From: an uncultured Prevotellaceae bacterium
Lineage (GTDB): Bacteria; Bacteroidota; Bacteroidia; Bacteroidales; Bacteroidaceae
Direction: 5' to 3'
DNA: 64,000 nt
Assembly: GCA_900316265.1 (NCBI GenBank)
Contig: ONCH01000007.1
Location: forward strand, 1 to 64,000
The position numbers were made by a program, and so were the translations under genes. The notes beneath the pieces were generated by a model. It was not told where the DNA came from and did not search any database. It saw only the letters and a list, made by a program, of their open reading frames with translations. Of this stretch, positions 1-64,000 are shown one piece after another (position 1 is the first letter of the stretch; every line of letters begins with the position of its first letter).

Positions 1-1
1 C

Positions 2-403
2 GTTATCTATAAGTTTGCCAACAGCAAGTGGGGCAAGATGTGTCTGCTGAACCAAGAGAAGGTGGAGAAGTCGGAACGCTACTTCGACGATCACGGCATA
101 GCAGCCACGCTGACGGGACGACTCATACCAGGCATACGACACCTCATCTCCATACCTGCAGGACTGGCCAAGATGAACTACTGGAAATTCCTGCTCTACA
201 CCACGATAGGTGCGGGCTGCTGGCACGCCATACTGGCAGGACTGGGCTGGTATCTGCACACCATCGTCCCTGAGGAACAGCTCAACGACAAGATTGAGGA
301 ATATGCTGAATACATCAAGATTTTCATCATAGCGCTGGTGGTTATAGCCATCGGGTGGTTTGCCGTCAGACATATCATGAAGAAAAAGATGTCACAAAAT
401 TAG
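2..403 (+). CDS. DedA/SNARE-associated family membrane protein (5' end missing)
   Basis: The reading frame is open from base 2 and ends at the TAG at 401-403, so only the C-terminal ~133 residues are here. DedA proteins are inner-membrane proteins linked to lipid flipping and membrane homeostasis. Visible are the DedA signature around GRLIPGIRHLISIPAG (Arg, Pro, Gly and the PAG turn), a following WKFLLYTTIGAGCWHAILAGLGWYL-like membrane segment split by polar residues, and a last hydrophobic helix before a basic tail (MKKKMSQN). The family assignment is firm from the G-R-x-[IV]-P pattern; the substrate is unknown. The true start lies left of the window. Confidence 0.85.
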   Translation, partial: VIYKFANSKWGKMCLLNQEKVEKSERYFDDHGIAATLTGRLIPGIRHLISIPAGLAKMNYWKFLLYTTIGAGCWHAILAGLGWYLHTIVPEEQLNDKIEEYAEYIKIFIIALVVIAIGWFAVRHIMKKKMSQN

Positions 404-423
404 CATAATTCAAAAAAAATGCA

Positions 424-431
424 TATCTTTG
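424..431 (+). promoter_or_regulatory. Bacteroidota -7 promoter element (TATCTTTG)
   Basis: TATCTTTG matches the Bacteroidota sigma-ABfr -7 consensus TAnnTTTG. It lies 28 nt upstream of the mannose-1-phosphate guanylyltransferase ATG and just after the DedA stop, so it probably drives the GDP-fucose operon. Confidence 0.7.
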
Positions 432-458
432 CAGAATAAAAGCTTTTGAACTAACATT

Positions 459-1529
459 ATGGCAAGAATCAACAATCACTTGGTTATCATGGCTGGCGGC
501 GTAGGTAGCCGCTTCTGGCCCATGAGTACGGCTGAAAAGCCCAAGCAGTTCATCGACGTGATGGGCGTGGGGAAGTCGCTGCTGCAGCTCACCGTAGAGC
601 GTTTTGCAGGCATAGTAGATGCAGAAAACGTATGGGTAGTGACCAACAAAAACTATGCTGCCACTGTTGCGGAACAGTTGCCCGACATGCCTGCAGACCA
701 TATTCTCTGCGAGCCCTGCCGTCGTAATACGGCACCCTGCATAGCCTACGTCTCGTGGCGCATCAAGTCGCGCGACGCCAAAGCCAACATCGTGGTGTCG
801 CCCAGCGACCATGTGGTGTTGAACGTAGAGGAGTTCCGACGGGTCATCAAAGCGTGTATGGACTTCACCAGCGACAGCGACGCCATCATCACGCTGGGAA
901 TGAAACCCACACGTCCTGAGACGGGCTACGGATATATCGAGGCCAACCTCTCTGCCAACTCTCTGCGCAACAAGGGCATCTTCCGCGTGGACTCGTTCCG
1001 CGAGAAGCCCGATTTGCAGACCGCCCTGCGCTATATCCAGAAGAACAACTACTTCTGGAATGCTGGCATCTTCATCTGGAATGTGAACACCATCGTCAAC
1101 GCCTTCCGCATCTACCAGCCCGCTATAGCGAAGATTTTCGAGAGTCTGCTGCCCGTCTACGGCACACCCAAGGAGCAGGAGAAGATTGACGAGCTGTTCC
1201 CGGAATGCGAGAACATCAGCGTAGACTATGCCATCATGGAGAAAGCAGAAGAGATATTCGTCTGTCCTGCCGACTTCGGATGGAGCGACCTAGGCACATG
1301 GGGTTCTCTGCAACAACAGTCGAAGAAGGACCTCTATGGCAATGCCTGCATCGGACAGGAGATATCACTCTTTGAGACCTCTAACTGCATCATACATACC
1401 ACACAGGAGAAGAAGGTGGTCATTCAGGGGCTCGACGGATATATCGTCGCAGAGAACGACGACACCCTGCTCATCTGCAAACTCTCTGAGGAACAGCGCA
1501 TCAAGCAGTTCTCTGGACAAGATAAATAA
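459..1529 (+). CDS. manC: Mannose-1-phosphate guanylyltransferase
   Basis: Makes GDP-mannose from mannose-1-phosphate and GTP in the cytoplasm, the first nucleotide-sugar step towards GDP-fucose. The N-terminus carries the nucleotidyltransferase signature GGVGSRFWPMS (residues 13-23) followed by KPKQF; the later FREKPD motif is also typical. At 356 aa it has the transferase domain without the C-terminal isomerase domain of bifunctional ManC/AlgA proteins. It is followed 21 nt downstream by gmd and then fcl, so the three genes form a complete GDP-mannose to GDP-L-fucose route. The start is supported by the TATCTTTG promoter 28 nt upstream. Confidence 0.95.
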   Translation: MARINNHLVIMAGGVGSRFWPMSTAEKPKQFIDVMGVGKSLLQLTVERFAGIVDAENVWVVTNKNYAATVAEQLPDMPADHILCEPCRRNTAPCIAYVSWRIKSRDAKANIVVSPSDHVVLNVEEFRRVIKACMDFTSDSDAIITLGMKPTRPETGYGYIEANLSANSLRNKGIFRVDSFREKPDLQTALRYIQKNNYFWNAGIFIWNVNTIVNAFRIYQPAIAKIFESLLPVYGTPKEQEKIDELFPECENISVDYAIMEKAEEIFVCPADFGWSDLGTWGSLQQQSKKDLYGNACIGQEISLFETSNCIIHTTQEKKVVIQGLDGYIVAENDDTLLICKLSEEQRIKQFSGQDK

Positions 1530-1550
1530 AACCACGAATTAAAGGTATTT

Positions 1551-2651
1551 ATGGCAAATAAAAATATTGCTCTCATCACAGGCATCACTGGTCAGGACGG
1601 TAGTTATCTGGCTGAGTTCTTGATTGAGAAAGGCTACGAGGTGCATGGACTGCTGCGCCGCAGCTCGTCATTCAACACAGGACGTATAGAACACCTCTAT
1701 CTCGATGAATGGGTTCGCGACATGAAGAAGGCTCGTCTGGTCAATCTACATTGGGCAGATATGACGGACTCCTCGTCGCTGATTCGCGTAATTGGCGAAG
1801 TGAAACCCACAGAGATTTATAATCTAGCCGCTCAGAGCCACGTGAAGGTGTCTTTCGACGTACCAGAATACACAGCAGATGTGGATGCTGATGGCGTATT
1901 ACGCCTGTTGGAGGCTGTACGCATCTGCGGACTGGAGAAGACGTGTCGCATCTATCAAGCATCGACCTCAGAACTCTACGGAAAGGTACAGGAGGTGCCC
2001 CAAAGTGAGACTACACCGTTCTATCCCCGTTCGCCATACGCAGTTGCAAAACTGTACGGTTTCTGGATTATGAAGAACTATCGCGAGTCGTACGGCATGT
2101 TCTGCTGCAACGGTATTCTGTTCAATCATGAGAGTGAACGTCGTGGCGAGAACTTTGTCACACGTAAAATCACGCTTGCTGCCGCCCGCATCGCACAAGG
2201 CTATCAGGACAAGCTCTACTTGGGTAACCTGAACTCGTTGCGCGACTGGGGTTACGCTAAGGACTATATCGAATGTATGTGGCTCATCCTACAACAGCCA
2301 GAGCCCGACGATTTCGTCATTGCCACTGGTGAATACCATACTGTTCGCGAGTTCACTACCCTTGCCTTCAAGGAAGTAGGTATTGAACTGGAATGGCGAG
2401 GTGACGGCGTAGATGAGAAGGGTTACGACAAAGCTACAGGCAAAGCACTGATTGAGGTCGACCCCAAATATTTCCGTCCTGCCGAAGTTGATCAGCTGTT
2501 GGGTAATCCTGCTAAGGCAAAGGCTAAACTGGGATGGAATCCGCAAAAGACCAGTTTCCCAGAGCTCGTTAAGATTATGGTGAAGCACGATATGAAGTTC
2601 GTGAAGAAGCTGTTTATCAAAGCACAAATGGACAAAGAAGATGAAGCTTGA
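1551..2651 (+). CDS. gmd: GDP-mannose 4,6-dehydratase
   Basis: Converts GDP-D-mannose to GDP-4-keto-6-deoxymannose with bound NADP. A short-chain dehydrogenase fold is clear: the dinucleotide motif [11 protein letters not shown] is at residues 11-21, the catalytic Thr/Ser-Glu pair in QASTSELYG near 137-144, and the catalytic Tyr163-x3-Lys167 in SPYAVAK. The RR at 36-37 before SSSFNTGRI is the NADP-binding loop of GMD. The length of 366 aa is normal for bacterial GMD. The 3' end overlaps the fcl start by 11 nt, which suggests translational coupling. Confidence 0.97.
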
Positions 2652-3582
2652 TTCGAAGATATACGTAGCTGGCCATCGTGGTATGGTAGGTAGCGCCATT
2701 GTGCGCGAACTGCAACGCCAGGGCTATACCAATATTATTACGCGCACGCATAAGGAGCTTGACCTCACCCGTCAGGAAGCCGTCGAGGCGTTCTTTGCGG
2801 AGGAGAAACCTGAATACGTGTTCCTCGCTGCAGCAAAGGTCGGTGGCATTGTGGCCAACCAGAGTGCGCTGGCAGACTTCATGTATGACAACATGATACT
2901 GGAGATGAACGTCATCCATGCAGCATGGAAGAACGGTTGTAAGAAGCTGGAGTTCTTGGGCAGCAGTTGCATCTATCCTCGTATGGCGCCACAGCCGATG
3001 CCTGAGAGTTGCCTGTTGACCAGCGAACTGGAGAAGACCAACGAAGCCTACGCATTAGCGAAGATTAGCGGACTGAAATACTGCGAGTTCCTGAACCGTC
3101 AGTATGGCACAGACTATATCTCTGTAATGCCCACCAACCTCTATGGCCCAAACGACAACTATCATCCTGAGCACAGCCACGTATTGCCCGCCCTCATCCG
3201 TCGTTTCCACGAAGCAAAGGAAGCAGGGCTGGAGAGCGTCACCTGTTGGGGCGATGGTTCACCCCTGCGCGAGTTCCTCTATGTTGACGACCTCGCCAAC
3301 CTCTGCGTGTTCCTGATGAACAACTATAGCGGTAATGAAACAGTTAATGCAGGTACGGGTAAAGAACTGACTATCAAAGCATTAACGGAACTCGTCGCAA
3401 AGATTATCGGATATAAGGGACGCATCGAATGGGACACTACACGTCCTAATGGAACTCCACGTAAACTCCTCGACGTCAGCAAGGCCACCAAGCTCGGCTG
3501 GACCTACAAGACAGAACTTGAAGATGGTATCCGACTGGCCTATGAGGACTTCCTCAACAACCCGATGCGCGCTGAGCGCTGA
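2641..3582 (+). CDS. fcl: GDP-L-fucose synthase (epimerase/reductase)
   Basis: Performs the 3,5-epimerisation and NADPH-dependent 4-reduction that give GDP-L-fucose, the donor for fucosylated capsule and glycoproteins in Bacteroidales. The NADP motif GHRGMVG is at residues 11-17, the catalytic Ser in LGSSCIYP at about 108, and the Tyr137-x3-Lys141 pair in EAYALAK. The length of 313 aa is normal. The ATG sits inside the last codons of gmd, an 11-nt overlap, so it is the third gene of the operon. Confidence 0.97.
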
Positions 3583-3585
3583 TTG

Positions 3586-3640
3586 TGGTCGACGGTTTAC
3601 CCGCTAAAAGTAGATTGTTGTCGACGGTTTAGCCGTCGAC
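3586..3640. repeat. Two copies of a GTCGACGGTTTA repeat, one a perfect palindrome
   Basis: In the 76-nt gap after fcl, GTCGACGGTTTACCCG occurs first, followed about 30 nt later by GTCGACGGTTTAGCCGTCGAC. The second copy forms an 8-bp perfect stem with loop TTTAG. There is no T-run, so it is not a clear terminator; it looks like a small palindromic filler repeat. Confidence 0.6.
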
Positions 3641-3658
3641 GTTAACCCATCAATAACT

Positions 3659-4495
3659 ATGAAACCAATAAGAACCCTTAACGACATGATTGTCTTCCTG
3701 CAAGAACGGGGAGACCGCAAACGTGTGGCTGTGGTCTGTGCTAACGACGCCAGCACGCGCTATGCAGTAGAGAAAGGCAAGGAGATGGGATTCATCGAGC
3801 CCATCTATGTGGACGGCGACGACAAGGACGAGTGTGCCCGTCGCGCGGTAGCATTGTGTAAGAACGGCGAGGCTGACATCTTGATGAAGGGTCTCATCAA
3901 TACCGACGTACTGCTACGCGCCATTCTCGACAAGGAGAACGGCATTCTCCGCAAGGGTCACGTGCTGACACATGTGGCGATGGCTGAGATTCCCAAATAC
4001 GAAAAGCTCCTGTTCTTCACCGATGCTGCCGTCATCCCAGTTCCCACGCCTACACAGCGTCGCCAGCAGATTCGATATATGAACTACGTGTGTCATGCGC
4101 TGGGCATTGAGGAACCACGCATCTCGCTCATCCACTGTGCCGAGAAAGTCAGCGCGAAGGCTTTTCCCTATACTGTCGATTACTTAGAAATCATTGCCGA
4201 GGCCCAGCGCGGACAGTTTGGGCGTTGCATCATCGACGGTCCACTAGATCTGAAGACATCACTCGACAGCGTGTCGCTACACGAGAAAGGTATTAAGAGT
4301 GTCATCGACGGACAAGCCGATGCCCTCATTTTCCCCGATATCGTAGCTGGTAACGTATTCTACAAGACGTTGACGCTCTTCGGCTACGCCAAGACGGCAG
4401 GCGTACTACAAGGTACGCAATGCTGTTGCGTGCTGCCCTCCCGTGCCGATAGTCCCGATTCCAAATACTACTCACTTGCACTTGCCGCAATATGA
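3659..4495 (+). CDS. ptb: Phosphate butyryltransferase
   Basis: Transfers a short-chain acyl group from CoA to phosphate (acyl-CoA + Pi to acyl-phosphate + CoA). The 278-aa length and the sequence fit the phosphate acetyl/butyryl transferase family: ADILMKGLINTDVLLRAIL near residue 75, the AEKVSAKAFPYTVD block near 160, and IIDGPLDLKTSLD near 190. The stop overlaps the butyrate kinase ATG (ATGA), so the two are made together. Some Bacteroidales carry ptb-buk without making butyrate; branched acyl-CoA is then a plausible substrate, and the VOR complex at 17.7-20.4 kb would fit (inference). Confidence 0.92.
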   Translation: MKPIRTLNDMIVFLQERGDRKRVAVVCANDASTRYAVEKGKEMGFIEPIYVDGDDKDECARRAVALCKNGEADILMKGLINTDVLLRAILDKENGILRKGHVLTHVAMAEIPKYEKLLFFTDAAVIPVPTPTQRRQQIRYMNYVCHALGIEEPRISLIHCAEKVSAKAFPYTVDYLEIIAEAQRGQFGRCIIDGPLDLKTSLDSVSLHEKGIKSVIDGQADALIFPDIVAGNVFYKTLTLFGYAKTAGVLQGTQCCCVLPSRADSPDSKYYSLALAAI

Positions 4496-5556
4496 AAATC
4501 CTTGTCATAAATCCAGGTTCCACGAGTACGAAGATGGCCGTCTATGAAGACGAGCAACCCATTCTTCTGCGTAACATCACCCATACTGCTGAAGAGCTGG
4601 CACCTTTCGACGCCATTACTGAACAGCAGGATTTCCGCAAACAGCTGGTGCTCGACGAGCTGGCTGCAGCTGATATTCCATTAGAGTTTGATGCCGTCAT
4701 CGGACGAGGTGGACTGGTGAAGCCCATCGCTGGTGGTGTTTATGAAATAAACCAACAAATGATTGACGACACACTGCATGGTTGCGTCATGCATAATCAC
4801 GCCTGCAACCTCGGTTGTCTCATCGCCCACGAAATCGCAAAAGAGATAGGGTGTCGCTCGTTCATCGCCGACCCGGGTGTTGTTGATGAGCTGTCGCCTT
4901 TGGCACGTATCAGCGGTTCACCCCTGATGCCTCGCATCTGCATCTGGCACGCGCTGAACCAGCGCGCCATTGCCCGCCGCTACGCCCGCGGCATCGGCAA
5001 GGAGTATGAAGACTTGAACCTCATCATCTGTCATCTGGGTGGAGGTATCTCTGTTGCAGCTCACGAGCACGGTCGCGCCATCGATGCCAACAACGCACTG
5101 GACGGAGAAGGTCCCTTCTCGCCAGAGCGTGCCGGCTCACTGCCTGCAGCAGACCTCATCCGCCTCTGTTTCAGTGGCAAATACTCTGAGAAGCAACTAC
5201 TGAAGCGCATCGCCGGCAAGGCTGGCCTCAACGCCCATCTGGGTACTAACAACATGCGCGAGATTCAAGAGCGTATCAAGAATGGCGACGCACACGCCAA
5301 GCTCATCGTCGATGCTATGCTCTATCACGTTGCTAAGAACATCGCTGCAGAAGCCGCTGTGCTCTGTGGTAAGATTGACGCCATCCTGCTTACAGGCGGT
5401 ATGGCCCACTCGGAATATATCGTCAACGAACTGCGCCGCCGCATTGGCTTCCTGGCGCCCGTCTATACCTTCCCTGGCGAAGACGAAATGCAGGCACTTG
5501 CACTTAATGCCCTCGCCGTGTTGCAAGGCAAACGCGACGTCAAAATTTATAACTAA
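4492..5556 (+). CDS. buk: Butyrate kinase
   Basis: Uses acyl-phosphate to make ATP plus the free acid, the partner step of Ptb. It belongs to the acetokinase/ASKHA fold: the N-terminal phosphate loop ILVINPGSTSTKMAVYED (residues 3-20), the HNHACNLG block around 103, NLIICHLGGGISVAAHEHGRAID near 183, and the adenosine-binding ILLTGGMAHSEY near 300. The length of 354 aa is normal. The start is fixed by the 4-nt ATGA overlap with ptb. The substrate range within C4-C5 acids cannot be read from sequence. Confidence 0.94.
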   Translation: MKILVINPGSTSTKMAVYEDEQPILLRNITHTAEELAPFDAITEQQDFRKQLVLDELAAADIPLEFDAVIGRGGLVKPIAGGVYEINQQMIDDTLHGCVMHNHACNLGCLIAHEIAKEIGCRSFIADPGVVDELSPLARISGSPLMPRICIWHALNQRAIARRYARGIGKEYEDLNLIICHLGGGISVAAHEHGRAIDANNALDGEGPFSPERAGSLPAADLIRLCFSGKYSEKQLLKRIAGKAGLNAHLGTNNMREIQERIKNGDAHAKLIVDAMLYHVAKNIAAEAAVLCGKIDAILLTGGMAHSEYIVNELRRRIGFLAPVYTFPGEDEMQALALNALAVLQGKRDVKIYN

Positions 5557-5613
5557 AAACTCAAATTCTGTTAAAAAATCAGTCTTCCGTTCCATTTATT
5601 TGTTTTTTCTTCG

Positions 5614-5621
5614 TAACTTTG
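5614..5621 (+). promoter_or_regulatory. Candidate -7 promoter element (TAACTTTG) for recJ-recQ
   Basis: TAACTTTG matches TAnnTTTG and would give a leader of about 60 nt before the recJ ATG at 5689. No well-spaced -33 TTTG is evident, so confidence is moderate. Confidence 0.5.
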
Positions 5622-5688
5622 AAGGCGTATTGTATACCTACGTGCATACGATACCCCTGTAGACGACAAAAAATAAATAACAATATAA

Positions 5689-7434
5689 ATGCAATTTAAA
5701 TGGAATTACGAACCACTGACACCAGAAAAGCAGCAAGCAGCTAAGGAGCTGGCCGAGAAGATCGGGATGAGTCCCGTGATGGCCGGACTCCTGATACAGC
5801 GTGGCATCAAAACGGAGAGTGCAGCAAAGCGCTTCTTCCGTCCTATGCTGAACGAGCTGATTGACCCGTTCCTGATGAACGACATGGACGTGGCAGTGGA
5901 CAGACTGAACGACGCCATGGGGCGCAAAGAGCGTATCATGGTTTATGGCGACTACGACGTCGACGGATGTACGGCGGTAGCGCTCGTCTACAAGTTCCTG
6001 CAGCAATTCTATTCCAACATCGACTACTATATCCCCAACCGCGAGGAAGAGGGCTATGGTGTCAGCAAGAAGGGAATAGACTATGCAGCAGAAACAGGGG
6101 TAAAACTCATTATCGTACTTGACTGTGGCATCAAGGCCGTCGAGGAGATAGCGTATGCCAAAGAGCAGGGCGTAGATTTCATCATCTGCGACCATCACGT
6201 GCCTGACGAGGTGATGCCTCCTGCTGTGGCTATTCTCAATCCCAAGCGTGAAGACTCCACCTATCCTTTTAAACATCTTTGCGGATGTGGTGTGGGCTTC
6301 AAGTTCATGCAGGCCTTTGCCAAGAACAACGGCATTCCGTTCTCACGCCTTATCCCCCTACTCGACTTCTGTGCCGTCAGCATTGCTGCAGACCTGGTGC
6401 CTGTGGAGGGCGAGAACCGCACACTGGCGTTCCACGGACTAAAACTACTAAACCAGTCACCATCGACGGGATTGAAGGCAATCATCGAGATTTGCGGACT
6501 TACCAACCGCGATCTCAACATGAGCGATATCGTCTTCAAGATAGGTCCGCGCATCAATGCCTCCGGACGCATGATGAATGGTCGCGAGGCTGTCGACTTG
6601 CTCGTAGAACGTGACATGAAGCGCGCTTTGGCGATGGCTATGCGCATCAACGAATACAACGAGCAGCGCAAGGACGTTGACAAGCAGATGACTGTCGAAG
6701 CCAACGAGATTGTAGAACGCTTGGAGAGTCAGCAGCACCAGCAGTCCATCGTGCTCTATGACGAGGGCTGGAAGAAAGGTGTGGTAGGCATTGTGGCCTC
6801 ACGACTCACCGAGCTCTATTTCCGTCCCACGGTGGTGCTCACCGTCATCGACGGTATGGCATCGGGCTCCGCACGTTCCGTAGCAGGCTTTGACGTTTAT
6901 GACGCCGTTAAGTCGTGTCGCGACCTGCTGGAGAATTTCGGTGGTCACACCTATGCCGTAGGTCTAACCATACGCCAGGAGAATATCCCTGAGTTCCGTC
7001 GTCGTTTCCAGGAATATGTCAGCCACCACATCCTGCCTGAGCAGACCCAACAGACGCTCGACATCGATATGGAGCTGGACTTCCAACAGATTAACAAGCG
7101 CCTGCTCAACGAGCTGAAGCGTCTGGCACCTCACGGACCCAACAACAGCAAACCGCTGTTCCTCACGCGCAACGTCTTCGACTTCGGCACCTCGAAAGTG
7201 GTGGGTCGCCATCAGGAGCATATTAAACTGGAACTCGTTGATTCCAAGTCAGCAGTAGTTATGAACGGCATCGCCTTCGGACAGTCCTCAGCAGCACGCT
7301 ACATCAAGTCAAAGCGTTCGTTCGACATCGTCTATACCATCGAGGAGAACACTTACAAGCGTGGCGAGATTCAGCTTCAGATAGAAGGTATCCGTCCGTC
7401 AGAAGAGGACAATAGACAGGCGACCGTTGAGTAA
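5689..7434 (+). CDS. recJ: Single-stranded-DNA-specific exonuclease RecJ
   Basis: 5'-3' single-strand exonuclease acting in recombination and repair. The DHH-superfamily phosphoesterase motifs are in order: DYDVDG (88-93), LDCG (144-147), CDHHVPDE (167-174), then the DHHA1 signature FGGHTYAVGL near 419, with the OB fold after it. GPRINASGRM near 285 is also typical. The length of 581 aa is normal. Its last 8 nt overlap the next gene, recQ, giving a two-gene recombination operon (RecQ unwinds, RecJ resects). Confidence 0.96.
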   Translation: MQFKWNYEPLTPEKQQAAKELAEKIGMSPVMAGLLIQRGIKTESAAKRFFRPMLNELIDPFLMNDMDVAVDRLNDAMGRKERIMVYGDYDVDGCTAVALVYKFLQQFYSNIDYYIPNREEEGYGVSKKGIDYAAETGVKLIIVLDCGIKAVEEIAYAKEQGVDFIICDHHVPDEVMPPAVAILNPKREDSTYPFKHLCGCGVGFKFMQAFAKNNGIPFSRLIPLLDFCAVSIAADLVPVEGENRTLAFHGLKLLNQSPSTGLKAIIEICGLTNRDLNMSDIVFKIGPRINASGRMMNGREAVDLLVERDMKRALAMAMRINEYNEQRKDVDKQMTVEANEIVERLESQQHQQSIVLYDEGWKKGVVGIVASRLTELYFRPTVVLTVIDGMASGSARSVAGFDVYDAVKSCRDLLENFGGHTYAVGLTIRQENIPEFRRRFQEYVSHHILPEQTQQTLDIDMELDFQQINKRLLNELKRLAPHGPNNSKPLFLTRNVFDFGTSKVVGRHQEHIKLELVDSKSAVVMNGIAFGQSSAARYIKSKRSFDIVYTIEENTYKRGEIQLQIEGIRPSEEDNRQATVE

Positions 7435-9370
7435 CTACAAAGAGATACTGAAGCACTATTGGGGCTATGAAGACTTTCGTGGCATCCAACAGCAGATTAT
7501 CGAGTCGATAGGACTGGGACACGACACGCTGGGTCTCATGCCTACGGGAGGTGGTAAGTCGCTGACTTTCCAAGTACCTGCTATGGCGCTGGAAGGCGTA
7601 TGCATCGTCATTACCCCACTCATCGCACTGATGAAAGACCAGGTGATGCACCTCCGCAAGCAGGGTATCCTGGCAGCTGCCGTCTATAGCGGTATGTCAC
7701 ACGACGACATCCTGCGCGTGCTGGAGAACTGCATTCTCGGCCGCACCAAATTTCTTTACGTGTCACCTGAGCGACTCTCCAGCGAACTCTTCGTTACCAA
7801 GCTGCGCCACATGCATGTGTCGTTCATTACGGTTGACGAGGCACACTGCATCTCGCAGTGGGGCTACGACTTCCGACCCAGCTACTTGGAGATTTCCAAC
7901 ATCCGCACTCTCCTACCCGACATTCCCGTGCTGGCACTTACCGCCACCGCAACACCTCAAGTTGTCGAGGACATCTGCGAGAAGCTTTCTGGCAAATCCG
8001 GGCAAACCGCCTCCCAAAGTGTGGAACACGGTTTTGCCGTGTTTAGAATGAGCTTTGAGCGCAAGAACCTTACCTATCTGGTAAAGGACTGTCCCGACAA
8101 GATACAGGAACTCATCCACACCTTCCAGCACACCCAAGGCTCCGCCATCGTTTATGTGCGCAGTCGCCGACGCACCAAGGAGATTGCCCAGGAACTCAGC
8201 AATGCTGGACTCAGCGCCACCTTCTATCATGCTGGACTGGACCACGAGGTGAAAGACCAGCGCCAGCGCGACTGGCAACAAGACCGCGTGCGCATCATCG
8301 TCTGCACCAACGCCTTCGGCATGGGCATCGACAAACCCGACGTCCGACTGGTCATGCACTACGACTGTCCCGACTCCATCGAGGCCTACTTCCAGGAGGC
8401 TGGTCGTGCAGGGCGCGACGGCAAGCCCGCACAGGCCATCCTGCTCTACAACAACAGCGACAATGCCAAGCTCGCCAAGCGCATCGACGACACCTTTCCA
8501 CCGAAGGACGAAATCCGTCAGGTCTATGAGCACCTCGCCTATTTCTTCCAGATAGCCACAGGCGACGGTTTCGGCATTACCCGCGAGTTCAGCATCGACA
8601 TTTTCTGCCAGCGTTTCCACCACTTCCCCGTCCGTGTGCATTCCGCCCTGCAGATTCTGCAGCGTGCAGGCTACATAGAATACGACGCAACACCCGACCA
8701 GCAGGCGCGTGTGCGCTTCCTCTTAGAGCGCCACGAGCTCTATCAGTTCAACGACCTCTCAGCCGACGAAGACCGCCTCATCGTTACCCTCCTGCGCAAC
8801 TACGGTGGACTGTTTGCCGACTTCGGCTACATCGACGAGACACTCATCAGTCAGCAGTGCGGACTGCGTCCTGCCGACCTCCACGAGGTGTTGAAGTCGT
8901 TGGCCCATAAGCGCATCATCCAGTATATTCCCCGTCAGCAGGTACCCACTATCCGCTATATGCAGCGTCGCGAAGATCCGGAGCACGTCATACTGTCACC
9001 CGACGTCTATGAGAAGCGCCAGGAGCAGTACCGCCAGCGCATCCACGCCATGCTCAACTACATGCAGGACACAGCCCATTGTCGCTCACGCCTGCTACTG
9101 GAATACTTTGGCGAAAAGAACACCCACGACTGCGGACACTGCGACGTCTGTCTCGAACGCCAGCACCAGACCATTGCCCATCAACAGTCGCCCACAGCCG
9201 CAGATGCCATTCTCCACTTGCTCAGCGACGACCACCGCCACCACCTGTCAGAGCTTCATCGTCTGCCCCTTCCAACCGAAGCCCTTAATGAAGCCCTCCG
9301 CCGTCTGGTTGCCGAGGAAAAGATTCTCCTGAACGACGGATTCATGGAGAAACAGGTATCAGGTACGTGA
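7427..9370 (+). CDS. recQ: ATP-dependent DNA helicase RecQ
   Basis: 3'-5' DNA helicase of the RecF-type pathway. The Walker A motif TGGGKS is at residues 40-45, the DEAH box in TVDEAHCISQWGYDFR near 135, and motif VI in QEAGRAGRDG near 325. The zinc-binding cysteine cluster lies in CRSRLLLEYFGEKNTHDCGHCDVC near 555-578, here placed after the winged-helix part. No clear HRDC domain is seen at the C-terminus (647 aa). The start is a TTG at 7427 inside the recJ stop region (8-nt overlap); no ATG gives an alignment-consistent N-terminus. Confidence 0.94.
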   Translation: MSNYKEILKHYWGYEDFRGIQQQIIESIGLGHDTLGLMPTGGGKSLTFQVPAMALEGVCIVITPLIALMKDQVMHLRKQGILAAAVYSGMSHDDILRVLENCILGRTKFLYVSPERLSSELFVTKLRHMHVSFITVDEAHCISQWGYDFRPSYLEISNIRTLLPDIPVLALTATATPQVVEDICEKLSGKSGQTASQSVEHGFAVFRMSFERKNLTYLVKDCPDKIQELIHTFQHTQGSAIVYVRSRRRTKEIAQELSNAGLSATFYHAGLDHEVKDQRQRDWQQDRVRIIVCTNAFGMGIDKPDVRLVMHYDCPDSIEAYFQEAGRAGRDGKPAQAILLYNNSDNAKLAKRIDDTFPPKDEIRQVYEHLAYFFQIATGDGFGITREFSIDIFCQRFHHFPVRVHSALQILQRAGYIEYDATPDQQARVRFLLERHELYQFNDLSADEDRLIVTLLRNYGGLFADFGYIDETLISQQCGLRPADLHEVLKSLAHKRIIQYIPRQQVPTIRYMQRREDPEHVILSPDVYEKRQEQYRQRIHAMLNYMQDTAHCRSRLLLEYFGEKNTHDCGHCDVCLERQHQTIAHQQSPTAADAILHLLSDDHRHHLSELHRLPLPTEALNEALRRLVAEEKILLNDGFMEKQVSGT

Positions 9371-9394
9371 GACAACATAAATACATCAAAAACC

Positions 9395-9463
9395 AGCCTA
9401 ATAAGCACCCATTACTAGCCTAATACGCATCTGTATTAGCCTAATACAGTTCCGTATTAGCCT
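9395..9463. repeat. 21-bp tandem repeat (AGCCTAATAC unit), each unit a small palindrome
   Basis: AGCCTAATA starts at 9395, 9417, 9438 and 9459, a period of 21-22 nt. The inner units read TAATAC-n6-GTATTA, so each can fold as a 6-bp hairpin. The array lies between the convergent recQ and OMP genes and runs into the terminator. Confidence 0.75.
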
Positions 9464-9464
9464 A

Positions 9465-9504
9465 ATAATAGGCCTCAGGAGAGAGAACCCCTGAGGCCTA
9501 TTAT
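9465..9504. terminator. Bidirectional intrinsic terminator between recQ and the OMP gene
   Basis: A perfect 15-bp stem (9465-9479 pairs with 9490-9504, core GGCCTCAGG/CCTGAGGCC) with a 10-nt loop sits between two convergent genes. A/T-rich flanks on each side suit termination in both directions. Confidence 0.8.
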
Positions 9505-9521
9505 GTTCGCGGTAGAAAAAA

Positions 9522-10124
9522 TCAGAATTTGCAGCGCAGGCCAGCAAGGAGGATACCTTGCTCACCAGCACCAAGTTCAAAGAAGCAACGGAAGTTCTGA
9601 GAACCTGCTTCTATACCCAGCAGTGAAACCTGACACATAAAGCGGAAATTGGAATCAGTATCGCTCTTGCTGCTATCCTCAGATTTTGCACGAAGCATCA
9701 TTACACCAGCAGCAGCCTTGGAATAGAGTCCGAAATTCTTACCATCAACATAATAGTATTTGACAGAGGGCATCAGTGTCATATAGGTACGTGTACGCTC
9801 ACCTATCTTCGCACCATCCTTTTCTACGTCCTCACCATAGCGGGCATAGGTAAAGATGCCACCAATAGCAGCACGGGGAGTGTCAGCCAGGTGATAGAAA
9901 TACTCTACACCAAGGGTTCCGAACTCTTTTCTATTCGTCCACTTATATCCGGAAAAACCGATTTCAAAGATACCTGTACCTATGGCATTGCCAATACCGT
10001 CGCCAATGAGCGAGACACCCAGACCATAGCTGACGCCAATCTCATGACGAGGCTTCTCATCCTGAGCATGAATGCTCATAACTGCCAACAGGGCAACAAA
10101 AACAATTGAAAGTTTCTTTATCAT
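9522..10124 (-). CDS. Small outer-membrane beta-barrel protein
   Basis: A 200-aa protein with a clean signal peptide (MIKKLSIVFVALLAVMSIHAQ) followed by alternating hydrophobic and aromatic strands and a C-terminal phenylalanine (LAGLRCKF), as in small Bacteroidota outer-membrane barrels. No enzymatic motif is seen. The best guess is an OmpX/OMP_b-brl-like barrel; the role is unknown. It is followed by the recQ-side terminator and preceded by ilvC in the same direction, separated by 63 nt. Confidence 0.75.
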   Translation of the reverse strand: MIKKLSIVFVALLAVMSIHAQDEKPRHEIGVSYGLGVSLIGDGIGNAIGTGIFEIGFSGYKWTNRKEFGTLGVEYFYHLADTPRAAIGGIFTYARYGEDVEKDGAKIGERTRTYMTLMPSVKYYYVDGKNFGLYSKAAAGVMMLRAKSEDSSKSDTDSNFRFMCQVSLLGIEAGSQNFRCFFELGAGEQGILLAGLRCKF

Positions 10125-10187
10125 TATCCTTTTGTGTTTGAAAAAGTAAGGAGAGGTTCAACGCCTCTCCTTAGCTTATGTGATTGA

Positions 10188-11237
10188 TTAGTCTTCCTGA
10201 TATTCAGGACGGAGCTTACGGACGGTCTCACCAGCGCGCCACATTTCCTGATTGCGCATAGCTTCGAGCTCCTTCTCCAGTCCTGCACGATAATCGGGCT
10301 TCGAGTTGGCATCGATGGTAATCTGAGCCTCGTTGCCAGTCTTCACTGAGTAGTAGAGCCACTCCATAACGGGCTTGATGGCGTCGTGGAAGCGGGGAGC
10401 CCAATCGAGTGCACCACGCTGTGCGGTGGTAGAGCAGTTAGCATACATCCAGTCCATACCCTTAGCGCCGAAGAGCGGGCCAAGGCTCTGGGTGAGCTCC
10501 TCAACGGTCTCGTTGAAAGCCTCAGAAGGTGTGTGACCATTCTCACGGAGCACCTCGTACTGAGCGAGCAGCAGACCCTGGATAGCACCCATCAACGAGC
10601 CGCGCTCACCGGTAAGGTCAGAGGTAGCTTCGCGCTGGAATGTGGTCTCAAACAGGTAACCTGCACCGATACCGATACCAAAGGCCAGTGTCTTCTCCTT
10701 GGCCTTACCCGTAGCGTCCTGGTAAACGGCATAAGAGCAGTTCAGACCGCGACCCTCGCAGAACATCGTGCGCAGAGAGGTACCAGAACCCTTAGGAGCC
10801 ACCATGATAACATCGACATCCTTGGGAGGAACAACACCCGTGCGGTCACTCCAGTTGATTGCGAAGCCGTGGCTGTAGTACAGCGTCTTGCCGGGCTTCA
10901 AATATTGCTTGATGGTGGGCCACTGCTGCATCTGACCAGCGTCAGAAAGCAACATGCAGAGGATAGTACCCTTCTCAGCAGCCTCCTCGATAGAGAAGAG
11001 TGTCTTGCCAGGTACCCAACCGTCAGCAACGGCCTTGTCATAGGTCTTGCCCTGACGCTGGCCAACGATGACGTTGAAACCATTGTCGCGCAGGTTGCAA
11101 GCCTGTCCAGGACCCTGCACACCATAACCGATGACGGCGATAACCTCATCCTTCAATACTTCACGTGCTTTCTCAAGAGAGAACTCCTTGCTGGTGACTA
11201 CAGTCTCGATAACGCCACCAAAATTCATTTCTGCCAT
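10188..11237 (-). CDS. ilvC: Ketol-acid reductoisomerase
   Basis: Catalyses isomerisation plus NAD(P)H reduction of acetolactate/acetohydroxybutyrate to dihydroxy acids in branched-chain amino-acid synthesis. The Rossmann motif GYGVQGPGQA is at residues 37-46, followed by GQRQGKTYDKA (cofactor loop). The metal-binding region is visible in DLTGERGSLMGAIQG and the EALYE-equivalent ETVEELTQ. The length of 349 aa suits the Bacteroidota form. It has its own promoter and a 124-nt leader, so it is separate from the ilvDBN operon to its right though it points the same way. Confidence 0.96.
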   Translation of the reverse strand: MAEMNFGGVIETVVTSKEFSLEKAREVLKDEVIAVIGYGVQGPGQACNLRDNGFNVIVGQRQGKTYDKAVADGWVPGKTLFSIEEAAEKGTILCMLLSDAGQMQQWPTIKQYLKPGKTLYYSHGFAINWSDRTGVVPPKDVDVIMVAPKGSGTSLRTMFCEGRGLNCSYAVYQDATGKAKEKTLAFGIGIGAGYLFETTFQREATSDLTGERGSLMGAIQGLLLAQYEVLRENGHTPSEAFNETVEELTQSLGPLFGAKGMDWMYANCSTTAQRGALDWAPRFHDAIKPVMEWLYYSVKTGNEAQITIDANSKPDYRAGLEKELEAMRNQEMWRAGETVRKLRPEYQED

Positions 11238-11276
11238 AATTGTATTATGTTTTAGTGTTATACTTATCTCTGTGTA

Positions 11277-11334
11277 CCATGCCAGCCCTACACGAGAGCC
11301 GTCGTTTTACCGGTCCACTCCCACCCTACACAAG
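11277..11334 (-). promoter_or_regulatory. ilvC leader with an imperfect direct repeat
   Basis: The 5' untranslated region of ilvC contains two related 20-nt segments (11277-11296 and 11315-11334) sharing GTGTAGGG and a trailing GG..TGG, plus complementary GTCG/CGAC stretches around them. This could be a structured leader for regulation, but no known riboswitch is recognised. Confidence 0.35.
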
Positions 11335-11368
11335 GATGCGACGAGAGACTTAACTTAAAAATCGGTTG

Positions 11369-11376
11369 CAAAGATA
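11369..11376 (-). promoter_or_regulatory. -7 promoter element (TATCTTTG) for ilvC
   Basis: On the minus strand TATCTTTG is preceded by AT-rich sequence with TTTG elements in the -33 region. Transcription would start near 11361 and give a leader of about 124 nt before ilvC. Confidence 0.7.
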
Positions 11377-11413
11377 ACAAATTGTAAGCAAATTGCCAAA
11401 TTTTTGTTGCAAA

Positions 11414-12154
11414 TTATACGAATTTAACCTTACTGCGGCAACATTCCGTACCATCGGTCTTGGCAATGCGCACACAGAATTCGTCTTCTGCAGTCTCCTC
11501 ACGATAGAACGACAACTGGTCACCAGCATGCGCCTCAGCGACATAGGCTATCTCGAAGCGCTTAATCTGGTGTTCTTTGTACCAATCGATAGTCCACAGG
11601 TCGAGGATGTGCTCAATGTACTTCACGGAGTTGATGTGTCCGTTGATATCGACATCATTATAATAGGTATCGATGGTGCGCACAAGCTGGGCACTGTCGG
11701 ACATCTTCACTCGTCCACCCTTGTCAATGGGACACTCCTTGTCGGCCACAATCCAGTTGTTGATAGCACCGTCATCAATCGAGAAAATGTCTGTCGGCTG
11801 GCGCGACTCGGTGTCAATCATCGCCCAGATGGAGCGTCCGTAGCCGTAGGTATGACCGTCGTTTCCAATGACGGAGAAGTTACGCGAGGTAAAGTAGCGC
11901 ATAGCACTCTCCACCCACGTCTCGACGTTAAATTTAGTGTATTGCTGGGGCATCTCCGTCATCTCAATGGCCAGGCGCGAGAGTACCCAAGAGCGATTGA
12001 TGGTCATAAGATACTTCATGCCGAAGCCGCGTGCTGACGAGTGGAAATCGGCAGCATTGAGCATGTGGTTGCCCAGATGGCCCATAAACAAACGGCCACT
12101 GAAGTCACAATGAAACGGCTCAGCCAGAAACTCGTAACTGCCTACCTTATCCAT
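11414..12154 (-). CDS. Acyl-ACP thioesterase
   Basis: A double hot-dog-fold thioesterase that releases fatty acids from acyl carrier protein. The key block is NDVDINGHINSVKYIEHILD near residue 170, with the Asn-x-His catalytic pair (N and H of INGHINS). The length of 246 aa fits the bacterial family. The start overlaps the ilvN stop by 8 nt, so it is the last gene of ilvD-ilvB-ilvN-thioesterase. Its co-expression with branched-chain synthesis may relate to branched fatty-acid chemistry (inference). Confidence 0.9.
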   Translation of the reverse strand: MDKVGSYEFLAEPFHCDFSGRLFMGHLGNHMLNAADFHSSARGFGMKYLMTINRSWVLSRLAIEMTEMPQQYTKFNVETWVESAMRYFTSRNFSVIGNDGHTYGYGRSIWAMIDTESRQPTDIFSIDDGAINNWIVADKECPIDKGGRVKMSDSAQLVRTIDTYYNDVDINGHINSVKYIEHILDLWTIDWYKEHQIKRFEIAYVAEAHAGDQLSFYREETAEDEFCVRIAKTDGTECCRSKVKFV

Positions 12155-12698
12155 TCTGCGCCTCCCTCTGCTCTAAGAATTCACTAACCTGCTCCTGTGT
12201 ACCACGCGTGACAGCAATACGTCCTGAGCGGGTGTACTGGAGCACACACTCGTAAGCATCAAGAGCGCGGAATAGCTCGATGATATCGTCGGTCTTGCCA
12301 CTCTTCATAACAATGGTATAGGTGGGATTCACCTCCGTAATGGTAGCATCATAGCGACGAATGGTGCGCGAAATCTCCGGATTGGCCAGCACCTTGTCGG
12401 TTGACAGTTTGTAGAGTCCTGCCTCACGGATAAACAGCTGATCATCGGTGAAATAGTTCGCTTTCACAACATCTATTTTCTTCTCTATTTGATGCGTAAT
12501 CTTGATAATCTGGTCTTCGTCACTCCAAGCGGTAATGGTGTATTTATGCACACCAGGAATGCTGGAGGCCGACACGTTCAGACTCTCGATATTGACCTGA
12601 CGGCGCGTGAATACAGCAGTAATCTGATTCAGGATACCAGCAACGTTCTCCGAATAGACCAGCAGAGTGTATAGTTTGTTTTTATTCTTCTCTTCCAT
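12147..12698 (-). CDS. ilvN: Acetolactate synthase small (regulatory) subunit
   Basis: Regulatory partner of IlvB that carries feedback inhibition by valine. The N-terminal ACT domain is clear (KLYTLLVYSENVAGILNQITAVFTRRQVNIESLNVS, residues 8-43), and a C-terminal part related to the second IlvH domain follows (RTIRRYDATITEVNPTYTIV). At 183 aa it has normal length. It lies 32 nt downstream of ilvB and overlaps the thioesterase gene by 8 nt. Confidence 0.93.
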   Translation of the reverse strand: MEEKNKNKLYTLLVYSENVAGILNQITAVFTRRQVNIESLNVSASSIPGVHKYTITAWSDEDQIIKITHQIEKKIDVVKANYFTDDQLFIREAGLYKLSTDKVLANPEISRTIRRYDATITEVNPTYTIVMKSGKTDDIIELFRALDAYECVLQYTRSGRIAVTRGTQEQVSEFLEQREAQNG

Positions 12699-12730
12699 CC
12701 TTTTATCTTCTTCTAACTTCTTTAACTCCC

Positions 12731-14434
12731 TTATATCTCCAGCAACATCTTATCAACATCCATTCCCGGAGGCGTCATAGGCAGCACATCATCATCTTCC
12801 TTGATGGCACACTCCATGAGGAACGGTCCCTTGGTGGCAAGCATCTTCTCTACGGCTGCAGCCAAATCCTTGCGGTCGGTGACAGCGACGTAGGGAATAC
12901 CATAGCCCTGTGCGATGGGTTCGTAGCAGGGATTCATCATCTTGGTGAACGACTTGCGGCGCATCCAGAACATATCCTGCCACTGGCGTACATTGCCCAG
13001 ATAGTGGTTGTTCAAGAGAATCATCTTCACGGGAGCCTGCTGCTCCATAATGGTACCCAACTCCTGAATGTTCATCTGGAAACCGCCATCGCCCATGAAA
13101 CAGCAAACAGTACGGTCGGTAGCAAAGGTGGCACCAATGGCTGCAGGCATTCCGTAGCCCATCGTACCCAGACCACCGCTGGTGCAGATGCTGCGCTGCT
13201 GGGTGTATTTGAAATATCGGGTGGCAAAGAGCTGGTTCTGGCCCACATCAGTGACCAGCACCGTTCCGTCGGGAGCCTGCTGGGCAACAGCATTCACAAC
13301 CTCGCCCATCAGCAACGGACCCTCTGTGGGATGAATAGCAGGCTCGATAACCTTCGTACGTTCCTTGGCATCAAGCTCATAGAACGATTCAAGCCACTGC
13401 TGATGATTATTCTTATTGACAAGTGCGGTGAGAGCAGGCAGCGACTCCTTGCAGTCGGCAACGACAGCCACATGGGTCTTGACATTCTTGTCAATCTCTG
13501 AACGGTCAATATCCAGATGGATAATCTTTGCCTGCTTGGCGTAGGTCTTCAGATTGCCCGTCACGCGGTCAGAGAAGCGCATACCGATGGCTATGAGCAC
13601 GTCGCACTCCTGTTCCTTCAGGTTGACGGCATAGTTGCCGTGCATTCCCAACATTCCCACGTTGAGCGGATGGGTGGAAGGCAGTGCAGAGAGTCCCAGC
13701 ATGGTGCGACCAGCAGGGATGTCTGCTTTCTCAAGAAACATTTTCAGCTCCTCCTGCGCATTGCCCAGTTCTACGCCCTGACCAACGAGTGCCAACGGTT
13801 TCTTGGCGTTGTTAATCAGCTCTGCAGCCTGGCGCACAGCCTCATGGTCCAGTTTGGGATAAGGGACGTATGAGCGCACGAAATCCACTTTCTTGGGTTC
13901 CCAGTCAATTTCCTCAACCTGTGCATTCTTAGTGAAGTCGAGCACCACAGGACCAGGACGACCCGTGCGAGCAATATAGAACGCACGGCTGACGGCCCAC
14001 GCGACATCGGCCGCATGGCGAATCTGGTACGACCACTTGGAAATAGGCTGAGAAACGCCTACGAGGTCAACCTCTTGGAAAGCGTCAGTACCCAGTGCAG
14101 TGATGGGCACCTGGCCAGCAATGACAACCATCGGTGTAGAGTCCATCATGGCATCAGCGATTCCCGTCAAGGTATTGGTAACACCAGGACCACTGGTAAC
14201 CAGCGCTACACCTACCTCACCACTGACGCGGGCATAGCCCTCGGCAGCATGGGTAGCACCTTGTTCGTGGCGCACCAAAATGTGGTCAAAACATTTCTTC
14301 TCGCCTCGTGTATAGTCGAACAGCGCATCGTAGGTAGGCATAATGCTACCACCAGGGTAACCAAAGATGGTCTTCACCCCTTCGGCCTGCAATGCGCGCA
14401 TCAGAGCCTTTGCTCCTGTTATTCTGTCTCTCAT
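12731..14434 (-). CDS. ilvB: Acetolactate synthase large (catalytic) subunit
   Basis: Thiamine-diphosphate enzyme condensing pyruvate with pyruvate or 2-oxobutyrate. Features: the catalytic-glutamate region LVRHEQGATHAAEGYAR near 53-69, the FAD/central domain, and the ThDP motif GDGGFQMNIQELGT through NNHYLGNVRQW near 445-480. The length of 567 aa is normal. It starts 3 nt after the ilvD stop. With IlvN it provides the first common step of valine/leucine and isoleucine synthesis. Confidence 0.96.
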   Translation of the reverse strand: MRDRITGAKALMRALQAEGVKTIFGYPGGSIMPTYDALFDYTRGEKKCFDHILVRHEQGATHAAEGYARVSGEVGVALVTSGPGVTNTLTGIADAMMDSTPMVVIAGQVPITALGTDAFQEVDLVGVSQPISKWSYQIRHAADVAWAVSRAFYIARTGRPGPVVLDFTKNAQVEEIDWEPKKVDFVRSYVPYPKLDHEAVRQAAELINNAKKPLALVGQGVELGNAQEELKMFLEKADIPAGRTMLGLSALPSTHPLNVGMLGMHGNYAVNLKEQECDVLIAIGMRFSDRVTGNLKTYAKQAKIIHLDIDRSEIDKNVKTHVAVVADCKESLPALTALVNKNNHQQWLESFYELDAKERTKVIEPAIHPTEGPLLMGEVVNAVAQQAPDGTVLVTDVGQNQLFATRYFKYTQQRSICTSGGLGTMGYGMPAAIGATFATDRTVCCFMGDGGFQMNIQELGTIMEQQAPVKMILLNNHYLGNVRQWQDMFWMRRKSFTKMMNPCYEPIAQGYGIPYVAVTDRKDLAAAVEKMLATKGPFLMECAIKEDDDVLPMTPPGMDVDKMLLEI

Positions 14435-14437
14435 TTC

Positions 14438-16240
14438 TTAATCTATTATTCTAATTCCACCTTTATCGGCGCTGCTCACACTCTGGGCATAGGCGCGCAA
14501 AGCCTTGCTAACCATGCGGTTACGCTTCAGTGGCTGCTGTGGACGTGCGGCAAGTTCTTCATCACTGAGTTTCACATTTATCGAACGGTTGGGGATATCA
14601 ATCTCGATGATATCACCATCCTTAATCTTGCCGATATTACCACCAGCTGCGGCCTCTGGCGAGATATGACCAATAGACAGCCCGCTGGTTCCACCAGAGA
14701 AACGGCCGTCAGTAATCAGCGCACACTCCTTACCCATGTGCATACTCTTGATATAAGAGGTGGGATAAAGCATCTCCTGCATACCAGGACCACCCTTCGG
14801 ACCTTCGTGGGTAATCACTACGCAGTCGCCCTTATTGACTTTTCCGCCAAGGATACCCTCACAGGCATCTTCCTGAGAATCGAAGACAACAGCAGGTCCC
14901 TCGAAGTGCCACAAGCTCTCGTCAACACCAGCAGTTTTCACGACGCAACCGTCCTGAGCGATATTGCCAAAAAGTACAGCCAATCCACCGTCCTTGGTGT
15001 AAGCATGGGCTAAGTCGCGAATGCAACCCTCAGCACGATCGGTATCGAGAGTACCCCATTTTTCTGACTGCGAACCCATTTTCGTAGAGAAACGATTACC
15101 AGGAGCAGTTTGATAGATACGGTTAGCCTCTGCATCGACAGCACCATCGACAATACTGTATTTCTTCAAGGCCTCGCTGAGGGTCATACCATCTACACGA
15201 GGAGCAGAGCCATCAATCAGTCCACCCTTATTGAGTTCGTTCAGAATACCTAAAATACCACCAGCGCGACCACACTCCTGCACGCTATATTTCTGCGTAT
15301 TGGGAGCCAGTTTGCAGAGGCAAGGCACCTTTCTTGAAAGTGCATCGATATCCTTCATGGTAAAATCAGCACCAGCCTCCTGAGCAACAGCTAACAAGTG
15401 AAGAACGGTATTCGTAGAACCACCCATCGCAATGTCAAGGGCCATCGCATTCATAAAGGCCTTGCGGGTAGCAATATTACGAGGCAATACACTCTCATCG
15501 CCATCCTCATAATAAGCTAATGCGTTCTTGACAATCTGACGGGCAGCCTGTTTGAAGAGTTCCACACGATTGGTATGGGTAGCCAGAATGGTACCGTTGC
15601 CAGGCAACGAGAGACCAATAGCCTCTGTCAGTGAGTTCATACTGTTGGCAGTAAACATGCCTGAGCACGATCCGCAACCAGGACAAGCGCACGACTCAAT
15701 CTCCTTCATCTCCTCATCAGAGACGGAGGGGTCGGCACCCTTTACCATTGCCGTAATCAGGTCGGCATTCTCTCCGCGCCAGCGACCAGCCTCCATAGGA
15801 CCACCAGAGCAAAATACTGCAGGAATATTCAAGCGCATAGCTGCCATCAGCATACCTGGTGTCACCTTGTCACAATTGGAGATGCAAATCATAGCATCAG
15901 CCTTGTGGGCATTGACCATATATTCTACAGAGTCAGCAATGATATCGCGTGAAGGTAGCGAATAAAGCATGCCATCATGCCCCATAGCAATACCGTCGTC
16001 AATAGCAATGGTATTAAACTCAGCGGCATAGCAGCCCATCTTCTCAATTTCTTCACGGACTATTTGACCTATCTCATGGAGGTGTGTATGACCCGGCACA
16101 AACTGCGTGAACGAGTTGACAATGGCAATAATCGGTTTGCCAAACTGCTCATGTTTCATACCTGTTGCCACCCACAGAGCGCGGGCGCCTGCCATTCTTC
16201 TGCCTTCCGTGCACACAGCACTACGCAATGGATGTTTCAT
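14438..16240 (-). CDS. ilvD: Dihydroxy-acid dehydratase
   Basis: Iron-sulfur dehydratase converting dihydroxy acids to 2-oxo acids. The conserved cysteines are present in [14 protein letters not shown] near 122 and in [21 protein letters not shown] near 190, and [23 protein letters not shown] near 520 is diagnostic. The length of 600 aa is normal. It is the first gene of the operon, with a TATCTTTG promoter about 32 nt upstream of its ATG. Confidence 0.97.
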
Positions 16241-16271
16241 ATCTGTTTAGCTTATTCTATAATTTTAAGTT

Positions 16272-16279
16272 GCAAAGAT
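16272..16279 (-). promoter_or_regulatory. -7 promoter element (TATCTTTG) for the ilvD operon
   Basis: TATCTTTG on the minus strand gives a leader of about 25 nt before ilvD. It lies just downstream of the terminator of the OmpA-family gene, so it marks a new transcription unit. Confidence 0.7.
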
Positions 16280-16313
16280 ACGCCTTTTTCCGTAAATAGC
16301 CAACAAAATGACA

Positions 16314-16345
16314 GAAAAAATCCCCGCAACCTAATAATTGTGGGG
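16314..16345 (-). terminator. Intrinsic terminator of the OmpA-family gene
   Basis: On the minus strand CCCCACAA and TTGCGGGG form an 8-bp stem (with one G-T pair) followed by ATTTTTT. It lies 32 nt after the OmpA-family stop codon and before the ilvD promoter. Confidence 0.75.
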
Positions 16346-16376
16346 ATTTTGTTATGGTTTTAATGATAAACCTTAA

Positions 16377-17564
16377 TTACTTCTGAAGAGTAGTGTCGAT
16401 GAACTTAGCAACACGGTTGAAGTCGTTCTCAGAAGACAGCTTGTCAGTAGCACCAAGGCCCTCAGCCTCCAAACGGTTAGCAGCAATCTTGTACTTCTTA
16501 ACGAGGACGTTCTTCACAGCCTCAGCACGCTGCTTAGCGATACGGTCATTAACCTCCTTAGAACCCTCAGGAGAAGCAAAGCCCTGAATCTTAACCTTGC
16601 TATCAGGATGGTTCTTCATGTACTTAGCAACCATCTCACAGCTTGCCAAACCAGCAGCATCAACAGTAGTCTTACCCTGACGGAAGATAACGATAGGCTG
16701 CAGAGTAGCATTCATCTCCTTGATAACACGCTCCTCAATGATGGTCTGTGCAGGACGAGACTGGCAAGCAGCCAGCTGAGCCTTCAGGTCAGCAATAGCC
16801 TTACCGTCAGCAGCAATCTTACCATCCTTAGCCTGATTGTCAGCACGCAACTCGTTGATCTTTGCGTTCAAACCGTCAATCTCAGCCTGGTCGCGCAGCT
16901 GCTCAATCTTGAAGTTGCTTGAACCATTGCTGTTACCAAACTTATAGTTCAAACCGACGCTAACCTGACCAATGGCATTCCACTTGTCATTTACCTTGCG
17001 GAATGGATTAGCCCATACGGGAGAAGGCTGACCCATTACGAGAGCGGGCTCAATGTAGAGCTGCAGATTCTTAGCAGCACCCAGGTTGAAAGCGAAGTCC
17101 AAAGCAGCCTTAGCATTCAGACCTGACTGAGCATAGCCATAAGTGTGGCTGTAACCACCACCGATAAGACCAAATACCTCAAAGCAACGGGGCTGACCCT
17201 GATAACCTGCAAAAAGATTGCTCAGGTTGAAGGTACCCATAAGGTCAACGTTAATAGCGTCGATGAAAGTCTTCTCCTTCATCATTGACTTCTCTGAAGA
17301 CTCGATATACAGGTCAGCATCCAAAGCCAAACCGAATACGGTAGTCAGATTCTTACCAACGCGAACACCCAATTTGGGAGCAAAGCCTTTCAGGCGACCC
17401 CATTCCTCGGTACCTACATTGAACTTTGAAACAGGAGTAGCAACACCTGCGTTCAAACCAACATACCAGTTGTCACCAGCCTTGTTAGAAGTGATAGTTG
17501 TCTTCTGCGCAGAAGCAGAAACTGTCAGCATAGCTGCAGCAAGAACTAAAAATAACTTTTTCAT
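16377..17564 (-). CDS. OmpA-family outer-membrane protein
   Basis: A 395-aa major porin-like protein: signal peptide (MKKLFLVLAAAMLTVSASAQ), an N-terminal beta-barrel up to about residue 215, a helical linker rich in Asp/Ala/Lys (about 220-275, coiled-coil-like INELRADNQAKDGKIAADG), and a C-terminal peptidoglycan-binding OmpA domain (about 290-390) with NDRIAKQRAEAVKNVL and a GFASPEGSKEVN loop. It anchors the outer membrane to the wall. Promoter and terminator on both sides make it monocistronic, as expected of an abundant OMP. Confidence 0.93.
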   Translation of the reverse strand: MKKLFLVLAAAMLTVSASAQKTTITSNKAGDNWYVGLNAGVATPVSKFNVGTEEWGRLKGFAPKLGVRVGKNLTTVFGLALDADLYIESSEKSMMKEKTFIDAINVDLMGTFNLSNLFAGYQGQPRCFEVFGLIGGGYSHTYGYAQSGLNAKAALDFAFNLGAAKNLQLYIEPALVMGQPSPVWANPFRKVNDKWNAIGQVSVGLNYKFGNSNGSSNFKIEQLRDQAEIDGLNAKINELRADNQAKDGKIAADGKAIADLKAQLAACQSRPAQTIIEERVIKEMNATLQPIVIFRQGKTTVDAAGLASCEMVAKYMKNHPDSKVKIQGFASPEGSKEVNDRIAKQRAEAVKNVLVKKYKIAANRLEAEGLGATDKLSSENDFNRVAKFIDTTLQK

Positions 17565-17631
17565 TGTTTTTGTTAATATTAATAATGTAAATGTTCGTTT
17601 TACTCAAATATCCTCGTGACTTTAATCGATG

Positions 17632-17639
17632 CAAAGTAA
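17632..17639 (-). promoter_or_regulatory. Likely -7 element (TTACTTTG) for the OmpA-family gene
   Basis: TTACTTTG matches seven of eight positions of TAnnTTTG. It would give a leader of about 60 nt. The 154-nt gap to the next gene holds only this promoter and AT-rich sequence. Confidence 0.5.
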
Positions 17640-17718
17640 CAAAAAATATTTAAAACTGCCAAGTTTTTTTGTAAAAATCGTACATTTACGTTCATTTTTT
17701 TATTCTAACAACGTATAA

Positions 17719-18261
17719 TTACTGTTTTTGAATGATTTTTCCGCCTTCTTCAATAGCTTGCATATTCAGTGGAATCAATGAATGGTGACGCTCAGGCAAT
17801 GTCTTTTTCAACGCCTTCTCCACACCATTAGTGCTGACCACAGGAGCAATCTTCAGGAGTCCACCAAGCACAATCATATTGAACACCTTGCCGTTCTTCA
17901 TTTCAGCAGCCTTATCCATAGCATCGATACGATAAACAGTAATGTCCTTACGGGTTGGCGGATTGATGATGCCAAAGCCATCATAGATGAGAATACCACC
18001 GGGCTTGATTTTCGGCTCGAACTTCTCCAATGAGGGTTGGTTGAGCACAATAGCGATGTCGTACTTACTGAGGATAGGCGAAGAGATGCGCTCATCACTA
18101 ACGATGACCGTCACGTTGGCTGTACCGCCACGCTGTTCAGGACCGTAAGCAGGCATCCATGTAACCTCCTTATCCTCCATCAGTCCACTATAGGCCAAAA
18201 TCTTACCCATCGAGAGTACACCCTGACCTCCGAAACCAGATATGATAATTTCTTTTTTCAT
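17719..18261 (-). CDS. 2-oxoacid:ferredoxin oxidoreductase, gamma subunit
   Basis: Gamma-domain subunit of a ferredoxin-dependent 2-oxoacid oxidoreductase. The N-terminus IIISGFGGQGVLSMGKILAYSG and the later AYGPEQRGGTANVTVIVSD are the family signature, and the 180-aa length is normal. It is the last gene of a four-gene operon (ferredoxin, alpha, beta, gamma). The gap before it holds five 7-nt repeats (TTCTTAC-like, 18265-18299) instead of a normal spacer. Confidence 0.92.
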   Translation of the reverse strand: MKKEIIISGFGGQGVLSMGKILAYSGLMEDKEVTWMPAYGPEQRGGTANVTVIVSDERISSPILSKYDIAIVLNQPSLEKFEPKIKPGGILIYDGFGIINPPTRKDITVYRIDAMDKAAEMKNGKVFNMIVLGGLLKIAPVVSTNGVEKALKKTLPERHHSLIPLNMQAIEEGGKIIQKQ

Positions 18262-18264
18262 AAT

Positions 18265-18299
18265 TTCTTACATCTTACTTCTTATATCTTACTTCTCGC
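18265..18299. repeat. Heptanucleotide tandem repeat, 5 units (TTCTTAC / GTAAGAA)
   Basis: Five consecutive 7-mers TTCTTAC, ATCTTAC, TTCTTAT, ATCTTAC, TTCTCGC span the spacer between the beta and gamma subunit genes and reach into the beta-subunit stop region. They belong to the dispersed GTnAGAR heptad family found elsewhere in the window. Confidence 0.8.
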
Positions 18300-19062
18300 C
18301 CGTCGTATCTTTCAGGTCACCTTTGGGATAGAAGGGGAACATATTCTCCTTCATCCACTCGTTAGCCTTAGCAGGTGTGAGTTTCCAACCGCTATTACAG
18401 GTAGAGACAAACTCCACGAGCGATGAGCCCTTACCAGCCATTGAAGCCTCAAAGGCCTTACGCAGTGCCTTCTTGGCCTTGTTGATGGAGCCAACGCTCT
18501 CTACACTCTGACGAGTAACGTAACAGGTTCCTTCCAACTGGGCAGCAATATCAGCCATCTTCAGCGGATAACCGTGAATCTCAGGATCACGACCATAAGG
18601 ACAAGTAGAGGTCTTCTGACCAATCAGTGTGGTAGGAGCCATCTGACCACCCGTCATACCATAGATGGCATTGTTGACAAAGATAATCACGATATTCTCA
18701 CCACGATTCAGAGCGTGAATGGTCTCACAGGTACCGATACAAGCCAGGTCGCCATCACCCTGATAGGTGAATACCAAGCGATCGGGCCAGCAGCGCTTGA
18801 TACCCGTAGCCAGTGCGGGCGCACGACCGTGGGCAGCCTCCTGCCAGTCGATATCTATATAATTGTACGCGAAGACAGCACAACCAACAGGCGATACACC
18901 TACGGCCTTGTCTTCCATACCCATCTCTTCGATGACTTCGGCAATGAGCTTATGCACCACACCGTGACTACAGCCTGGGCAGTAGTGCATATTGTTGTCG
19001 TTCATCAGCGTCGGCTTCTTGCAGACGATATTCTCTGGTTGAACTATTTGATTTCTATCCAT
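18289..19062 (-). CDS. 2-oxoacid:ferredoxin oxidoreductase, beta (TPP-binding) subunit
   Basis: Thiamine-diphosphate subunit of the oxidoreductase. The motif CPGCSHGVVHKL (near 28-39) and the ThDP/Mg motif YQGDGDLACIG through NNAIYGMTGGQ (about 98-138) identify it. The length of 257 aa is normal. It lies 3 nt after the alpha-subunit gene. The sequence is close to the VorA-type subunit that accompanies VorB, but 2-oxoglutarate cannot be excluded as substrate. Confidence 0.92.
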   Translation of the reverse strand: MDRNQIVQPENIVCKKPTLMNDNNMHYCPGCSHGVVHKLIAEVIEEMGMEDKAVGVSPVGCAVFAYNYIDIDWQEAAHGRAPALATGIKRCWPDRLVFTYQGDGDLACIGTCETIHALNRGENIVIIFVNNAIYGMTGGQMAPTTLIGQKTSTCPYGRDPEIHGYPLKMADIAAQLEGTCYVTRQSVESVGSINKAKKALRKAFEASMAGKGSSLVEFVSTCNSGWKLTPAKANEWMKENMFPFYPKGDLKDTTGEK

Positions 19063-19065
19063 AAC

Positions 19066-20148
19066 TTACATTACCTTCTTAAGTGCATTAACGATTTCTT
19101 CAGGATCAGGAACGATACCACCCAGACGACCGAATTGCTCAACGGGAACAGCACCATTCACAGCCAGACGTACATCCTGCACCATCTGACCAGCATTGAT
19201 CTCGGCAACAAGGATACCCTTCACCTTCTTCGAGAGCTCAGCAATCTGCTTCTCAGGGAATGGGAACAGAGTGATAGGACGGAACAGACCGACCTTGATA
19301 CCCTGCTCGCGAGCAATCTCAACGCTCTTCTCAGCGATACGAGCAGCAGAACCAAATGCTACGATAGCATACTCTGCATCGTCCATCTGCTGCTCTTCAT
19401 AGCGAACCTCGTTTTCCTGAATCTTACGATACTTCTCCTGCAAAGCCAGGTTGCGCTGCTCCATAATCTCAGGCTTCAGCTCCAGCGAGGTGATGACTAC
19501 ACGCTCACGGTTCTTTGGCTTACCAGTAGAAGCCCAAGGACACTGTTTGATGACTTCCTCATCGGTACGACGGGGTTTGAATGGAGGAAGTACCACTTTC
19601 TCCATCATCTGACCAATGACACCATCGCTCAGAATCATAGCAGGATTACGGTACTTAAATGCCAACTCAAAAGCGAGGTCAACGAAATCGGCCATCTCCT
19701 GTACTGAAGAAGGAGCCAGCACAATCACCTTATAGTCACCATTACCACCACCACGGGTAGCCTGGAAATAATCACCCTGCGAAGGCTGGATGGTACCAAG
19801 ACCAGGACCGCCACGCTGCACATTGACAAACACACCAGGAACCTCAGCACCAGCCATATATGTGATACCTTCCTGCATCAGGGCGATACCAGGAGACGAT
19901 GAAGAGGTCATAGCACGCTTACCAGCACCGGCAGCACCATAGACCATATAAATAGATGCCAACTCACTCTCAGCCTGAACCACCTGCATACCGGTAGTCT
20001 CCCAAGGCTTCAACTCAGCCAGCGTCTCAATCACTTCACTCTGCGGAGTAATAGGATAGCCGAAATAGCCGTCGCATCCGCAACGAATAGCAGCGTGGGC
20101 AATAGCCTCGTTGCCTTTCATCAATACAACTTCTTTTTCTTCTGCCAT
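19066..20148 (-). CDS. vorB: 2-oxoacid:ferredoxin oxidoreductase, alpha subunit (VorB-like)
   Basis: Pyrimidine-binding/alpha subunit. The N-terminal KGNEAIAHAAIRCGCDGYFGYPITPQSEVIE (residues 12-42) matches the VorB (3-methyl-2-oxobutanoate:ferredoxin oxidoreductase) subfamily, followed by SSPGIALMQEGITYMAGAEVPGVFVNVQRGGPGLG. The length of 360 aa is normal. The complex oxidatively decarboxylates branched 2-oxoacids (or, in reverse, reductively carboxylates acyl-CoA) with ferredoxin. In Bacteroidales this can serve isobutyrate/isovalerate interconversion; the link to Ptb/Buk in this window is inference. Confidence 0.9.
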   Translation of the reverse strand: MAEEKEVVLMKGNEAIAHAAIRCGCDGYFGYPITPQSEVIETLAELKPWETTGMQVVQAESELASIYMVYGAAGAGKRAMTSSSSPGIALMQEGITYMAGAEVPGVFVNVQRGGPGLGTIQPSQGDYFQATRGGGNGDYKVIVLAPSSVQEMADFVDLAFELAFKYRNPAMILSDGVIGQMMEKVVLPPFKPRRTDEEVIKQCPWASTGKPKNRERVVITSLELKPEIMEQRNLALQEKYRKIQENEVRYEEQQMDDAEYAIVAFGSAARIAEKSVEIAREQGIKVGLFRPITLFPFPEKQIAELSKKVKGILVAEINAGQMVQDVRLAVNGAVPVEQFGRLGGIVPDPEEIVNALKKVM

Positions 20149-20150
20149 AA

Positions 20151-20381
20151 TTATTCCTCCACTTTTTTACGATACACGGTGATACAGCCATCAGGGCAGA
20201 CAATGCCACACGAAGCACAGCCCACGCAGGCCTCTTCGTTGACAGCCTCCACATAGGGGTAGCCGTGCAGATTCACTTTGTTGGCCAGGGCGATAACTTT
20301 CTGAGGGCAGGCAATGATGCACAGTTGGCATCCTTTACACCTCTCAGTATTCACCTCAATAGCGCCTTTCATTTTTGCCAT
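20151..20381 (-). CDS. 2x[4Fe-4S] ferredoxin subunit of the oxidoreductase
   Basis: A 76-aa polyferredoxin with two clusters: CKGCQLCIIACP (residues 15-26) and CVGCASCGIVCP (about 53-64). It is the electron-transfer subunit of the VOR/KOR complex and the first gene of the operon, 2 nt before the alpha subunit. A TACCTTTG promoter lies about 41 nt upstream of the ATG. Confidence 0.93.
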   Translation of the reverse strand: MAKMKGAIEVNTERCKGCQLCIIACPQKVIALANKVNLHGYPYVEAVNEEACVGCASCGIVCPDGCITVYRKKVEE

Positions 20382-20421
20382 ATTGTATTTGTTTAATGCA
20401 TTAACTTTCGAATTCGGAGTG

Positions 20422-20429
20422 CAAAGGTA
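20422..20429 (-). promoter_or_regulatory. -7 promoter element (TACCTTTG) for the oxidoreductase operon
   Basis: TACCTTTG on the minus strand, with transcription expected near 20415. The remaining gap to the GH2 stop codon is AT-rich and shows no clear terminator. Confidence 0.7.
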
Positions 20430-20548
20430 CGAATAAGTGTGGAAACCACCAAAATTATTTCATAATTAACCAATATAAAATGCAATTATTTATGCAAAAT
20501 CAATTATATCTGCACCATTCTTGCAAGTTTATTCATTATTATAACATA

Positions 20549-23500
20549 TTACTTCACGATTTTACGTCCTTGAGCAATATAGATACCGTGAGGAAGTGAG
20601 GCCTGCGAACCATCATGACGATGCCCCTGCAGGTCGTAAACGTATTTCATTGATTCTTTTTTGTTCTGCATCATATTGATAGCCGTTGCTTCATCTTCAG
20701 CTTCAATACCAATCTCGGCAGCTGATGTCCATGCGTTACCGTTGATTTCGCTCTTGGCCACGAACTTCATATAGCGTGCGGTGGTAGCAGTATTCAACTT
20801 AGCAGTTTGAAGTGCTGTCGTATTCTGGAAAGAACCGCTGGCAACCTTCGTACCCCACGTTTGACCGTCAGTACTCAGATATACTTCATATTCTTTCACC
20901 ATACCATTCTGATTGCCATCCTGACGTGAAAGATAAGTAATAGCAGTTACTTTATAGTTGGTAGCCATATCAATCACAATTGTGTGTGGATGACGAGGCT
21001 CATTAGTACCCCATGCAGTATGCCAGAAGGTACTGTTGTTACCATCAATAGCCAGTTTTGCCTCATTACCACCTTGATAGCTATCAACGCTCTTCACCTT
21101 CCACGCACTCTTGTCAATGAAGAGTGGGACATCGTAACTCATCATCGGACTATTCATCAGACCGTCGAACGTGCTGTAGGCCGTAACAGTGCAGGCACTA
21201 TTGTGGGTGACGGCTGAAGTATATTTCTGATATTCACCACCATCAATGCTGTACCAAATAGTAGCATTCTGTGTCTGCGTCGTCATCTTCAGTTTTCCAT
21301 TATTCTGACGCTCTACACTGACGGGCTGACAAACAGGCATATTGATGCGAGCAGCATCGGCAGCCTTAACACCAGTTTTCAGCGGAATGATAAAGAAGCG
21401 GAAGGCAGTATTGGCTGCGCGCAACTCGTATTGATCCATCACGTCAGGACCACAGGAGTTGTTGCCCAGACCGCGAGTGACAGCATCGAGGTTGACAACA
21501 GTAGTGGCACAACTCTTAAACTGATAGGTATGCTTAGCACGGTTGTCCTTATCCGTATAGTTGTCCTCTGGACGGAAATGGACGGCAGAGGCTGCCATCT
21601 GGTCAGGAGCGACAAACAGCAGACCCCTACCCTCGTTGTCGGTTACAGACAGCCAGCGCACCTCCTGTTTGGTACCATGCTCCTGAGGCAGGATATATTC
21701 TTCGTACTGGTCAGTAACGGTACTGTTATAGATGGCAGGCAGACAGGCTTCCTTGCGGTCGCGATAGCTGTCCCATGGGCCACGACCAAACCAGCTGAGC
21801 TGTTCCATTTCCTTGAGCAGTTCTAACCTGAAGCCGAGTTTGGGGATGATAGCACCTGTATTCTTGGGACGAATCATAGAGTTAGTCATGATGGTACCAT
21901 CGGCACAGACGATGAAGTCGAGACTGACATCAAACGTATTCGAACTGGTGCCGTAGGTGCTCTGCATGCTGACAGTAACAGTCTTGCCGTTGTCGTCCTT
22001 TGCCACCTTGGTACTAGTTCCTTTCGCTGTGGAGCTGAGCGTAGGCAGTCCCAGAGCATCCCAGCTTGCCTTCTTGCTGCCATCGTTGTCTGTCGGCAGA
22101 CGGAAGGCATTGAGGACAAGGGCCTTGCGAATGATTGACACGCCATCGAGCGTATAACCAGACAGCGTACCCTTACTCTTGCTAAAGCTAGCGGTAAAGT
22201 TTGCACCACTTACCTTGACAGCAGAACTGGTCTCCTCTACTGTCAGTGCATCAGCTGTAGCAAGCGTCAGGTCCTTCATGGGCTTCTGAGCAGTCTTCAC
22301 AGGCAATTTCTCTTCAGCCACCACATAGCCGGCCTCAGCCCAAGCGGTATTCTCGCGCTGCTTGGCACAGAAATAAATGAATGCTTCCTTAGCATTGTCA
22401 AGGCTATTAACAGCACTCAAATCGATAGTAATATCCTGTGTTTTACCAGCAGCCACATCGTCGCTGATAGTACCATTACCAAGGACATTACCCTCCTCGT
22501 CCATCAGGGTGTAACTGACGTCGTAGGTGTTGCTGGACAGAAAAGCCAGCTTGTTCTTCATGCGGAATACATCGGTCTTGCCGCTGACAGCTGCCCACTC
22601 CAGAGGCTGGTAAATCTTCTTAGTGTTATAAGTCTTGGCGGTATAGCTCCAGTCTGGGTGCACCAGACCATTGATGCAGAAGTTGCCATCGTTGGGGTTG
22701 TCGCCGAAGTCACCACCATAAGCCCAGTAGTCTTGACCATCAGAGCTCTTTGTCAGCAGGCCCTGGTCTTTGAAGTCCCAGATGAACTCACCCGTCAGAC
22801 AGGGATACTGCTCGTAGAGGTCGAACATCTCACGGACATTACCCATCGAGTTACCCATAGAGTGCGAGTTCTCACACTGGATGTGAGGACGGTTCTTCTG
22901 GTTCATACCCTTATTCTTTATGCCGTTATAATCCCAATACATGGACGAGGACACATCGGCATAGTCGCTACCACCTTCATAGTGAGTCAGACGGGTCTTG
23001 TCGAGTTCCTTAATAGCTGCCTGCACAGCAGCGAAATTATTGCCGTTACCACTTTCATTACCGAAAGACCACATAAAGATGCAGACGTGATTGCGCATCC
23101 AGCGAACGTGGTTCTGCGAGCGCTCTACCATCGCATTCTTAAACTGCGACACATGCGAGAGATTCCAGTTGCCGTGACACTCGACATTTGCCTCAGCCAG
23201 CACGTACATTCCGTATTTGTCGCAGAGGTCATAGAACACAGGATCATTGGGATAATGAGAGGTACGGATGGCATTGATATTCAGGCGCTTCATGCAGAGA
23301 ATATCCTGTTCTATTTCTTCGGGGGTGATAGCACGGCCGTTGATAGGCGAGAAATCATGACGATTGACGCCGTGGAACACCATTCGCTGACCATTGATAA
23401 GCAAGGCACCATCATTGCGAACACTTACCTCACGGAAGCCAACCTTCGAGCCACGACGATCAATAACATTACCCTCTGCATCCTTCAGTGTCAGCACAAG

Positions 23501-24496
23501 GTCATAGAGGTTAGGTGTCTCTGCACTCCACTTGTCGGGAGCAGTGACATCCATATCCAGGCTCAGCTCAGCAGCCACAGAGGCAGAAGCTGTCGCAATG
23601 GGTGAACCATTGCGCACAATGGAAGCCTCCACGGTGCCTCCGCTGAGAGCATCTGCACCCTCAAGGGTTACCTTCACGTTTGCTTTGGCATTGGTATAGG
23701 TGGCATCGAGGTCGGTGGTAAAGAAGTAGTCGCGTATCTGACTCTTCGGTGCCGACCAAAGAAAACTACTGCGGTGAATACCCGTCAGACGCCAATAGTC
23801 CTGACACTCTAAGAAAGAACCACTGGTGAAACGATATACCTGCAAAGCGATGGTATTATCACCCTCAACGAGGTAATCTGTAATCTTAAACTCTGATGGC
23901 AGATACGAGTCCTCCGAGTAGCCAACACACTGGCCATTAATCCACAGGTAGTAGCCGTGCCCCACACTATTGAAGCGAACATAGACATCACGTCCTTTCC
24001 ATGTATCGGGTATAGTAAAGTGGCGACGATAGGTTCCCACAGGATTCTTTTTGCTACCAGTATAGGTGAACCAACTGGGACGGTCGGCCATGACAGAATA
24101 CGTCGACTCATTATATGAGAATGGATAGCTGGTGTTGCAATAGAGTGGCTTGTCCCACGACTTGTTGTGGTTTAGTCCCCACACCTGCCAGCTACTGGGC
24201 ACATCTATGTTGGTCCATGAGGCATCGTCGAAGTCCTTGGCACACCATTCGGTTTTGGCACTGGTGGGCACACCTACCCACTGGAACCTCCACACACCAT
24301 CCAGTGACTGATACCAAGGTGATTGGCTCATGTCGGCAGTTGTGCCAAGGGCATCGGGAATAGCCAACATATGCGCAGTTTCGCGATTAACACTCGTAAC
24401 AAGGGGATTGTCCCATTCTGAGCCCGTAATCATTGTCTGGGCGGACAGTTGCCCGATAGTCATTAGGGCAATGATGTTGATAATAAGTCGTTTCAT
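20549..24496 (-). CDS. Secreted GH2 beta-galactosidase with C-terminal F5/8C domain
   Basis: Glycoside hydrolase family 2 enzyme, probably cleaving beta-galactosides in the periplasm or at the surface. Layout: signal peptide (to about 19), sugar-binding and immunoglobulin-like domains (60-360), TIM barrel with acid/base Glu481 in SFGNESGNG and nucleophile Glu542 in QCENSHSMGNS, beta-galactosidase small-chain domain (about 740-1040), a chitobiase-type C-terminal repeat (IWYSIDGGEYQKY), a discoidin/F5-8C domain (about 1130-1265) and a tail ending in GIYIAQGRKIVK that resembles Prevotella secretion tails. At 1315 aa it is longer than LacZ because of the C-terminal modules. It follows the small TPR gene by 29 nt with no evident promoter of its own. 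Confidence 0.94.
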   Translation of the reverse strand: MKRLIINIIALMTIGQLSAQTMITGSEWDNPLVTSVNRETAHMLAIPDALGTTADMSQSPWYQSLDGVWRFQWVGVPTSAKTEWCAKDFDDASWTNIDVPSSWQVWGLNHNKSWDKPLYCNTSYPFSYNESTYSVMADRPSWFTYTGSKKNPVGTYRRHFTIPDTWKGRDVYVRFNSVGHGYYLWINGQCVGYSEDSYLPSEFKITDYLVEGDNTIALQVYRFTSGSFLECQDYWRLTGIHRSSFLWSAPKSQIRDYFFTTDLDATYTNAKANVKVTLEGADALSGGTVEASIVRNGSPIATASASVAAELSLDMDVTAPDKWSAETPNLYDLVLTLKDAEGNVIDRRGSKVGFREVSVRNDGALLINGQRMVFHGVNRHDFSPINGRAITPEEIEQDILCMKRLNINAIRTSHYPNDPVFYDLCDKYGMYVLAEANVECHGNWNLSHVSQFKNAMVERSQNHVRWMRNHVCIFMWSFGNESGNGNNFAAVQAAIKELDKTRLTHYEGGSDYADVSSSMYWDYNGIKNKGMNQKNRPHIQCENSHSMGNSMGNVREMFDLYEQYPCLTGEFIWDFKDQGLLTKSSDGQDYWAYGGDFGDNPNDGNFCINGLVHPDWSYTAKTYNTKKIYQPLEWAAVSGKTDVFRMKNKLAFLSSNTYDVSYTLMDEEGNVLGNGTISDDVAAGKTQDITIDLSAVNSLDNAKEAFIYFCAKQRENTAWAEAGYVVAEEKLPVKTAQKPMKDLTLATADALTVEETSSAVKVSGANFTASFSKSKGTLSGYTLDGVSIIRKALVLNAFRLPTDNDGSKKASWDALGLPTLSSTAKGTSTKVAKDDNGKTVTVSMQSTYGTSSNTFDVSLDFIVCADGTIMTNSMIRPKNTGAIIPKLGFRLELLKEMEQLSWFGRGPWDSYRDRKEACLPAIYNSTVTDQYEEYILPQEHGTKQEVRWLSVTDNEGRGLLFVAPDQMAASAVHFRPEDNYTDKDNRAKHTYQFKSCATTVVNLDAVTRGLGNNSCGPDVMDQYELRAANTAFRFFIIPLKTGVKAADAARINMPVCQPVSVERQNNGKLKMTTQTQNATIWYSIDGGEYQKYTSAVTHNSACTVTAYSTFDGLMNSPMMSYDVPLFIDKSAWKVKSVDSYQGGNEAKLAIDGNNSTFWHTAWGTNEPRHPHTIVIDMATNYKVTAITYLSRQDGNQNGMVKEYEVYLSTDGQTWGTKVASGSFQNTTALQTAKLNTATTARYMKFVAKSEINGNAWTSAAEIGIEAEDEATAINMMQNKKESMKYVYDLQGHRHDGSQASLPHGIYIAQGRKIVK

Positions 24497-24525
24497 ATTT
24501 AGGGTTAGGTTTTGTTCATAGTGTT

Positions 24526-24705
24526 TTAGGGGTTATACATGTCTTTGCAGTAGAAGGCCATGATATCATCCAACATGCGCTTGGCCTCGACAGCAGGGCT
24601 ATCGGGGTCAAGCGCAATGGCTTGGATGTAACAATTGATGGCTTCGTGCCACAAACCTTGCTTGCGGGCCTCGTTGCCTTTCTGGTAATACTCTTCCGCC
24701 GTCAT
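24526..24705 (-). CDS. Small TPR protein (59 aa) coupled to folD
   Basis: A short open reading frame that gene finders easily miss. The product begins [17 protein letters not shown] and continues [19 protein letters not shown], a single textbook tetratricopeptide motif (Y-G-x7-G-x2-EAI-Y-AI-DP), then a helical tail to KDMYNP. Its ATG overlaps the folD stop as ATGA (folD TGA at 24702-24704), a strong sign of translational coupling. It ends 29 nt before the GH2 ATG. Function unknown; single-repeat TPR proteins usually bind a partner. Confidence 0.85.
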
Positions 24706-25580
24706 TTATAATACTCTTTCTTTCCAGCGGCCAGCGTATTCTTCATCAGCGAACAGATAGTCATGGGACCTACGCCTCCAGGTACGGGCGTAATGTATGA
24801 GCATTTAGAAGCGACCTCATCGAACTTTACGTCGCCATTCAGACGGAAGCCACTCTTGCGGGTTGCATCAGGCACGCGAGTAGTACCAACGTCAACGATG
24901 ACAGCGCCGTCCTTCACCATATCAGCTGTTACAAAGTCAGGCTGTCCAATGGCAGCAATGATGATATCAGCTGCACGGCACTCATCTTTCAGCGTCTTAG
25001 AACGAGAGTGACAGACGGTAACCGTTGCATCACCATACTGTTTCTGCATCATGAGCTGAGCCATAGGCTTGCCAACAATGTTAGAGCGGCCCAGAATCAC
25101 ACACTTTTTACCGCTGGTCTCAATACCGTAGCGTTTCAATAGGGTAATGATTCCTAATGGTGTGGCTGAGATGAAACATGGCAGTCCAATAGCCATTCGT
25201 CCTACGTTGATGGGATGGAAACCGTCCACGTCCTTACGATAGTCGATGGCTTCGATAATTTTCTGCTCGTCAATATGCTTGGGCAAGGGCAACTGTACGA
25301 TGAAACCATCCACGTCGTCGTCTTTGTTCAGCTTATCAACACACGCCAGCAGTTCTTCCTCCGTAATGTCTGCCTCGTAGCGTATCAGCGTCGATTTAAA
25401 ACCGCAGGCCTCGCACGCGAGTACCTTATTTTTAACATAAGTCTCCGAGCCTCCATCGTGACCCACGAGAACCGCTGCCAGATGGGGCTGTTTGCCGCCA
25501 CGGGCTACAATCTCTTTTACCTCTTCGGCAATCTCAGCCTTGATGGCCGTTGCCGTTCCTTTACCGTCTATCAGTTGCAT
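24702..25580 (-). CDS. folD: Methylenetetrahydrofolate dehydrogenase / cyclohydrolase
   Basis: Bifunctional one-carbon enzyme interconverting 5,10-methylene-THF, methenyl-THF and 10-formyl-THF. Signatures seen: the substrate-site Tyr/Lys region ([17 protein letters not shown], about 49-65), [14 protein letters not shown] near 117, the NADP loop [18 protein letters not shown] near 167, and the C-terminal [20 protein letters not shown] near 265. The length of 292 aa is normal. It lies 3 nt after ffh and overlaps the small TPR gene by 4 nt, so ffh-folD-TPR(-GH2) may be one transcript. Confidence 0.96.
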
Positions 25581-25583
25581 ATC

Positions 25584-26936
25584 TTAAAATTTTGGCATTC
25601 CACCTCGCATTTTCATGGCTGCAGCCATCTGCGCCATCTTCGACGAACCGACACCAGTCATCATGCGCATCACTTTGCGTGTCTGGTCAAACTGCTTCAG
25701 CAGGCGGTTCACCTCCTCAAGCTTCGTACCAGAGCCCTTGGCAATGCGCAGCTTACGACTCTGGTTAATGATATCAGGGTTCTGACGTTCCTTGGGAGTC
25801 ATCGACTGAATGATGGCCTCAATACCTTTGAAGGCGTTGTCATCGATATCGACATCTTTCAATGCTTTACCCACACCAGGAATCATACCTGCCAGGTCCT
25901 TGATGTTACCCATCTTCTTAATTTGCTGGATCTGTCCATAGAAGTCGTCAAAGTCAAACTTATTTTTACGAATCTTTTTCTCTAAGCGCTTAGCCTCTTC
26001 CTCGTCGAACTGCTCCTGGGCACGTTCTACGAGTGAGACGATGTCACCCATACCCAATATACGGTCGGCCATACGCTCAGGATGGAACACGTCGAGTGCC
26101 TCCATCTTCTCGCCGGTACCCACAAACTTAATAGGCTTGGTGACAACGGTACGGATAGACAGGGCAGCACCACCACGAGTGTCGCCATCGAGTTTGGTGA
26201 GTACGACACCATCGAAGTCCAGACGGTCGTTGAACTCCTTGGCGGTATTCACAGCGTCCTGACCAGTCATCGAATCAACGACGAACAGCGTCTCATCGGG
26301 CTGTACGGCCTCTTTCAGCGTAGCGATCTCATTCATCATCTCCTCGTCAACAGCCAGACGACCGGCGGTATCGATGATGACTACGTTATAATTTTTCTGC
26401 TTGGCCTCGCGGATAGCGTTCTGCGCAATCTCGACAACGTTCTTGTTTTCGGGTTCAGAATAAACGGGAACATCAACACTCTCGCCAACGACGTGCAACT
26501 GCTGGATAGCAGCTGGACGATAGACGTCACAAGCAACGAGCAATGGATTCTTGTGCTGCTTGGTTTTCAGCATATTAGCCAACTTACCGGAGAACGTGGT
26601 CTTACCACTACCCTGCAGACCGGACATCAGCACAATAGCAGGACGACCCTCCAGCTTCAGCTCCACGGCCTTGCCACCCATCAGTTCTGCCAGTTCGTCG
26701 TGAACTATCTTGACCATCAACTGACTGGGCTTGATGGCAGTGAGCACGTTCATGCCCAGCGCCTTCTGCTTGACAGTATCGGTAAACTGCTTGGCGACCT
26801 TGTAATTCACGTCGGCATCCAATAAAGCCTTGCGAACGTCCTTCAGGGTCTCCGCAACATTAATCTCGGTGATTTTTCCCTCACCCTTCAGTATCTTGAA
26901 CGAACGTTCAAGTCTCTCACTTAAATTCTCAAACAT
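25584..26936 (-). CDS. ffh: Signal recognition particle protein Ffh
   Basis: SRP54-family GTPase delivering inner-membrane proteins co-translationally. The N-domain helical bundle comes first; G1 is GLQGSGKTT (106-114), then DTAGR near 189, the TKLDGDTRGGAALS block near 246, and the methionine-rich M domain at the C-terminus (MMTGVGSSKMAQMAAAMKMRGGM). The 450-aa length is normal. A TACCTTTG promoter lies about 25 nt upstream. Confidence 0.97.
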   Translation of the reverse strand: MFENLSERLERSFKILKGEGKITEINVAETLKDVRKALLDADVNYKVAKQFTDTVKQKALGMNVLTAIKPSQLMVKIVHDELAELMGGKAVELKLEGRPAIVLMSGLQGSGKTTFSGKLANMLKTKQHKNPLLVACDVYRPAAIQQLHVVGESVDVPVYSEPENKNVVEIAQNAIREAKQKNYNVVIIDTAGRLAVDEEMMNEIATLKEAVQPDETLFVVDSMTGQDAVNTAKEFNDRLDFDGVVLTKLDGDTRGGAALSIRTVVTKPIKFVGTGEKMEALDVFHPERMADRILGMGDIVSLVERAQEQFDEEEAKRLEKKIRKNKFDFDDFYGQIQQIKKMGNIKDLAGMIPGVGKALKDVDIDDNAFKGIEAIIQSMTPKERQNPDIINQSRKLRIAKGSGTKLEEVNRLLKQFDQTRKVMRMMTGVGSSKMAQMAAAMKMRGGMPKF

Positions 26937-26960
26937 ATTTTAATTGCAATTAACGGGGTG

Positions 26961-26968
26961 CAAAGGTA
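26961..26968 (-). promoter_or_regulatory. -7 promoter element (TACCTTTG) for ffh
   Basis: TACCTTTG on the minus strand upstream of ffh. A second match (TAACTTTG, 27034-27041) about 70 nt further upstream could be an additional start. Confidence 0.65.
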
Positions 26969-27050
26969 CGAATAAGTGAGCAAAAAACCAAATTAATTTG
27001 AGTTTTTTCGAGCGAGAGTACCTTCGACGGAGTCAAAGTTAATACAAAAA

Positions 27051-27079
27051 AACGAGACTCACAAATTATGAGTCTCGTT
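27051..27079. terminator. Intrinsic terminator of the FadL-like porin gene
   Basis: Perfect 10-bp stem AACGAGACTC/GAGTCTCGTT with a 9-nt loop, flanked by A-runs and T-runs on both sides. It lies 17 nt after the porin stop codon and works on the minus strand; symmetry would allow both directions. Confidence 0.85.
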
Positions 27080-27095
27080 TTTTGTCTACGTATGT

Positions 27096-28688
27096 CTAGA
27101 ATGTGTATCCTAACGTCAAGAGCACCTGATGGCGCTTGTTGGTGACTGAAATCTGCGGAGCGATACAGTCGTCCGAAGCGTTGTCGGGATCATAATAACT
27201 CATAAAGGGCGAGAACGTTCCCTTCGTAGCACTGTACTGATAGGCCAGCGAGGCATTAAACTTGTCGAATGTGTAGCCGAAACCGCAAGTGAAGCGATTG
27301 GTTGCATCCCAATTGGTATAGTCAGTGGCGGAACTGATATATGAGGCATCAGAATTCAGTGTACCGTCCTTGAATCCTTCCTTCTGGTACATCGGACTAA
27401 CGTAGTTATAGCCAATGCGAAGGGCCAGATCGCGGGTAGGCTTTATCTCCGCACCGAGTTTCAGCGTATGTACGCCCTTCAACGTCTTGGCGGTATGATC
27501 ATTCATCACGCGGTCACTCTCCGACCTTGAACTATAGGTATCGGTCCAATCGTCATAGTACTCGTCGGTAATGTAGCGGGTATCCATGCTGCCGTAGTCA
27601 GCATATTCGTAGCTGGCACCCAACGCAATCTGCGAGCCAATGGTATGCCCCAGACTAACACCAAACTTCCACGGTGTATACAAACGGAACTTATAATTGG
27701 TGCGTTCGCGAGCATCGTTAATACTGCCCGTATCAAACCGCAGATTGCCGTCGGAGATATATGAATAGTTAGCGGTCTTCAGCTCATAGAATGTCGGTGA
27801 AGCAATGGACAGACCGATACGGAATGGAGAACTCTCGATAGGGCGAAGAATAACACCTGCCTTGATATCGAAACCTGTACCGGTAATCTCACGACGGTCA
27901 GCAACGGTACACTGGAACAGTTGCATCTGTTCCACATACTCACTATAGTGCTTGTAGTGAACATCGTGAACACCTACGGTAACACCCAGGTAAATGCGGT
28001 TGTTGATATTACCACTGACATTGAAGTCGTACTCACCGATATAACCCTCGTGGGCACGATCGAAGCGGAAACTATTGGCATTGTCATAGCCCCACGTCTT
28101 ATCAACATTGTCCCAGTTCAGGTGCGGACCAAACAGGTCATCTAACTGGCTACAGGTAATATAGGGAGCCTTGAAGTTCGGCACATCGATAATCGTGCCG
28201 TCGTCCAATTTCTCTTGCTTCGCCTCATAGACAAGATCGCAATTACCCTTAGCATACGTCAGCTTGTTGAGCGATGCATTTCCCAACTGACTGGCGGCAG
28301 AGAGAATCATATCGAAGTTACGACTCTTATGGAAGTTGACACCCACATTGATGAACGATGTCTTGCCATTACGATAAGAATAGACGAAACCCAGTTGGTC
28401 GAACGACGCATTAGTCGTAGAACCACCTACAGCATTTGTGGCATCTCCTTGAGAGACGAGTCCCATTGACAGGCTGATATTTGAGTGGCGGAACATACCG
28501 ATACCGGCAGGATTGGTGCCCATGGTCGAGATATCGGCACCAAGTGCCTCCATTGCACCACCCATAGCCACATAGCGAGCCGTACCGTTCAGGTCTTCCT
28601 GAGCAATTTTCGCATTCTCGTAGGTTTCCTGTGCTGCTGCGGGCATCGTAGCCACGACAATAGCAGCTATTGCAAATAACTTTTTCAT
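27096..28688 (-). CDS. OMPP1/FadL/TodX-family outer-membrane transporter
   Basis: A 530-aa outer-membrane barrel for hydrophobic compounds. The signal peptide (MKKLFAIAAIVVATMPAAAQ) is followed by ETYENAKIAQEDLNGTARYVAMGGAMEALGADISTMGTNPAGIGMFRHSNISLSMGL, which is the FadL N-terminal signature (GTARYVAMGGA..ALG.D.S....NPAGI). The rest alternates barrel strands, and the protein ends in an aromatic residue (LLTLGYTF). A strong terminator follows. The ligand is unknown. Confidence 0.88.
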   Translation of the reverse strand: MKKLFAIAAIVVATMPAAAQETYENAKIAQEDLNGTARYVAMGGAMEALGADISTMGTNPAGIGMFRHSNISLSMGLVSQGDATNAVGGSTTNASFDQLGFVYSYRNGKTSFINVGVNFHKSRNFDMILSAASQLGNASLNKLTYAKGNCDLVYEAKQEKLDDGTIIDVPNFKAPYITCSQLDDLFGPHLNWDNVDKTWGYDNANSFRFDRAHEGYIGEYDFNVSGNINNRIYLGVTVGVHDVHYKHYSEYVEQMQLFQCTVADRREITGTGFDIKAGVILRPIESSPFRIGLSIASPTFYELKTANYSYISDGNLRFDTGSINDARERTNYKFRLYTPWKFGVSLGHTIGSQIALGASYEYADYGSMDTRYITDEYYDDWTDTYSSRSESDRVMNDHTAKTLKGVHTLKLGAEIKPTRDLALRIGYNYVSPMYQKEGFKDGTLNSDASYISSATDYTNWDATNRFTCGFGYTFDKFNASLAYQYSATKGTFSPFMSYYDPDNASDDCIAPQISVTNKRHQVLLTLGYTF

Positions 28689-28740
28689 AGCTTATACATT
28701 ATTAATAATATAAGGGTTGAGGTTGGGGATTACAAATCTC

Positions 28741-29613
28741 TTATCGGCCAAAGCGTCCACCGCCACCACCGGAACGTCCACCGCCGCCACCGAAAGAACC
28801 GCCACGGCTACCACCTCCACTGCTACTGCTGGAGCGTGAACTGCCAAAGGAGCCACTGCTATTACTGCTGCTAGAACGATTGCCAGAACCGAAACCGGTA
28901 CTGTTGCGTGAACCGTTGAAACGTCCGTTATCAGTCGTAGTACGGTTAATCGTTGAGCGTGATGAATTACCAAAGGTGCCATTATTGGAACGATTACCAA
29001 AGGAACCGGTACTGCGGTTACGTCCGAAACCGTTGCCAAAAGCCGACGTTCCTGTCACATGGCGATTAGCATGGAAACGCTGGTGAGAAGACGGGCGATA
29101 GCTGCGACCACCATAATAATGATAATAAGGTCTGTACCATCCATAGCGCCACGGTGAATACCAGCTATAGTAACCACCATAATACCAAGGATCATACCAA
29201 GAGATGTACCAGGGATCATACCAAGAAATGTACCAAGGATCGTACCATGTACTGTACCAGCCATAACGACCATAGTACCACGGTGACATCCAACGTCCGT
29301 CGCGATATCCCTCCCAGTAGGCCTGACTGGGGGTGTAGTCGTCGAAACGTGACAGCTGACGCGTGTATTGGTAGTCTTCGGTCTCTACTTCCTGTCCCGT
29401 TGAGTCAATAGGCGTAATGCTGGAAGACTGACGACCATTATAGTCGTCAATGCTACGGTTAGAGCCAGAATAATAGGTCTTCTTGGGCATACCGTAGTTT
29501 TCTGCTTCCTTGGCAACGTTCTCTTTCGTGGGAACGAAGTACATATCATCGTCCTGTGCCATCAGCTGGAGTGGCAAGGAACAGATTGCAGTTAAAAGAA
29601 TCCACTTTTTCAT
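28741..29613 (-). CDS. Secreted Tyr/Trp-rich and Ser/Gly-rich low-complexity protein
   Basis: A 290-aa protein of unrecognised function. Signal peptide MKKWILLTAICSLPLQLMAQ, a charged region (res 21-85), then repeats of WYDPWYIS (three copies of about 8 aa, near 128-152, from 24-bp DNA repeats) and a Tyr/Trp-rich stretch, then an Asn/Ser/Arg-rich region, then Ser/Gly blocks ending GGGGGRFGR. Such proteins are seen in Bacteroidales as surface or matrix-type proteins, but no domain is identified. The promoter (TATTTTTG) is divergent from prmA. Confidence 0.7.
   Translation of the reverse strand: MKKWILLTAICSLPLQLMAQDDDMYFVPTKENVAKEAENYGMPKKTYYSGSNRSIDDYNGRQSSSITPIDSTGQEVETEDYQYTRQLSRFDDYTPSQAYWEGYRDGRWMSPWYYGRYGWYSTWYDPWYISWYDPWYISWYDPWYYGGYYSWYSPWRYGWYRPYYHYYGGRSYRPSSHQRFHANRHVTGTSAFGNGFGRNRSTGSFGNRSNNGTFGNSSRSTINRTTTDNGRFNGSRNSTGFGSGNRSSSSNSSGSFGSSRSSSSSGGGSRGGSFGGGGGRSGGGGGRFGR
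29180..29258. repeat. 24-bp tandem repeats in the Tyr/Trp-rich gene
   Basis: Repeated GATCATACCAAG..ATGTACCA(G/A)G units encode consecutive WYDPWYIS octapeptides. The copy number could change by slippage without a frameshift because the unit is a multiple of three. Confidence 0.7.
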
Positions 29614-29645
29614 AGCTTTTCGTCTTTTTATACTTGTTCACGTTG

Positions 29646-29653
29646 CAAAAATA
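29646..29653 (-). promoter_or_regulatory. -7 promoter element (TATTTTTG) for the Tyr/Trp-rich gene
   Basis: Minus-strand TATTTTTG 33-40 nt upstream of the ATG. Part of a divergent promoter pair with prmA. Confidence 0.55.
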
Positions 29654-29674
29654 CAACATATTTTCATGCAAAAT

Positions 29675-29711
29675 TAGGGAAAAACCCTAATACAGCGTAG
29701 GTTTTTCCCTA
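29675..29711. promoter_or_regulatory. 12-bp inverted repeat between divergent promoters
   Basis: TAGGGAAAAACC (29675-29686) and GGTTTTTCCCTA (29700-29711) are perfectly complementary with a 13-nt spacer. A smaller palindrome TTAGGGAAAAACCCTAA (29674-29690) overlaps it. It lies between the two divergent -7 elements, so an operator is possible, or a terminator-like hairpin in front of prmA. Confidence 0.5.
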
Positions 29712-29718
29712 TTTTTTG

Positions 29719-29726
29719 TAATTTTG
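29719..29726 (+). promoter_or_regulatory. -7 promoter element (TAATTTTG) for prmA
   Basis: TAATTTTG matches TAnnTTTG and sits 19 nt before the prmA ATG at 29746, so the leader would be very short. Confidence 0.65.
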
Positions 29727-29745
29727 TGGGCAAATTTAACATCTT

Positions 29746-30600
29746 ATGAAGTACTACGAAGTTGATTTCACCATTGCACCCTGCTCTCAGGACGCACAGG
29801 ATATCCTCTCAGCACTGGCTGGCGAGGCAGGTTTCGAAACGTTTGAAGAGACAGCAACAGGTCTGAAGGGCTACGTGCAACAGACACTGTTTGACGAAGA
29901 GGTCCTCAAGCTTGTTCTCGAAGGCTTCCCCTTCGAGAATGTTTCCCTCTCCTACTCCATTCAGGAAGCCGAAGACAAGGACTGGAACGAGCAATGGGAA
30001 CAGGAAGGCTTTGAACCGATTGTTGTACGTGACGGCAAGTTAGTCATACACGACGGTCGCCATCTGCCAAATAATACAGCGGAGGTACAAATTGAAATCG
30101 ATGCCCATCTGGCCTTTGGTACAGGCACTCACGAGACAACCCGCATGATTTGCGGTATGCTGCTCGACATGCAGCTAAACGGGTTGCGCGTGCTCGACTG
30201 CGGCTGTGGTACTGGTATCCTAGGCATCTGCGCACTCAAACTGGGAGCCGCCAGTTGCGTAGGCTACGACATCGACGAGTGGAGCGCAGACAATACACGC
30301 CATAATGCTGTTATCAATCGTGTTGACGACCACCTCACCACTCTCTGTGGTGATGCCAGTGTCCTCAGCGGTTTTGACGCTGAGTTCAACCTCGTCATGG
30401 CCAACATCAACCGCAACATCCTGCTCAACGACATGGAGCACTTCCGTAGCGTCATGGCACCAGGCGCCCAACTCATCCTCAGCGGTTTCTATAAAAATGA
30501 CTGTGCCCTGCTCGAAAGCAAGGCACAGACACTTGGTTTATCGTTGAAGGATACCCACACCGACGGCGACTGGGCATGCCTTCTGTTTTCTCTTGATTAG
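29746..30600 (+). CDS. prmA: Ribosomal protein L11 methyltransferase
   Basis: SAM-dependent enzyme trimethylating ribosomal protein L11. The characteristic AFGTGTHETTRMICGML (about 123-139) and the SAM motif LDCGCGTGILGICALKLGA (about 151-169) are visible, then VMANINRNILL (post-I/NPPY-like motif). The length of 284 aa is normal. The stop codon overlaps the stop of the convergent ppiD gene by 4 nt, so there is no room for a terminator between them. Confidence 0.95.
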   Translation: MKYYEVDFTIAPCSQDAQDILSALAGEAGFETFEETATGLKGYVQQTLFDEEVLKLVLEGFPFENVSLSYSIQEAEDKDWNEQWEQEGFEPIVVRDGKLVIHDGRHLPNNTAEVQIEIDAHLAFGTGTHETTRMICGMLLDMQLNGLRVLDCGCGTGILGICALKLGAASCVGYDIDEWSADNTRHNAVINRVDDHLTTLCGDASVLSGFDAEFNLVMANINRNILLNDMEHFRSVMAPGAQLILSGFYKNDCALLESKAQTLGLSLKDTHTDGDWACLLFSLD

Positions 30601-32741
30601 AAGAAGAGGTAGCGGTTGTCTACCACATCAGCCTTCAGGTACATCTCGTTCATGAAGCGACCGGCAGCCTGCATAGCCTGCTGCTGCAGCTGCTTCATCT
30701 GCTGCTTCTCATCCAGCTTGGCACCTTCACGCTGCTTCTTGGCAAGTACCTGGAAGAGATATGCACCACCATTACCCTTAACAACGGCGGGGCTGAACTG
30801 ACCCTGCTTAACAGCAGCTACAGCACCACTCAGGGCAGGCTCGCTAGAACCAGCGGCAGAAACAAATACAGGAGCAGAGAAAGTAATCTGACGAACACTG
30901 TCAACAACAGCACCCTTCTGCTTAGCAGCAGCGATGTCCTTAACACCAGCCAGCTGGGCAGCAGCCTTCTCAAACTTCTTGTCGCGAGTAACCTCCATCT
31001 TCAGCTGCTCCTTAACGCTCTCCATAGCACGATAGCCTACAGGGTGTACACCAGTAAGAGCAATTACCAACAGATGGTCGTTGTTGCCACACTCATAGAG
31101 AGGAGAAACCTCACCAGCCTTGGCATCGAAGATCCACTTCATAGCCTCACGAGTAGCACGCAGACCAGCTACATTGTGCTCAGAGCTATACAAGTCGTTA
31201 CGCTCCTGAACGCGGAAGCCGAACTTCTGGGCGTTCTTCTCCAGACTCTCAAGGTCCTTATTCTCGCTAACATACTGGCTGAAGTTGTTGTATGCATTAG
31301 AATAAGTTGTCTTAGAGAAATCGATAGTGTGCTTTACAACAGCTACGTCAAACTTGCTGACAATAGCCTTGCGATCAGTTACCTGCAGCACAATATTGCC
31401 CTGAGAGAATACCAGGTTCTTCAATTCACCAGCACCCAGCGTATTGAGTGACTGGATGTATTCCTTAGTATCGGCATCGAGTGTCTGTGCACGCTCATAC
31501 ATTGCAGAAGTCATCCACTGCTTCTCACCAGTCTGATTATACTTCTTTGCAAGTACTTCGAAGTCTGCACCACCCTTCAGAGCGGTATAGATGCTGTCAG
31601 CCAACTTGTGAGCCTCCTCAGCAGTAGCGCCACCAACCTGAATCTGACGATACTCGACAGAGTCGGGCTGCTGCACCTTGTTGATAAGCTTCACAACGTT
31701 GAAGGTATTGTCGTATGCAGTCTCGAAGGGAGCAGATACCTGGCCCACCTGCATAGAATCAATCTTTGCTGCGATATCGTTGGGGAATGCGCTACGAGTA
31801 GCAGCGATACCTGTATAGGCAATCTGCGACTGAGCCTTGCGAACAACCTCAGCGGGAGTCATACCGCTCTCCAGCTGCTGCTGAGCCTCCTTCATGGTCT
31901 TCATCAAAGCATCACGGTCAGCCTTAGATGCAACCACCTGGAAATCAACATACTTAATGTCGCGGCTCTCAACATACTGCTTGAACTGCTCCTTCTTCTC
32001 GTCATACTTAGCCTTCAGGTCTGCATCGCTTACCTCTACATCAGCATCCTTGATAGCGGTGTAGGGAACGGTAGCCAACAGAATGTCACTCTCCTCGTTC
32101 TGAGCGGCGAAAGCCATCTTAGCAGAGATGGGGTTCGACAGCAGAGACTGAGCGAGCAGGCTCTGATACTTCTGAGCGAGCAGCTGCTGACGGAGTGTCT
32201 TCTCAACAAACTTCCAGTAGTTGTAGATGCGAGTGTACTGTTCCATCATCTGGGCATTACCACCCTGTTCCTGCTGCTTCTTATAATCAGCCAAGAACTT
32301 TGTAAGCTGGCTAACGTCGAAACGACCAGTCTGCTGATTGACAAACGGTGTCTGCATCAGCATACCGTTGGTACCAGCCTTCAGTACATTCTGCAACTCC
32401 TCATCAGTAACGGTCAGACCAACCTTCTTGGCTTCAGTCTCCAGGATGGTGTTGTTGACAAACTGCTGCCAAACCTGATCCTTCACCTGATTGAGTTCTT
32501 CCTCAGAGAGGTTGTCGCGGTTCTGAGTCATCTTAATGACCTCCTGATACTCATCGACAAGACTCTGGAAGTCCTGAACTGAGATTTTCTTACCTAACAC
32601 TTCGCCGACCTGCTGACGACGCTCGTTGCCAGTAGCCTCGCATGAGCGGAACATCTCTTCGGCAATGAATGCAAAAAGGGCCAGACCAATCACCGTAGCA
32701 AGTACTGGTCCCCAGCTTCTAATTTTTCCAATTGCTGCCAT
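30597..32741 (-). CDS. ppiD: Periplasmic peptidyl-prolyl isomerase (PpiD/SurA-like)
   Basis: Membrane-anchored foldase. An N-terminal membrane helix (WGPVLATVIGLALFAFIAEEMF, about 10-31) is followed by a SurA-type N-terminal chaperone region (about 40-230) and a parvulin-like rotamase region around 350-450 (VEYRQIQVGGATAEEAHKLADSIYTALKGGADFEVLAKKYNQ), then a second rotamase-like part. The 714-aa length is usual for Bacteroidota. It follows the CNNM gene by 115 nt and probably belongs to the OMP-lptC-CNNM envelope cluster. Confidence 0.9.
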   Translation of the reverse strand: MAAIGKIRSWGPVLATVIGLALFAFIAEEMFRSCEATGNERRQQVGEVLGKKISVQDFQSLVDEYQEVIKMTQNRDNLSEEELNQVKDQVWQQFVNNTILETEAKKVGLTVTDEELQNVLKAGTNGMLMQTPFVNQQTGRFDVSQLTKFLADYKKQQEQGGNAQMMEQYTRIYNYWKFVEKTLRQQLLAQKYQSLLAQSLLSNPISAKMAFAAQNEESDILLATVPYTAIKDADVEVSDADLKAKYDEKKEQFKQYVESRDIKYVDFQVVASKADRDALMKTMKEAQQQLESGMTPAEVVRKAQSQIAYTGIAATRSAFPNDIAAKIDSMQVGQVSAPFETAYDNTFNVVKLINKVQQPDSVEYRQIQVGGATAEEAHKLADSIYTALKGGADFEVLAKKYNQTGEKQWMTSAMYERAQTLDADTKEYIQSLNTLGAGELKNLVFSQGNIVLQVTDRKAIVSKFDVAVVKHTIDFSKTTYSNAYNNFSQYVSENKDLESLEKNAQKFGFRVQERNDLYSSEHNVAGLRATREAMKWIFDAKAGEVSPLYECGNNDHLLVIALTGVHPVGYRAMESVKEQLKMEVTRDKKFEKAAAQLAGVKDIAAAKQKGAVVDSVRQITFSAPVFVSAAGSSEPALSGAVAAVKQGQFSPAVVKGNGGAYLFQVLAKKQREGAKLDEKQQMKQLQQQAMQAAGRFMNEMYLKADVVDNRYLFF

Positions 32742-32856
32742 TTGATTTTATAGTTTTTATTATTTTATTTTTGTTCTTTTATCTTGAATTTCAGATTCAG
32801 CCTGCAAAATTACAAAATTTCATTGAAACAGCGGCATCTTTTATCAAAAAAATACC

Positions 32857-34122
32857 TTATTCTATGACTTTTAGTCGTACTAATTCAATTTTTGTCATCG
32901 TATTCTTAACGATTTTGAACTCAAAGTGCCCAATTTTCACTACTTCATTGAGTTTAGGGAACGACTGATATTCGTGCAGGATGAGACCGCCAACGGTCAT
33001 ATAGTCGTCACTCTCCGGCAGGTTAAGGTCGAAGAGTTCGTTAACCTTCTCTATTTCCAAACGTGCCGACAACATATAGTCACCATCACTGAGTTGTTTG
33101 GCCACATACTTCGTATTGTCGTGTTCGTCCTCAATATCGCCAAAGATTTCCTCAACGATATCCTCCAGCGAGACGATACCACTGGTACCACCAAACTCAT
33201 CAACGACAACGCCCAACGATTTCTTCTGCTGCAGGAAAATCTGCATCAGCTTGCGAGCAGCCATTGTCTCCGGTACATAAGGCATCTGCTGAATGTGCTT
33301 AGAAATATCGCTGACGTGCTTGAACATCTCCGAAGAGTGGATATAGCCGATAATATGGTCGATATCCTCACGATAGACAATAATCTTTGAGTGACCACTC
33401 TCAATGAACTTGCTCTTCAGCTCCTCAATTGTACAGTCATCAATATCTATCGCGTCAATCTCCGTACGAGGCACCATACAGTCGCGCACCTTCGTATCTG
33501 CAAAATCAAGGGCATTATGGAAGATTTTCACCTCCTCTTCTATCTCGTCCTCATCCTTGGCATTGTCAATACTCGATTGTACCAGATAGTCCAAGTCAAC
33601 CTTCGTAAACTCCTTGTCATCAATCTCTTTGGGAATCTTCACCCCAAAGATGCGCAATAGTCCTCGCGATAATAGCGTAGCAAAGCGCGATATAGGATAT
33701 AGTACCAGATAGCACAGATATGCTGGCAAGGCAAAGACTGTCAGCATGGTATTGGGATTTGACTTGAATATCGTTTTCGGCAAGAATTCACCTGTAAAGA
33801 GCACTACTACGGTCGATAACAGCGTATCGGCTGTCACACGCATACCGTCGCTTAGCGCATAGAACAGCGTCTGGTCAAAAATACGGGCAAAGAGAATACC
33901 ATAGATTACCAGCGCAATATTGTTGCCCACCAACATAGTAGACACAAAGTTATTGGGATGCCGATAGAAGACATCGATGGCACGTTGCGCCAGCCCATTC
34001 TTCTCGCGGTCCATCTCAGCACGCAGGCGATTGCTGGAAACAAAAGCAATCTCCATACCAGAGAAGAAGGCCGAAAAGACCATCGTCACGATAAGTCCTA
34101 TAATAAGATTCGTCATGGTCAT
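32857..34122 (-). CDS. CNNM/CorC-type membrane protein with CBS domains (hemolysin family)
   Basis: A 421-aa transporter-associated protein: an N-terminal CNNM (DUF21) membrane domain with four hydrophobic segments (to about 190; FFSGMEIAFVSSNRLRAE is the family signature), two CBS domains (about 205-330; VRDCMVPRTEIDAI and GVVVDEFGGTSGIVSLEDIVEEIFGDI), and a C-terminal CorC/HlyC domain (about 345-415). Members are linked to magnesium/cobalt homeostasis; in gliding Bacteroidota the relative is GldE. It overlaps the lptC stop by 4 nt. Confidence 0.9.
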   Translation of the reverse strand: MTMTNLIIGLIVTMVFSAFFSGMEIAFVSSNRLRAEMDREKNGLAQRAIDVFYRHPNNFVSTMLVGNNIALVIYGILFARIFDQTLFYALSDGMRVTADTLLSTVVVLFTGEFLPKTIFKSNPNTMLTVFALPAYLCYLVLYPISRFATLLSRGLLRIFGVKIPKEIDDKEFTKVDLDYLVQSSIDNAKDEDEIEEEVKIFHNALDFADTKVRDCMVPRTEIDAIDIDDCTIEELKSKFIESGHSKIIVYREDIDHIIGYIHSSEMFKHVSDISKHIQQMPYVPETMAARKLMQIFLQQKKSLGVVVDEFGGTSGIVSLEDIVEEIFGDIEDEHDNTKYVAKQLSDGDYMLSARLEIEKVNELFDLNLPESDDYMTVGGLILHEYQSFPKLNEVVKIGHFEFKIVKNTMTKIELVRLKVIE

Positions 34123-34823
34123 GGCTGATACGTTGACTTTTGAGTGGCTTTATGACGTGTGGCAGCCTGACGCGCGGGAATCTGTTGCGTGGTGTCGGGC
34201 TGTTGACTGTTGGCTGCTGGCTGTTGGCCACTTGCCGTTGGCTGCTGGCTGTTCTGGCTGTCGCCTTCCATATCCTCCGACTGGAACGAACCTTCTGAGT
34301 TGCTGACCTCATAATGCGTCATGTACTCATCGCTACGGAAATAGGTTCCTTCAAGCATACGTTCAGGGGTCACTACACGTGAGAACTTATAAGAATAAAA
34401 CTCATGTTTGATACCGTCCCACCATAGTTCCTCACTATTGAATACCAGTCCATTGGCATTACGGATAGACACACGTCCACGCAGCTCCCACAACTTCTTC
34501 TGGTCGTAATACCAGGCAGAATCAGCACTGATATAGCCGGCAATATGGAAGTTTTCGTCAAACTGTTCCATGAAGATACCCTTCTCGAAGGTCCAGCGCG
34601 ACGGATCCTTGACGGTGTTGACATCCCAGCGTTCTGTAACAATACGATACTTGATAACACCAGAGTCAGAGATAAGTGTATTGACGCCATAGCTCACCAT
34701 CATCGATGCCGAGTCGCGGTCGTGAACGGCAGGTGCCGTGTGCGACTTCTGTTCCGTACACGACAGTACCATGAGCAAAGCGCTCATGCCAAAGAGGTAA
34801 AGTATGTTTAGTCTACCTTCCAT
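34119..34823 (-). CDS. lptC: LPS export protein LptC with a repeat-derived C-terminal tail
   Basis: Bitopic periplasmic component of the Lpt lipopolysaccharide export bridge. The N-terminus has a lipobox-like LLMVLSC, then the LptC fold (ISDSGVIKYRIVTERWDV ... GIFMEQFDENFHIAGYISADSAWYYDQKKLWELRGRV). The last ~45 residues are unlike LptC: Gln/Asn/Pro/Ser-rich and encoded by tandem 7-nt repeats (34200-34255). The core is intact, so the tail is probably an added, disordered extension. It overlaps the OMP gene upstream by 16 nt and the CNNM gene by 4 nt. Confidence 0.85.
   Translation of the reverse strand: MEGRLNILYLFGMSALLMVLSCTEQKSHTAPAVHDRDSASMMVSYGVNTLISDSGVIKYRIVTERWDVNTVKDPSRWTFEKGIFMEQFDENFHIAGYISADSAWYYDQKKLWELRGRVSIRNANGLVFNSEELWWDGIKHEFYSYKFSRVVTPERMLEGTYFRSDEYMTHYEVSNSEGSFQSEDMEGDSQNSQQPTASGQQPAANSQQPDTTQQIPARQAATRHKATQKSTYQP
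34200..34255. repeat. Heptanucleotide repeat, 8 units (CTGTTGG type) inside lptC
   Basis: Read on the plus strand as CTGTTGA, CTGTTGG, CTGCTGG, CTGTTGG, CCACTTG, CCGTTGG, CTGCTGG, CTGTTCT. The period is 7 nt throughout. On the coding strand it yields the Gln/Pro/Asn-rich tail of LptC. Confidence 0.85.
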
Positions 34824-36103
34824 TTTGCAAACCAGCGCTCATTGAACGTCAGTCCGATATTAACACGGAACATGTTCTCCTTAATCAGGTCACAGCCCAT
34901 GCTGCGTACCCACTGTGCACTGATATTCAGTGTAGAGCGGTTGTTCCATGAATTATAGAGAGGTATACCGAAACCGGCACTTACAGCCAATTCACCAGGG
35001 CCGTCTTGCGTACCTATTTTATAATATGGGGTAGCATAAGACACACCAAAACGATAGTGCATTAACTGGTAGAACTTACGACCCAACGGTTTTGGTAACC
35101 AGTCAACACCTGCAGCTACCTTGTGACGGTCCTTATAGTAACCGCTCTGCATCGAATAGGTTCCGTTGGTATTGTTGAACAACGGATAGTCCAGCGAGCT
35201 CCATTTCTGGAAGGTATAATCGACAGCAGCTGTCAGACTGCTCTTATGCAATACCGAAGCGCCCACGCCAAAAGAATAAGGGATAGCAAGAGCATTTTCT
35301 GCGGACAGCGTAGTACTGCTCACTGCCGCATTCGAGGAATTACTGTTCACAATCAGCAAATCAGCATCAGCACCGAGTTTATGACCCAATCCAAACGTAG
35401 CACCGACTGTCAGCATATCATAACTGCTTACGAACTGTTGCCATTGTACACCGAAGTCTATTTTATAATTATTGATCAATGCCGTATATGAACGTGTCTC
35501 GGTATTGGCACCTGTCTCATTGGTAGTCATTGCGATGGTCTTGGTATATTTTCCCCAGAAGTAAGAGACGTTAGCACCTACCGACAGATTCTTTGTCACC
35601 TGCCAACCAGCACCAAGGAACACCTGTGAGAAACCACCGCTACCATCATAAACCTGTGTAGATTTCGTGGTAGAGCCTTCTGAACCAATCGTATTAGTAT
35701 GTATATAGGAGTAGCCGATATTTGAATAGGGTACTACGCCCACAGCCAAACCTACGTGACGCAACAGTCGGAAACCAGCTACAGCATAGTCAAAGCCACC
35801 AGTCTTGGCATTCAGACTCTTTCCACCCTCCTTATAGTTGGTCATCTCTCCCGTAACACCGGCATCAAAGATCATACTCAGAGAGTCGATAGCGGAATAA
35901 GAGGCAGGGTTCTGTATGTTGACATATTTACCGCTTCTCATACCATAAGCCACACCACCCATACCGCGGTTAAAACCTACCGACTGATCTGAGAGTACAC
36001 CTAAGCCATACTGACTATATGGTGACAGCGATACGCTTACCTGTGCCATTGACGGCAACAAGGCCATACCTGCCAGCAGACTTATTATTATGCGTTTCTT
36101 CAT
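34808..36103 (-). CDS. Outer-membrane beta-barrel protein
   Basis: A 431-aa protein with signal peptide MKKRIIISLLAGMALLPSMAQ. After it come SLSPYSQYGLGVLSDQSVGFNRGMGGVAYGMRSGKYVNIQNPASYSAIDSLSMIFDAG-type segments that resemble the start of OMPP1/PorV-like barrels, and repeated amphipathic strands to the end. It heads the lptC-CNNM-ppiD cluster, so a role in envelope biogenesis is likely (inference). Promoter TACCTTTG lies about 35 nt upstream. Confidence 0.75.
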   Translation of the reverse strand: MKKRIIISLLAGMALLPSMAQVSVSLSPYSQYGLGVLSDQSVGFNRGMGGVAYGMRSGKYVNIQNPASYSAIDSLSMIFDAGVTGEMTNYKEGGKSLNAKTGGFDYAVAGFRLLRHVGLAVGVVPYSNIGYSYIHTNTIGSEGSTTKSTQVYDGSGGFSQVFLGAGWQVTKNLSVGANVSYFWGKYTKTIAMTTNETGANTETRSYTALINNYKIDFGVQWQQFVSSYDMLTVGATFGLGHKLGADADLLIVNSNSSNAAVSSTTLSAENALAIPYSFGVGASVLHKSSLTAAVDYTFQKWSSLDYPLFNNTNGTYSMQSGYYKDRHKVAAGVDWLPKPLGRKFYQLMHYRFGVSYATPYYKIGTQDGPGELAVSAGFGIPLYNSWNNRSTLNISAQWVRSMGCDLIKENMFRVNIGLTFNERWFAKWKVD

Positions 36104-36136
36104 CTTTTATTCTTTTGTGAATTCAATTTCGGAGTG

Positions 36137-36144
36137 CAAAGGTA
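36137..36144 (-). promoter_or_regulatory. -7 promoter element (TACCTTTG) for the OMP-lptC cluster
   Basis: Minus-strand TACCTTTG in the divergent gap 36104-36250; the rest of the gap is AT-rich and contains the plus-strand promoter of the DUF4105 gene. Confidence 0.65.
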
Positions 36145-36238
36145 CAATAAAGCATGAACAATACAAAATAAATATACGAATTTTAATTTTTTATTAAAAA
36201 AAATCATACTAAACGCACGATAAGTGGAAAATAAAGGC

Positions 36239-36246
36239 TAATTTTG
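36239..36246 (+). promoter_or_regulatory. -7 promoter element (TAATTTTG) abutting a GTG start
   Basis: TAATTTTG ends only 4 nt before the GTG at 36251. With the usual spacing, transcription would start at or next to the start codon, giving a leaderless or nearly leaderless mRNA. Confidence 0.6.
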
Positions 36247-36250
36247 CAGC

Positions 36251-37447
36251 GTGAAATATTCAAAGACCATAAAAAGCGTCCTCAGAGGGGGACTTTTCTT
36301 GCTGACTTTGCTCTGTCAGAATACAGCGTTGGCACAGGATCACGACCTGCCACCGATGGATTCTGTAGAGATTAGTCTGCTTACTTGTCAGCCCCATGAC
36401 GAGGTGTATAGCCTCTACGGACATACGGCCATCCGTTACCACGAATTCACGAAGGGTGGCATTGATGCAGCCTTCAACTACGGCGTCTTCAACTACGATG
36501 CGCCCTTCTTCGTCGTCCGCTTTGTTTTCGGCCTCACCGATTACGAGCTGGGCGCCTACCCCACCCAACTGTTCCAGAAAGAGTACCGTCATTTTGGCAG
36601 TATGGTGACCGAGCAGGTGCTCAACCTTACCAACGACGAGAAGCTAACACTACGCATGGCGTTGGTTGAAAACCTCAGACCAACCAACAAAGTCTATCGC
36701 TACAATTACTTCTATAACAACTGCACTACGAAGGCGCGCGACATCATTGAGCAGCATATCAGAGGCAAGGTGCAATATACAGGACGCGAGGATTATACGC
36801 CGACATACAGGGAGATGGTTCACCACATGACGCGCAACCATCCGTGGTCTCGTTTTGGCAACGATCTGCTATTAGGTATCCAGGCCGATAGTAAGACAAC
36901 CATGCGCCAGCAGGAGTTCCTGCCCGACAACCTGCTATACGACTTCGACCACGCACAAATCTATGAAAACGGCGAATATCGTCCGCTGGTTAAGGAGCGT
37001 CGCATCGCTGTACCAGCAGGCGTGCAGATGATACACAATGGTTTTCCACTGACACCTCTCCAGATTGGCGAAATTCTGTTAGCAATAGGCTTTGTGCTCT
37101 TCCTTTTACAATGGCGATTACACCGAGTCTTCATCCTCTGGGAATCCCTATTAATGCTGCTTTCCGGTATCATCGGCATCGTGCTGTTCCTGATGCTGTT
37201 CTCGCAACATCCTACGGTACGCATCAATTTGCAGCTGCTCTTCTTCAATCCGCTGCACTTGATCTATCTGTGGCCCGTCATCAAGGGCAGACCTACCCGC
37301 TACTGGCTGATATGTGTCATCATGTGTATCCTGTTCCTCATCGGCAGTCTATTCCAATCGTACGCCGAAGGCATCTACTTGTTGGCATTATGTTTGCTGC
37401 TACAGTCAATACTACATATTTTCATGTTTAAGAGAAATGAGCAATAA
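36251..37447 (+). CDS. DUF4105 (Lnb N-terminal domain) membrane protein
   Basis: A 398-aa protein related to the lipoprotein N-acyltransferase-2 (Lnb) N-terminal domain. Signal peptide, then the DUF4105 domain (about 35-230) with ISLLTCQPHDEVYSLYGHTAIRYHE and the Cys/His-type block YNYFYNNCTTKARDIIEQHI, then a C-terminal region of four to five hydrophobic helices. Lnb-type proteins act as cysteine-dependent acyltransferases; the conserved Cys and His of this fold are present. The start is a GTG at 36251, chosen because it alone gives a full signal peptide. It overlaps the next gene by 11 nt. Confidence 0.88.
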   Translation: MKYSKTIKSVLRGGLFLLTLLCQNTALAQDHDLPPMDSVEISLLTCQPHDEVYSLYGHTAIRYHEFTKGGIDAAFNYGVFNYDAPFFVVRFVFGLTDYELGAYPTQLFQKEYRHFGSMVTEQVLNLTNDEKLTLRMALVENLRPTNKVYRYNYFYNNCTTKARDIIEQHIRGKVQYTGREDYTPTYREMVHHMTRNHPWSRFGNDLLLGIQADSKTTMRQQEFLPDNLLYDFDHAQIYENGEYRPLVKERRIAVPAGVQMIHNGFPLTPLQIGEILLAIGFVLFLLQWRLHRVFILWESLLMLLSGIIGIVLFLMLFSQHPTVRINLQLLFFNPLHLIYLWPVIKGRPTRYWLICVIMCILFLIGSLFQSYAEGIYLLALCLLLQSILHIFMFKRNEQ

Positions 37448-38813
37448 ATACATATATATCACCCTGCTCTCGGCGCTGGTTCTCAGCAATGAAGTAGGTG
37501 CGCAAACGGTTCAGCAGGCCCCCAAACTGGTGGTGTCCATTACCGTTGACGAGTTGCGCACCGACCATCTGGAGACCTTTGCCCCACTCTATTCTGCGGG
37601 TGGATTGCGTAAATTACTGACAGAAGGAGCATTCTATGCCAATGCGTCATATAGCTTTACGCCTGTTGACCGCGCTTCGGCTGCAGCCTCATTATCTACG
37701 GGTACCACGCCCTACTATCATGGTATTACTGGCGAGGAATGGCTCGACCGCAGTACGCTGCGCCCCGTCCGTGCCGTCCACGACCTGAAACAGGGCTATT
37801 CTCCCCGACAGTTGGGCACCTCGACATTAGGCGACGAACTGAAGATAGCCTCCAACGGCATCTCCAAGGTCTTTGCCTTTGCCGCCACACCAGAAAATGC
37901 CATTCTGTCAGCCGGTCATGCAGCCGACGGTGCCGCATGGATGCAGTCAAACCAATGGATTATCACCAACTACTACGAGCCTCTGAACCAATGGCTACGC
38001 GGTTATACACGTCTTTACAAGCCTGATGCTGATAAAAACGCCAGCATCACGGAGATTGCCATGGAGTGCCTATCAAAAAGTGGTCTGGCACTCGACGACA
38101 AGACCGACCTGCTCAGCATCGGCTACTCGGTGACTCCACAGATGGAGAGCTATGTAGCCCTCGACCGCACCATCGCCCAGTTGGTGGATAGCGTCAGCAA
38201 GCGCGTACCTCTGGACCGCGTGCTCTTTGTGCTGACCAGTACCGGTTCCGCCCGCGTGGAGAATGAGCAGAACAACAACGAGAAATACCGCATTCCTACG
38301 GGAAAATTTGATATTCAGCGCACCGCCAACCTGCTGAACATGTATTTGGGAGCCACTTTCGGCACAGCCCAGTATGTGGAGGCCATCTACCGCAACCAGT
38401 TGTTTCTAGACCACAAGTTGCTGGAGCGCAAAAACATCAATATGGGCGACGTACTGTTGCGTGCCCAGCAGTTCATCATGCAACTGTCTGGCGTGCGCCA
38501 CGTCTATACCGCCAACCAATTGACCACCAGCGAAAGTTACCAATTAGAGAAGATTCGTAGTGGCTTCAACGTAGAGAAATGCGGCGATTTGCTGATAGAC
38601 ATCGCACCCGGTTGGGAACTCGTCAACGAGCACAACCACACATCGACGACATCGCGCGTCAGCAACATCCCCTTCCCCATCATTTTCTTTGGCGCCGGTG
38701 TCAAGGCCCAGCGCATACAGACACCCGTTACGGCCGATGCCATTGCACCGACCATAGCGCGCATCATCCGTATCAGGGCCCCGAATGCCTGCGCTACAGA
38801 ACCGCTTTTTTAA
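37437..38813 (+). CDS. Alkaline-phosphatase-superfamily protein, degenerate metal site
   Basis: A 458-aa secreted protein (signal peptide MSNKYIYITLLSALVLSNEVGAQ). The first part fits type I phosphodiesterases/alkaline phosphatases: PKLVVSITVDELRTDHL (first metal Asp), the nucleophile region YSFTPVDRASAAASLSTGTTPYYHGITG. Where active members have a D-H-G metal motif this protein has FVLTSTGSARVENEQ, and a later PIIFFGAGVKAQRIQTPVTADAIAPTIARI tail keeps the fold. It may be inactive as a phosphatase or use an altered site. The ATG at 37437 was preferred over an upstream one because it starts the signal peptide and gives an 11-nt overlap with the DUF4105 gene. Confidence 0.82.
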   Translation: MSNKYIYITLLSALVLSNEVGAQTVQQAPKLVVSITVDELRTDHLETFAPLYSAGGLRKLLTEGAFYANASYSFTPVDRASAAASLSTGTTPYYHGITGEEWLDRSTLRPVRAVHDLKQGYSPRQLGTSTLGDELKIASNGISKVFAFAATPENAILSAGHAADGAAWMQSNQWIITNYYEPLNQWLRGYTRLYKPDADKNASITEIAMECLSKSGLALDDKTDLLSIGYSVTPQMESYVALDRTIAQLVDSVSKRVPLDRVLFVLTSTGSARVENEQNNNEKYRIPTGKFDIQRTANLLNMYLGATFGTAQYVEAIYRNQLFLDHKLLERKNINMGDVLLRAQQFIMQLSGVRHVYTANQLTTSESYQLEKIRSGFNVEKCGDLLIDIAPGWELVNEHNHTSTTSRVSNIPFPIIFFGAGVKAQRIQTPVTADAIAPTIARIIRIRAPNACATEPLF

Positions 38814-38866
38814 AGAGAAAAAGGTAAAAAAGTAAAAAGGGAATGCAGAAGTACGAATATTTTTCG

Positions 38867-38874
38867 TACCTTTG
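38867..38874 (+). promoter_or_regulatory. -7 promoter element (TACCTTTG) for secA, overlapping a palindrome
   Basis: TACCTTTG, 54 nt before the secA ATG. It overlaps a perfect 7-bp inverted repeat GTACGAA-TATTT-TTCGTAC (38851-38869), which could be an operator or chance. Confidence 0.65.
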
Positions 38875-38899
38875 CACGCGTTTAATAAATCGTAAATTG

Positions 38900-38923
38900 T
38901 CAAATAGTAAAATAGTCAAATAA
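38900..38923. repeat. 8-nt tandem repeat in the secA leader
   Basis: TCAAATAG, TAAAATAG, TCAAATAA follow each other directly, ending 4 nt before the secA ATG. Confidence 0.5.
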
Positions 38924-38927
38924 CAAT

Positions 38928-41900
38928 ATGAATTTCAACAAGATTTTACGTTCGCTGTTCGGCGACAAGTCCTCACGCGACATGAAACTCATCCAGCCCC
39001 TGGTAGAGAAGGTCAAGGCCGTATATCCCGAGGTACAGAAGCTCGACAACGACGCACTTCGTCAGCGCACGAAGGACATACAGCGCTTTGTGCAGGACTC
39101 TGCACAGCAGCAGAAAGCAGACATCGACAAACTGAAGGCCACCATCGAGGAGACGCCCATCGACGAGCGTGCCGATATCTTTGCCCAGATTGACAAGCTG
39201 GAGAAGGAAGTGCTCGACATCTACGAGCAGTCACTCAACGAGGTGATGCCCGAAGTGTTTGCCATCGTCAAAGAGACCGCCCGCCGCTTTGCTGAGAACG
39301 AGGAGACGGTGGTTACCGCTACCGACTTCGACCGCGAGTTGGCTGCTGACCCACGCAAGGACTTCATCACCATCGATGGCGACAAGGCCATCTATCACAA
39401 CCACTGGACAGCTGGTGGCAACGACCTGAAATGGGAAATGGTCCACTACGACGTACAGCTCTTCGGTGGTACCGTCCTGCACCAGGGTAAGATTGCCGAG
39501 ATGGCGACTGGTGAAGGTAAGACCCTCGTGGCTACCCTCCCCGTGTTTCTGAATGCCCTGACTGGCAACGGCGTTCATGTCGTTACCGTCAACGACTATC
39601 TGGCTAAGCGTGACTCCGAGTGGATGGGTCCGCTCTATATGTTCCACGGACTCAGCGTGGACTGCATCGACAAGCACCAGCCCAACTCTCCTGAGCGTCG
39701 CAAGGCCTACCAGGCCGACATCACGTTTGGTACGAACAATGAGTTCGGTTTCGACTACCTGCGCGACAACATGGCCATTTCGCCCTCTGACCTCGTGCAA
39801 CGTGCCCACAACTACGCCATCGTCGACGAGGTGGACTCCGTGCTGATTGACGATGCCCGTACACCTCTTATTATTAGTGGCCCCGTACCCAAGGGCGACG
39901 ACCAGATGTTCGAGGAGTACCAGCCGCTTGTAGAGAAGCTCGTTGGCGTGCAGAAGCAGTTGGCCACGCAGTATCTGGCCGATGCTAAGCAGAAGATTGC
40001 CGAGGGACAGGAGAAGAACGACAAGAAGTTGCTCGACGAAGGTTTCCTGGCACTCTATCGTTCTCACAAGTCCATGCCTAAGAACAAGCCGCTCATCAAG
40101 TTCCTCTCAGAGGACGGTATCAAGAGTGGTATGCTGAAGACTGAGGAGACCTACATGGAGAACAACAACCGCCGCATGCCGGAGGTGGTAGAACCTCTCT
40201 ACTTCGTGGTGGACGAGAAGCTGAACTCCTGCGATCTGACCGACAAGGGTACCGCATGGCTCGCTGCTCAGGTCAATGACAAGGACCTCTTCGTGCTGCC
40301 CGACATCACCAGCATGCTGTCGGCATTGGAGGGCGACACCACGCTTTCTGACGAGGAGCGCATCAACAAGAAGGACGAGATGCTCCAGCACTATGCTGTG
40401 CAGTCAGAGCGCGTACATACCCTACAGCAGTTGCTGAAGGCCTACTGTATGTTCAATAAGGACGACGAATATGTGGTCATCGACGGCGAGGTGAAGATTG
40501 TCGATGAGCAGACCGGTCGTATCATGGAAGGTCGCCGCTGGAGCGACGGACTGCATCAGGCTGTCGAGGCCAAGGAGCACGTCAAGGTCGAGGCTGCCAC
40601 GCAGACCTTCGCTACCATCACCCTGCAGAACTACTTCCGCATGTACCACAAGTTGGCCGGTATGACCGGTACCGCTTCTACAGAGGCTGGTGAGTTCTGG
40701 GACATCTACAAGCTCGACGTAGTGGAGATTCCCACCAACAAACCCGTCATCCGTGACGATATGGACGACCGCATCTATAAGACCGCCCGCGAGAAGTACC
40801 GCGCCGTCATCGAGGAGGTTGTCCGCCTGCGCAATCTGGGCCGTCCAACGCTGATTGGTACGACCTCGGTTGAGATTTCAGAGTTGCTGAGCCGCATGCT
40901 CGACATGTACGTTAATCCTGAGACAGGCAAGCGCGAGGGTATTCCCCATCAGGTCTTGAATGCCAAGCTGCACCAGAAGGAGGCCGACATCGTAGCACTC
41001 GCTGGTCAGTCAGTCAACGGCAAGGGTGCTGTGACCATCGCCACCAACATGGCCGGTCGTGGTACCGATATCAAGCTTTCACCTGAAGTGAAAGCCGCAG
41101 GCGGTTTGGCTATCATCGGTACTGAGCGCCACGAGTCGCGCCGTGTGGACCGCCAGTTGCGTGGTCGTGCCGGACGTCAGGGTGACCCAGGTTCATCGCT
41201 GTTCTTCATCTCTCTGGAGGACAAGCTGATGCGTCTGTTCGGTTCTGAGCGCATCGCCACCGTGATGGATAAGCTCGGTTTCAAGGAAGGCGAGATGCTG
41301 GAGAGTCCGATGATTTCGAAGCAGGTAGAGCGCGCACAGAAAAAGGTCGAGGAGAACAACTTCGGTATCCGTAAGCGCCTGCTGGAGTACGATGACGTCA
41401 TGAACAAGCAGCGTACCGTTGTCTATGGCAAGCGCCGTCACGCCCTGATGGGTGAGCGCATCGGCATGGACATCTCGAATACCATCTGGGACCGTGTGGT
41501 CAATATTATCGAGACAAACGACTATGAGGGCTGCAAGGAGCAGTTCATCAAGATATTCGCTATGGAGTGCCCCTTCACCAGCGAGGAATTCATCAACAAG
41601 AACCACGAGGAACTCTGCGAGGAGGTCTTCCAGGTAGCTATGGGCAACTTCAAGCGCAAGATGGAGCACATCCAGGAGGTCGCCATGCCCGTCATCAAGC
41701 AGGTCTATGAGAACCAGGGCCAGCTGTACGAGCGCATCGTAGTGCCCCTGACCGACGGCCGCAAGATGTACAATATCGCCTGCAACCTGAAGGAAGCCTA
41801 CGACACCGAGTGCAAGTCGGTAGTCAAGGAGTTCCAGAAGCAGATGCTGCTGCACATCATCGACGAGGCGTGGAAGGAGAACCTCCGCGAGCTCGACGAA

Positions 41901-42293
41901 CTGAAGCACTCCGTACAGAATGCCTCTTACGAGCAGAAAGACCCGTTGCTTATCTTCAAGCTGGAGTCTGTCAAGCTGTTCGACAACATGGTCAACACCA
42001 TGAACAACCGCTCCGTCTCTATCCTCATGCGCGCTCAGATTCCTGAGATGCAGCAGGTGCAGGAGGCTGCCCCTGAGCAGCACACCCAGCGCCAGCAGTA
42101 CACCGAGTCGAAGCAGAACCTGTCACAGGAACAGATGACCGACCCCAATCAGGCTGCAGCAGCTGCTCAAGACACCCGTGCCCAGCAGCCCCGCACACCG
42201 GTCATCAAGGACAAGTTGCCAGGACGCAACGACCCCTGTCCCTGCGGTAGCGGTAAGAAGTTCAAGAATTGTCACGGCCGTGGCCTCGTGTAA
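38928..42293 (+). CDS. secA: Preprotein translocase ATPase SecA
   Basis: Motor of the Sec translocon. The Walker A region is [22 protein letters not shown] near 190, the Walker B/DEAD-equivalent [21 protein letters not shown] near 300, then the helicase-like second domain with [17 protein letters not shown] near 706 and [16 protein letters not shown] near 743, and the C-terminal zinc-binding tail [14 protein letters not shown] (last 15 residues). At 1121 aa it is longer than E. coli SecA, as in other Bacteroidota, with extra residues in the first part and a Gln-rich linker before the tail. Confidence 0.97.
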
Positions 42294-42295
42294 TG

Positions 42296-42322
42296 AAGCC
42301 CATTCACCCCATTAAGCCCATC
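42296..42322. repeat. 9-nt tandem repeat in the secA-ABC gap
   Basis: AAGCCCATT, CACCCCATT, AAGCCCATC fill most of the 33-nt gap between the secA stop and the next ATG. Confidence 0.6.
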
Positions 42323-42326
42323 AACA

Positions 42327-43094
42327 ATGATTAAAATAGACAACCTCAAGAAGCAGTTTGGCGAGACCTGCGCTTGCGACATCCCTTCGTTCCAAATCAA
42401 CGACGGCGATATCCTCGGTCTCGTGGGTAACAATGGTGCCGGTAAGACCACCCTCTTCCGCATGCTCCTCGACCTGCTGAAGGCCGACGAGGGCTCCGTG
42501 GAGTACGTCTTCACCAACACTTCCGACGGAGAAGCGTCAGAAATCACGACCATCAATCCTGTTGAGTCCGAGGCTTGGAAGCGCAACGTCGGTGCTTACA
42601 TCGACGAGGGTTTCCTTATCGATTTCCTCACCCCTGAGGAGTACTTCGCCTTCCTGGGCAAGGTGTCTGGCATGACCCAACAGCAGGTTGACGAGCGCCT
42701 GAAGGACTTCGAGCGCTTTGCTAACGGCGAGATATTCGGTCAGAAGAAACTCATCCGCAACCTCTCTGCTGGTAACAAGATGAAGGTGGGCATCATCTCC
42801 GCCCTACTTCGCCGTCCCGCGACGGTCATCCTCGACGAGCCCTTCAACTTCCTCGACCCCACCAGTCAGCTGGTCCTGAAGCACCTGCTCACCGACTACA
42901 ACCGCGAGACGGGTGCCACCATCCTCATCTCCAGCCACAACCTGCAGCACACGGTGGACATCTCCACACGCATCGCCCTGCTGGAGCATGGTGTCATCAT
43001 CCGCGACCTGCCCAACAGCGAGGGCAGCGCCCGCACCGAGCTGGAGGAATACTTCTCTGAAGGCAGCGTTGTGAATGATGAGCAGAAGTCATAG
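42327..43094 (+). CDS. ABC transporter ATP-binding protein (no permease nearby)
   Basis: A 255-aa single ABC ATPase. Walker A is GNNGAGKTT (about 34-42), a relaxed signature NLSAGNKMKVGIISALLRRP (about 147), Walker B VILDEPFNFLDPTSQ (about 168) and the switch His in LISSHNLQH (about 193). It resembles the ABC-2/drug-export type (CcmA-like) that needs a separate membrane subunit, but the next gene faces the other way after a terminator and no permease gene is in the window. It may pair with a distant permease. Confidence 0.88.
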   Translation: MIKIDNLKKQFGETCACDIPSFQINDGDILGLVGNNGAGKTTLFRMLLDLLKADEGSVEYVFTNTSDGEASEITTINPVESEAWKRNVGAYIDEGFLIDFLTPEEYFAFLGKVSGMTQQQVDERLKDFERFANGEIFGQKKLIRNLSAGNKMKVGIISALLRRPATVILDEPFNFLDPTSQLVLKHLLTDYNRETGATILISSHNLQHTVDISTRIALLEHGVIIRDLPNSEGSARTELEEYFSEGSVVNDEQKS

Positions 43095-43120
43095 AGTATC
43101 AGATAAAATCCTTATAAAAA

Positions 43121-43160
43121 AGTAGTGGGCAAACGATAAGGTTTGCCCAATACTTTTATC
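43121..43160. terminator. Terminator between the ABC ATPase gene and the preA remnant
   Basis: GGGCAAAC (43127-43134) pairs with GTTTGCCC (43141-43148), extended outward to a 14-bp stem with one mismatch (43121-43154), followed by TTTATCTTTT. It lies between convergent genes. Confidence 0.75.
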
Positions 43161-43858
43161 TTTTGGGAACGCGCTTCGACACGCCAATGGCACCAGCAGG
43201 ACAAACCAGACGGCAGAGATGACAGCCTACACACTTGTTGCCTATCAGATGGGGCTGACGAGTCTCTGCGTCGAAGATGATGGCCTGATGACCTCCGTCA
43301 TTGCATGACATCTGACACCGTCCACAACCCACACATAAATCCTTATTGAACTTCGGATAGACAATCGTATCGCGATTGATGGTGCTAGGCTTCAGGAACG
43401 ACGGCAACTGCTCGCCGACAAGCTCTTGCAGGTGAGTGATGTGGCACTTCGCCATATAACGCTGTAGGCCAAGGATGAGGTCGTCGATAATACGATAGCC
43501 ATACTGCATGACGGCCGTGCATACCTGTACGTTGTTACATCCCAGCTGGATAAACTCCAAAGCGTCTCGCCAGGTCTCAATACCACCTATTCCGCTCAAC
43601 TCTACCTTCTCTGGCATCTGTGCCAACTCCAGGATATGGCGCAGGGCAATGGGGCGTACGGCACGTCCGGAATAACCAGAGATGGTTCGCTGGCCAGCCA
43701 CTTCTGCATCCTCATCCATGGTCACCGACTTAATGGTATTGATGGCTGAAATAGCATCGGCACCAGCCTGTACACAGGCCATGGCGGGTTCTTCGATATG
43801 CGTAATATTGGGTGTCATTTTCGGAATAACAGGAATGCTTACACTATTCTTGTGTCAA
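43156..43858 (-). pseudogene. preA: 5'-truncated preA (dihydropyrimidine dehydrogenase FeS subunit)
   Basis: The readable ORF is 43156-43818 (220 aa), with in-frame homology extending upstream (VSIPVIPK before the ATG, to about 43848) until a stop. It matches the C-terminal half of PreA: TPNITHIEEPAMACVQAGADAISAINTIKS, GIGGIETWRDALEFIQLG, NVQVCTAVMQYGYRII, then two [4Fe-4S] clusters, CVGCGRCQMSCN and CVGCHLCRLVCP. The first ~200 residues of the flavin-binding barrel are absent. The break coincides with the 3' end of the adjacent transposase gene (stop at 43844-43846), so the loss is probably tied to that element. Confidence 0.85.
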
Positions 43859-44536
43859 CCGTTTGGCCATCTCGTTAAGTGACACAAAGCGGTAGCGTTG
43901 CGATGTCAGAGGGATGGGCGTGTAGGTGGAATGACGAACCCCTGCCTTGCGGCGTAGCGTCTCTTCAACAGCCGCCTGAATACCTGTATCAAGAAACGAC
44001 TGCTCGGTAGGTTCCAACAGAAGTAGCTGTCCTTTCGAACACGCCTCGAAATACACTCCGCCCGGTTTGTAATAACGTTCATGCGGTGAACCCTCCTTTG
44101 GAAAACCGTCGTTGAGCAGCACCACTAGCGGATAGCCCTGCTCGCGCAAAGTGCGGGCAATGAACTGCTCACCCTTGCTGATAGCCGCCGTATAGGTAAT
44201 TGTTCCATTGTGGGCAGCAGCCAATACCGACTGCACCCGTTCCTTCACCTCATCGGTAGTTGCGCTTCGCGACATCTCAACCATCTGTTTGTCGGGCCAA
44301 TCCAAGAGGAAATGGTTGCCCATTGACGTAAACGACAGCCCCGCTGCCTCCGTCCGTCTGTGTAACCTGAAAAGCTCAGGGTTATGGCTCTTAATCCAAA
44401 GACGCCGCGGATTGTCCTTCGCATAGTCAATCATCCGCCGCAACTGCCCAGGTGCATGGAGTATTCGCTCGTGATAATAAGCCGCGTCCTGTTGCCAGAT
44501 ACTACCCCTACCCGCAAAAATGCGAGCAAATTGCAC
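43844..44536 (-). pseudogene. Y1 (REP-type) transposase, 3' part after a frame break
   Basis: Contains the C-terminal part of an HUH/Y1 transposase: FARIFAGRGSIWQQDAAYYHERILHAPGQLRRMIDYAKDNPRRL carries the catalytic tyrosine region, followed by about 150 extra residues (GNHFLLDWPDKQMVEMSR; ISKGEQFIARTLREQGYP) that look like a Rossmann-type or DprA-like accessory domain (uncertain). Homology in this frame extends upstream of 44536 to about 44557 (EKAAEVPVQFARIF), where it meets the upstream ORF in another frame. The ORF has no ATG at its start (first codon used is GTG). It reads as one gene split by a frameshift. Confidence 0.85.
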
Positions 44537-45084
44537 GGGAACCTCTGCTGCCTTTTCATGTCCATCACTTCATCGTTTCTTTCTTCGTTTCTGTGCACTT
44601 CAGCGGCGTTTTCTTCTCCGTTTCTGTGCACTCCCTCGCCGTTCCTTTCTTCATTTCTGTGCACTTCAGCGGCGTTTTCGCCGCTGCTATACATTTCTTT
44701 ATATACCTTCGTGCACCCGCTCTTGAACCCGCGAACCACCGCCCCAATGCTCTGCGGCAGCGGCTCCAGCACCTGAATCACCAGATGCACATGGTCGGGC
44801 ATCACCTTTTGCGCTAGCACCTTCAGGGCGAATCCCTTCCCCGCATAAAACTGCGCCAGCCCGCACAACATCTGACACACGCGACGTCCATAAGGATTAA
44901 GCCTCACGAAAGCCGTTTCCGCACTCTCACCGTCCAAAGTCCCAAACAATGGATACCGTTCCTCCACAGGCAGTGTAAAATGATAGATGGCTCGCCCCCT
45001 GTAGTCCCATCCGTTTTCACGGTGGTGCCTCATGGGGTCTACTGGCCTCCGCTTCCCCTGTCCATTATCCATTGTCGGAGTCAT
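44431..45084 (-). pseudogene. Y1 (REP-type) transposase, 5' part with the HUH motif
   Basis: Transposase of the TnpA-REP kind: WDYRGRAIYHFTLPVEERYPLFGTLDG at the start, the metal-binding HUH motif in MPDHVHLVIQVLEPLPQSIGAVVRGFKSGCTKVYKE (near 105-140), then three in-frame 11-residue repeats (NAAEVHRNEER type) where homologs have none. After residue ~175 the frame runs into unrelated sequence. The catalytic tyrosine half is in the next frame (43844-44536). Its ATG overlaps the Nudix stop as ATGA, so it is positioned as the fourth gene of the Nudix-Vsr operon. Confidence 0.85.
44581..44679. repeat. 33-bp tandem repeat, 3 units, inside the transposase gene
   Basis: Three 33-bp units (44581-44613, 44614-44646, 44647-44679). 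Units 1 and 3 are nearly identical (core CTGTGCACTTCAGCGGCG); unit 2 is diverged. The unit encodes an 11-residue Asn/Glu/His/Arg-rich repeat, and the frame break lies just downstream. Confidence 0.9.
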
Positions 45085-45467
45085 ATCTTACTTCTAACCT
45101 CTTCTAACACTTCAAAATCCGCTGGCAACCACTTCACGCTGTCCAGTTCGTCTTTTTCCAGCCACTTCGCCGCCTCGTGCTCATTCAGATGTAGCGCCTC
45201 TGTCACTAGCGAACAGAGATAGCAATGCATAGTGAGATGGAATTTGGGATAGTCGTAATTGATGGTACAAAGGTACTCATCCACGCTAATCTCTGCTGAC
45301 AGCTCCTCGTGAATCTCCCTCACAAGTGCGCACTCTGGTGTCTCCCCAGCCTCCATCTTTCCGCCAGGAAACTCCCACCAGTCCTTCCACTCGCCATATC
45401 CACGCTGGGTGGCGAATATCTTATCTCCCTTACGGATTATCGCTGCTACAACTTCTATTTGTTTCAT
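45081..45467 (-). CDS. Nudix hydrolase (MutT / CTP-pyrophosphohydrolase type)
   Basis: Hydrolyses (oxidised or non-canonical) nucleoside triphosphates. The Nudix box is complete: GGKMEAGETPECALVREIHEELSAEI (about 35-60; G-x5-E-x7-REUXEEXGU pattern). The start EVVAAIIRKGDKIFATQRGYGEWKDWWEFPGG is typical of MutT/NudG sanitation enzymes. At 128 aa it has normal length. It overlaps vsr by 4 nt upstream and the transposase ORF by 4 nt downstream. Its last codons are built of heptad repeats (45085-45108). Confidence 0.92.
   Translation of the reverse strand: MKQIEVVAAIIRKGDKIFATQRGYGEWKDWWEFPGGKMEAGETPECALVREIHEELSAEISVDEYLCTINYDYPKFHLTMHCYLCSLVTEALHLNEHEAAKWLEKDELDSVKWLPADFEVLEEVRSKI
45085..45108. 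repeat. Heptad repeats at the Nudix/transposase junction
   Basis: ATCTTAC, TTCTAAC, (CTC), TTCTAAC on the plus strand, that is GTTAGAA, GTTAGAA, GTAAGAT on the coding strand. They encode the Nudix C-terminus (EVLEEVRSKI) and supply the stop/start overlap. Confidence 0.7.
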
Positions 45468-46012
45468 ATTTTTTCTTCCTCCGCGGCTTTTAGGTAATTC
45501 TCACTCTCTTCCTCCAATTGTGGATATGAAACCATCTTCGCCCCATGATCCTGCAACCAGATATGGTTCAGGGTAAACGCTATCGATTCTAGCGTCTCTT
45601 CCCGCTTCGACGGCTTCAGCTCGCACTCCCATACCGTGATGCAATGCCAGCCCATTGCCGCCAGTTTCTTCTGCTCCTCCTTGTCACGTTCCTTGTTCCT
45701 GCGAATCTTCGCCACCCAGAACTCCCTGTTCGTCTTCGGAATCTTGCAACAAAGACTATTCACTATTCGTTTTTCACTATTCACTTGTGGCATCGCCACG
45801 TTGTGTCCATGCCAGAAGCACCCATTCACGAAGATGCACGTCCTGTATTTCCTCAGCACCAAGTCTGGATGCCCAGGCAACCGCTTATGGTTCAGTCTGT
45901 ATCGGAATCCCCTACTCCACAACCCTTTACGCACAATCATCTCTGGCTTCGTGTCCTTGCCACGAATAGCCGCCATGTTGGCGTGTCGTTGTTGTGCTGA
46001 GAGTTTATCCAT
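45464..46012 (-). CDS. vsr: Very short patch repair endonuclease Vsr
   Basis: Nicks T:G mismatches left by deamination of 5-methylcytosine, limiting C-to-T mutation at methylated sites. The family signature is complete: QQRHANMAAIRGKDTKPEMIVRKGLWSRGFRYRLNHKRLPGHPDLVLRKYRTCIFVNGCFWHGH (about 7-71) with the catalytic Asp in PDLV and FVxGCFWHxH. At 182 aa it is slightly longer than the E. coli enzyme. It starts 2 nt after the stop of the gene upstream and overlaps the Nudix ATG by 4 nt. Vsr near cytosine methyltransferases is a usual pairing. Confidence 0.95.
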   Translation of the reverse strand: MDKLSAQQRHANMAAIRGKDTKPEMIVRKGLWSRGFRYRLNHKRLPGHPDLVLRKYRTCIFVNGCFWHGHNVAMPQVNSEKRIVNSLCCKIPKTNREFWVAKIRRNKERDKEEQKKLAAMGWHCITVWECELKPSKREETLESIAFTLNHIWLQDHGAKMVSYPQLEEESENYLKAAEEEKI

Positions 46013-46013
46013 C

Positions 46014-46442
46014 TTACTTCAATGCATCTATCAGTTCTTCTATTGAGCAACACACCTTGTTGAACAGCTTGTACATCAGTTCTGGCTCCTGCCGTTCAGG
46101 AATATATGCAATCGTCAACTTGCCACGTCCAGCAAACCATCCAGCCTCTGTGTGAGCACTCCTGCCACAAGGCAACACCAGAACACACGTATTGCAAGCC
46201 TCCATCGCCTCTATGTCATTATGGAATTGCCTTACAGCATAGGGATGCTGCAGCATATCGCGATACTGCGCAGGCGACCACTCCATATAGTCCTCGCTCA
46301 CGCTACTCCACTTGAATCCAGGGTCACCCGATGGCGGATTGCGGAAGTCATAGACATCATGTCCTGCCTCCCTCAGTTTCTCCACCACCTCTGGGTAATA
46401 GCTGTTGCGCCAGCTGCTTGCTACGTATATCTTGCGTTTCAT
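46014..46442 (-). CDS. Nucleoside 2-deoxyribosyltransferase-like protein
   Basis: A 142-aa protein of the N-deoxyribosyltransferase/DUF4406-like fold. MKRKIYVASSWRNSYYPEVVEKLREAGHDVYDFR at the start and the block ACNTCVLVLPCGRSAHTEAGWFAGRGKLTIAYIP (catalytic-glutamate region) match the pattern. Activity and substrate are unproven. The start at 46442 is preferred over an ATG 36 nt upstream because a TATCTTTG promoter element (46448-46455) ends 5 nt before it, so the mRNA would be leaderless. It is the first gene of a tight four-gene unit with vsr and the Nudix gene. Confidence 0.75.
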   Translation of the reverse strand: MKRKIYVASSWRNSYYPEVVEKLREAGHDVYDFRNPPSGDPGFKWSSVSEDYMEWSPAQYRDMLQHPYAVRQFHNDIEAMEACNTCVLVLPCGRSAHTEAGWFAGRGKLTIAYIPERQEPELMYKLFNKVCCSIEELIDALK

Positions 46443-46447
46443 GAGGG

Positions 46448-46455
46448 CAAAGATA
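46448..46455 (-). promoter_or_regulatory. -7 promoter element (TATCTTTG) abutting an ATG
   Basis: Minus-strand TATCTTTG only 5 nt before the ATG at 46442, in the 65-nt gap after the HNH gene. It separates the deoxyribosyltransferase-vsr-Nudix unit from the R-M operon and fixes its start codon. Confidence 0.7.
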
Positions 46456-46507
46456 CGAATAATTTTTGAAAAGTACACAAAACAAACGTTTTTTGCACTT
46501 GATATGC

Positions 46508-47629
46508 TTATGACTCTGCCACCATCATAGAGAGTTCAGACTCATTTACGTTCTCTTCATTTTGCTTTTTTGTTGACAGTTTTCTTATTTGTCTAAACTT
46601 CTCAAATACATTTTCTCGGTGGTGTTTTAGGAATATATTCAGAGGTCTGTAAAAAGGTTCTTTGGGTACAAAAATCTTTTTACCATTGTATTCATCATAG
46701 AACCAAGTTCCTTTTAACTTTTCTGATACAATTACTCTGTAATCATCACTGATGCAAAAGAAACCCTTGTCAAAAGCAAAGTGCATATCTCTACATAATG
46801 CGATACCATTACAAGGTAGAAATGTTCCTTGATGTGCTTGTGGCTTAATATGTGCAGCCTCCAGATTAAACAAATCTATATTACCCTCTTTATATCTGAT
46901 TACCTTACCAGTAACTGCGCATCGGTATTGGTAAGCATTCATAACAAGGTCATGGAACAATGAACTGTTAAAGATTGAGCATCCCATTGATTCCTCGAAA
47001 GAATTATTTTCATCATCCTGGTTTTCTTGTGCACTATAGGTACTCAATAATGAGTCTGATTCTGTTTTTATTACCTTCATGGCTTCATCAGTAACAACAA
47101 CATCAGAAACGGAATCAAGTATGGGTGTCTCAATAAAATCAAAAACAGTATCAATCACAGCATTTGCATGGAATCGCTTGTCATAATCATCTAAAATACG
47201 TTGTAGCACATGGCTTCTCTTATGTTCAGGAGTAATTCTGGTTAATGTATAATAGGTGTCACCATCAACGTCAAATCTTTCAAATACAGCATAATCACCT
47301 TTAAAGAAATATTCTTTATCAGGATCTATTTCATTATTCATATACAATCTGACCTCATTTCTCGGATTCTTTCCTGTGTATTCTATGTCCGCATATTTTT
47401 GGTTATGGTAATCCATCGTGCAAAGCACTCTTTCTCTTTCCTTACCATTAATCATTGGGATAATCGATACGATAACCTTGTCATTCATCACTACAGAAGA
47501 AATGTGTGGGAAAAAATCGAGACACGTTTTAGCAACAAGGAAATATCTTCCCCTTGCAGGTTTTTCGCCTCTTCGGTTAATAGACCCCATTTCTTGATGT
47601 CCAATTTTATGAATATAGAATCTACCCAT
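46508..47629 (-). CDS. HNH-type restriction endonuclease (probable R subunit of the R-M operon)
   Basis: A 373-aa protein with an N-terminal DNA-binding-like region of unknown type and a C-terminal HNH nuclease: YRCAVTGKVI (zinc-type Cys), LEAAHIKPQAHQGTFLPCNGIALCRDMHFAFDKGFFCISDDYRVIVS (about 265-305), with the H of AAHI, N of CNG and H of DMHFAF in HNH order. It starts inside the stop of the second methyltransferase (8-nt overlap). The close link makes it the likely restriction enzyme of the two methyltransferases; the recognition site is unknown. AT-richness compared with the flanking genes suggests acquisition. Confidence 0.88.
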   Translation of the reverse strand: MGRFYIHKIGHQEMGSINRRGEKPARGRYFLVAKTCLDFFPHISSVVMNDKVIVSIIPMINGKERERVLCTMDYHNQKYADIEYTGKNPRNEVRLYMNNEIDPDKEYFFKGDYAVFERFDVDGDTYYTLTRITPEHKRSHVLQRILDDYDKRFHANAVIDTVFDFIETPILDSVSDVVVTDEAMKVIKTESDSLLSTYSAQENQDDENNSFEESMGCSIFNSSLFHDLVMNAYQYRCAVTGKVIRYKEGNIDLFNLEAAHIKPQAHQGTFLPCNGIALCRDMHFAFDKGFFCISDDYRVIVSEKLKGTWFYDEYNGKKIFVPKEPFYRPLNIFLKHHRENVFEKFRQIRKLSTKKQNEENVNESELSMMVAES

Positions 47630-48869
47630 TGTAATATTTATTTAATATATTATGAAGTCCCTGTGCTATAGTTTTCGCAAAATCAGATGGCACTGCATTG
47701 CCAATCATCTTGTATTGTGCCATCATTGGACCAAGAAACTCAAAATCATCTGCAAATGTTTGCAATCTTGCAGCCTCTCTGACAGTAATTGACCTTGCTT
47801 GTTTAGGGTCGGGATGTATATGCCTCATTCCATCTTTATATAGATGTGCAGGAATTGTGTTGCTTGGTTCATTCCATCTTAGCACATAATATTTATGAAT
47901 ATTGCTCTTCTTGCCAGTCATCTTCGTATAAAGAGCTTTCAATGACTCTGTAGAGATGTATTCATTTTTACCCGATTCGATATCTTCCCCTAACATAGTG
48001 AATATCTTTTGGTCTCTTTCACTATGAAATCGAGGCACATGATTCATAACACCACCTCCATCTATTGGGGAATGGGAGTATTTGTGTCCGTTTTCCTTTA
48101 TTACTTCTTTACTTGGAAGAATGATAGGCAGATCTCCTATAGCATCCTTTACTGTTTTAAGAGTGGTACTATGTATAAATTGGGGCATCTGCTCCTTATA
48201 AAAATCATCAAGTACTTTTTGGCAAAAATCCGGGTTATTGGTATTGAGAGTTTTGTTTACTCCGAGAATAATGACACGCTTTCTATGCTGTGGAATTCCA
48301 AAATTAGCAACATCAAAAACGGCATTTTTGAAATCGTCAATCACACAATAACCAGCATCATCAAACGCTTTTCTGATTTTGTCAACAATAGGAGTTCCAT
48401 CAGGAGCAGCGCTCAACATACCGACTACATTTTCAAAAACGAAGAAAGCAGGCTTGAAATATTCCAGGATGCGGATATAACTTTCAAAAAGATAGTTCCT
48501 GTAATCATCACGCATTCCATGCGGGTCACGAATTCTTCCTGCCAGAGAATATGCTTGACAAGGAGGACCGCCAATTACAATATCTATCTTTTTGTCGCCA
48601 ATGAGTTTCTTTAGGCCAATATGCTTTCCATACTCTTCATCATCAAAACCATTAATCAGCTCGTCTGTACGCTGAATATCAAATCTTATAACCTCTTCTT
48701 TCGCGTTCTTGTGATGCCACCTTTTTTCTAGACGGTTGGCAAGGGTTTGACAAGGAAACGTTTCCCATTCAACACATGCAAGTGTATTGAAACCGCCTTC
48801 CTGCATAAAACCATCCATCAGACCACCACAGCCTGCAAACAAGTCGATAGTGTTGTATTTCATTGGCAT
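47622..48869 (-). CDS. DNA (cytosine-5-)-methyltransferase 2 of the R-M operon
   Basis: Methylates cytosine at C5. Conserved motifs in order: I DLFAGCGGLMDGF, IV GGPPCQAYSLAGR with the catalytic Cys, VI FVFENVVGML, VIII QHRKRVIILG, IX REAARLQTFADDF, X GNAVPSDFA. The variable target-recognition region lies between VIII and IX. The start at 48869 (TGATG, one-base overlap with the stop of the upstream methyltransferase) is preferred to a longer open frame to 48920; an ATG two codons on is also possible. Product about 415 aa. Confidence 0.93.
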   Translation of the reverse strand: MPMKYNTIDLFAGCGGLMDGFMQEGGFNTLACVEWETFPCQTLANRLEKRWHHKNAKEEVIRFDIQRTDELINGFDDEEYGKHIGLKKLIGDKKIDIVIGGPPCQAYSLAGRIRDPHGMRDDYRNYLFESYIRILEYFKPAFFVFENVVGMLSAAPDGTPIVDKIRKAFDDAGYCVIDDFKNAVFDVANFGIPQHRKRVIILGVNKTLNTNNPDFCQKVLDDFYKEQMPQFIHSTTLKTVKDAIGDLPIILPSKEVIKENGHKYSHSPIDGGGVMNHVPRFHSERDQKIFTMLGEDIESGKNEYISTESLKALYTKMTGKKSNIHKYYVLRWNEPSNTIPAHLYKDGMRHIHPDPKQARSITVREAARLQTFADDFEFLGPMMAQYKMIGNAVPSDFAKTIAQGLHNILNKYYNG

Positions 48870-49933
48870 CACTTCAGGTATTTTAGTAGTTCTACACCTA
48901 TAGCCTTTGCCATTAAGCAAGGGACTGCATTACCTACTTGTTTGTCTTGTTGTCCTTTATTTCCCAAGAAAACGAAATCATCAGGGAAAGACTGCAATCT
49001 GGCACTTTCTCTAACAGTTGGACATCTATTCCATTTGTAATGAAAATTATTCCTATGCCCTGTATCTATAGTCCTTGATGGTTTATAGCTACAGTACCTT
49101 GTCCAAGCCATGTGAAAAATTCTACTTTCACCAACACCAGGCGGAAGGTCTTTATAGTTTCCACCATCAGGTACTAATGCTATTGTATCTTTAACAAACT
49201 GTTTATGGTCTATGGATTTATGGTTGTGAAGAACATTGCAAGAACCTCTCATCAACTTTTGATAATCAGTTTGGGGTTCCATTTCATACTCAGAGACATC
49301 ACTTCCCAACGTATGCTCTAGACTAGGAAGATCTCCTATTGCCTGCTCACAAGTGATATACTCATCAGGTTTTAAATATGGTTCAGGGAATTGGAATTTC
49401 TCTTTTGTATTCAATAATCCAACAAATACGAGACGTTTCCTAATTTGGGGAACTCCATAGTCTGCAGAGCATAATATTTGATTGCTCACAGAATATCCCA
49501 TTGAGGTGAAACGTCTTACTATCTCATCACGTACTTCACCTTTGTACAATGTTGCCATGCCTGGTACATTCTCTATCAAGAATGCCTTGGGTTTATATCT
49601 CCTGACAGTTTCTATCATTGCAAGGTATAGTTTGTTACGCTCATCATCAAACTGTCTTGGTCCTGTTAAGCTAAAACCCTGACATGGTGGCCCGCCAATA
49701 ATAACATCTATTACGCTTCCATCTACAAGTTTATCAATCTGGTTGAATGTGTCAGGGGCTGACAAATCTCCACATAGTGTTTTACTACCATGATGATTGT
49801 ATGCATAGGTTTTTAGTGCAGGTTCATTGAAATCTACTCCTAATATGATGTTATAACCCGCCATCTCGAAGCCTTTTGACAAACCTCCACAGCCACAAAA
49901 TAAATCTAATACGTTATATTTCTCCTTTGACAT
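48869..49933 (-). CDS. DNA (cytosine-5-)-methyltransferase 1 of the R-M operon
   Basis: A second C5-cytosine methyltransferase, 354 aa from the ATG at 49933. Motifs: I LDLFCGCGGLSKGF, IV IGGPPCQGFSLTG, VI AFLIENVPGM, VIII PQIRKRLVFVG, IX RESARLQSFPDDF, X GNAVPCLMAKAIG. Two different C5 methyltransferases in tandem fit a system with an asymmetric site, one enzyme per strand (inference). An in-frame extension of 40 codons to 50053 lacks homology and runs through a hairpin; the ATG at 49933 is the start where motif spacing is normal. Confidence 0.93.
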   Translation of the reverse strand: MSKEKYNVLDLFCGCGGLSKGFEMAGYNIILGVDFNEPALKTYAYNHHGSKTLCGDLSAPDTFNQIDKLVDGSVIDVIIGGPPCQGFSLTGPRQFDDERNKLYLAMIETVRRYKPKAFLIENVPGMATLYKGEVRDEIVRRFTSMGYSVSNQILCSADYGVPQIRKRLVFVGLLNTKEKFQFPEPYLKPDEYITCEQAIGDLPSLEHTLGSDVSEYEMEPQTDYQKLMRGSCNVLHNHKSIDHKQFVKDTIALVPDGGNYKDLPPGVGESRIFHMAWTRYCSYKPSRTIDTGHRNNFHYKWNRCPTVRESARLQSFPDDFVFLGNKGQQDKQVGNAVPCLMAKAIGVELLKYLK

Positions 49934-49940
49934 GAAAAAG

Positions 49941-49966
49941 CCCTCTCTTCGTTTTCGAAAAGGGGG
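49941..49966 (-). terminator. Terminator-like hairpin directly before methyltransferase 1
   Basis: CCCTCTCTTCG (49941-49951) and CGAAAAGGGGG (49956-49966) form an 11-bp stem with one mismatch and a TTTT loop. On the minus strand it is followed by CTTTTTC and then the ATG. This is the shape of an attenuator or RNA-3'-end terminator just ahead of the gene. Confidence 0.6.
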
Positions 49967-50103
49967 CGTGGAAGAGACGATGTTTAACCAAGGCTTACGA
50001 CGGCCCACATCAGACAACAATCTTACTGTCCACGCCCTTATGAGCGCAAACATCCAAATGCTTGTCCGACTGATGTGTTCCCTTATGTCGTAATTCTGGT
50101 TAA
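49964..50103. promoter_or_regulatory. Folded leader upstream of methyltransferase 1 (nested inverted repeats)
   Basis: Matching arms in order: TTAACCA/TGGTTAA (49984-49990 with 50098-50103), TTACGAC/GTCGTAA (49995-50001 with 50087-50093), CACATCAG/CTGATGTG (50006-50013 with 50070-50077). In the loop TCCACGCCC (50029-50037) is the exact complement of GGGCGTGGA (49964-49972), which lies outside the arms, so a pseudoknot or alternative fold is possible. No riboswitch class is recognised. Confidence 0.55.
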
Positions 50104-50222
50104 TCAGTCAACCAAGGATGTCAATGACGCTTATTCTTTCCTAATTTTGTTTTAGTTCTACTTCTATTTTTTAGTCCGCAAGCACCAAAACGAACGGTTA
50201 TATTTCTATGGTTACTACAAAT

Positions 50223-50548
50223 AAAAAACGTGGTGCTTGCATCTGCCTGTTCGACTTTCGTGGCCTACCACAGCCATAACGGTAAACAGACAGAGAAACA
50301 ACCACGTTGAGGTATATAGATACACCGTAAAGTGTGCTAGTGAGGACATGGTTAGCCCTCGCAGCACACTACGGAGAGTATATACTACACCCCGTGGAGC
50401 TACCCCTGCAATGTTCTTGACCGTTATTCGATTGTGGTAGTTTCGAAAGTCCAAAAACAAAGCGTCAGTAACGCCTTCTAATATGTAGTGCTCCACCCTG
50501 CCAGCTCCGCACATCTCAATGTGCTTCTCAGCCACCATGGGCAGATAC
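50223..50548 (-). ncRNA. Putative structured RNA upstream of the R-M operon
   Basis: Minus strand. A TATCTTTG promoter (50554-50561) precedes a region whose ends pair: GGCAGAT/ATCTGCC (50540-50546 with 50241-50247). Inside are hairpins GCACAT/ATGTGC (50509-50524), AAGCGT/ACGCCT (50460-50476) and a long arm 50302-50397 including AGTGTGCT/AGCACACT (50331-50338 with 50363-50370) and TATATA blocks. The 3' end is AACGTGGT (50301-50308) pairing ACCACGTT (50227-50234) followed by six T. A 106-113-codon ORF spans it but has no recognisable homology here and starts from TTG or ATG within the fold. Either an RNA gene or, less likely, a small membrane protein gene. Confidence 0.5.
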
Positions 50549-50553
50549 GATTG

Positions 50554-50561
50554 CAAAGATA
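50554..50561 (-). promoter_or_regulatory. -7 promoter element (TATCTTTG) for the structured RNA
   Basis: Minus-strand TATCTTTG with AT-rich upstream DNA and a TTG about 18 nt further upstream. Transcription would start almost exactly at the closing stem of the folded region. Confidence 0.6.
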
Positions 50562-50643
50562 CAAAATTTATTTGTAAAACAATCGACTAAAGTGAAAAAA
50601 GTGGGAAAAAGATTTTGAAGAGTTTTTCGTCAAATCTATTAAC

Positions 50644-50701
50644 CTATTAACATGACATGCCTGAAACCCTTTGTGCATCGAGGTTTGAGGCATGTTAATA
50701 G
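50644..50701. repeat. Long imperfect hairpin (about 19 bp)
   Basis: CTATTAACATG (50644-50654) pairs with CATGTTAATAG (50691-50701); inside, CATGCCTGAAACC (50656-50668) pairs with GGTTTGAGGCATG (50682-50694) with one mismatch. The left arm has a duplicated CATG. No T-run follows. It lies between the two putative RNAs. Confidence 0.6.
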
Positions 50702-50777
50702 TTTGCTCAACTATTAACAAGCAATTACTTGCTTAAAATAATCGCTAAATAAAATTGGAACCTTCAGAAATAATGCC

Positions 50778-50785
50778 TATCTTTG
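50778..50785 (+). promoter_or_regulatory. -7 promoter element (TATCTTTG) with -33 TTG for an sRNA
   Basis: TATCTTTG at 50778-50785 with a TTG at 50755-50757, a spacing of about 20 nt as in Bacteroides promoters. Confidence 0.65.
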
Positions 50786-50789
50786 CAGC

Positions 50790-50869
50790 ACGAAAGGAAA
50801 CGATTTCCTCCCGCTGAAATGAAAGAGTAGCACCGTAATCGGGTTAGCAAATCAGTTCAGCGGTTTTTT
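50790..50869 (+). ncRNA. Putative small RNA with promoter and terminator
   Basis: About 80 nt. After the promoter comes a small hairpin AGGAAA-CGA-TTTCCT (50795-50809), then CCGCTGAA (50811-50818) pairing with TTCAGCGG (50856-50863) followed by TTTTTTATTTT, an intrinsic terminator. No ORF of note lies inside. The arrangement is that of an independent short transcript; function and partner are unknown. Confidence 0.6.
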
Positions 50870-50904
50870 ATTTTCTCAGGTTTTGTATCTCAGCATCGAA
50901 CATG

Positions 50905-50995
50905 TACAGCTGATTAGCGTCAGGATACAGCTAAGTAGTAATCTGGTACAGCTAGGTAGCAATCTGGTACAGCTAAGTCGCATCAAGATACAGCT
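50905..50995. repeat. 21-bp tandem repeat (TACAGCT unit), 4 full units
   Basis: TACAGCT begins at 50905, 50926, 50947, 50968 and 50989, exactly 21 nt apart; the units share TACAGCTAAGTAGnAATCTGG with few changes. No ORF spans it. The period equals that of the array at 9395-9463. Confidence 0.85.
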
Positions 50996-50999
50996 CTTT

Positions 51000-51657
51000 T
51001 CTGCATATTTTTAGCCAAAATCTGATATTTTGGGGTTAAGAATGCGAAAAAACGTGTTTAATGCAGGAAAAAAGTACTGAGAAAAAATGATGAAAAAAGG
51101 CACAAACCGTCACTTTTTAGTCTAACATACTGATATACAAAATATTAAGCAGTGTAGGTTGCTATAAAATTAAATGAGTAACCTACACTATTTGACATTT
51201 TCTTTTACCTTTTAGCATAAAATTATATATAACATGTTGAAATATAATCTGTTTGGAATTCTGTTTTATATGTCAAACATGCTGTTTTAGGGCTCATACA
51301 CACTGTTTTTAGCTTCAAAACACAGTGTTTAACTTGAAAAACAAATCATCAAACAACTTGTTTGTAATGTAGAAGTTTATTCTAAATAATAAGAAAATGA
51401 GAAAAAGAGTGATGGTTAGTGTTGTCACAATCTTCAAACATACACTACGTTGCATCCTTTGTACATCGATGTTTCAGAAAATGAGTGACGGTTTGAGCAA
51501 CTTTTTATAAATTTTTCTCAGAAAATTTTCACAGGGAATGTTGCACATATCAAGAGGATAGATAAAAATCCAAATATATTGATCAATTATTGGCTTGCGA
51601 TATGTTATTTGTTTTTAAAAGCGAGGAGAAAATGGTGAGGAAATAAGAGATTTTTCG
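51000..51657. other. Gene-free AT-rich stretch with hairpins
   Basis: No supported gene. It contains a 13-bp inverted repeat with one mismatch (51151-51163 with 51177-51189, AGTGTAGGTT core) and a smaller one around ACACTGTTTTT/AAAACACAGTGT (about 51299-51330). A 37-codon ORF at 51397-51510 (MRKRVMVSVVT) is likely chance. The AT content is higher than in the flanking genes. Confidence 0.5.
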
Positions 51658-51665
51658 TAAATTTG
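51658..51665 (+). promoter_or_regulatory. -7 promoter element (TAAATTTG) for the RND efflux operon
   Basis: TAAATTTG, 33-40 nt before the ATG of the membrane fusion protein. Confidence 0.6.
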
Positions 51666-51697
51666 CCATCACAATTGACAACATAGAAACGAACGAT

Positions 51698-52807
51698 ATG
51701 AAGAAAGCATTATTTTCGTGGGTTCTCACGGCGGTCTGCGGAGGACTGCTGGTGACGTCGTGCGGCGAAGACAAGAAGCGGGAGCAGGGCGCACAGCAGT
51801 ACCGGACAATGGTAGTAACGAAGAAAGACATGACGCTCGAACGGCAGTACTCGGCACGACTGACGGGTAGGCAGATTGTCGAGATTCGTCCGCAGGTCAG
51901 CGGTTGCATCACTCGCATCTGCATCAACGAGGGCGAGAACGTGAAGAAGGGACAGGTGCTGTTCGTCATTGACCAGGTGCCGTTCATTGCGGCTCTGGAG
52001 GCAGCAGTAGCATCGCGGAAGAGTGCGGAGGCCCGACTGGCTACGGCTCGCATGAACTACGAGAACGAAATGCAACTGAAGGAGGGCCACGTGGTAAGCG
52101 ACGTGTCGGTGAAAACCGTGCACAACGCCCTGCTGGAGGCCGAGGCAGCCATGGCGCAGGCCAAGGCACAGGAGGTGGCCGCCCGCAACAACCTGTCATA
52201 TACGGAAGTGAAGAGTCCGGTGAACGGCGTGGCATCGATGATTCCCTGGCACGTGGGGTCGCTGGTGAACAGCAACATAGCGGAACCGCTGGTGACGGTG
52301 GCCGACGACTCAGAGATGTATGCTTACTTCAGCATCAACCAGCGTCAGGCCTACGACCTCACTAACCGTTACGGTTCTATCGCAGAGTTTATCAGCAAGT
52401 CGCCAACGGTAGGGTTACGCCTTATCAATGGCGAGGACTACGACCAGAAGGGACATATCAGCGCCATGAGTGGTACGGTGGATACCTCGACGGGTGCTAT
52501 CTCGCTACGTGCTACGTTCCCCAACCCCACCAATCTGTTGCATAATGGCGGCTCGGCTACGGTGGTGGTGCCCATGGAGCATAAGAACTGCGTGGTCATT
52601 CCGCAGGAGGCTACCTACGAGTTGCAGAACCGCTCGTTCGTCTATCGCGTGGTAGATGGCAAGACGAAGGCTACAGCCGTCACGTTGTTCCCTCAGAACA
52701 ACGGCAAGGAGTATATCGTGGAGAGCGGACTGCAGGTTGGCGACACGATCATTGCCGAGGGTGCCGGACTGCTGAAGGAAGGAATAGAGATTAGAGGGAA
52801 GAAGTAA
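51698..52807 (+). CDS. RND efflux membrane fusion protein (AcrA/MexE type)
   Basis: Periplasmic adaptor of a tripartite drug pump. A lipoprotein signal (LLVTSC, Cys22) is followed by the barrel-sandwich lipoyl halves (YSARLTGRQIVEIRPQVSGCITRICINEGENVKKGQVLFVID, about 51-93), an alpha hairpin (about 95-160), and the YTEVKSPVNGVAS block, then beta-barrel and membrane-proximal domains. At 369 aa it is normal. It precedes the RND pump by 12 nt. Its last codons and stop are written in 7-nt repeats (52790-52824), which also overlap the next start. Confidence 0.93.
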   Translation: MKKALFSWVLTAVCGGLLVTSCGEDKKREQGAQQYRTMVVTKKDMTLERQYSARLTGRQIVEIRPQVSGCITRICINEGENVKKGQVLFVIDQVPFIAALEAAVASRKSAEARLATARMNYENEMQLKEGHVVSDVSVKTVHNALLEAEAAMAQAKAQEVAARNNLSYTEVKSPVNGVASMIPWHVGSLVNSNIAEPLVTVADDSEMYAYFSINQRQAYDLTNRYGSIAEFISKSPTVGLRLINGEDYDQKGHISAMSGTVDTSTGAISLRATFPNPTNLLHNGGSATVVVPMEHKNCVVIPQEATYELQNRSFVYRVVDGKTKATAVTLFPQNNGKEYIVESGLQVGDTIIAEGAGLLKEGIEIRGKK

Positions 52808-52824
52808 GAGGGAAGAGGTATGAA
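52790..52824. repeat. Heptad repeats across the MFP stop and RND start
   Basis: ATTAGAG, GGAAGAA, GTAAGAG, GGAAGAG, GTATGAA: five 7-mers in perfect phase from 52790 to 52824, covering the MFP stop codon and the RND ATG at 52820. Confidence 0.8.
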
Positions 52825-55800
52825 CGTAAGGACTTTTATTGACCGCCCGATATTATCTGGAGTCATCAGCGTGCTGATGGTGCTGGTCGGCATCATCGGA
52901 CTGACTCGTCTGGCGCTGGAGCAGTTCCCTGAAATAGCACCACCTACGGTACGCATCATGGCAAGCTATACAGGCGCCAATGCCGAGACTGTACAGAAGA
53001 GCGTCATCGTGCCCCTGGAAGAGGCCATCAACGGCGTGGAAGGCATGATGTACATGACGTCGTCGGCATCGAACAACGGTACGGCCTCGATAGGTATCTT
53101 CTTCCGTCAGGGCACCGACCCGAACATGGCAATGGTGAACGTGCAGAACCGTGCCGCCACCGTGCAGGGCCGACTGCCCAGCGACGTGGTGAAGAGCGGT
53201 CTGACAGTACGCAAGCGCCAGACCAGCAACATCAAGCAGATAGCTGTCTATAGTCCGGACTCGACGTTTGACCGTTCATTCCTGGCTAACTATACGAAGA
53301 TTAACATCGAACCTCGACTGAGCCGTATTCCTGGCGTAGGTGAGGTGAACGTGATGGGTGCCGACTACTCGATGCGCATCTGGCTGGACCCGCTGAAGAT
53401 GGCACACTACGGACTGACACCTGCCGACGTGACCAACGTGCTGAACGAGCAGAACGTTGAGGTGGCTACGGGTACGCTGGGCGCTGAGAGTCAAAACACG
53501 TTCCAGTATGTGCTGAAGTATCGTGGACGCTACGAAGAAGAGCAGGAATATGAGAACCTCGTCATCCGCTCATTGCCCGACGGCGACGTGCTGCGCATTG
53601 GCGACATAGCCCGCGTGGAACTGGGTTCGCAGAACTATAACATCATTGGTGAGACAAACGGCAGTCCGGGCATCAACATCAGTATCAACCAGGTGGCAGG
53701 CTCGAACGCCAACGAAATCATCAAGCAGATAGATGCCGAGGTGGAGGACATTCGCCAATCGTTACCTCCAGGCATCGTGATAGAGGACCTGGAGTCGAAG
53801 AAGGACTTCCTCGACGCCTCCATCGCCTCGGTGGTGGAAACGCTCTTCGAGGCCCTCTTGCTGGTCATCCTCGTGGTGTGGCTGTTCCTGGGAAGCTGGC
53901 GAGCCACCATCATCCCCGCCATCGCCATCATCGTGTCATTGATAGCCACGCTGGCCGTCATCTACGCCATAGGCTTCTCGCTGAACATGCTGACGCTCTT
54001 TGCATTGGTTCTCGTTATCGGCACGGTGGTGGACGATGCCATCGTGGTGGTAGAGGCGGTGCAGGCGCGATTAGAAAGAAGTGAGAAGCTAGAGGTGAGA
54101 GGTGAGATTGTGAATGAGGCCATGCACAACATTACCTCGGCGCTCATCACCACCACGCTGGTGTTCATGGCGGTATTCGTGCCCGTCTGCTTCATTGGTG
54201 GCGTCACAGGAACGTTCTACACGCAGTTCGGACTGACGATGGCCATCGCCGTTGCCATCTCGCTGTTCAACGCCCTGACGCTCTCCCCTGCCCTGTCGGC
54301 CATTATCATGCGCGACTCGAAGCTGAACAAGTTCCAGGAACGTTTCAACGTAGGCTTTACGGCATTGGCAAGTCATTACAAAGGTGCTGTAACGGGATTC
54401 ATCAACCGCAAGAAGCTGGCTGGTGCACTCGTCGTCGTGGCTATCGTGGTCCTTGGCTGGATGATGAAAACCACCAAGACGGGTCTGGTGCCCAACGAGG
54501 ATATGGGTACCGTCTTCATCAACGTGCAGGCGGCACCAGGCAGCAGTCTGCAGGAGACCTACCACATATTAAAGGAAGTGGAGGAGCGCATCAAAGACCT
54601 GCCGCAGTTGCGCATCTATTCGCTCATTGCCGGTAACTCGAACAACTTCGAGCAGTCATCGTCGAACGGTAACTTCACGCTGAAGCTGAAGAAGTGGGAC
54701 GAGCGCAAGGGCAAGGGCGACGACGACCAGAGCATCGTGCAGGAGATATACCGTCGCACCGCAGATATCGCCAACGCGAAGATTCAGGTGAACACGCAGA
54801 ACATGTTGCCAGGTTTCGGACGCATCAACGGTTTCGAACTGCACGTGCAGGACAAGCACGGTGGCACCATTCAGGATTTGCTGGGTTATACGAACAAGTT
54901 GATTGCAGCCCTTGGCGAGCGCCCGGAGATTGGTCGCGCCTACACCAACTTCTCGCTGAAATATCCGCAATACCGCGTAGAGGTGGATGCCGCCCTCTGT
55001 AAGCGTCGCGGCGTGTCGCCCAGCGATGTGTTGTCAGCCCTCAGCGGCTATGTAGGTGGTCTCTACGCCTCGAACTTCGTGCGCTTCACCAAGCTCTACC
55101 GCGTCATGGTACAGGCCTCGCCGGAGTACCGTCTGGACACAGAGTCGCTGAACAATATCTTCGTGCGCAACTCGTCAGGCGAGATGTCGCCCATCGGACA
55201 ATACCTGACTCTGACGCGCGTCTATGGTTCTGAGACGCTGTCGCGCTTCAACCTCTTCCCATCGATACAGGTGGGTGGTACAGCCGCCGAGGGTTACAGC
55301 TCTGGACAGGCCATCGACGCCATTCGCGAGGTGGCTGCTGAGGTGTTGCCAGAAGGCTACGGCTATGAGTTTGGCGGTATGACGCGTGAGGAGGCTTCGT
55401 CGCAGAACACCACGGCGCTGGTCTTCGTGCTCTGCATCGTGTTCATCTACCTGATTCTCTGTGCGCTCTACGAAAGCATGTTCATCCCGATGGCGGTCAT
55501 TCTCAGCGTGCCCTTCGGACTGGCAGGATCGTTCCTCTTTGCGTGGATGTGGGGACTGGAGAACAATATCTACATGCAGACGGGATTGATCATGCTGATT
55601 GGCCTGCTGTCGAAGACGGCCATCCTGCTAACGGAATACGCCTCGACGCGTCGCCGTCAGGGTATGGGCATCATCGAGGCTGCCCTTGATGCTGCGGCCG
55701 TACGTCTGCGCCCCATCCTGATGACATCGCTGACGATGGTCTTCGGACTCTTGCCGTTAGCCCTGGCCACAGGCGTAGGTGCCAACGGTAACCACTCGCT

Positions 55801-55915
55801 GGGCGTAGGAACCATAGGCGGTATGGTCATCGGAACCATCGCCCTGCTGTTCATCGTCCCCATCCTCTTCGTCATCTTCCAGACGATAGAGGAACGAGTC
55901 ATGCATAAGAAATAG
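52820..55915 (+). CDS. RND efflux permease (AcrB/MexF family)
   Basis: Proton-driven inner-membrane pump of the HAE1 type, 1031 aa. The N-terminus NVRTFIDRPILSGVISVLMVLVGIIGLTRLALEQFPEIAPPTVRI, the paired periplasmic loops, the TM4 segment GTVVDDAIVVVEAVQA (about 395-410) with the proton-relay Asp pair, and the second-half MLIGLLSKTAILLTEYA are all present. No TolC-type outer-membrane gene follows, so an outer channel must be encoded elsewhere. A 28-nt heptad repeat (54081-54108) inserts RSEKLEVRGE-like residues in a cytoplasmic loop just after that segment. It ends directly against the convergent gene (0-nt gap). Confidence 0.94.
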   Translation: MNVRTFIDRPILSGVISVLMVLVGIIGLTRLALEQFPEIAPPTVRIMASYTGANAETVQKSVIVPLEEAINGVEGMMYMTSSASNNGTASIGIFFRQGTDPNMAMVNVQNRAATVQGRLPSDVVKSGLTVRKRQTSNIKQIAVYSPDSTFDRSFLANYTKINIEPRLSRIPGVGEVNVMGADYSMRIWLDPLKMAHYGLTPADVTNVLNEQNVEVATGTLGAESQNTFQYVLKYRGRYEEEQEYENLVIRSLPDGDVLRIGDIARVELGSQNYNIIGETNGSPGINISINQVAGSNANEIIKQIDAEVEDIRQSLPPGIVIEDLESKKDFLDASIASVVETLFEALLLVILVVWLFLGSWRATIIPAIAIIVSLIATLAVIYAIGFSLNMLTLFALVLVIGTVVDDAIVVVEAVQARLERSEKLEVRGEIVNEAMHNITSALITTTLVFMAVFVPVCFIGGVTGTFYTQFGLTMAIAVAISLFNALTLSPALSAIIMRDSKLNKFQERFNVGFTALASHYKGAVTGFINRKKLAGALVVVAIVVLGWMMKTTKTGLVPNEDMGTVFINVQAAPGSSLQETYHILKEVEERIKDLPQLRIYSLIAGNSNNFEQSSSNGNFTLKLKKWDERKGKGDDDQSIVQEIYRRTADIANAKIQVNTQNMLPGFGRINGFELHVQDKHGGTIQDLLGYTNKLIAALGERPEIGRAYTNFSLKYPQYRVEVDAALCKRRGVSPSDVLSALSGYVGGLYASNFVRFTKLYRVMVQASPEYRLDTESLNNIFVRNSSGEMSPIGQYLTLTRVYGSETLSRFNLFPSIQVGGTAAEGYSSGQAIDAIREVAAEVLPEGYGYEFGGMTREEASSQNTTALVFVLCIVFIYLILCALYESMFIPMAVILSVPFGLAGSFLFAWMWGLENNIYMQTGLIMLIGLLSKTAILLTEYASTRRRQGMGIIEAALDAAAVRLRPILMTSLTMVFGLLPLALATGVGANGNHSLGVGTIGGMVIGTIALLFIVPILFVIFQTIEERVMHKK
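54081..54108. repeat. Heptad repeats inside the RND gene
   Basis: GTGAGAA, GCTAGAG, GTGAGAG, GTGAGAT in phase at 54081-54108. A 23-nt block here is identical to one in the DUF5715 gene (58582-58604). The encoded residues lie in a loop between transmembrane helices. Confidence 0.85.
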
Positions 55916-56395
55916 TTAGAACTGCAGCAACTGGCAAATCTCTTCCAGATACTTGCGGTCTATGTCGTCGAAGGTGGCCAGCCGTTCGCTGTCAATATCG
56001 AGAACGGCAGTCACCTGCCCTGCTGCGTTGAAGACAGGCACCACGATTTCCGAGCGTGAGGCACTACTGCAGGCAATATGTCCTGGAAACTGCTCCACGT
56101 CAGGCACCACGATGGTTTCGGCCCGTTGCCATGCGGTACCACAGACACCACGTCCGTAAGGAATGTGCATACAGGCCACAGGCCCTTGGAACGGTCCTAA
56201 CACTAATTCTCTGACCTCGTGGTCAGAGTGTGGCACGCAATCATTGCCTACCACACGATAGAATCCCGTCCACCAGAACTTCATCTCTAAATGAATGGCA
56301 GCCGCGACGTTACTCATCACGGCCACCATATCTGTCTCGCCCTCAATCAGAGACTTAATCTGACTGACGAGCATCTTGTATTGTTCTTCTTTCAT
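55916..56395 (-). CDS. msrC: GAF-domain free methionine-(R)-sulfoxide reductase
   Basis: Reduces free methionine-R-sulfoxide (YebR/fRMsr family). A single GAF domain of 159 aa with the three family cysteines: GPVACMHIPYGRGVCGTAWQRAETIVVPDVEQFPGHIACSSASRSEIVVPV (Cys after VA, in GVCG and in HIAC). The ATG at 56395 is preferred over the longer frame to 56419 because it lies 1 nt after the GH51 stop and starts the GAF fold. It abuts the convergent RND gene with no spacer. Confidence 0.9.
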   Translation of the reverse strand: MKEEQYKMLVSQIKSLIEGETDMVAVMSNVAAAIHLEMKFWWTGFYRVVGNDCVPHSDHEVRELVLGPFQGPVACMHIPYGRGVCGTAWQRAETIVVPDVEQFPGHIACSSASRSEIVVPVFNAAGQVTAVLDIDSERLATFDDIDRKYLEEICQLLQF

Positions 56396-56396
56396 G

Positions 56397-57989
56397 TTAC
56401 TTGAGGGTGAGCACAACAATAGACTTGGCAGGAATCGTCATTGTCAGCTCGTTCTGCTTCAGTTTAGCATCCTTGTACACCTTAGGTGCCACCACGTCGG
56501 GATGGTTAAAGTCGTTAAAGTCAGATACTTTTTTCGAAGTCAGGATGCGGCCAGAAACGGTCTTAGCCTTATAGCCATCGATGGCAAACTGGATAGTCTG
56601 AGACTTGTCAAGACTAACGTTAGTGACAGCCAGCACAAGACTGCCATCCTGCGTCTTAGCAGCAGAAGCCGACAGCATGGGGCAAGGACGATAACCTGCA
56701 TCCTTGGCACCTTCCTTCTCCTTGAAATAGGCTTTGCTTACAGCTATCGTCTCACTCTCCAGGTCAACAGGCAGGTAGGTTGCCTCCTGGAACGGGGTGT
56801 ACATCTCAAAGACGTGGTAGGTGGGTGTGAGCACCATGTGACCTGTACCCTCCTGGTCGGTAAGAATCATGGACTGTAGCACGTTGACAATCTGTGCGAT
56901 GTTGGCCATCTTGACGCGGTCGGTGTATTTATGGAACACGTTGAGCGACAAGGAGGCTACAAAGGCGTCGCGCAGGGCATTCTGCTGATAGAGGTGACCG
57001 CTGATGGTACCTGGTTCCTCATCCCACCAAGTGCCCCACTCGTCCACGAGCAAGCCTATCTTGTTGTCGGGGTCTTTCTCGTCCATGATGGCCTTGTGTT
57101 TCTTGATGACTTCCTCAATCTCCAGACACTTGCCCAGCGCCCAGTAATACTGGTCGTCGTTGAAATTGGTGGCAGAACCCTTTGGTCCGTCCCAGCCTGA
57201 GCAGGTATAGTAGTGCAGAGAGATGCCCTGCATCTGTGTGCCGATATTCTTCATCAGTACCTCAGTCCACTCATAGTCGTAGTCAGAGGCACCAGAGGCA
57301 ATGCGATAGAGCTTGTTGCCCGTATAGTCGCGCAGATAGGTATTGAACTTGCGGTACTCGTTGGAATAGTAGTCTGGACGCATGTTACCGCCACAGCCCC
57401 ACGCCTCATTACCGATGCCGAAGTACTTCACCTTCCAGGCCTTGTCGCGACCGTTCTGACGACGTAGGCGAGCCATAGGCGTATCACCATCCGAGGTCAT
57501 ATACTCCACCCATTGGGCCATCTCCTTGACAGTACCAGAACCGACATTTCCGCTGATATAGGGCTCACAACCCAACATCTCGCAGAGGTTCAGAAACTCA
57601 TGGGTGCCAAAAGAGTTGTCCTCGATAGTACCTCCCCAGTTGTTGTTGCGCAACGAAGGACGATCCTTCTTGGGACCAATGCCGTCCATCCAATGATAGT
57701 CGTCGGCGAAGCATCCGCCAGGCCAACGGAGTACGGGAACTTTCAAGGCTTTCAAGGCCTCGAAGACGTCCTTACGATAGCCGTTGATATTGGGAATCTG
57801 GGAGTTCTCACCTACCCAAAGACCACCATAGATACACGAGCCGAGATGCTCAGAGAACTGTCCGTAGATTTCACGATTGATTTTGGCACCAGCCTTGTCG
57901 GCATGAATGGTAGCCTTCACGGCGTCAGCAGCTATTGCCTGTGAGGCAAAGGCTAATGCGATTGTTGCGGTAAGAAATAGTCTTTTCAT
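56397..57989 (-). CDS. Secreted GH51 alpha-L-arabinofuranosidase
   Basis: Removes arabinofuranose from arabinoxylan or arabinan. A signal peptide (MKRLFLTATIALAFASQAIA) precedes the GH51 barrel: YGQFSEHLGSCIYGGLWVGENS, LRWPGGCFADDYHWMDGIGP, the acid/base in FGIGNEAWGCGG and the nucleophile in LLVDEWGTWWDEEPGT. At 530 aa it lacks the extra N-terminal modules seen in some relatives. It lies 1 nt before the GAF gene in the same direction; the pairing of functions is not obvious. Confidence 0.93.
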   Translation of the reverse strand: MKRLFLTATIALAFASQAIAADAVKATIHADKAGAKINREIYGQFSEHLGSCIYGGLWVGENSQIPNINGYRKDVFEALKALKVPVLRWPGGCFADDYHWMDGIGPKKDRPSLRNNNWGGTIEDNSFGTHEFLNLCEMLGCEPYISGNVGSGTVKEMAQWVEYMTSDGDTPMARLRRQNGRDKAWKVKYFGIGNEAWGCGGNMRPDYYSNEYRKFNTYLRDYTGNKLYRIASGASDYDYEWTEVLMKNIGTQMQGISLHYYTCSGWDGPKGSATNFNDDQYYWALGKCLEIEEVIKKHKAIMDEKDPDNKIGLLVDEWGTWWDEEPGTISGHLYQQNALRDAFVASLSLNVFHKYTDRVKMANIAQIVNVLQSMILTDQEGTGHMVLTPTYHVFEMYTPFQEATYLPVDLESETIAVSKAYFKEKEGAKDAGYRPCPMLSASAAKTQDGSLVLAVTNVSLDKSQTIQFAIDGYKAKTVSGRILTSKKVSDFNDFNHPDVVAPKVYKDAKLKQNELTMTIPAKSIVVLTLK

Positions 57990-58017
57990 TATAATTATTG
58001 GAATTTAGTTTATAGAG

Positions 58018-58764
58018 TTAACGTACAGTCATGTGGAAACAGCCCTGCTTGACCTCATACTTGATGAAAGCACGGTCCTGCTTGCGGATGTCGCGAAGTA
58101 CCTCGGAGAGTACCCACTTCAGCGTGTCGTTGCGTACCTCCTGATCAAGAGCGTGGTAACGGTTGTAGCAGATATCGAAGGTAGTGCCGTAGAGATGGCA
58201 CGAGTTGTCCGTAGCATTGCCGTTGTGGCGCTGCAGACGGGCCACGTCTTCCTTGGTGCGCAGGACGCTGGTGACGATGAGCTGGTTCAGGGGCACACCT
58301 TTCATATAAAGACTGTCGTAGAACGCCTGGCCAATGTCCTGCAACAGCAGGGCAGCACGCGGCACGAGGTAAGGAATGGAACTGTTGAGCTTATCGACAT
58401 GATAGTAGGGACTCTCGCCAACATACACCAGTTCCTTCTTGCGGGCTTCGGCATCCTCACGGTTCTTGACAGGCTTGACACCCCACTTGTTAGCTGCCAC
58501 TATCTGCACGCTCTGACTGTCAGGGAAGGCCGCCTTGTAGTTGGGAACAGAGAGAATGCGGTGGTGCTTTTTGGAATTGAGGAGTGAGAAGCTAGAGGTG
58601 AGAGGAGTGACCTGTTCAACCATATCACTACCCTCCTCTGCCGGATGCACAAAGGGCTTGATAGCGGCCAGCACAGCCACTACGATGGCAAAGCCCAGCA
58701 AGTACTGTTGTTTGAGGGGCAACGCCAATAGTTTTGCAATTACTTTATCTATTAGTTTTTTCAT
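58018..58764 (-). CDS. DUF5715 family protein (M15-type peptidase fold)
   Basis: A 248-aa membrane-anchored protein: one N-terminal helix (LPLKQQYLLGFAIVVAVLAAIKPF), then a periplasmic domain. VTSVLRTKEDVARLQRHNGNATDNSCHLYGTTFDICYNRY has the zinc-ligand pattern S-x-H-x2-G-x3-D of D-Ala-D-Ala carboxypeptidases, and KQGCFHMTVR at the end supplies another His, so a peptidoglycan peptidase is likely but unproven. A heptad repeat (58584-58611) encodes a PLTSSFSLLN-like insertion in the linker. It overlaps the TPR gene stop by 20 nt. Confidence 0.85.
   Translation of the reverse strand: MKKLIDKVIAKLLALPLKQQYLLGFAIVVAVLAAIKPFVHPAEEGSDMVEQVTPLTSSFSLLNSKKHHRILSVPNYKAAFPDSQSVQIVAANKWGVKPVKNREDAEARKKELVYVGESPYYHVDKLNSSIPYLVPRAALLLQDIGQAFYDSLYMKGVPLNQLIVTSVLRTKEDVARLQRHNGNATDNSCHLYGTTFDICYNRYHALDQEVRNDTLKWVLSEVLRDIRKQDRAFIKYEVKQGCFHMTVR
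58584..58611. repeat. Heptad repeats inside the DUF5715 gene
   Basis: GTGAGAA, GCTAGAG, GTGAGAG, GAGTGAC on the plus strand (antisense to the gene). The repeat sits in the linker after the membrane helix, where an insertion would be tolerated. Confidence 0.8.
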
Positions 58765-59437
58765 ACCATTCAGTTAATAATCCACGCGGGATTCCGCGCT
58801 TGACAGCAGCATCGAGCACACGACGCGCCTCTTTACGACGCTCCAAGACCAGCAACAAATCGACATGCGACACCACATAGGTCGGGTCACGGGGAGCCAA
58901 CTTCTCTGCACGTTCCCAATCGTAGAGCGCCACCTCGTCCTGTTTCATCTGACGCTCCAAATTGGCACGGGCAGCATAGGCTACAGCCGAGTCGGCATGC
59001 TGTTGAATCAGCTGGTTGAGATTATCCAATGCATCTTGTTTGCGTCCCAACTGTTGCAATACGACCGCCAGCGACAGACGCGCCTCGAAATGCGTAGGAA
59101 CAATGGCCAGCAAGTCGGTGAGGTCGTTGCGCGACAGGTCGAAACGTCGCAGATGGGTGTTCGCATAAGCACGGTAGAACAAAGCCGCAGGATTGTGGGG
59201 TTCTTTCTGCAGCACAAGGGCATACTCATCAACGGCATACTGCCATTGCTTCAGTTGCAGGTTGGCATTAGCCTTGCGCAGGTGCAGTTCTGTGGACCAC
59301 GCTGACTCTGCTATCTGCTTGTTAATAGCCGTGAGGCTGTCGCGCCAGTTCTCCTGAGCCTTTATTGTAAGTTGCGACTGAGTCGCAACCAACAATAAAG
59401 CTAAAACTAAGCCTTGTCGATATACTCTACAATCCAT
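58745..59437 (-). CDS. Periplasmic TPR-repeat protein
   Basis: A 230-aa protein with four or so TPR motifs ([122 protein letters not shown]), after a short hydrophobic N-terminus ([20 protein letters not shown]). It overlaps the leuB 3' end by 31 nt and the next gene by 20 nt. The signal-peptide codons contain a 39-nt near-perfect palindrome (59361-59399). The start may be at a later codon. Confidence 0.78.
59361..59399. repeat. 39-nt palindrome within the TPR gene
   Basis: TTTATTGT-aa-GTTGCGACT-g-AGTCGCAAC-ca-ACAATAAA: an almost perfect inverted repeat with a 1-nt centre, lying in codons of the signal-peptide region. It is not at a gene end and is unusual in coding DNA. Confidence 0.8.
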
Positions 59438-60435
59438 TGACCCACTTCTTTTGTTCCATACTTTGCACCACCTTCGATTTGGATTTCAGGAGTGCGCACG
59501 TTGGCATCCAGCGAGGCATTGACAGCCTCACGAATCAAAGCACCCTCACGCTCCAGTCCAAAATGCTCCAGCAGCATAGCGGCAGAGAGAATCTGCGCCA
59601 ATGGATTGGCGAGGTTCTGACCAGCGGCCTGCGGCCATGAGCCGTGAACGGGTTCGAAGAGTGGTGTATGCTCACCCAGCGACGACGAGGGTTGCAGTCC
59701 CATAGAACCAGTAATGCATGAGGTCTCGTCAGTCACGTCGAAGAAGCGAGGCTCCGTGAGCACGCGCATCGAGGCGTTGTCGATGAACATATAGTCGGTC
59801 GTAACCTCCGGATACTGGGATTCCATTTCCTTAGCTATCTGGCGCCACAGACGACTGGAAGCCAATACGTTAGCCTTATCAACAACGGTAAGATGCTTAT
59901 GACGCGTCATCGCCATCTCGAAAGCCACTTTCAGAATGCGCTCAATCTCCGGACGCGTATAGACATTGGTGTCAAAGGCCTTGTCGTTATCCTGGTATTT
60001 CTCACCAAAATACATGCCTCCCGTCAGTTCGCGAATCACCACGAAGTCGGCACCACGCAACAGTTCCTCTTTCAGCGGCGACTTGTGGAGCAGACAGTCG
60101 AAGGTGGCTACAGGACGAATATTAGCAAAGAGTCCCAATTTCTTACGCATAGCCAACAAGCCCGTTTCAGGGCGCATCTTCAACGTAGGATTGTTGTCGT
60201 ATTTCAGGTCACCAACAGCAGCAAAGAGTACTGCATCAGCACGCATACAGACATCGTGGGTACTATCAGGATAGGCATCGCCACAAGCATCAATGGCACA
60301 GGCGCCAACTAATGCTTCCTCATACTCAAACTCGTGACCACACTTCTTGGCAATAGCGTCGAGCACCGCCACACCTTGTTTCATAATTTCCGGACCTATT
60401 CCGTCGCCCGAAAGTATTGCAATCTTCAGTTTCAT
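59407..60435 (-). CDS. leuB: 3-Isopropylmalate dehydrogenase
   Basis: Oxidative decarboxylation step of leucine synthesis (and of the citramalate route to isoleucine in many bacteria). Typical motifs: [16 protein letters not shown] (6-21), [21 protein letters not shown] near 88-108, [13 protein letters not shown] near 190, and [37 protein letters not shown] near 255. The length of 342 aa is normal. It lies 6 nt after the citramalate-synthase gene, as the last gene of the leu operon. Confidence 0.96.
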
Positions 60436-60441
60436 ATAATC

Positions 60442-62028
60442 TTATTGTTTTGTTATGTCGTTTTCAATGATGTTCAACATCTTGAATGTTGCCTTAATAG
60501 CAGCTTCCGTCTGGTCGGCATCGAGGCCTCGCGTACGAAGCAAGCCGTCCTTATAATGCCATGAGATGACCGTCTGTACCAAGGCATCGGTACGACCACC
60601 AGGAGGAATCGTCACCTGATAATTGGCAAGGAAGGGGAATGTACGGTCGAGATACTTCTTATAGATGTAGCGCAAGGTCTTGACGAAGGCGTCGAACTGA
60701 CCATCGCCCACAGCACTTCCTTCGTATTGTTGTCCGTTGATTTCCACCTTGACATTCGCACCTGGACGCAAACCGTAAGCCGTTGACACAACGTAACTTA
60801 TCAGCTTAACCTTGTCCTCAGAGCCATCGTGTTTCAAGACGTCGCTGACAATATAGGGCAGGTCGTCCAGCGTCACTATCTCCTTCTTGTCGCCCAACTC
60901 CGTAATACGCTCCGTCACACGACGCGTCTGTTCAGGAGTCAGCTCAAGTCCCAGTTCCTCAAGGTTCTTGGCAATATTGGCCTTACCAGAGTTCTTGCCC
61001 AAGGCATACTCACGCTTACGACCAAAACGCTCAGGTATAAGTTCATTATAGTAAAGCTTGTCCTTCGTGTCGCCATCAGCATGGACACCAGCCACCTGTG
61101 TAAACACATGCTCACCCACGATAGGCTGATTGGGGGCTACCGTAATACCGCTGAAGCTTTCGACCATGCGCGAAATGTCGTTGAGCTGATTCTCGTTGAT
61201 GTGCGTCTTGGCGTGAAACTGGTCCTTCAGAATAGCCTGCACAGAGGCTAGCGGTGCATTACCACAACGCTCACCCAGACCATTTACCGTGACGTGCAGA
61301 CCCTTAGCACCACTCAGCACAGCGGCCAGCGAATTAGACACCGCCAAGTCGTAGTCGTTGTGGGCGTGGAAGTCGAAATGCACTTCAGGATAGCGCTTTA
61401 TCATCTTGCGGAAATACTCTACGACCTGCAAGGGATTCATCACGCCCAGCGTGTCAGGCAGCATGAAACGCTTAATAGAGGTGAGGGGTGAGGGGTGAGA
61501 GGTGAGTGCATCCATCAGCTGATAGACATACTCTGGCGAATCCTTCATACCGTTCGACCAGTCCTCTAAGTAGAGATTGACGCTGATGCCTTTACTAGCA
61601 GCATATTCCATCTCTCTCTTGATGTCGCTGATGTGCTCCTCAGGCGTCTTGTGTAACTGGTGCGTGCAATGCTTCAGCGAGCCCTTTGCTAACAGGTTGA
61701 CAACCTTTCCGCCACACTCAGCAATCCAGTCTATCGACTTGCCACCATCTACGAAACCCAATACCTCGACACGATCCAACAAGCCATTTTTCTGGGCATA
61801 GGCGCATATCTTAGTCACAGCCTCACGCTCACCCTCCGAGACACGGGCCGAAGCAATCTCAATGCGGTCGACGTTGACATCGCTAAGCAATTTGCGAGCC
61901 ATCACGAGTTTCTCGTGCGGCAAGAACGACACGCCATTGGTCTGCTCGCCATCGCGGAGTGTCGAGTCCATAATCTCCACCAGAGGAGCCAGACGCTTAT
62001 AGTTGTTTACTTGTTGAGCTGTTCCCAT
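60442..62028 (-). CDS. cimA: (R)-citramalate synthase (CimA/LeuA-like)
   Basis: Condenses pyruvate with acetyl-CoA to (R)-citramalate, the threonine-independent entry to isoleucine. The 528-aa sequence follows the Leptospira CimA pattern closely: STLRDGEQTNGVSF (Arg25/Asp26), VDRIEIASARVS, VLGFVDGGKSIDWI, VNLLAKGSL, NLYLEDWSNGMKDSPEYV (the Tyr and Glu of the pyruvate pocket), FHAHNDYDL, FGRKREYALGK and IPPGGRTDALVQT. LeuA would be expected outside the window. A heptad repeat (61474-61508) encodes an ALTSHPSPLTS-like loop. It overlaps leuD by 22 nt and sits 6 nt before leuB. Confidence 0.85.
   Translation of the reverse strand: MGTAQQVNNYKRLAPLVEIMDSTLRDGEQTNGVSFLPHEKLVMARKLLSDVNVDRIEIASARVSEGEREAVTKICAYAQKNGLLDRVEVLGFVDGGKSIDWIAECGGKVVNLLAKGSLKHCTHQLHKTPEEHISDIKREMEYAASKGISVNLYLEDWSNGMKDSPEYVYQLMDALTSHPSPLTSIKRFMLPDTLGVMNPLQVVEYFRKMIKRYPEVHFDFHAHNDYDLAVSNSLAAVLSGAKGLHVTVNGLGERCGNAPLASVQAILKDQFHAKTHINENQLNDISRMVESFSGITVAPNQPIVGEHVFTQVAGVHADGDTKDKLYYNELIPERFGRKREYALGKNSGKANIAKNLEELGLELTPEQTRRVTERITELGDKKEIVTLDDLPYIVSDVLKHDGSEDKVKLISYVVSTAYGLRPGANVKVEINGQQYEGSAVGDGQFDAFVKTLRYIYKKYLDRTFPFLANYQVTIPPGGRTDALVQTVISWHYKDGLLRTRGLDADQTEAAIKATFKMLNIIENDITKQ
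61474..61508. repeat. Heptad repeats inside the citramalate-synthase gene
   Basis: AATAGAG, GTGAGGG, GTGAGGG, GTGAGAG, GTGAGTG: five 7-mers in phase on the plus strand, in the loop DALTSHPSPLTSIKRF between two barrel elements. Confidence 0.85.
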
Positions 62029-62603
62029 CGTTCTATCTTATCTTTATTTGCCACGAGAAAATCGATATCGTCCAATCCATTCATCAGACAATGCTTCTTG
62101 TAGCCGTTAATGTCGAACTGCTCAGAACGGCCAGTAGCCTTGTTTGTCACCGTCTGGTTAGGCAGGTCAACCTCCACTTCTGCGTTAGGATTGTTTTGAA
62201 TTGTCAAAAACAATTCAGACAAGAAGGCTTCTGAGACCACAACGGGCAACACGAAGTTGTTGAGTTCGTTGTTCTTGTGGATGTCCGCAAAGAACGACGA
62301 GATGACTACACGGAAACCATAGCCAGCAATTGCCCATGCAGCATGCTCACGACTGGAGCCGGAACCGAAGTTCTTACCCGCTACGAGGATGCAACCTTTA
62401 TACTTGGGGTTGTTGAGGACAAAATTCTCAACGACACTACCGTCCTCCCTATAGCGCCAGTCGCGAAACAGGTTGTCGCCAAAGAACTTCTCCTCGCGGG
62501 TGGTAGCCTTAAGGAAACGGGCAGGGATAATCTGGTCGGTATCGACGTTCTCCAAAGGAAGGGGAACGCATGTGGATGTTATAACGTTGAATTTCTGTTT
62601 CAT
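62007..62603 (-). CDS. leuD: 3-Isopropylmalate dehydratase small subunit
   Basis: Small swivelling domain of the isopropylmalate isomerase (198 aa). [19 protein letters not shown] near 15-33 and [29 protein letters not shown] near 75-103 are diagnostic. The start at 62603 overlaps the leuC stop by 4 nt (ATGA); the longer open frame to 62669 is only overlap with leuC. LeuCD also hydrates citraconate on the citramalate path. Confidence 0.95.
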
Positions 62604-63976
62604 AGCAATGTTCTTGGATCGGTGATTACTCCTGTAACGGCAGCTGCAGCAGCAACGAGAGGTGAACAAAGAATGGTACGTGCACCTGGTCCTTGACGGC
62701 CTTCGAAGTTGCGGTTCGAGGTGGATACAGCATACTTGCCAGCAGGCACTTTGTCATCGTTCATAGCCAAGCAAGCGCTACAGCCGGGCTGGCGAATCTC
62801 GAAGCCTGCAGCCTCGAGCACTTTATCAAGGCCTTCCTCTTCTATCTGTTGACGGACTGCCCATGAACCTGGCACGAGCCAAGCCACTACATTATCCGCT
62901 TTCCTCCTACCCTTGACGATTGAAGCGAAGGCGCGGAAGTCCTCGATACGACCATTGGTGCAAGCACCCAGGAACACGTAGTCAATCTTCTTGCCCAGCA
63001 ACTTCTCGCCAGCCTTGAAGCCCATATAGTGCAGGGCCTTATCGAAATTAGCATCGCCAGAAGCAGGAAGAGCCTCCGTAACGCCGATACCCATACCAGG
63101 ATTCGTACCATACGTGATGCGTGGCTCAATATCCTTGGCATCGAATACCAGTTCCTTATCGAATACAGCATCGTCGCCACTCTTCAACGTTTTCCAATAA
63201 GCGACAGCCTTGTCCCAGTCTTCGCCCTTGGGAGCATACTCCCTACCTTTCAAATAATTAAAGGTCACCTCGTCAGGAGCGACGAAACCGCCACGGGCAC
63301 CCATCTCGATAGACAGGTTGCAGAGCGTCAGACGGCCCTCCATCGACAGGTTCTTCACCACGTCGCCAGCATACTCCACGAAATAGCCCGTAGCACCACT
63401 CGTAGTCAGTTGTGCCATTAGGTAGAGGGCTACATCCTTTGCTGTTACACCTTTGCCCAACGTACCATTTATCGTGATGCGCATCGACTTGGGTTTCTGT
63501 TGTAGAATACATTGCGAAGCCATCACCATCTCCACCTCTGACGTGCCGATTCCGAAAGCGACAGCACCCATCGCGCCATGCGTAGAGGTGTGCGAGTCGC
63601 CACAAACAATGGTCATACCAGGCAGGCTCAGTCCCTTCTCAGGACCAACAACGTGGATAATACCATTATTCTTATCCATCATACCATAATGCGTCAGTCC
63701 GAAGTCTTTGGCATTCTGCGCCAGCGTGCTGACCTGCTTGGCAGAAATGGGGTCTTCGATGGGTTTATCCTGATCGTGTGTAGGTGTGTTGTGGTCGGGC
63801 ATACAGAAAATCTGATCCGGACGAAAACACTTCAGCCCACGAGCTCGCATACCGTCAAACGCCTGCGGAGAAGTCACCTCATGACAATAGAGGCGGTCTA
63901 TATAAAGCTGGGTGGGACCATCGTCTACGACCTGTACGACGTGCTTGTCCCATATTTTGTCGAAAAGTGTGTTCAT
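62600..63976 (-). CDS. leuC: 3-Isopropylmalate dehydratase large subunit
   Basis: Aconitase-family [4Fe-4S] subunit of the isomerase, 458 aa. Motifs: [14 protein letters not shown] at the start, [30 protein letters not shown] near 130-160, the first cluster Cys in [15 protein letters not shown] near 340 and the [10 protein letters not shown] cluster Cys pair near 400, ending with [10 protein letters not shown]. The complete gene ends 24 nt inside the right edge, so the leu operon continues leftwards; leuA, if present, lies beyond the edge. Confidence 0.96.
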
Positions 63977-64000
63977 TCGTCTTTCTGCTTAAATTTGTTG

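Follow-up and report, generated by a model that had tools for sequence, protein, structure and literature searches.

On the minus strand of the window, the 64,000-nucleotide stretch of DNA analysed here, a 326-nt segment lies between a promoter and a run of T, and the genes that follow it in the same direction encode two DNA methyltransferases. The question raised by this locus is what the segment is, RNA or coding sequence, and what it does for the operon behind it. An earlier note on this DNA had proposed a structured RNA with its own promoter, and its description of the parts proved accurate: the promoter, the pairing ends (ATCTGCC, 50546-50540, with GGCAGAT, 50247-50241), the terminator arms (AACGTGGT, 50308-50301, with ACCACGTT, 50234-50227) and the six T (50228-50223) are all located as claimed on the minus strand, and the direction of reading is toward the methyltransferase genes, as it had said. 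The parts of leader RNA unit 1 are as follows.

50554..50561 (50561-50554), minus strand: promoter -7 element of Bacteroidota type, TATCTTTG, from the sequence and the motif frequency in the copies
50223..50549, minus strand: leader RNA unit 1, from the probable start to the T-run, from the fold z-score and homologues in the genus
50224..50489, minus strand: conserved core, matched by covariance model R1 at 271.3 bits, the window sequence itself being among those from which R1 was built
50451..50477, minus strand: short hairpin AAGGCG/CGCUUU, then the U-rich motif CUUUGUUUUUGG, near-invariant in the 36-copy alignment
50445..50451, minus strand: 5' strand of rod helix Hb, pairing with 50253-50259 (covariation; own-versus-swapped z 21.0)
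50433..50440, minus strand: loop K1 (CTACCACA), pairing with K2 (Watson-Crick retention; z 13.2)
50265..50272, minus strand: loop K2 (TGTGGTAG), pairing with K1 (same basis as K1)
50420..50427, minus strand: 5' strand of rod helix Hd, pairing with 50276-50283 (covariation; z 20.5)
50388..50404, minus strand: strand A, putative antiterminator strand, capable of pairing with B (A:B z 5.8 in 49 dissimilar copies)
50294..50308, minus strand: strand B, 5' arm of the terminator stem (B:C z 10.1)
50223..50241, minus strand: strand C, 3' arm of the terminator stem with T6 (T-run frequency in the copies)
50178..50186, minus strand: strand D (GGTGCTTGC), 3' loop, predicted to pair with C after read-through (C:D z 5.6)

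The 326-nt segment folds at -132.1 kcal/mol, compared with a mean of -98.1 for 100 dinucleotide shuffles, none of which folded equally well (z -5.95). The stems of the layered pairing described earlier are present, but the end pairing and the terminator are not layers of one fold: the end pairing and the inner terminator stem both need the same 3' strand, and rod and terminator are in competition. In contrast to a textbook terminator, the terminator stem here closes a long loop that itself contains hairpins. Near the start of the leader, the AAGGCG/CGCUUU hairpin and its U-rich motif resemble a hairpin pause signal, as we infer; CTTTGTTTTTG is exact in 58 of 100 broader copies. The segment from promoter to T-run is present as the earlier note delimited it, but the element extends further, with a conserved 3' hairpin beyond the T-run, whose loop pairs back (50186-50178), and then a second structured unit (49936-50130), which sits between unit 1 and the methyltransferase gene. 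The second unit and the operon comprise the following.

49936..50130, minus strand: leader RNA unit 2, a compact relative with the loop pair TTACGAC/GTCGTAA (R1 22 bits; loop pair in the copies)
49935..49967, minus strand: hairpin resembling a terminator, with T5, that closes unit 2 and lies one base before the ATG (from the sequence)
48869..49933, minus strand: first gene, C5-cytosine DNA methyltransferase, ATG 49933-49931 (PF00145, E 5e-69)
47622..48920, minus strand: second C5-cytosine DNA methyltransferase (PF00145, E 4.2e-55)
46508..47629, minus strand: HNH endonuclease (PF13391, E 4.5e-9)
45464..46012, minus strand: Vsr mismatch endonuclease (PF03852, E 2.9e-31)

The HNH endonuclease (46508..47629) is probably a restriction enzyme. 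The operon also encodes a nucleoside deoxyribosyltransferase-like protein (a weak match, under the Pfam cut-off) and a NUDIX protein. Just after it, at 44431-45084 on the minus strand, lies a protein with an IS200-like Y1 transposase domain (PF01797, 23.1 bits, cut-off 23) that has an internal repetitive stretch and is possibly of the REP-associated type. Upstream of the leader promoter by about 360-410 bases, at 50924-50975 (minus strand), there are TAGCTGTAYC-like direct repeats, three of them exact, with 21-nt spacing; looser similar repeats lie upstream of the second leader copy of the same genome (L002/L054).

Unit 2 is found weakly by R1 (22 bits). Its loop pair, however variable in sequence, is 7-8 bp long in 19 of 20 copies and occurs in five variants, and searches by blast with unit 2 and its L062 counterpart placed units 1 and 2 in tandem at 24 of 161 loci. 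In other copies, too, a terminator-like hairpin closes unit 2 a short distance ahead of the gene. At the corresponding position in L062 there is a stem of eight pairs, CCCCTGCG/CGCAGGGG, with CTTTTT; it lies about 26 bases upstream of what is likely the start of the methyltransferase. A terminator placed directly before a gene makes sense if read-through is regulated.

To characterize the conservation of these pairings, 36 of 41 copies (40 further copies plus the window) were included in alignments A1 and A2, with the five partial or decayed copies L040, L044, L045, L046 and L050 left out; a broader alignment, A4, contained 100 matches, from 100 of 161 sources, selected mostly by score. In 35 of the 36 copies, K1 and K2 are Watson-Crick complementary over 7-9 bp, the exception being L038, while the block itself varies: CTACCAC(A) in 18 copies, CTTCCACA in eight and others in nine, among them the K1/K2 blocks CGTCGGAA/TTCCGACG, CTTAGGAA/TTCCTAAG and TGTAGGAAA/TTTCCTACA. 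It is not certain that K1:K2 is a kissing-loop pseudoknot, as a nested reading within the rod is also possible. Mutual information over A4 was high for the apical hairpin, Hb, K1:K2, Hd and the terminator stem, and also for some columns that cannot pair, e.g., 91/402 and 63/299. RNAalifold, applied to the whole alignment, returned nested hairpins and the terminator stem only.

We compared the two strands of each copy with strands exchanged between copies in 2000 swaps, a test that preserves the make-up of the columns and not ancestry, using 49 of the 100 A4 copies that are less than 75% identical. All seven pairings scored above every one of the 2000 swaps, with z values of 13.2 for K1:K2, 21.0 for Hb, 20.5 for Hd, 8.2 for the inner terminator stem, 5.8 for A:B, 10.1 for B:C and 5.6 for C:D (range 5.6-21.0). 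Six mismatched control pairings gave z from -1.1 to 1.8, including A:C, B:D and A:D (-0.4, 0.5 and -1.1); the highest, K1 with the inner terminator strand (1.8), was matched by 75 of the 2000 swaps. On all 100 copies, z was 7.6 for A:B, 17.7 for B:C and 11.0 for C:D, in contrast to -2.7, 1.3 and -1.1 for A:C, B:D and A:D. The covarying stems by which the proposed RNA was to be checked are thus present, seven pairings being kept by compensatory change in 49 dissimilar copies. Across 22 pairs, 2163 cells comprised 1746 Watson-Crick, 224 G-U, 33 A-C and 160 other combinations, with 402 G-U and 249 A-C expected if columns were independent; these figures suggest that the RNA has the sequence of the strand as read here. 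Together with the promoter motif, found in 95 of 100 copies, the compensatory changes bear out the structured RNA with its own promoter.

A coding ORF of 106-113 codons had been named as the competing explanation, and a frame of 113 codons is indeed open over the segment in the window. We rejected it, since only nine of 100 cores have a fully open frame in any frame and core lengths are spread over the three remainders modulo 3 (39/32/29). No ATG column is common to at least 60% of the 36 copies, and the shared TTG and GTG triplets sit inside conserved core motifs; a conserved leader peptide, as a ribosome-mediated attenuator would have, was rejected because no ATG column is shared. These comparisons indicate that the conserved structure is RNA, not protein, and we give the coding explanation almost no credence.

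The three pairings A:B, B:C and C:D overlap: strand B takes part both in A:B, which lies inside the rod, and in B:C, while strand C takes part both in B:C and in C:D. Because these three are kept by compensatory change and A:C, B:D and A:D are not, the leader appears to be selected to hold two exclusive states, an antiterminator and a terminator. The folding energies are consistent with two states: in 93 of the A4 copies (median fold -126.5), the median gap between the free fold and a fold with two terminator pairs forced was 3.1 kcal/mol (interquartile range 0.0-5.6), and in 25 of the 93 the free fold already holds both pairs at no cost. The window folds freely at -133.3 and at -129.6 with six terminator pairs forced, the terminator hairpin alone giving -37.1; its predicted free fold prefers the rod, and termination there may be minor. 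Judged by the coordinates, transcription would complete the rod about 23 nt earlier than strand C, which gives the rod an advantage in the order of synthesis. As an intrinsic terminator within the leader there is the B:C stem (z 10.1) with its T-run (97/100), as a mutually exclusive antiterminator there is A:B (z 5.8 versus the controls), and promoter, leader and first gene follow one another on the same strand (142/157). As predicted from these pairings and this order, the leader has the structure of a transcription attenuator.

We consider it probable, with rather better than even confidence, that the segment is a bistable cis-acting leader RNA that controls transcriptional read-through in an attenuator or antitermination role, and that it probably decides whether the genes of the operon are switched on. 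In the proposed mechanism, the polymerase would leave the promoter and the rod would fold first, holding strand B. If the rod stays intact, the polymerase would pass the T-run and the operon would be transcribed; if it opens, B:C would form and transcription would end after about 325 nt. In the window, unit 2, built on the same plan, would repeat the decision, its terminator-like hairpin lying one base before the methyltransferase ATG. The balance could be set by a NusG-type factor, the ribosome, a small molecule or temperature. Strand D lies beyond the T-run and therefore cannot decide termination there; C:D, formed only after read-through, might fix the leader in its open state, or it might affect translation of the gene whose start lies a little further on.

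We examined how far this leader extends among related bacteria. A blastn search with 50170-50600 revealed a second copy in the window's own genome (84% identical). Of 149 related genomes, 52, the window's among them, gave matches at E <= 1e-3, the weakest being short pieces around the promoter; the same query had no match among plasmids and phages. Covariance model R1 spans 267 positions and was built from the 36-copy alignment; 143 of 200 genomes of the genus had a match to it at E <= 1e-3, and a single genome contained as many as nine when antisense matches of true copies are included. Since the rod is self-complementary, the antisense strands of true copies reach scores of up to 37 bits, and 45 bits was therefore taken as the floor for R1. 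In the order, 27 of 247 genomes were matched (25 genera), 20 of the 27 at 45 bits or more, the window's own counted. Among 247 genomes of the phylum, R1 had only two matches outside the window's genome, both of about 25 bits and at the level of antisense noise, and an occurrence of the family outside Bacteroidales was rejected. A gapped DNA pattern of 24 fixed bases, which occurs once in the window and in none of 100 shuffles, matched at least 119 stretches in named genomes; the 80 matches listed belong to Bacteroidales, Prevotella, Prevotellaceae, Bacteroidaceae and Candidatus Avirikenella, many from ruminants, and viral contigs gave no match to the pattern. Prevotella communis E15-14, a cultured bacterium with a complete genome, is among the carriers of the pattern. 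The predicted RNA family is widespread in Bacteroidales, mostly in Prevotella. Two loci differ in their arrangement: L067 carries tandem leader copies at 6461-6708 and 8099-8369, about 1.4 kb apart, the first scoring only 45.8 bits, and L046 has, at about 6180-6260, a remnant with the promoter and roughly the first 80 bases of the element, followed by unrelated sequence.

The earlier statement that no known RNA class fits agrees with Rfam 15, which at its gathering cut-off has no family in the whole window and only two tRNAs at 18 loci with other copies. A permissive search of 49900-50600 gave nine weak matches, all under cut-off, the best being PyrG_leader at unit 2 (24.7 bits, cut-off 65). 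Among the titles listed in a literature search of published papers, none describes the leader RNA, and the family is apparently undescribed so far. A supplement to PMC8040213 contains 3161 candidate RNAs of human microbiomes and might include part of this family.

For the position of the leader relative to genes we used 157 copies of at least 45 bits, leaving out the L045 and L109 matches and the first of the two in L067, all likewise of at least 45 bits. In 142 of them, leader and next ORF are on the same strand; in 13 that ORF is on the opposite strand (some of these are predicted inside unit 2), and in two there is none. The strand of the preceding ORF is mixed (74 same, 59 opposite, 24 none). 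The distance from core to gene is most often 70-80 nt (37 of 142); a second, broader group of 32 of 142 lies between about 170 and 305 nt, and many of these have an added unit. In 95 of 100 copies, the 160 nt preceding the core contain TAnnTTTG, compared with 246 of 3000 random 160-mers, and a run of at least four T closes the core in 97 of 100, compared with 387 of 5000 random 20-mers. The best reading of this arrangement is that the RNA acts in cis as a 5' leader. The earlier suggestion of an RNA regulator would hold in this form, with a same-strand gene next in 142 of 157, and not as a free-standing regulator.

The genes behind the leader are diverse. According to Pfam, the 142 first genes, a set picked mostly by R1 score whose proportions lean toward the window's relatives, include C5-methyltransferases (22), D12 N6-methyltransferases (9), N6_N4 methyltransferases (8) and N6_Mtase proteins (4), i.e., up to 43 DNA methyltransferases in four families, with double counts possible, together with four BspA-type leucine-rich repeat proteins. 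NCBIfam models at E <= 1e-5, a threshold used in place of the curated cut-off, assigned 11 to antiterm_UpxY and three to antiterm_LoaP. A crude script found a lipobox-like or hydrophobic N-terminus in 50 of the 142. There is no evident common pathway among these genes. Small secreted-looking proteins with AQKEVTVKAGT or near variants by the N-terminus follow the leader at L147, L160, L162, L164 and L167. Where the first or second gene is NusG-like, or possibly so, the sequences form separate groups (L039, L166, L181, L195 and L208; L161, L191, L192 and L193; L186, L187 and L194).

The earlier note had also considered the RNA part of the defence unit, and had named its presence near other restriction-modification operons as a check. 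In 40 genomes of the genus there are 74 match rows for C5-methyltransferases, fragments included; at 30 loci, the best per genome with flanks of about 1.5 kb, a leader was present at four, the window's own included. Such proximity therefore exists without a constant association, and with unrelated genes behind many copies neither membership of the defence unit nor an element specific to restriction-modification could be upheld; the predicted leader is optional for C5-methyltransferase loci and not dedicated to restriction-modification. A general leader of UpxY genes was likewise rejected: within about 1.5 kb, it was present at one of 32 UpxY-model loci of the genus (40.6 bits), a list that includes NusG-like proteins under the model cut-off, and at none of the 28 above it. 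At G034:C47:157627-158428, three UpxY-model matches are clustered, and for one of them there is a match of equal score on another contig, at G034:C33:13-183.

Other explanations account for parts of these data. The phage put RNA is a processive antitermination RNA, and the leader could work similarly, recruiting a NusG paralogue or binding the polymerase so that terminators downstream are ignored, the internal terminators being the targets. The antiterm_UpxY and antiterm_LoaP proteins among the first genes (11 and 3 of 142), the hairpin with its U-rich motif near the leader start and the tandem units at 24 of 161 loci all favour this, as does the make-up of the LoaP target, a leader of 417 nt that contains an RNA hairpin as well as a pause and an intrinsic terminator (PMC12691694). 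However, the leader is present at one of 32 UpxY-model loci and at none of the 28 above cut-off, so it is not a general UpxY leader, and the competition of A:B with B:C accounts for the anatomy without a trans factor; we regard processive antitermination as rather unlikely. A ligand-sensing riboswitch, with the rod and loop-loop contact as binding domain and the terminator as output, would suit the complex conserved fold, the near-invariant motif and the switch-like output, but it is improbable given genes downstream with no evident pathway in common.

Slighter still is the case for a free-standing trans-acting small RNA with its 3' end at the T-run: its own promoter motif and terminator, which would yield a terminated leader of about 325 nt, are what such an RNA would have, whereas same-strand genes follow 142 of 157 copies and conserved pairing extends beyond the T-run, which makes it quite improbable. 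A mobile or DNA-level palindrome, e.g., a MITE or REP element, is very improbable: several copies per genome and a self-complementary rod (antisense up to 37 bits) would be expected of it, yet the promoter motif, the T-run, the strand-specific G-U bias and the leader placement speak for an RNA, and plasmids, phages and viral contigs are without a match. With many unrelated genes preceded by the element as well, the mobile RNA element that the earlier note had entertained finds no support.

Returning to the bistable cis-acting leader, a wider reading is possible, to which we give tentative confidence, a little short of even. It holds that the family is an undescribed, Bacteroidales-specific class of large bistable RNA switches, a portable on/off module of unrelated accessory operons (DNA modification and defence, NusG-type antiterminators, surface proteins), often multicopy, sometimes in tandem and answering one common cellular signal. 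If this is right, accessory genes of rumen and gut Prevotella, including DNA-modification operons, would be under one unnoticed RNA-level control, which would offer a way to understand how these bacteria silence or switch on their defence and surface genes, and structural work would gain a large and new RNA fold in which a loop-loop contact is conserved. The competing strands open the switch to direct test by compensatory mutation.

OLE, GOLLD, ROOL and HEARO are large structured bacterial RNAs, to which the leader RNA is similar in size and complexity; unlike them, it is a leader with a terminator, and it has no Rfam match at gathering level. The trp, T-box and pyrG leaders are attenuators with a mutually exclusive antiterminator and terminator, and the leader RNA is like them in its competing strands (A:B, B:C) and U-run. 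In comparison with these, it is larger, has a loop-loop contact and a C:D pairing that forms only after read-through, shares no leader-peptide ATG, and gave a PyrG_leader score of 24.7 bits at unit 2 (cut-off 65). Bacteroides UpxY proteins activate their own capsule operons (PMC7593976). Bacteroides belongs to the same order as the carriers of the leader RNA, and a UpxY-type gene comes first behind 11 of 142 copies; 31 of 32 UpxY-model loci, however, are without the leader RNA within about 1.5 kb. A large bistable rod, a loop-loop contact and a four-strand chain are not described in the accessible parts of PMC12691694 and PMC7593976; the LoaP element is there a small UNCG hairpin, whereas the leader RNA, known from sequence alone, has a rod of about 270 nt, a loop-loop contact and a competing antiterminator. 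The nearest studied system that we found is nonetheless the LoaP-controlled dfn leader of Bacillus velezensis, which is 417 nt long and combines a hairpin needed for antitermination with a pause and an intrinsic terminator (PMC12691694). The dfn and mln leaders described there and the leader RNA are alike in a leader of about 400 nt, a hairpin, a pause, an intrinsic terminator and an accessory operon behind, and in some copies of the leader RNA a NusG-type gene comes first.
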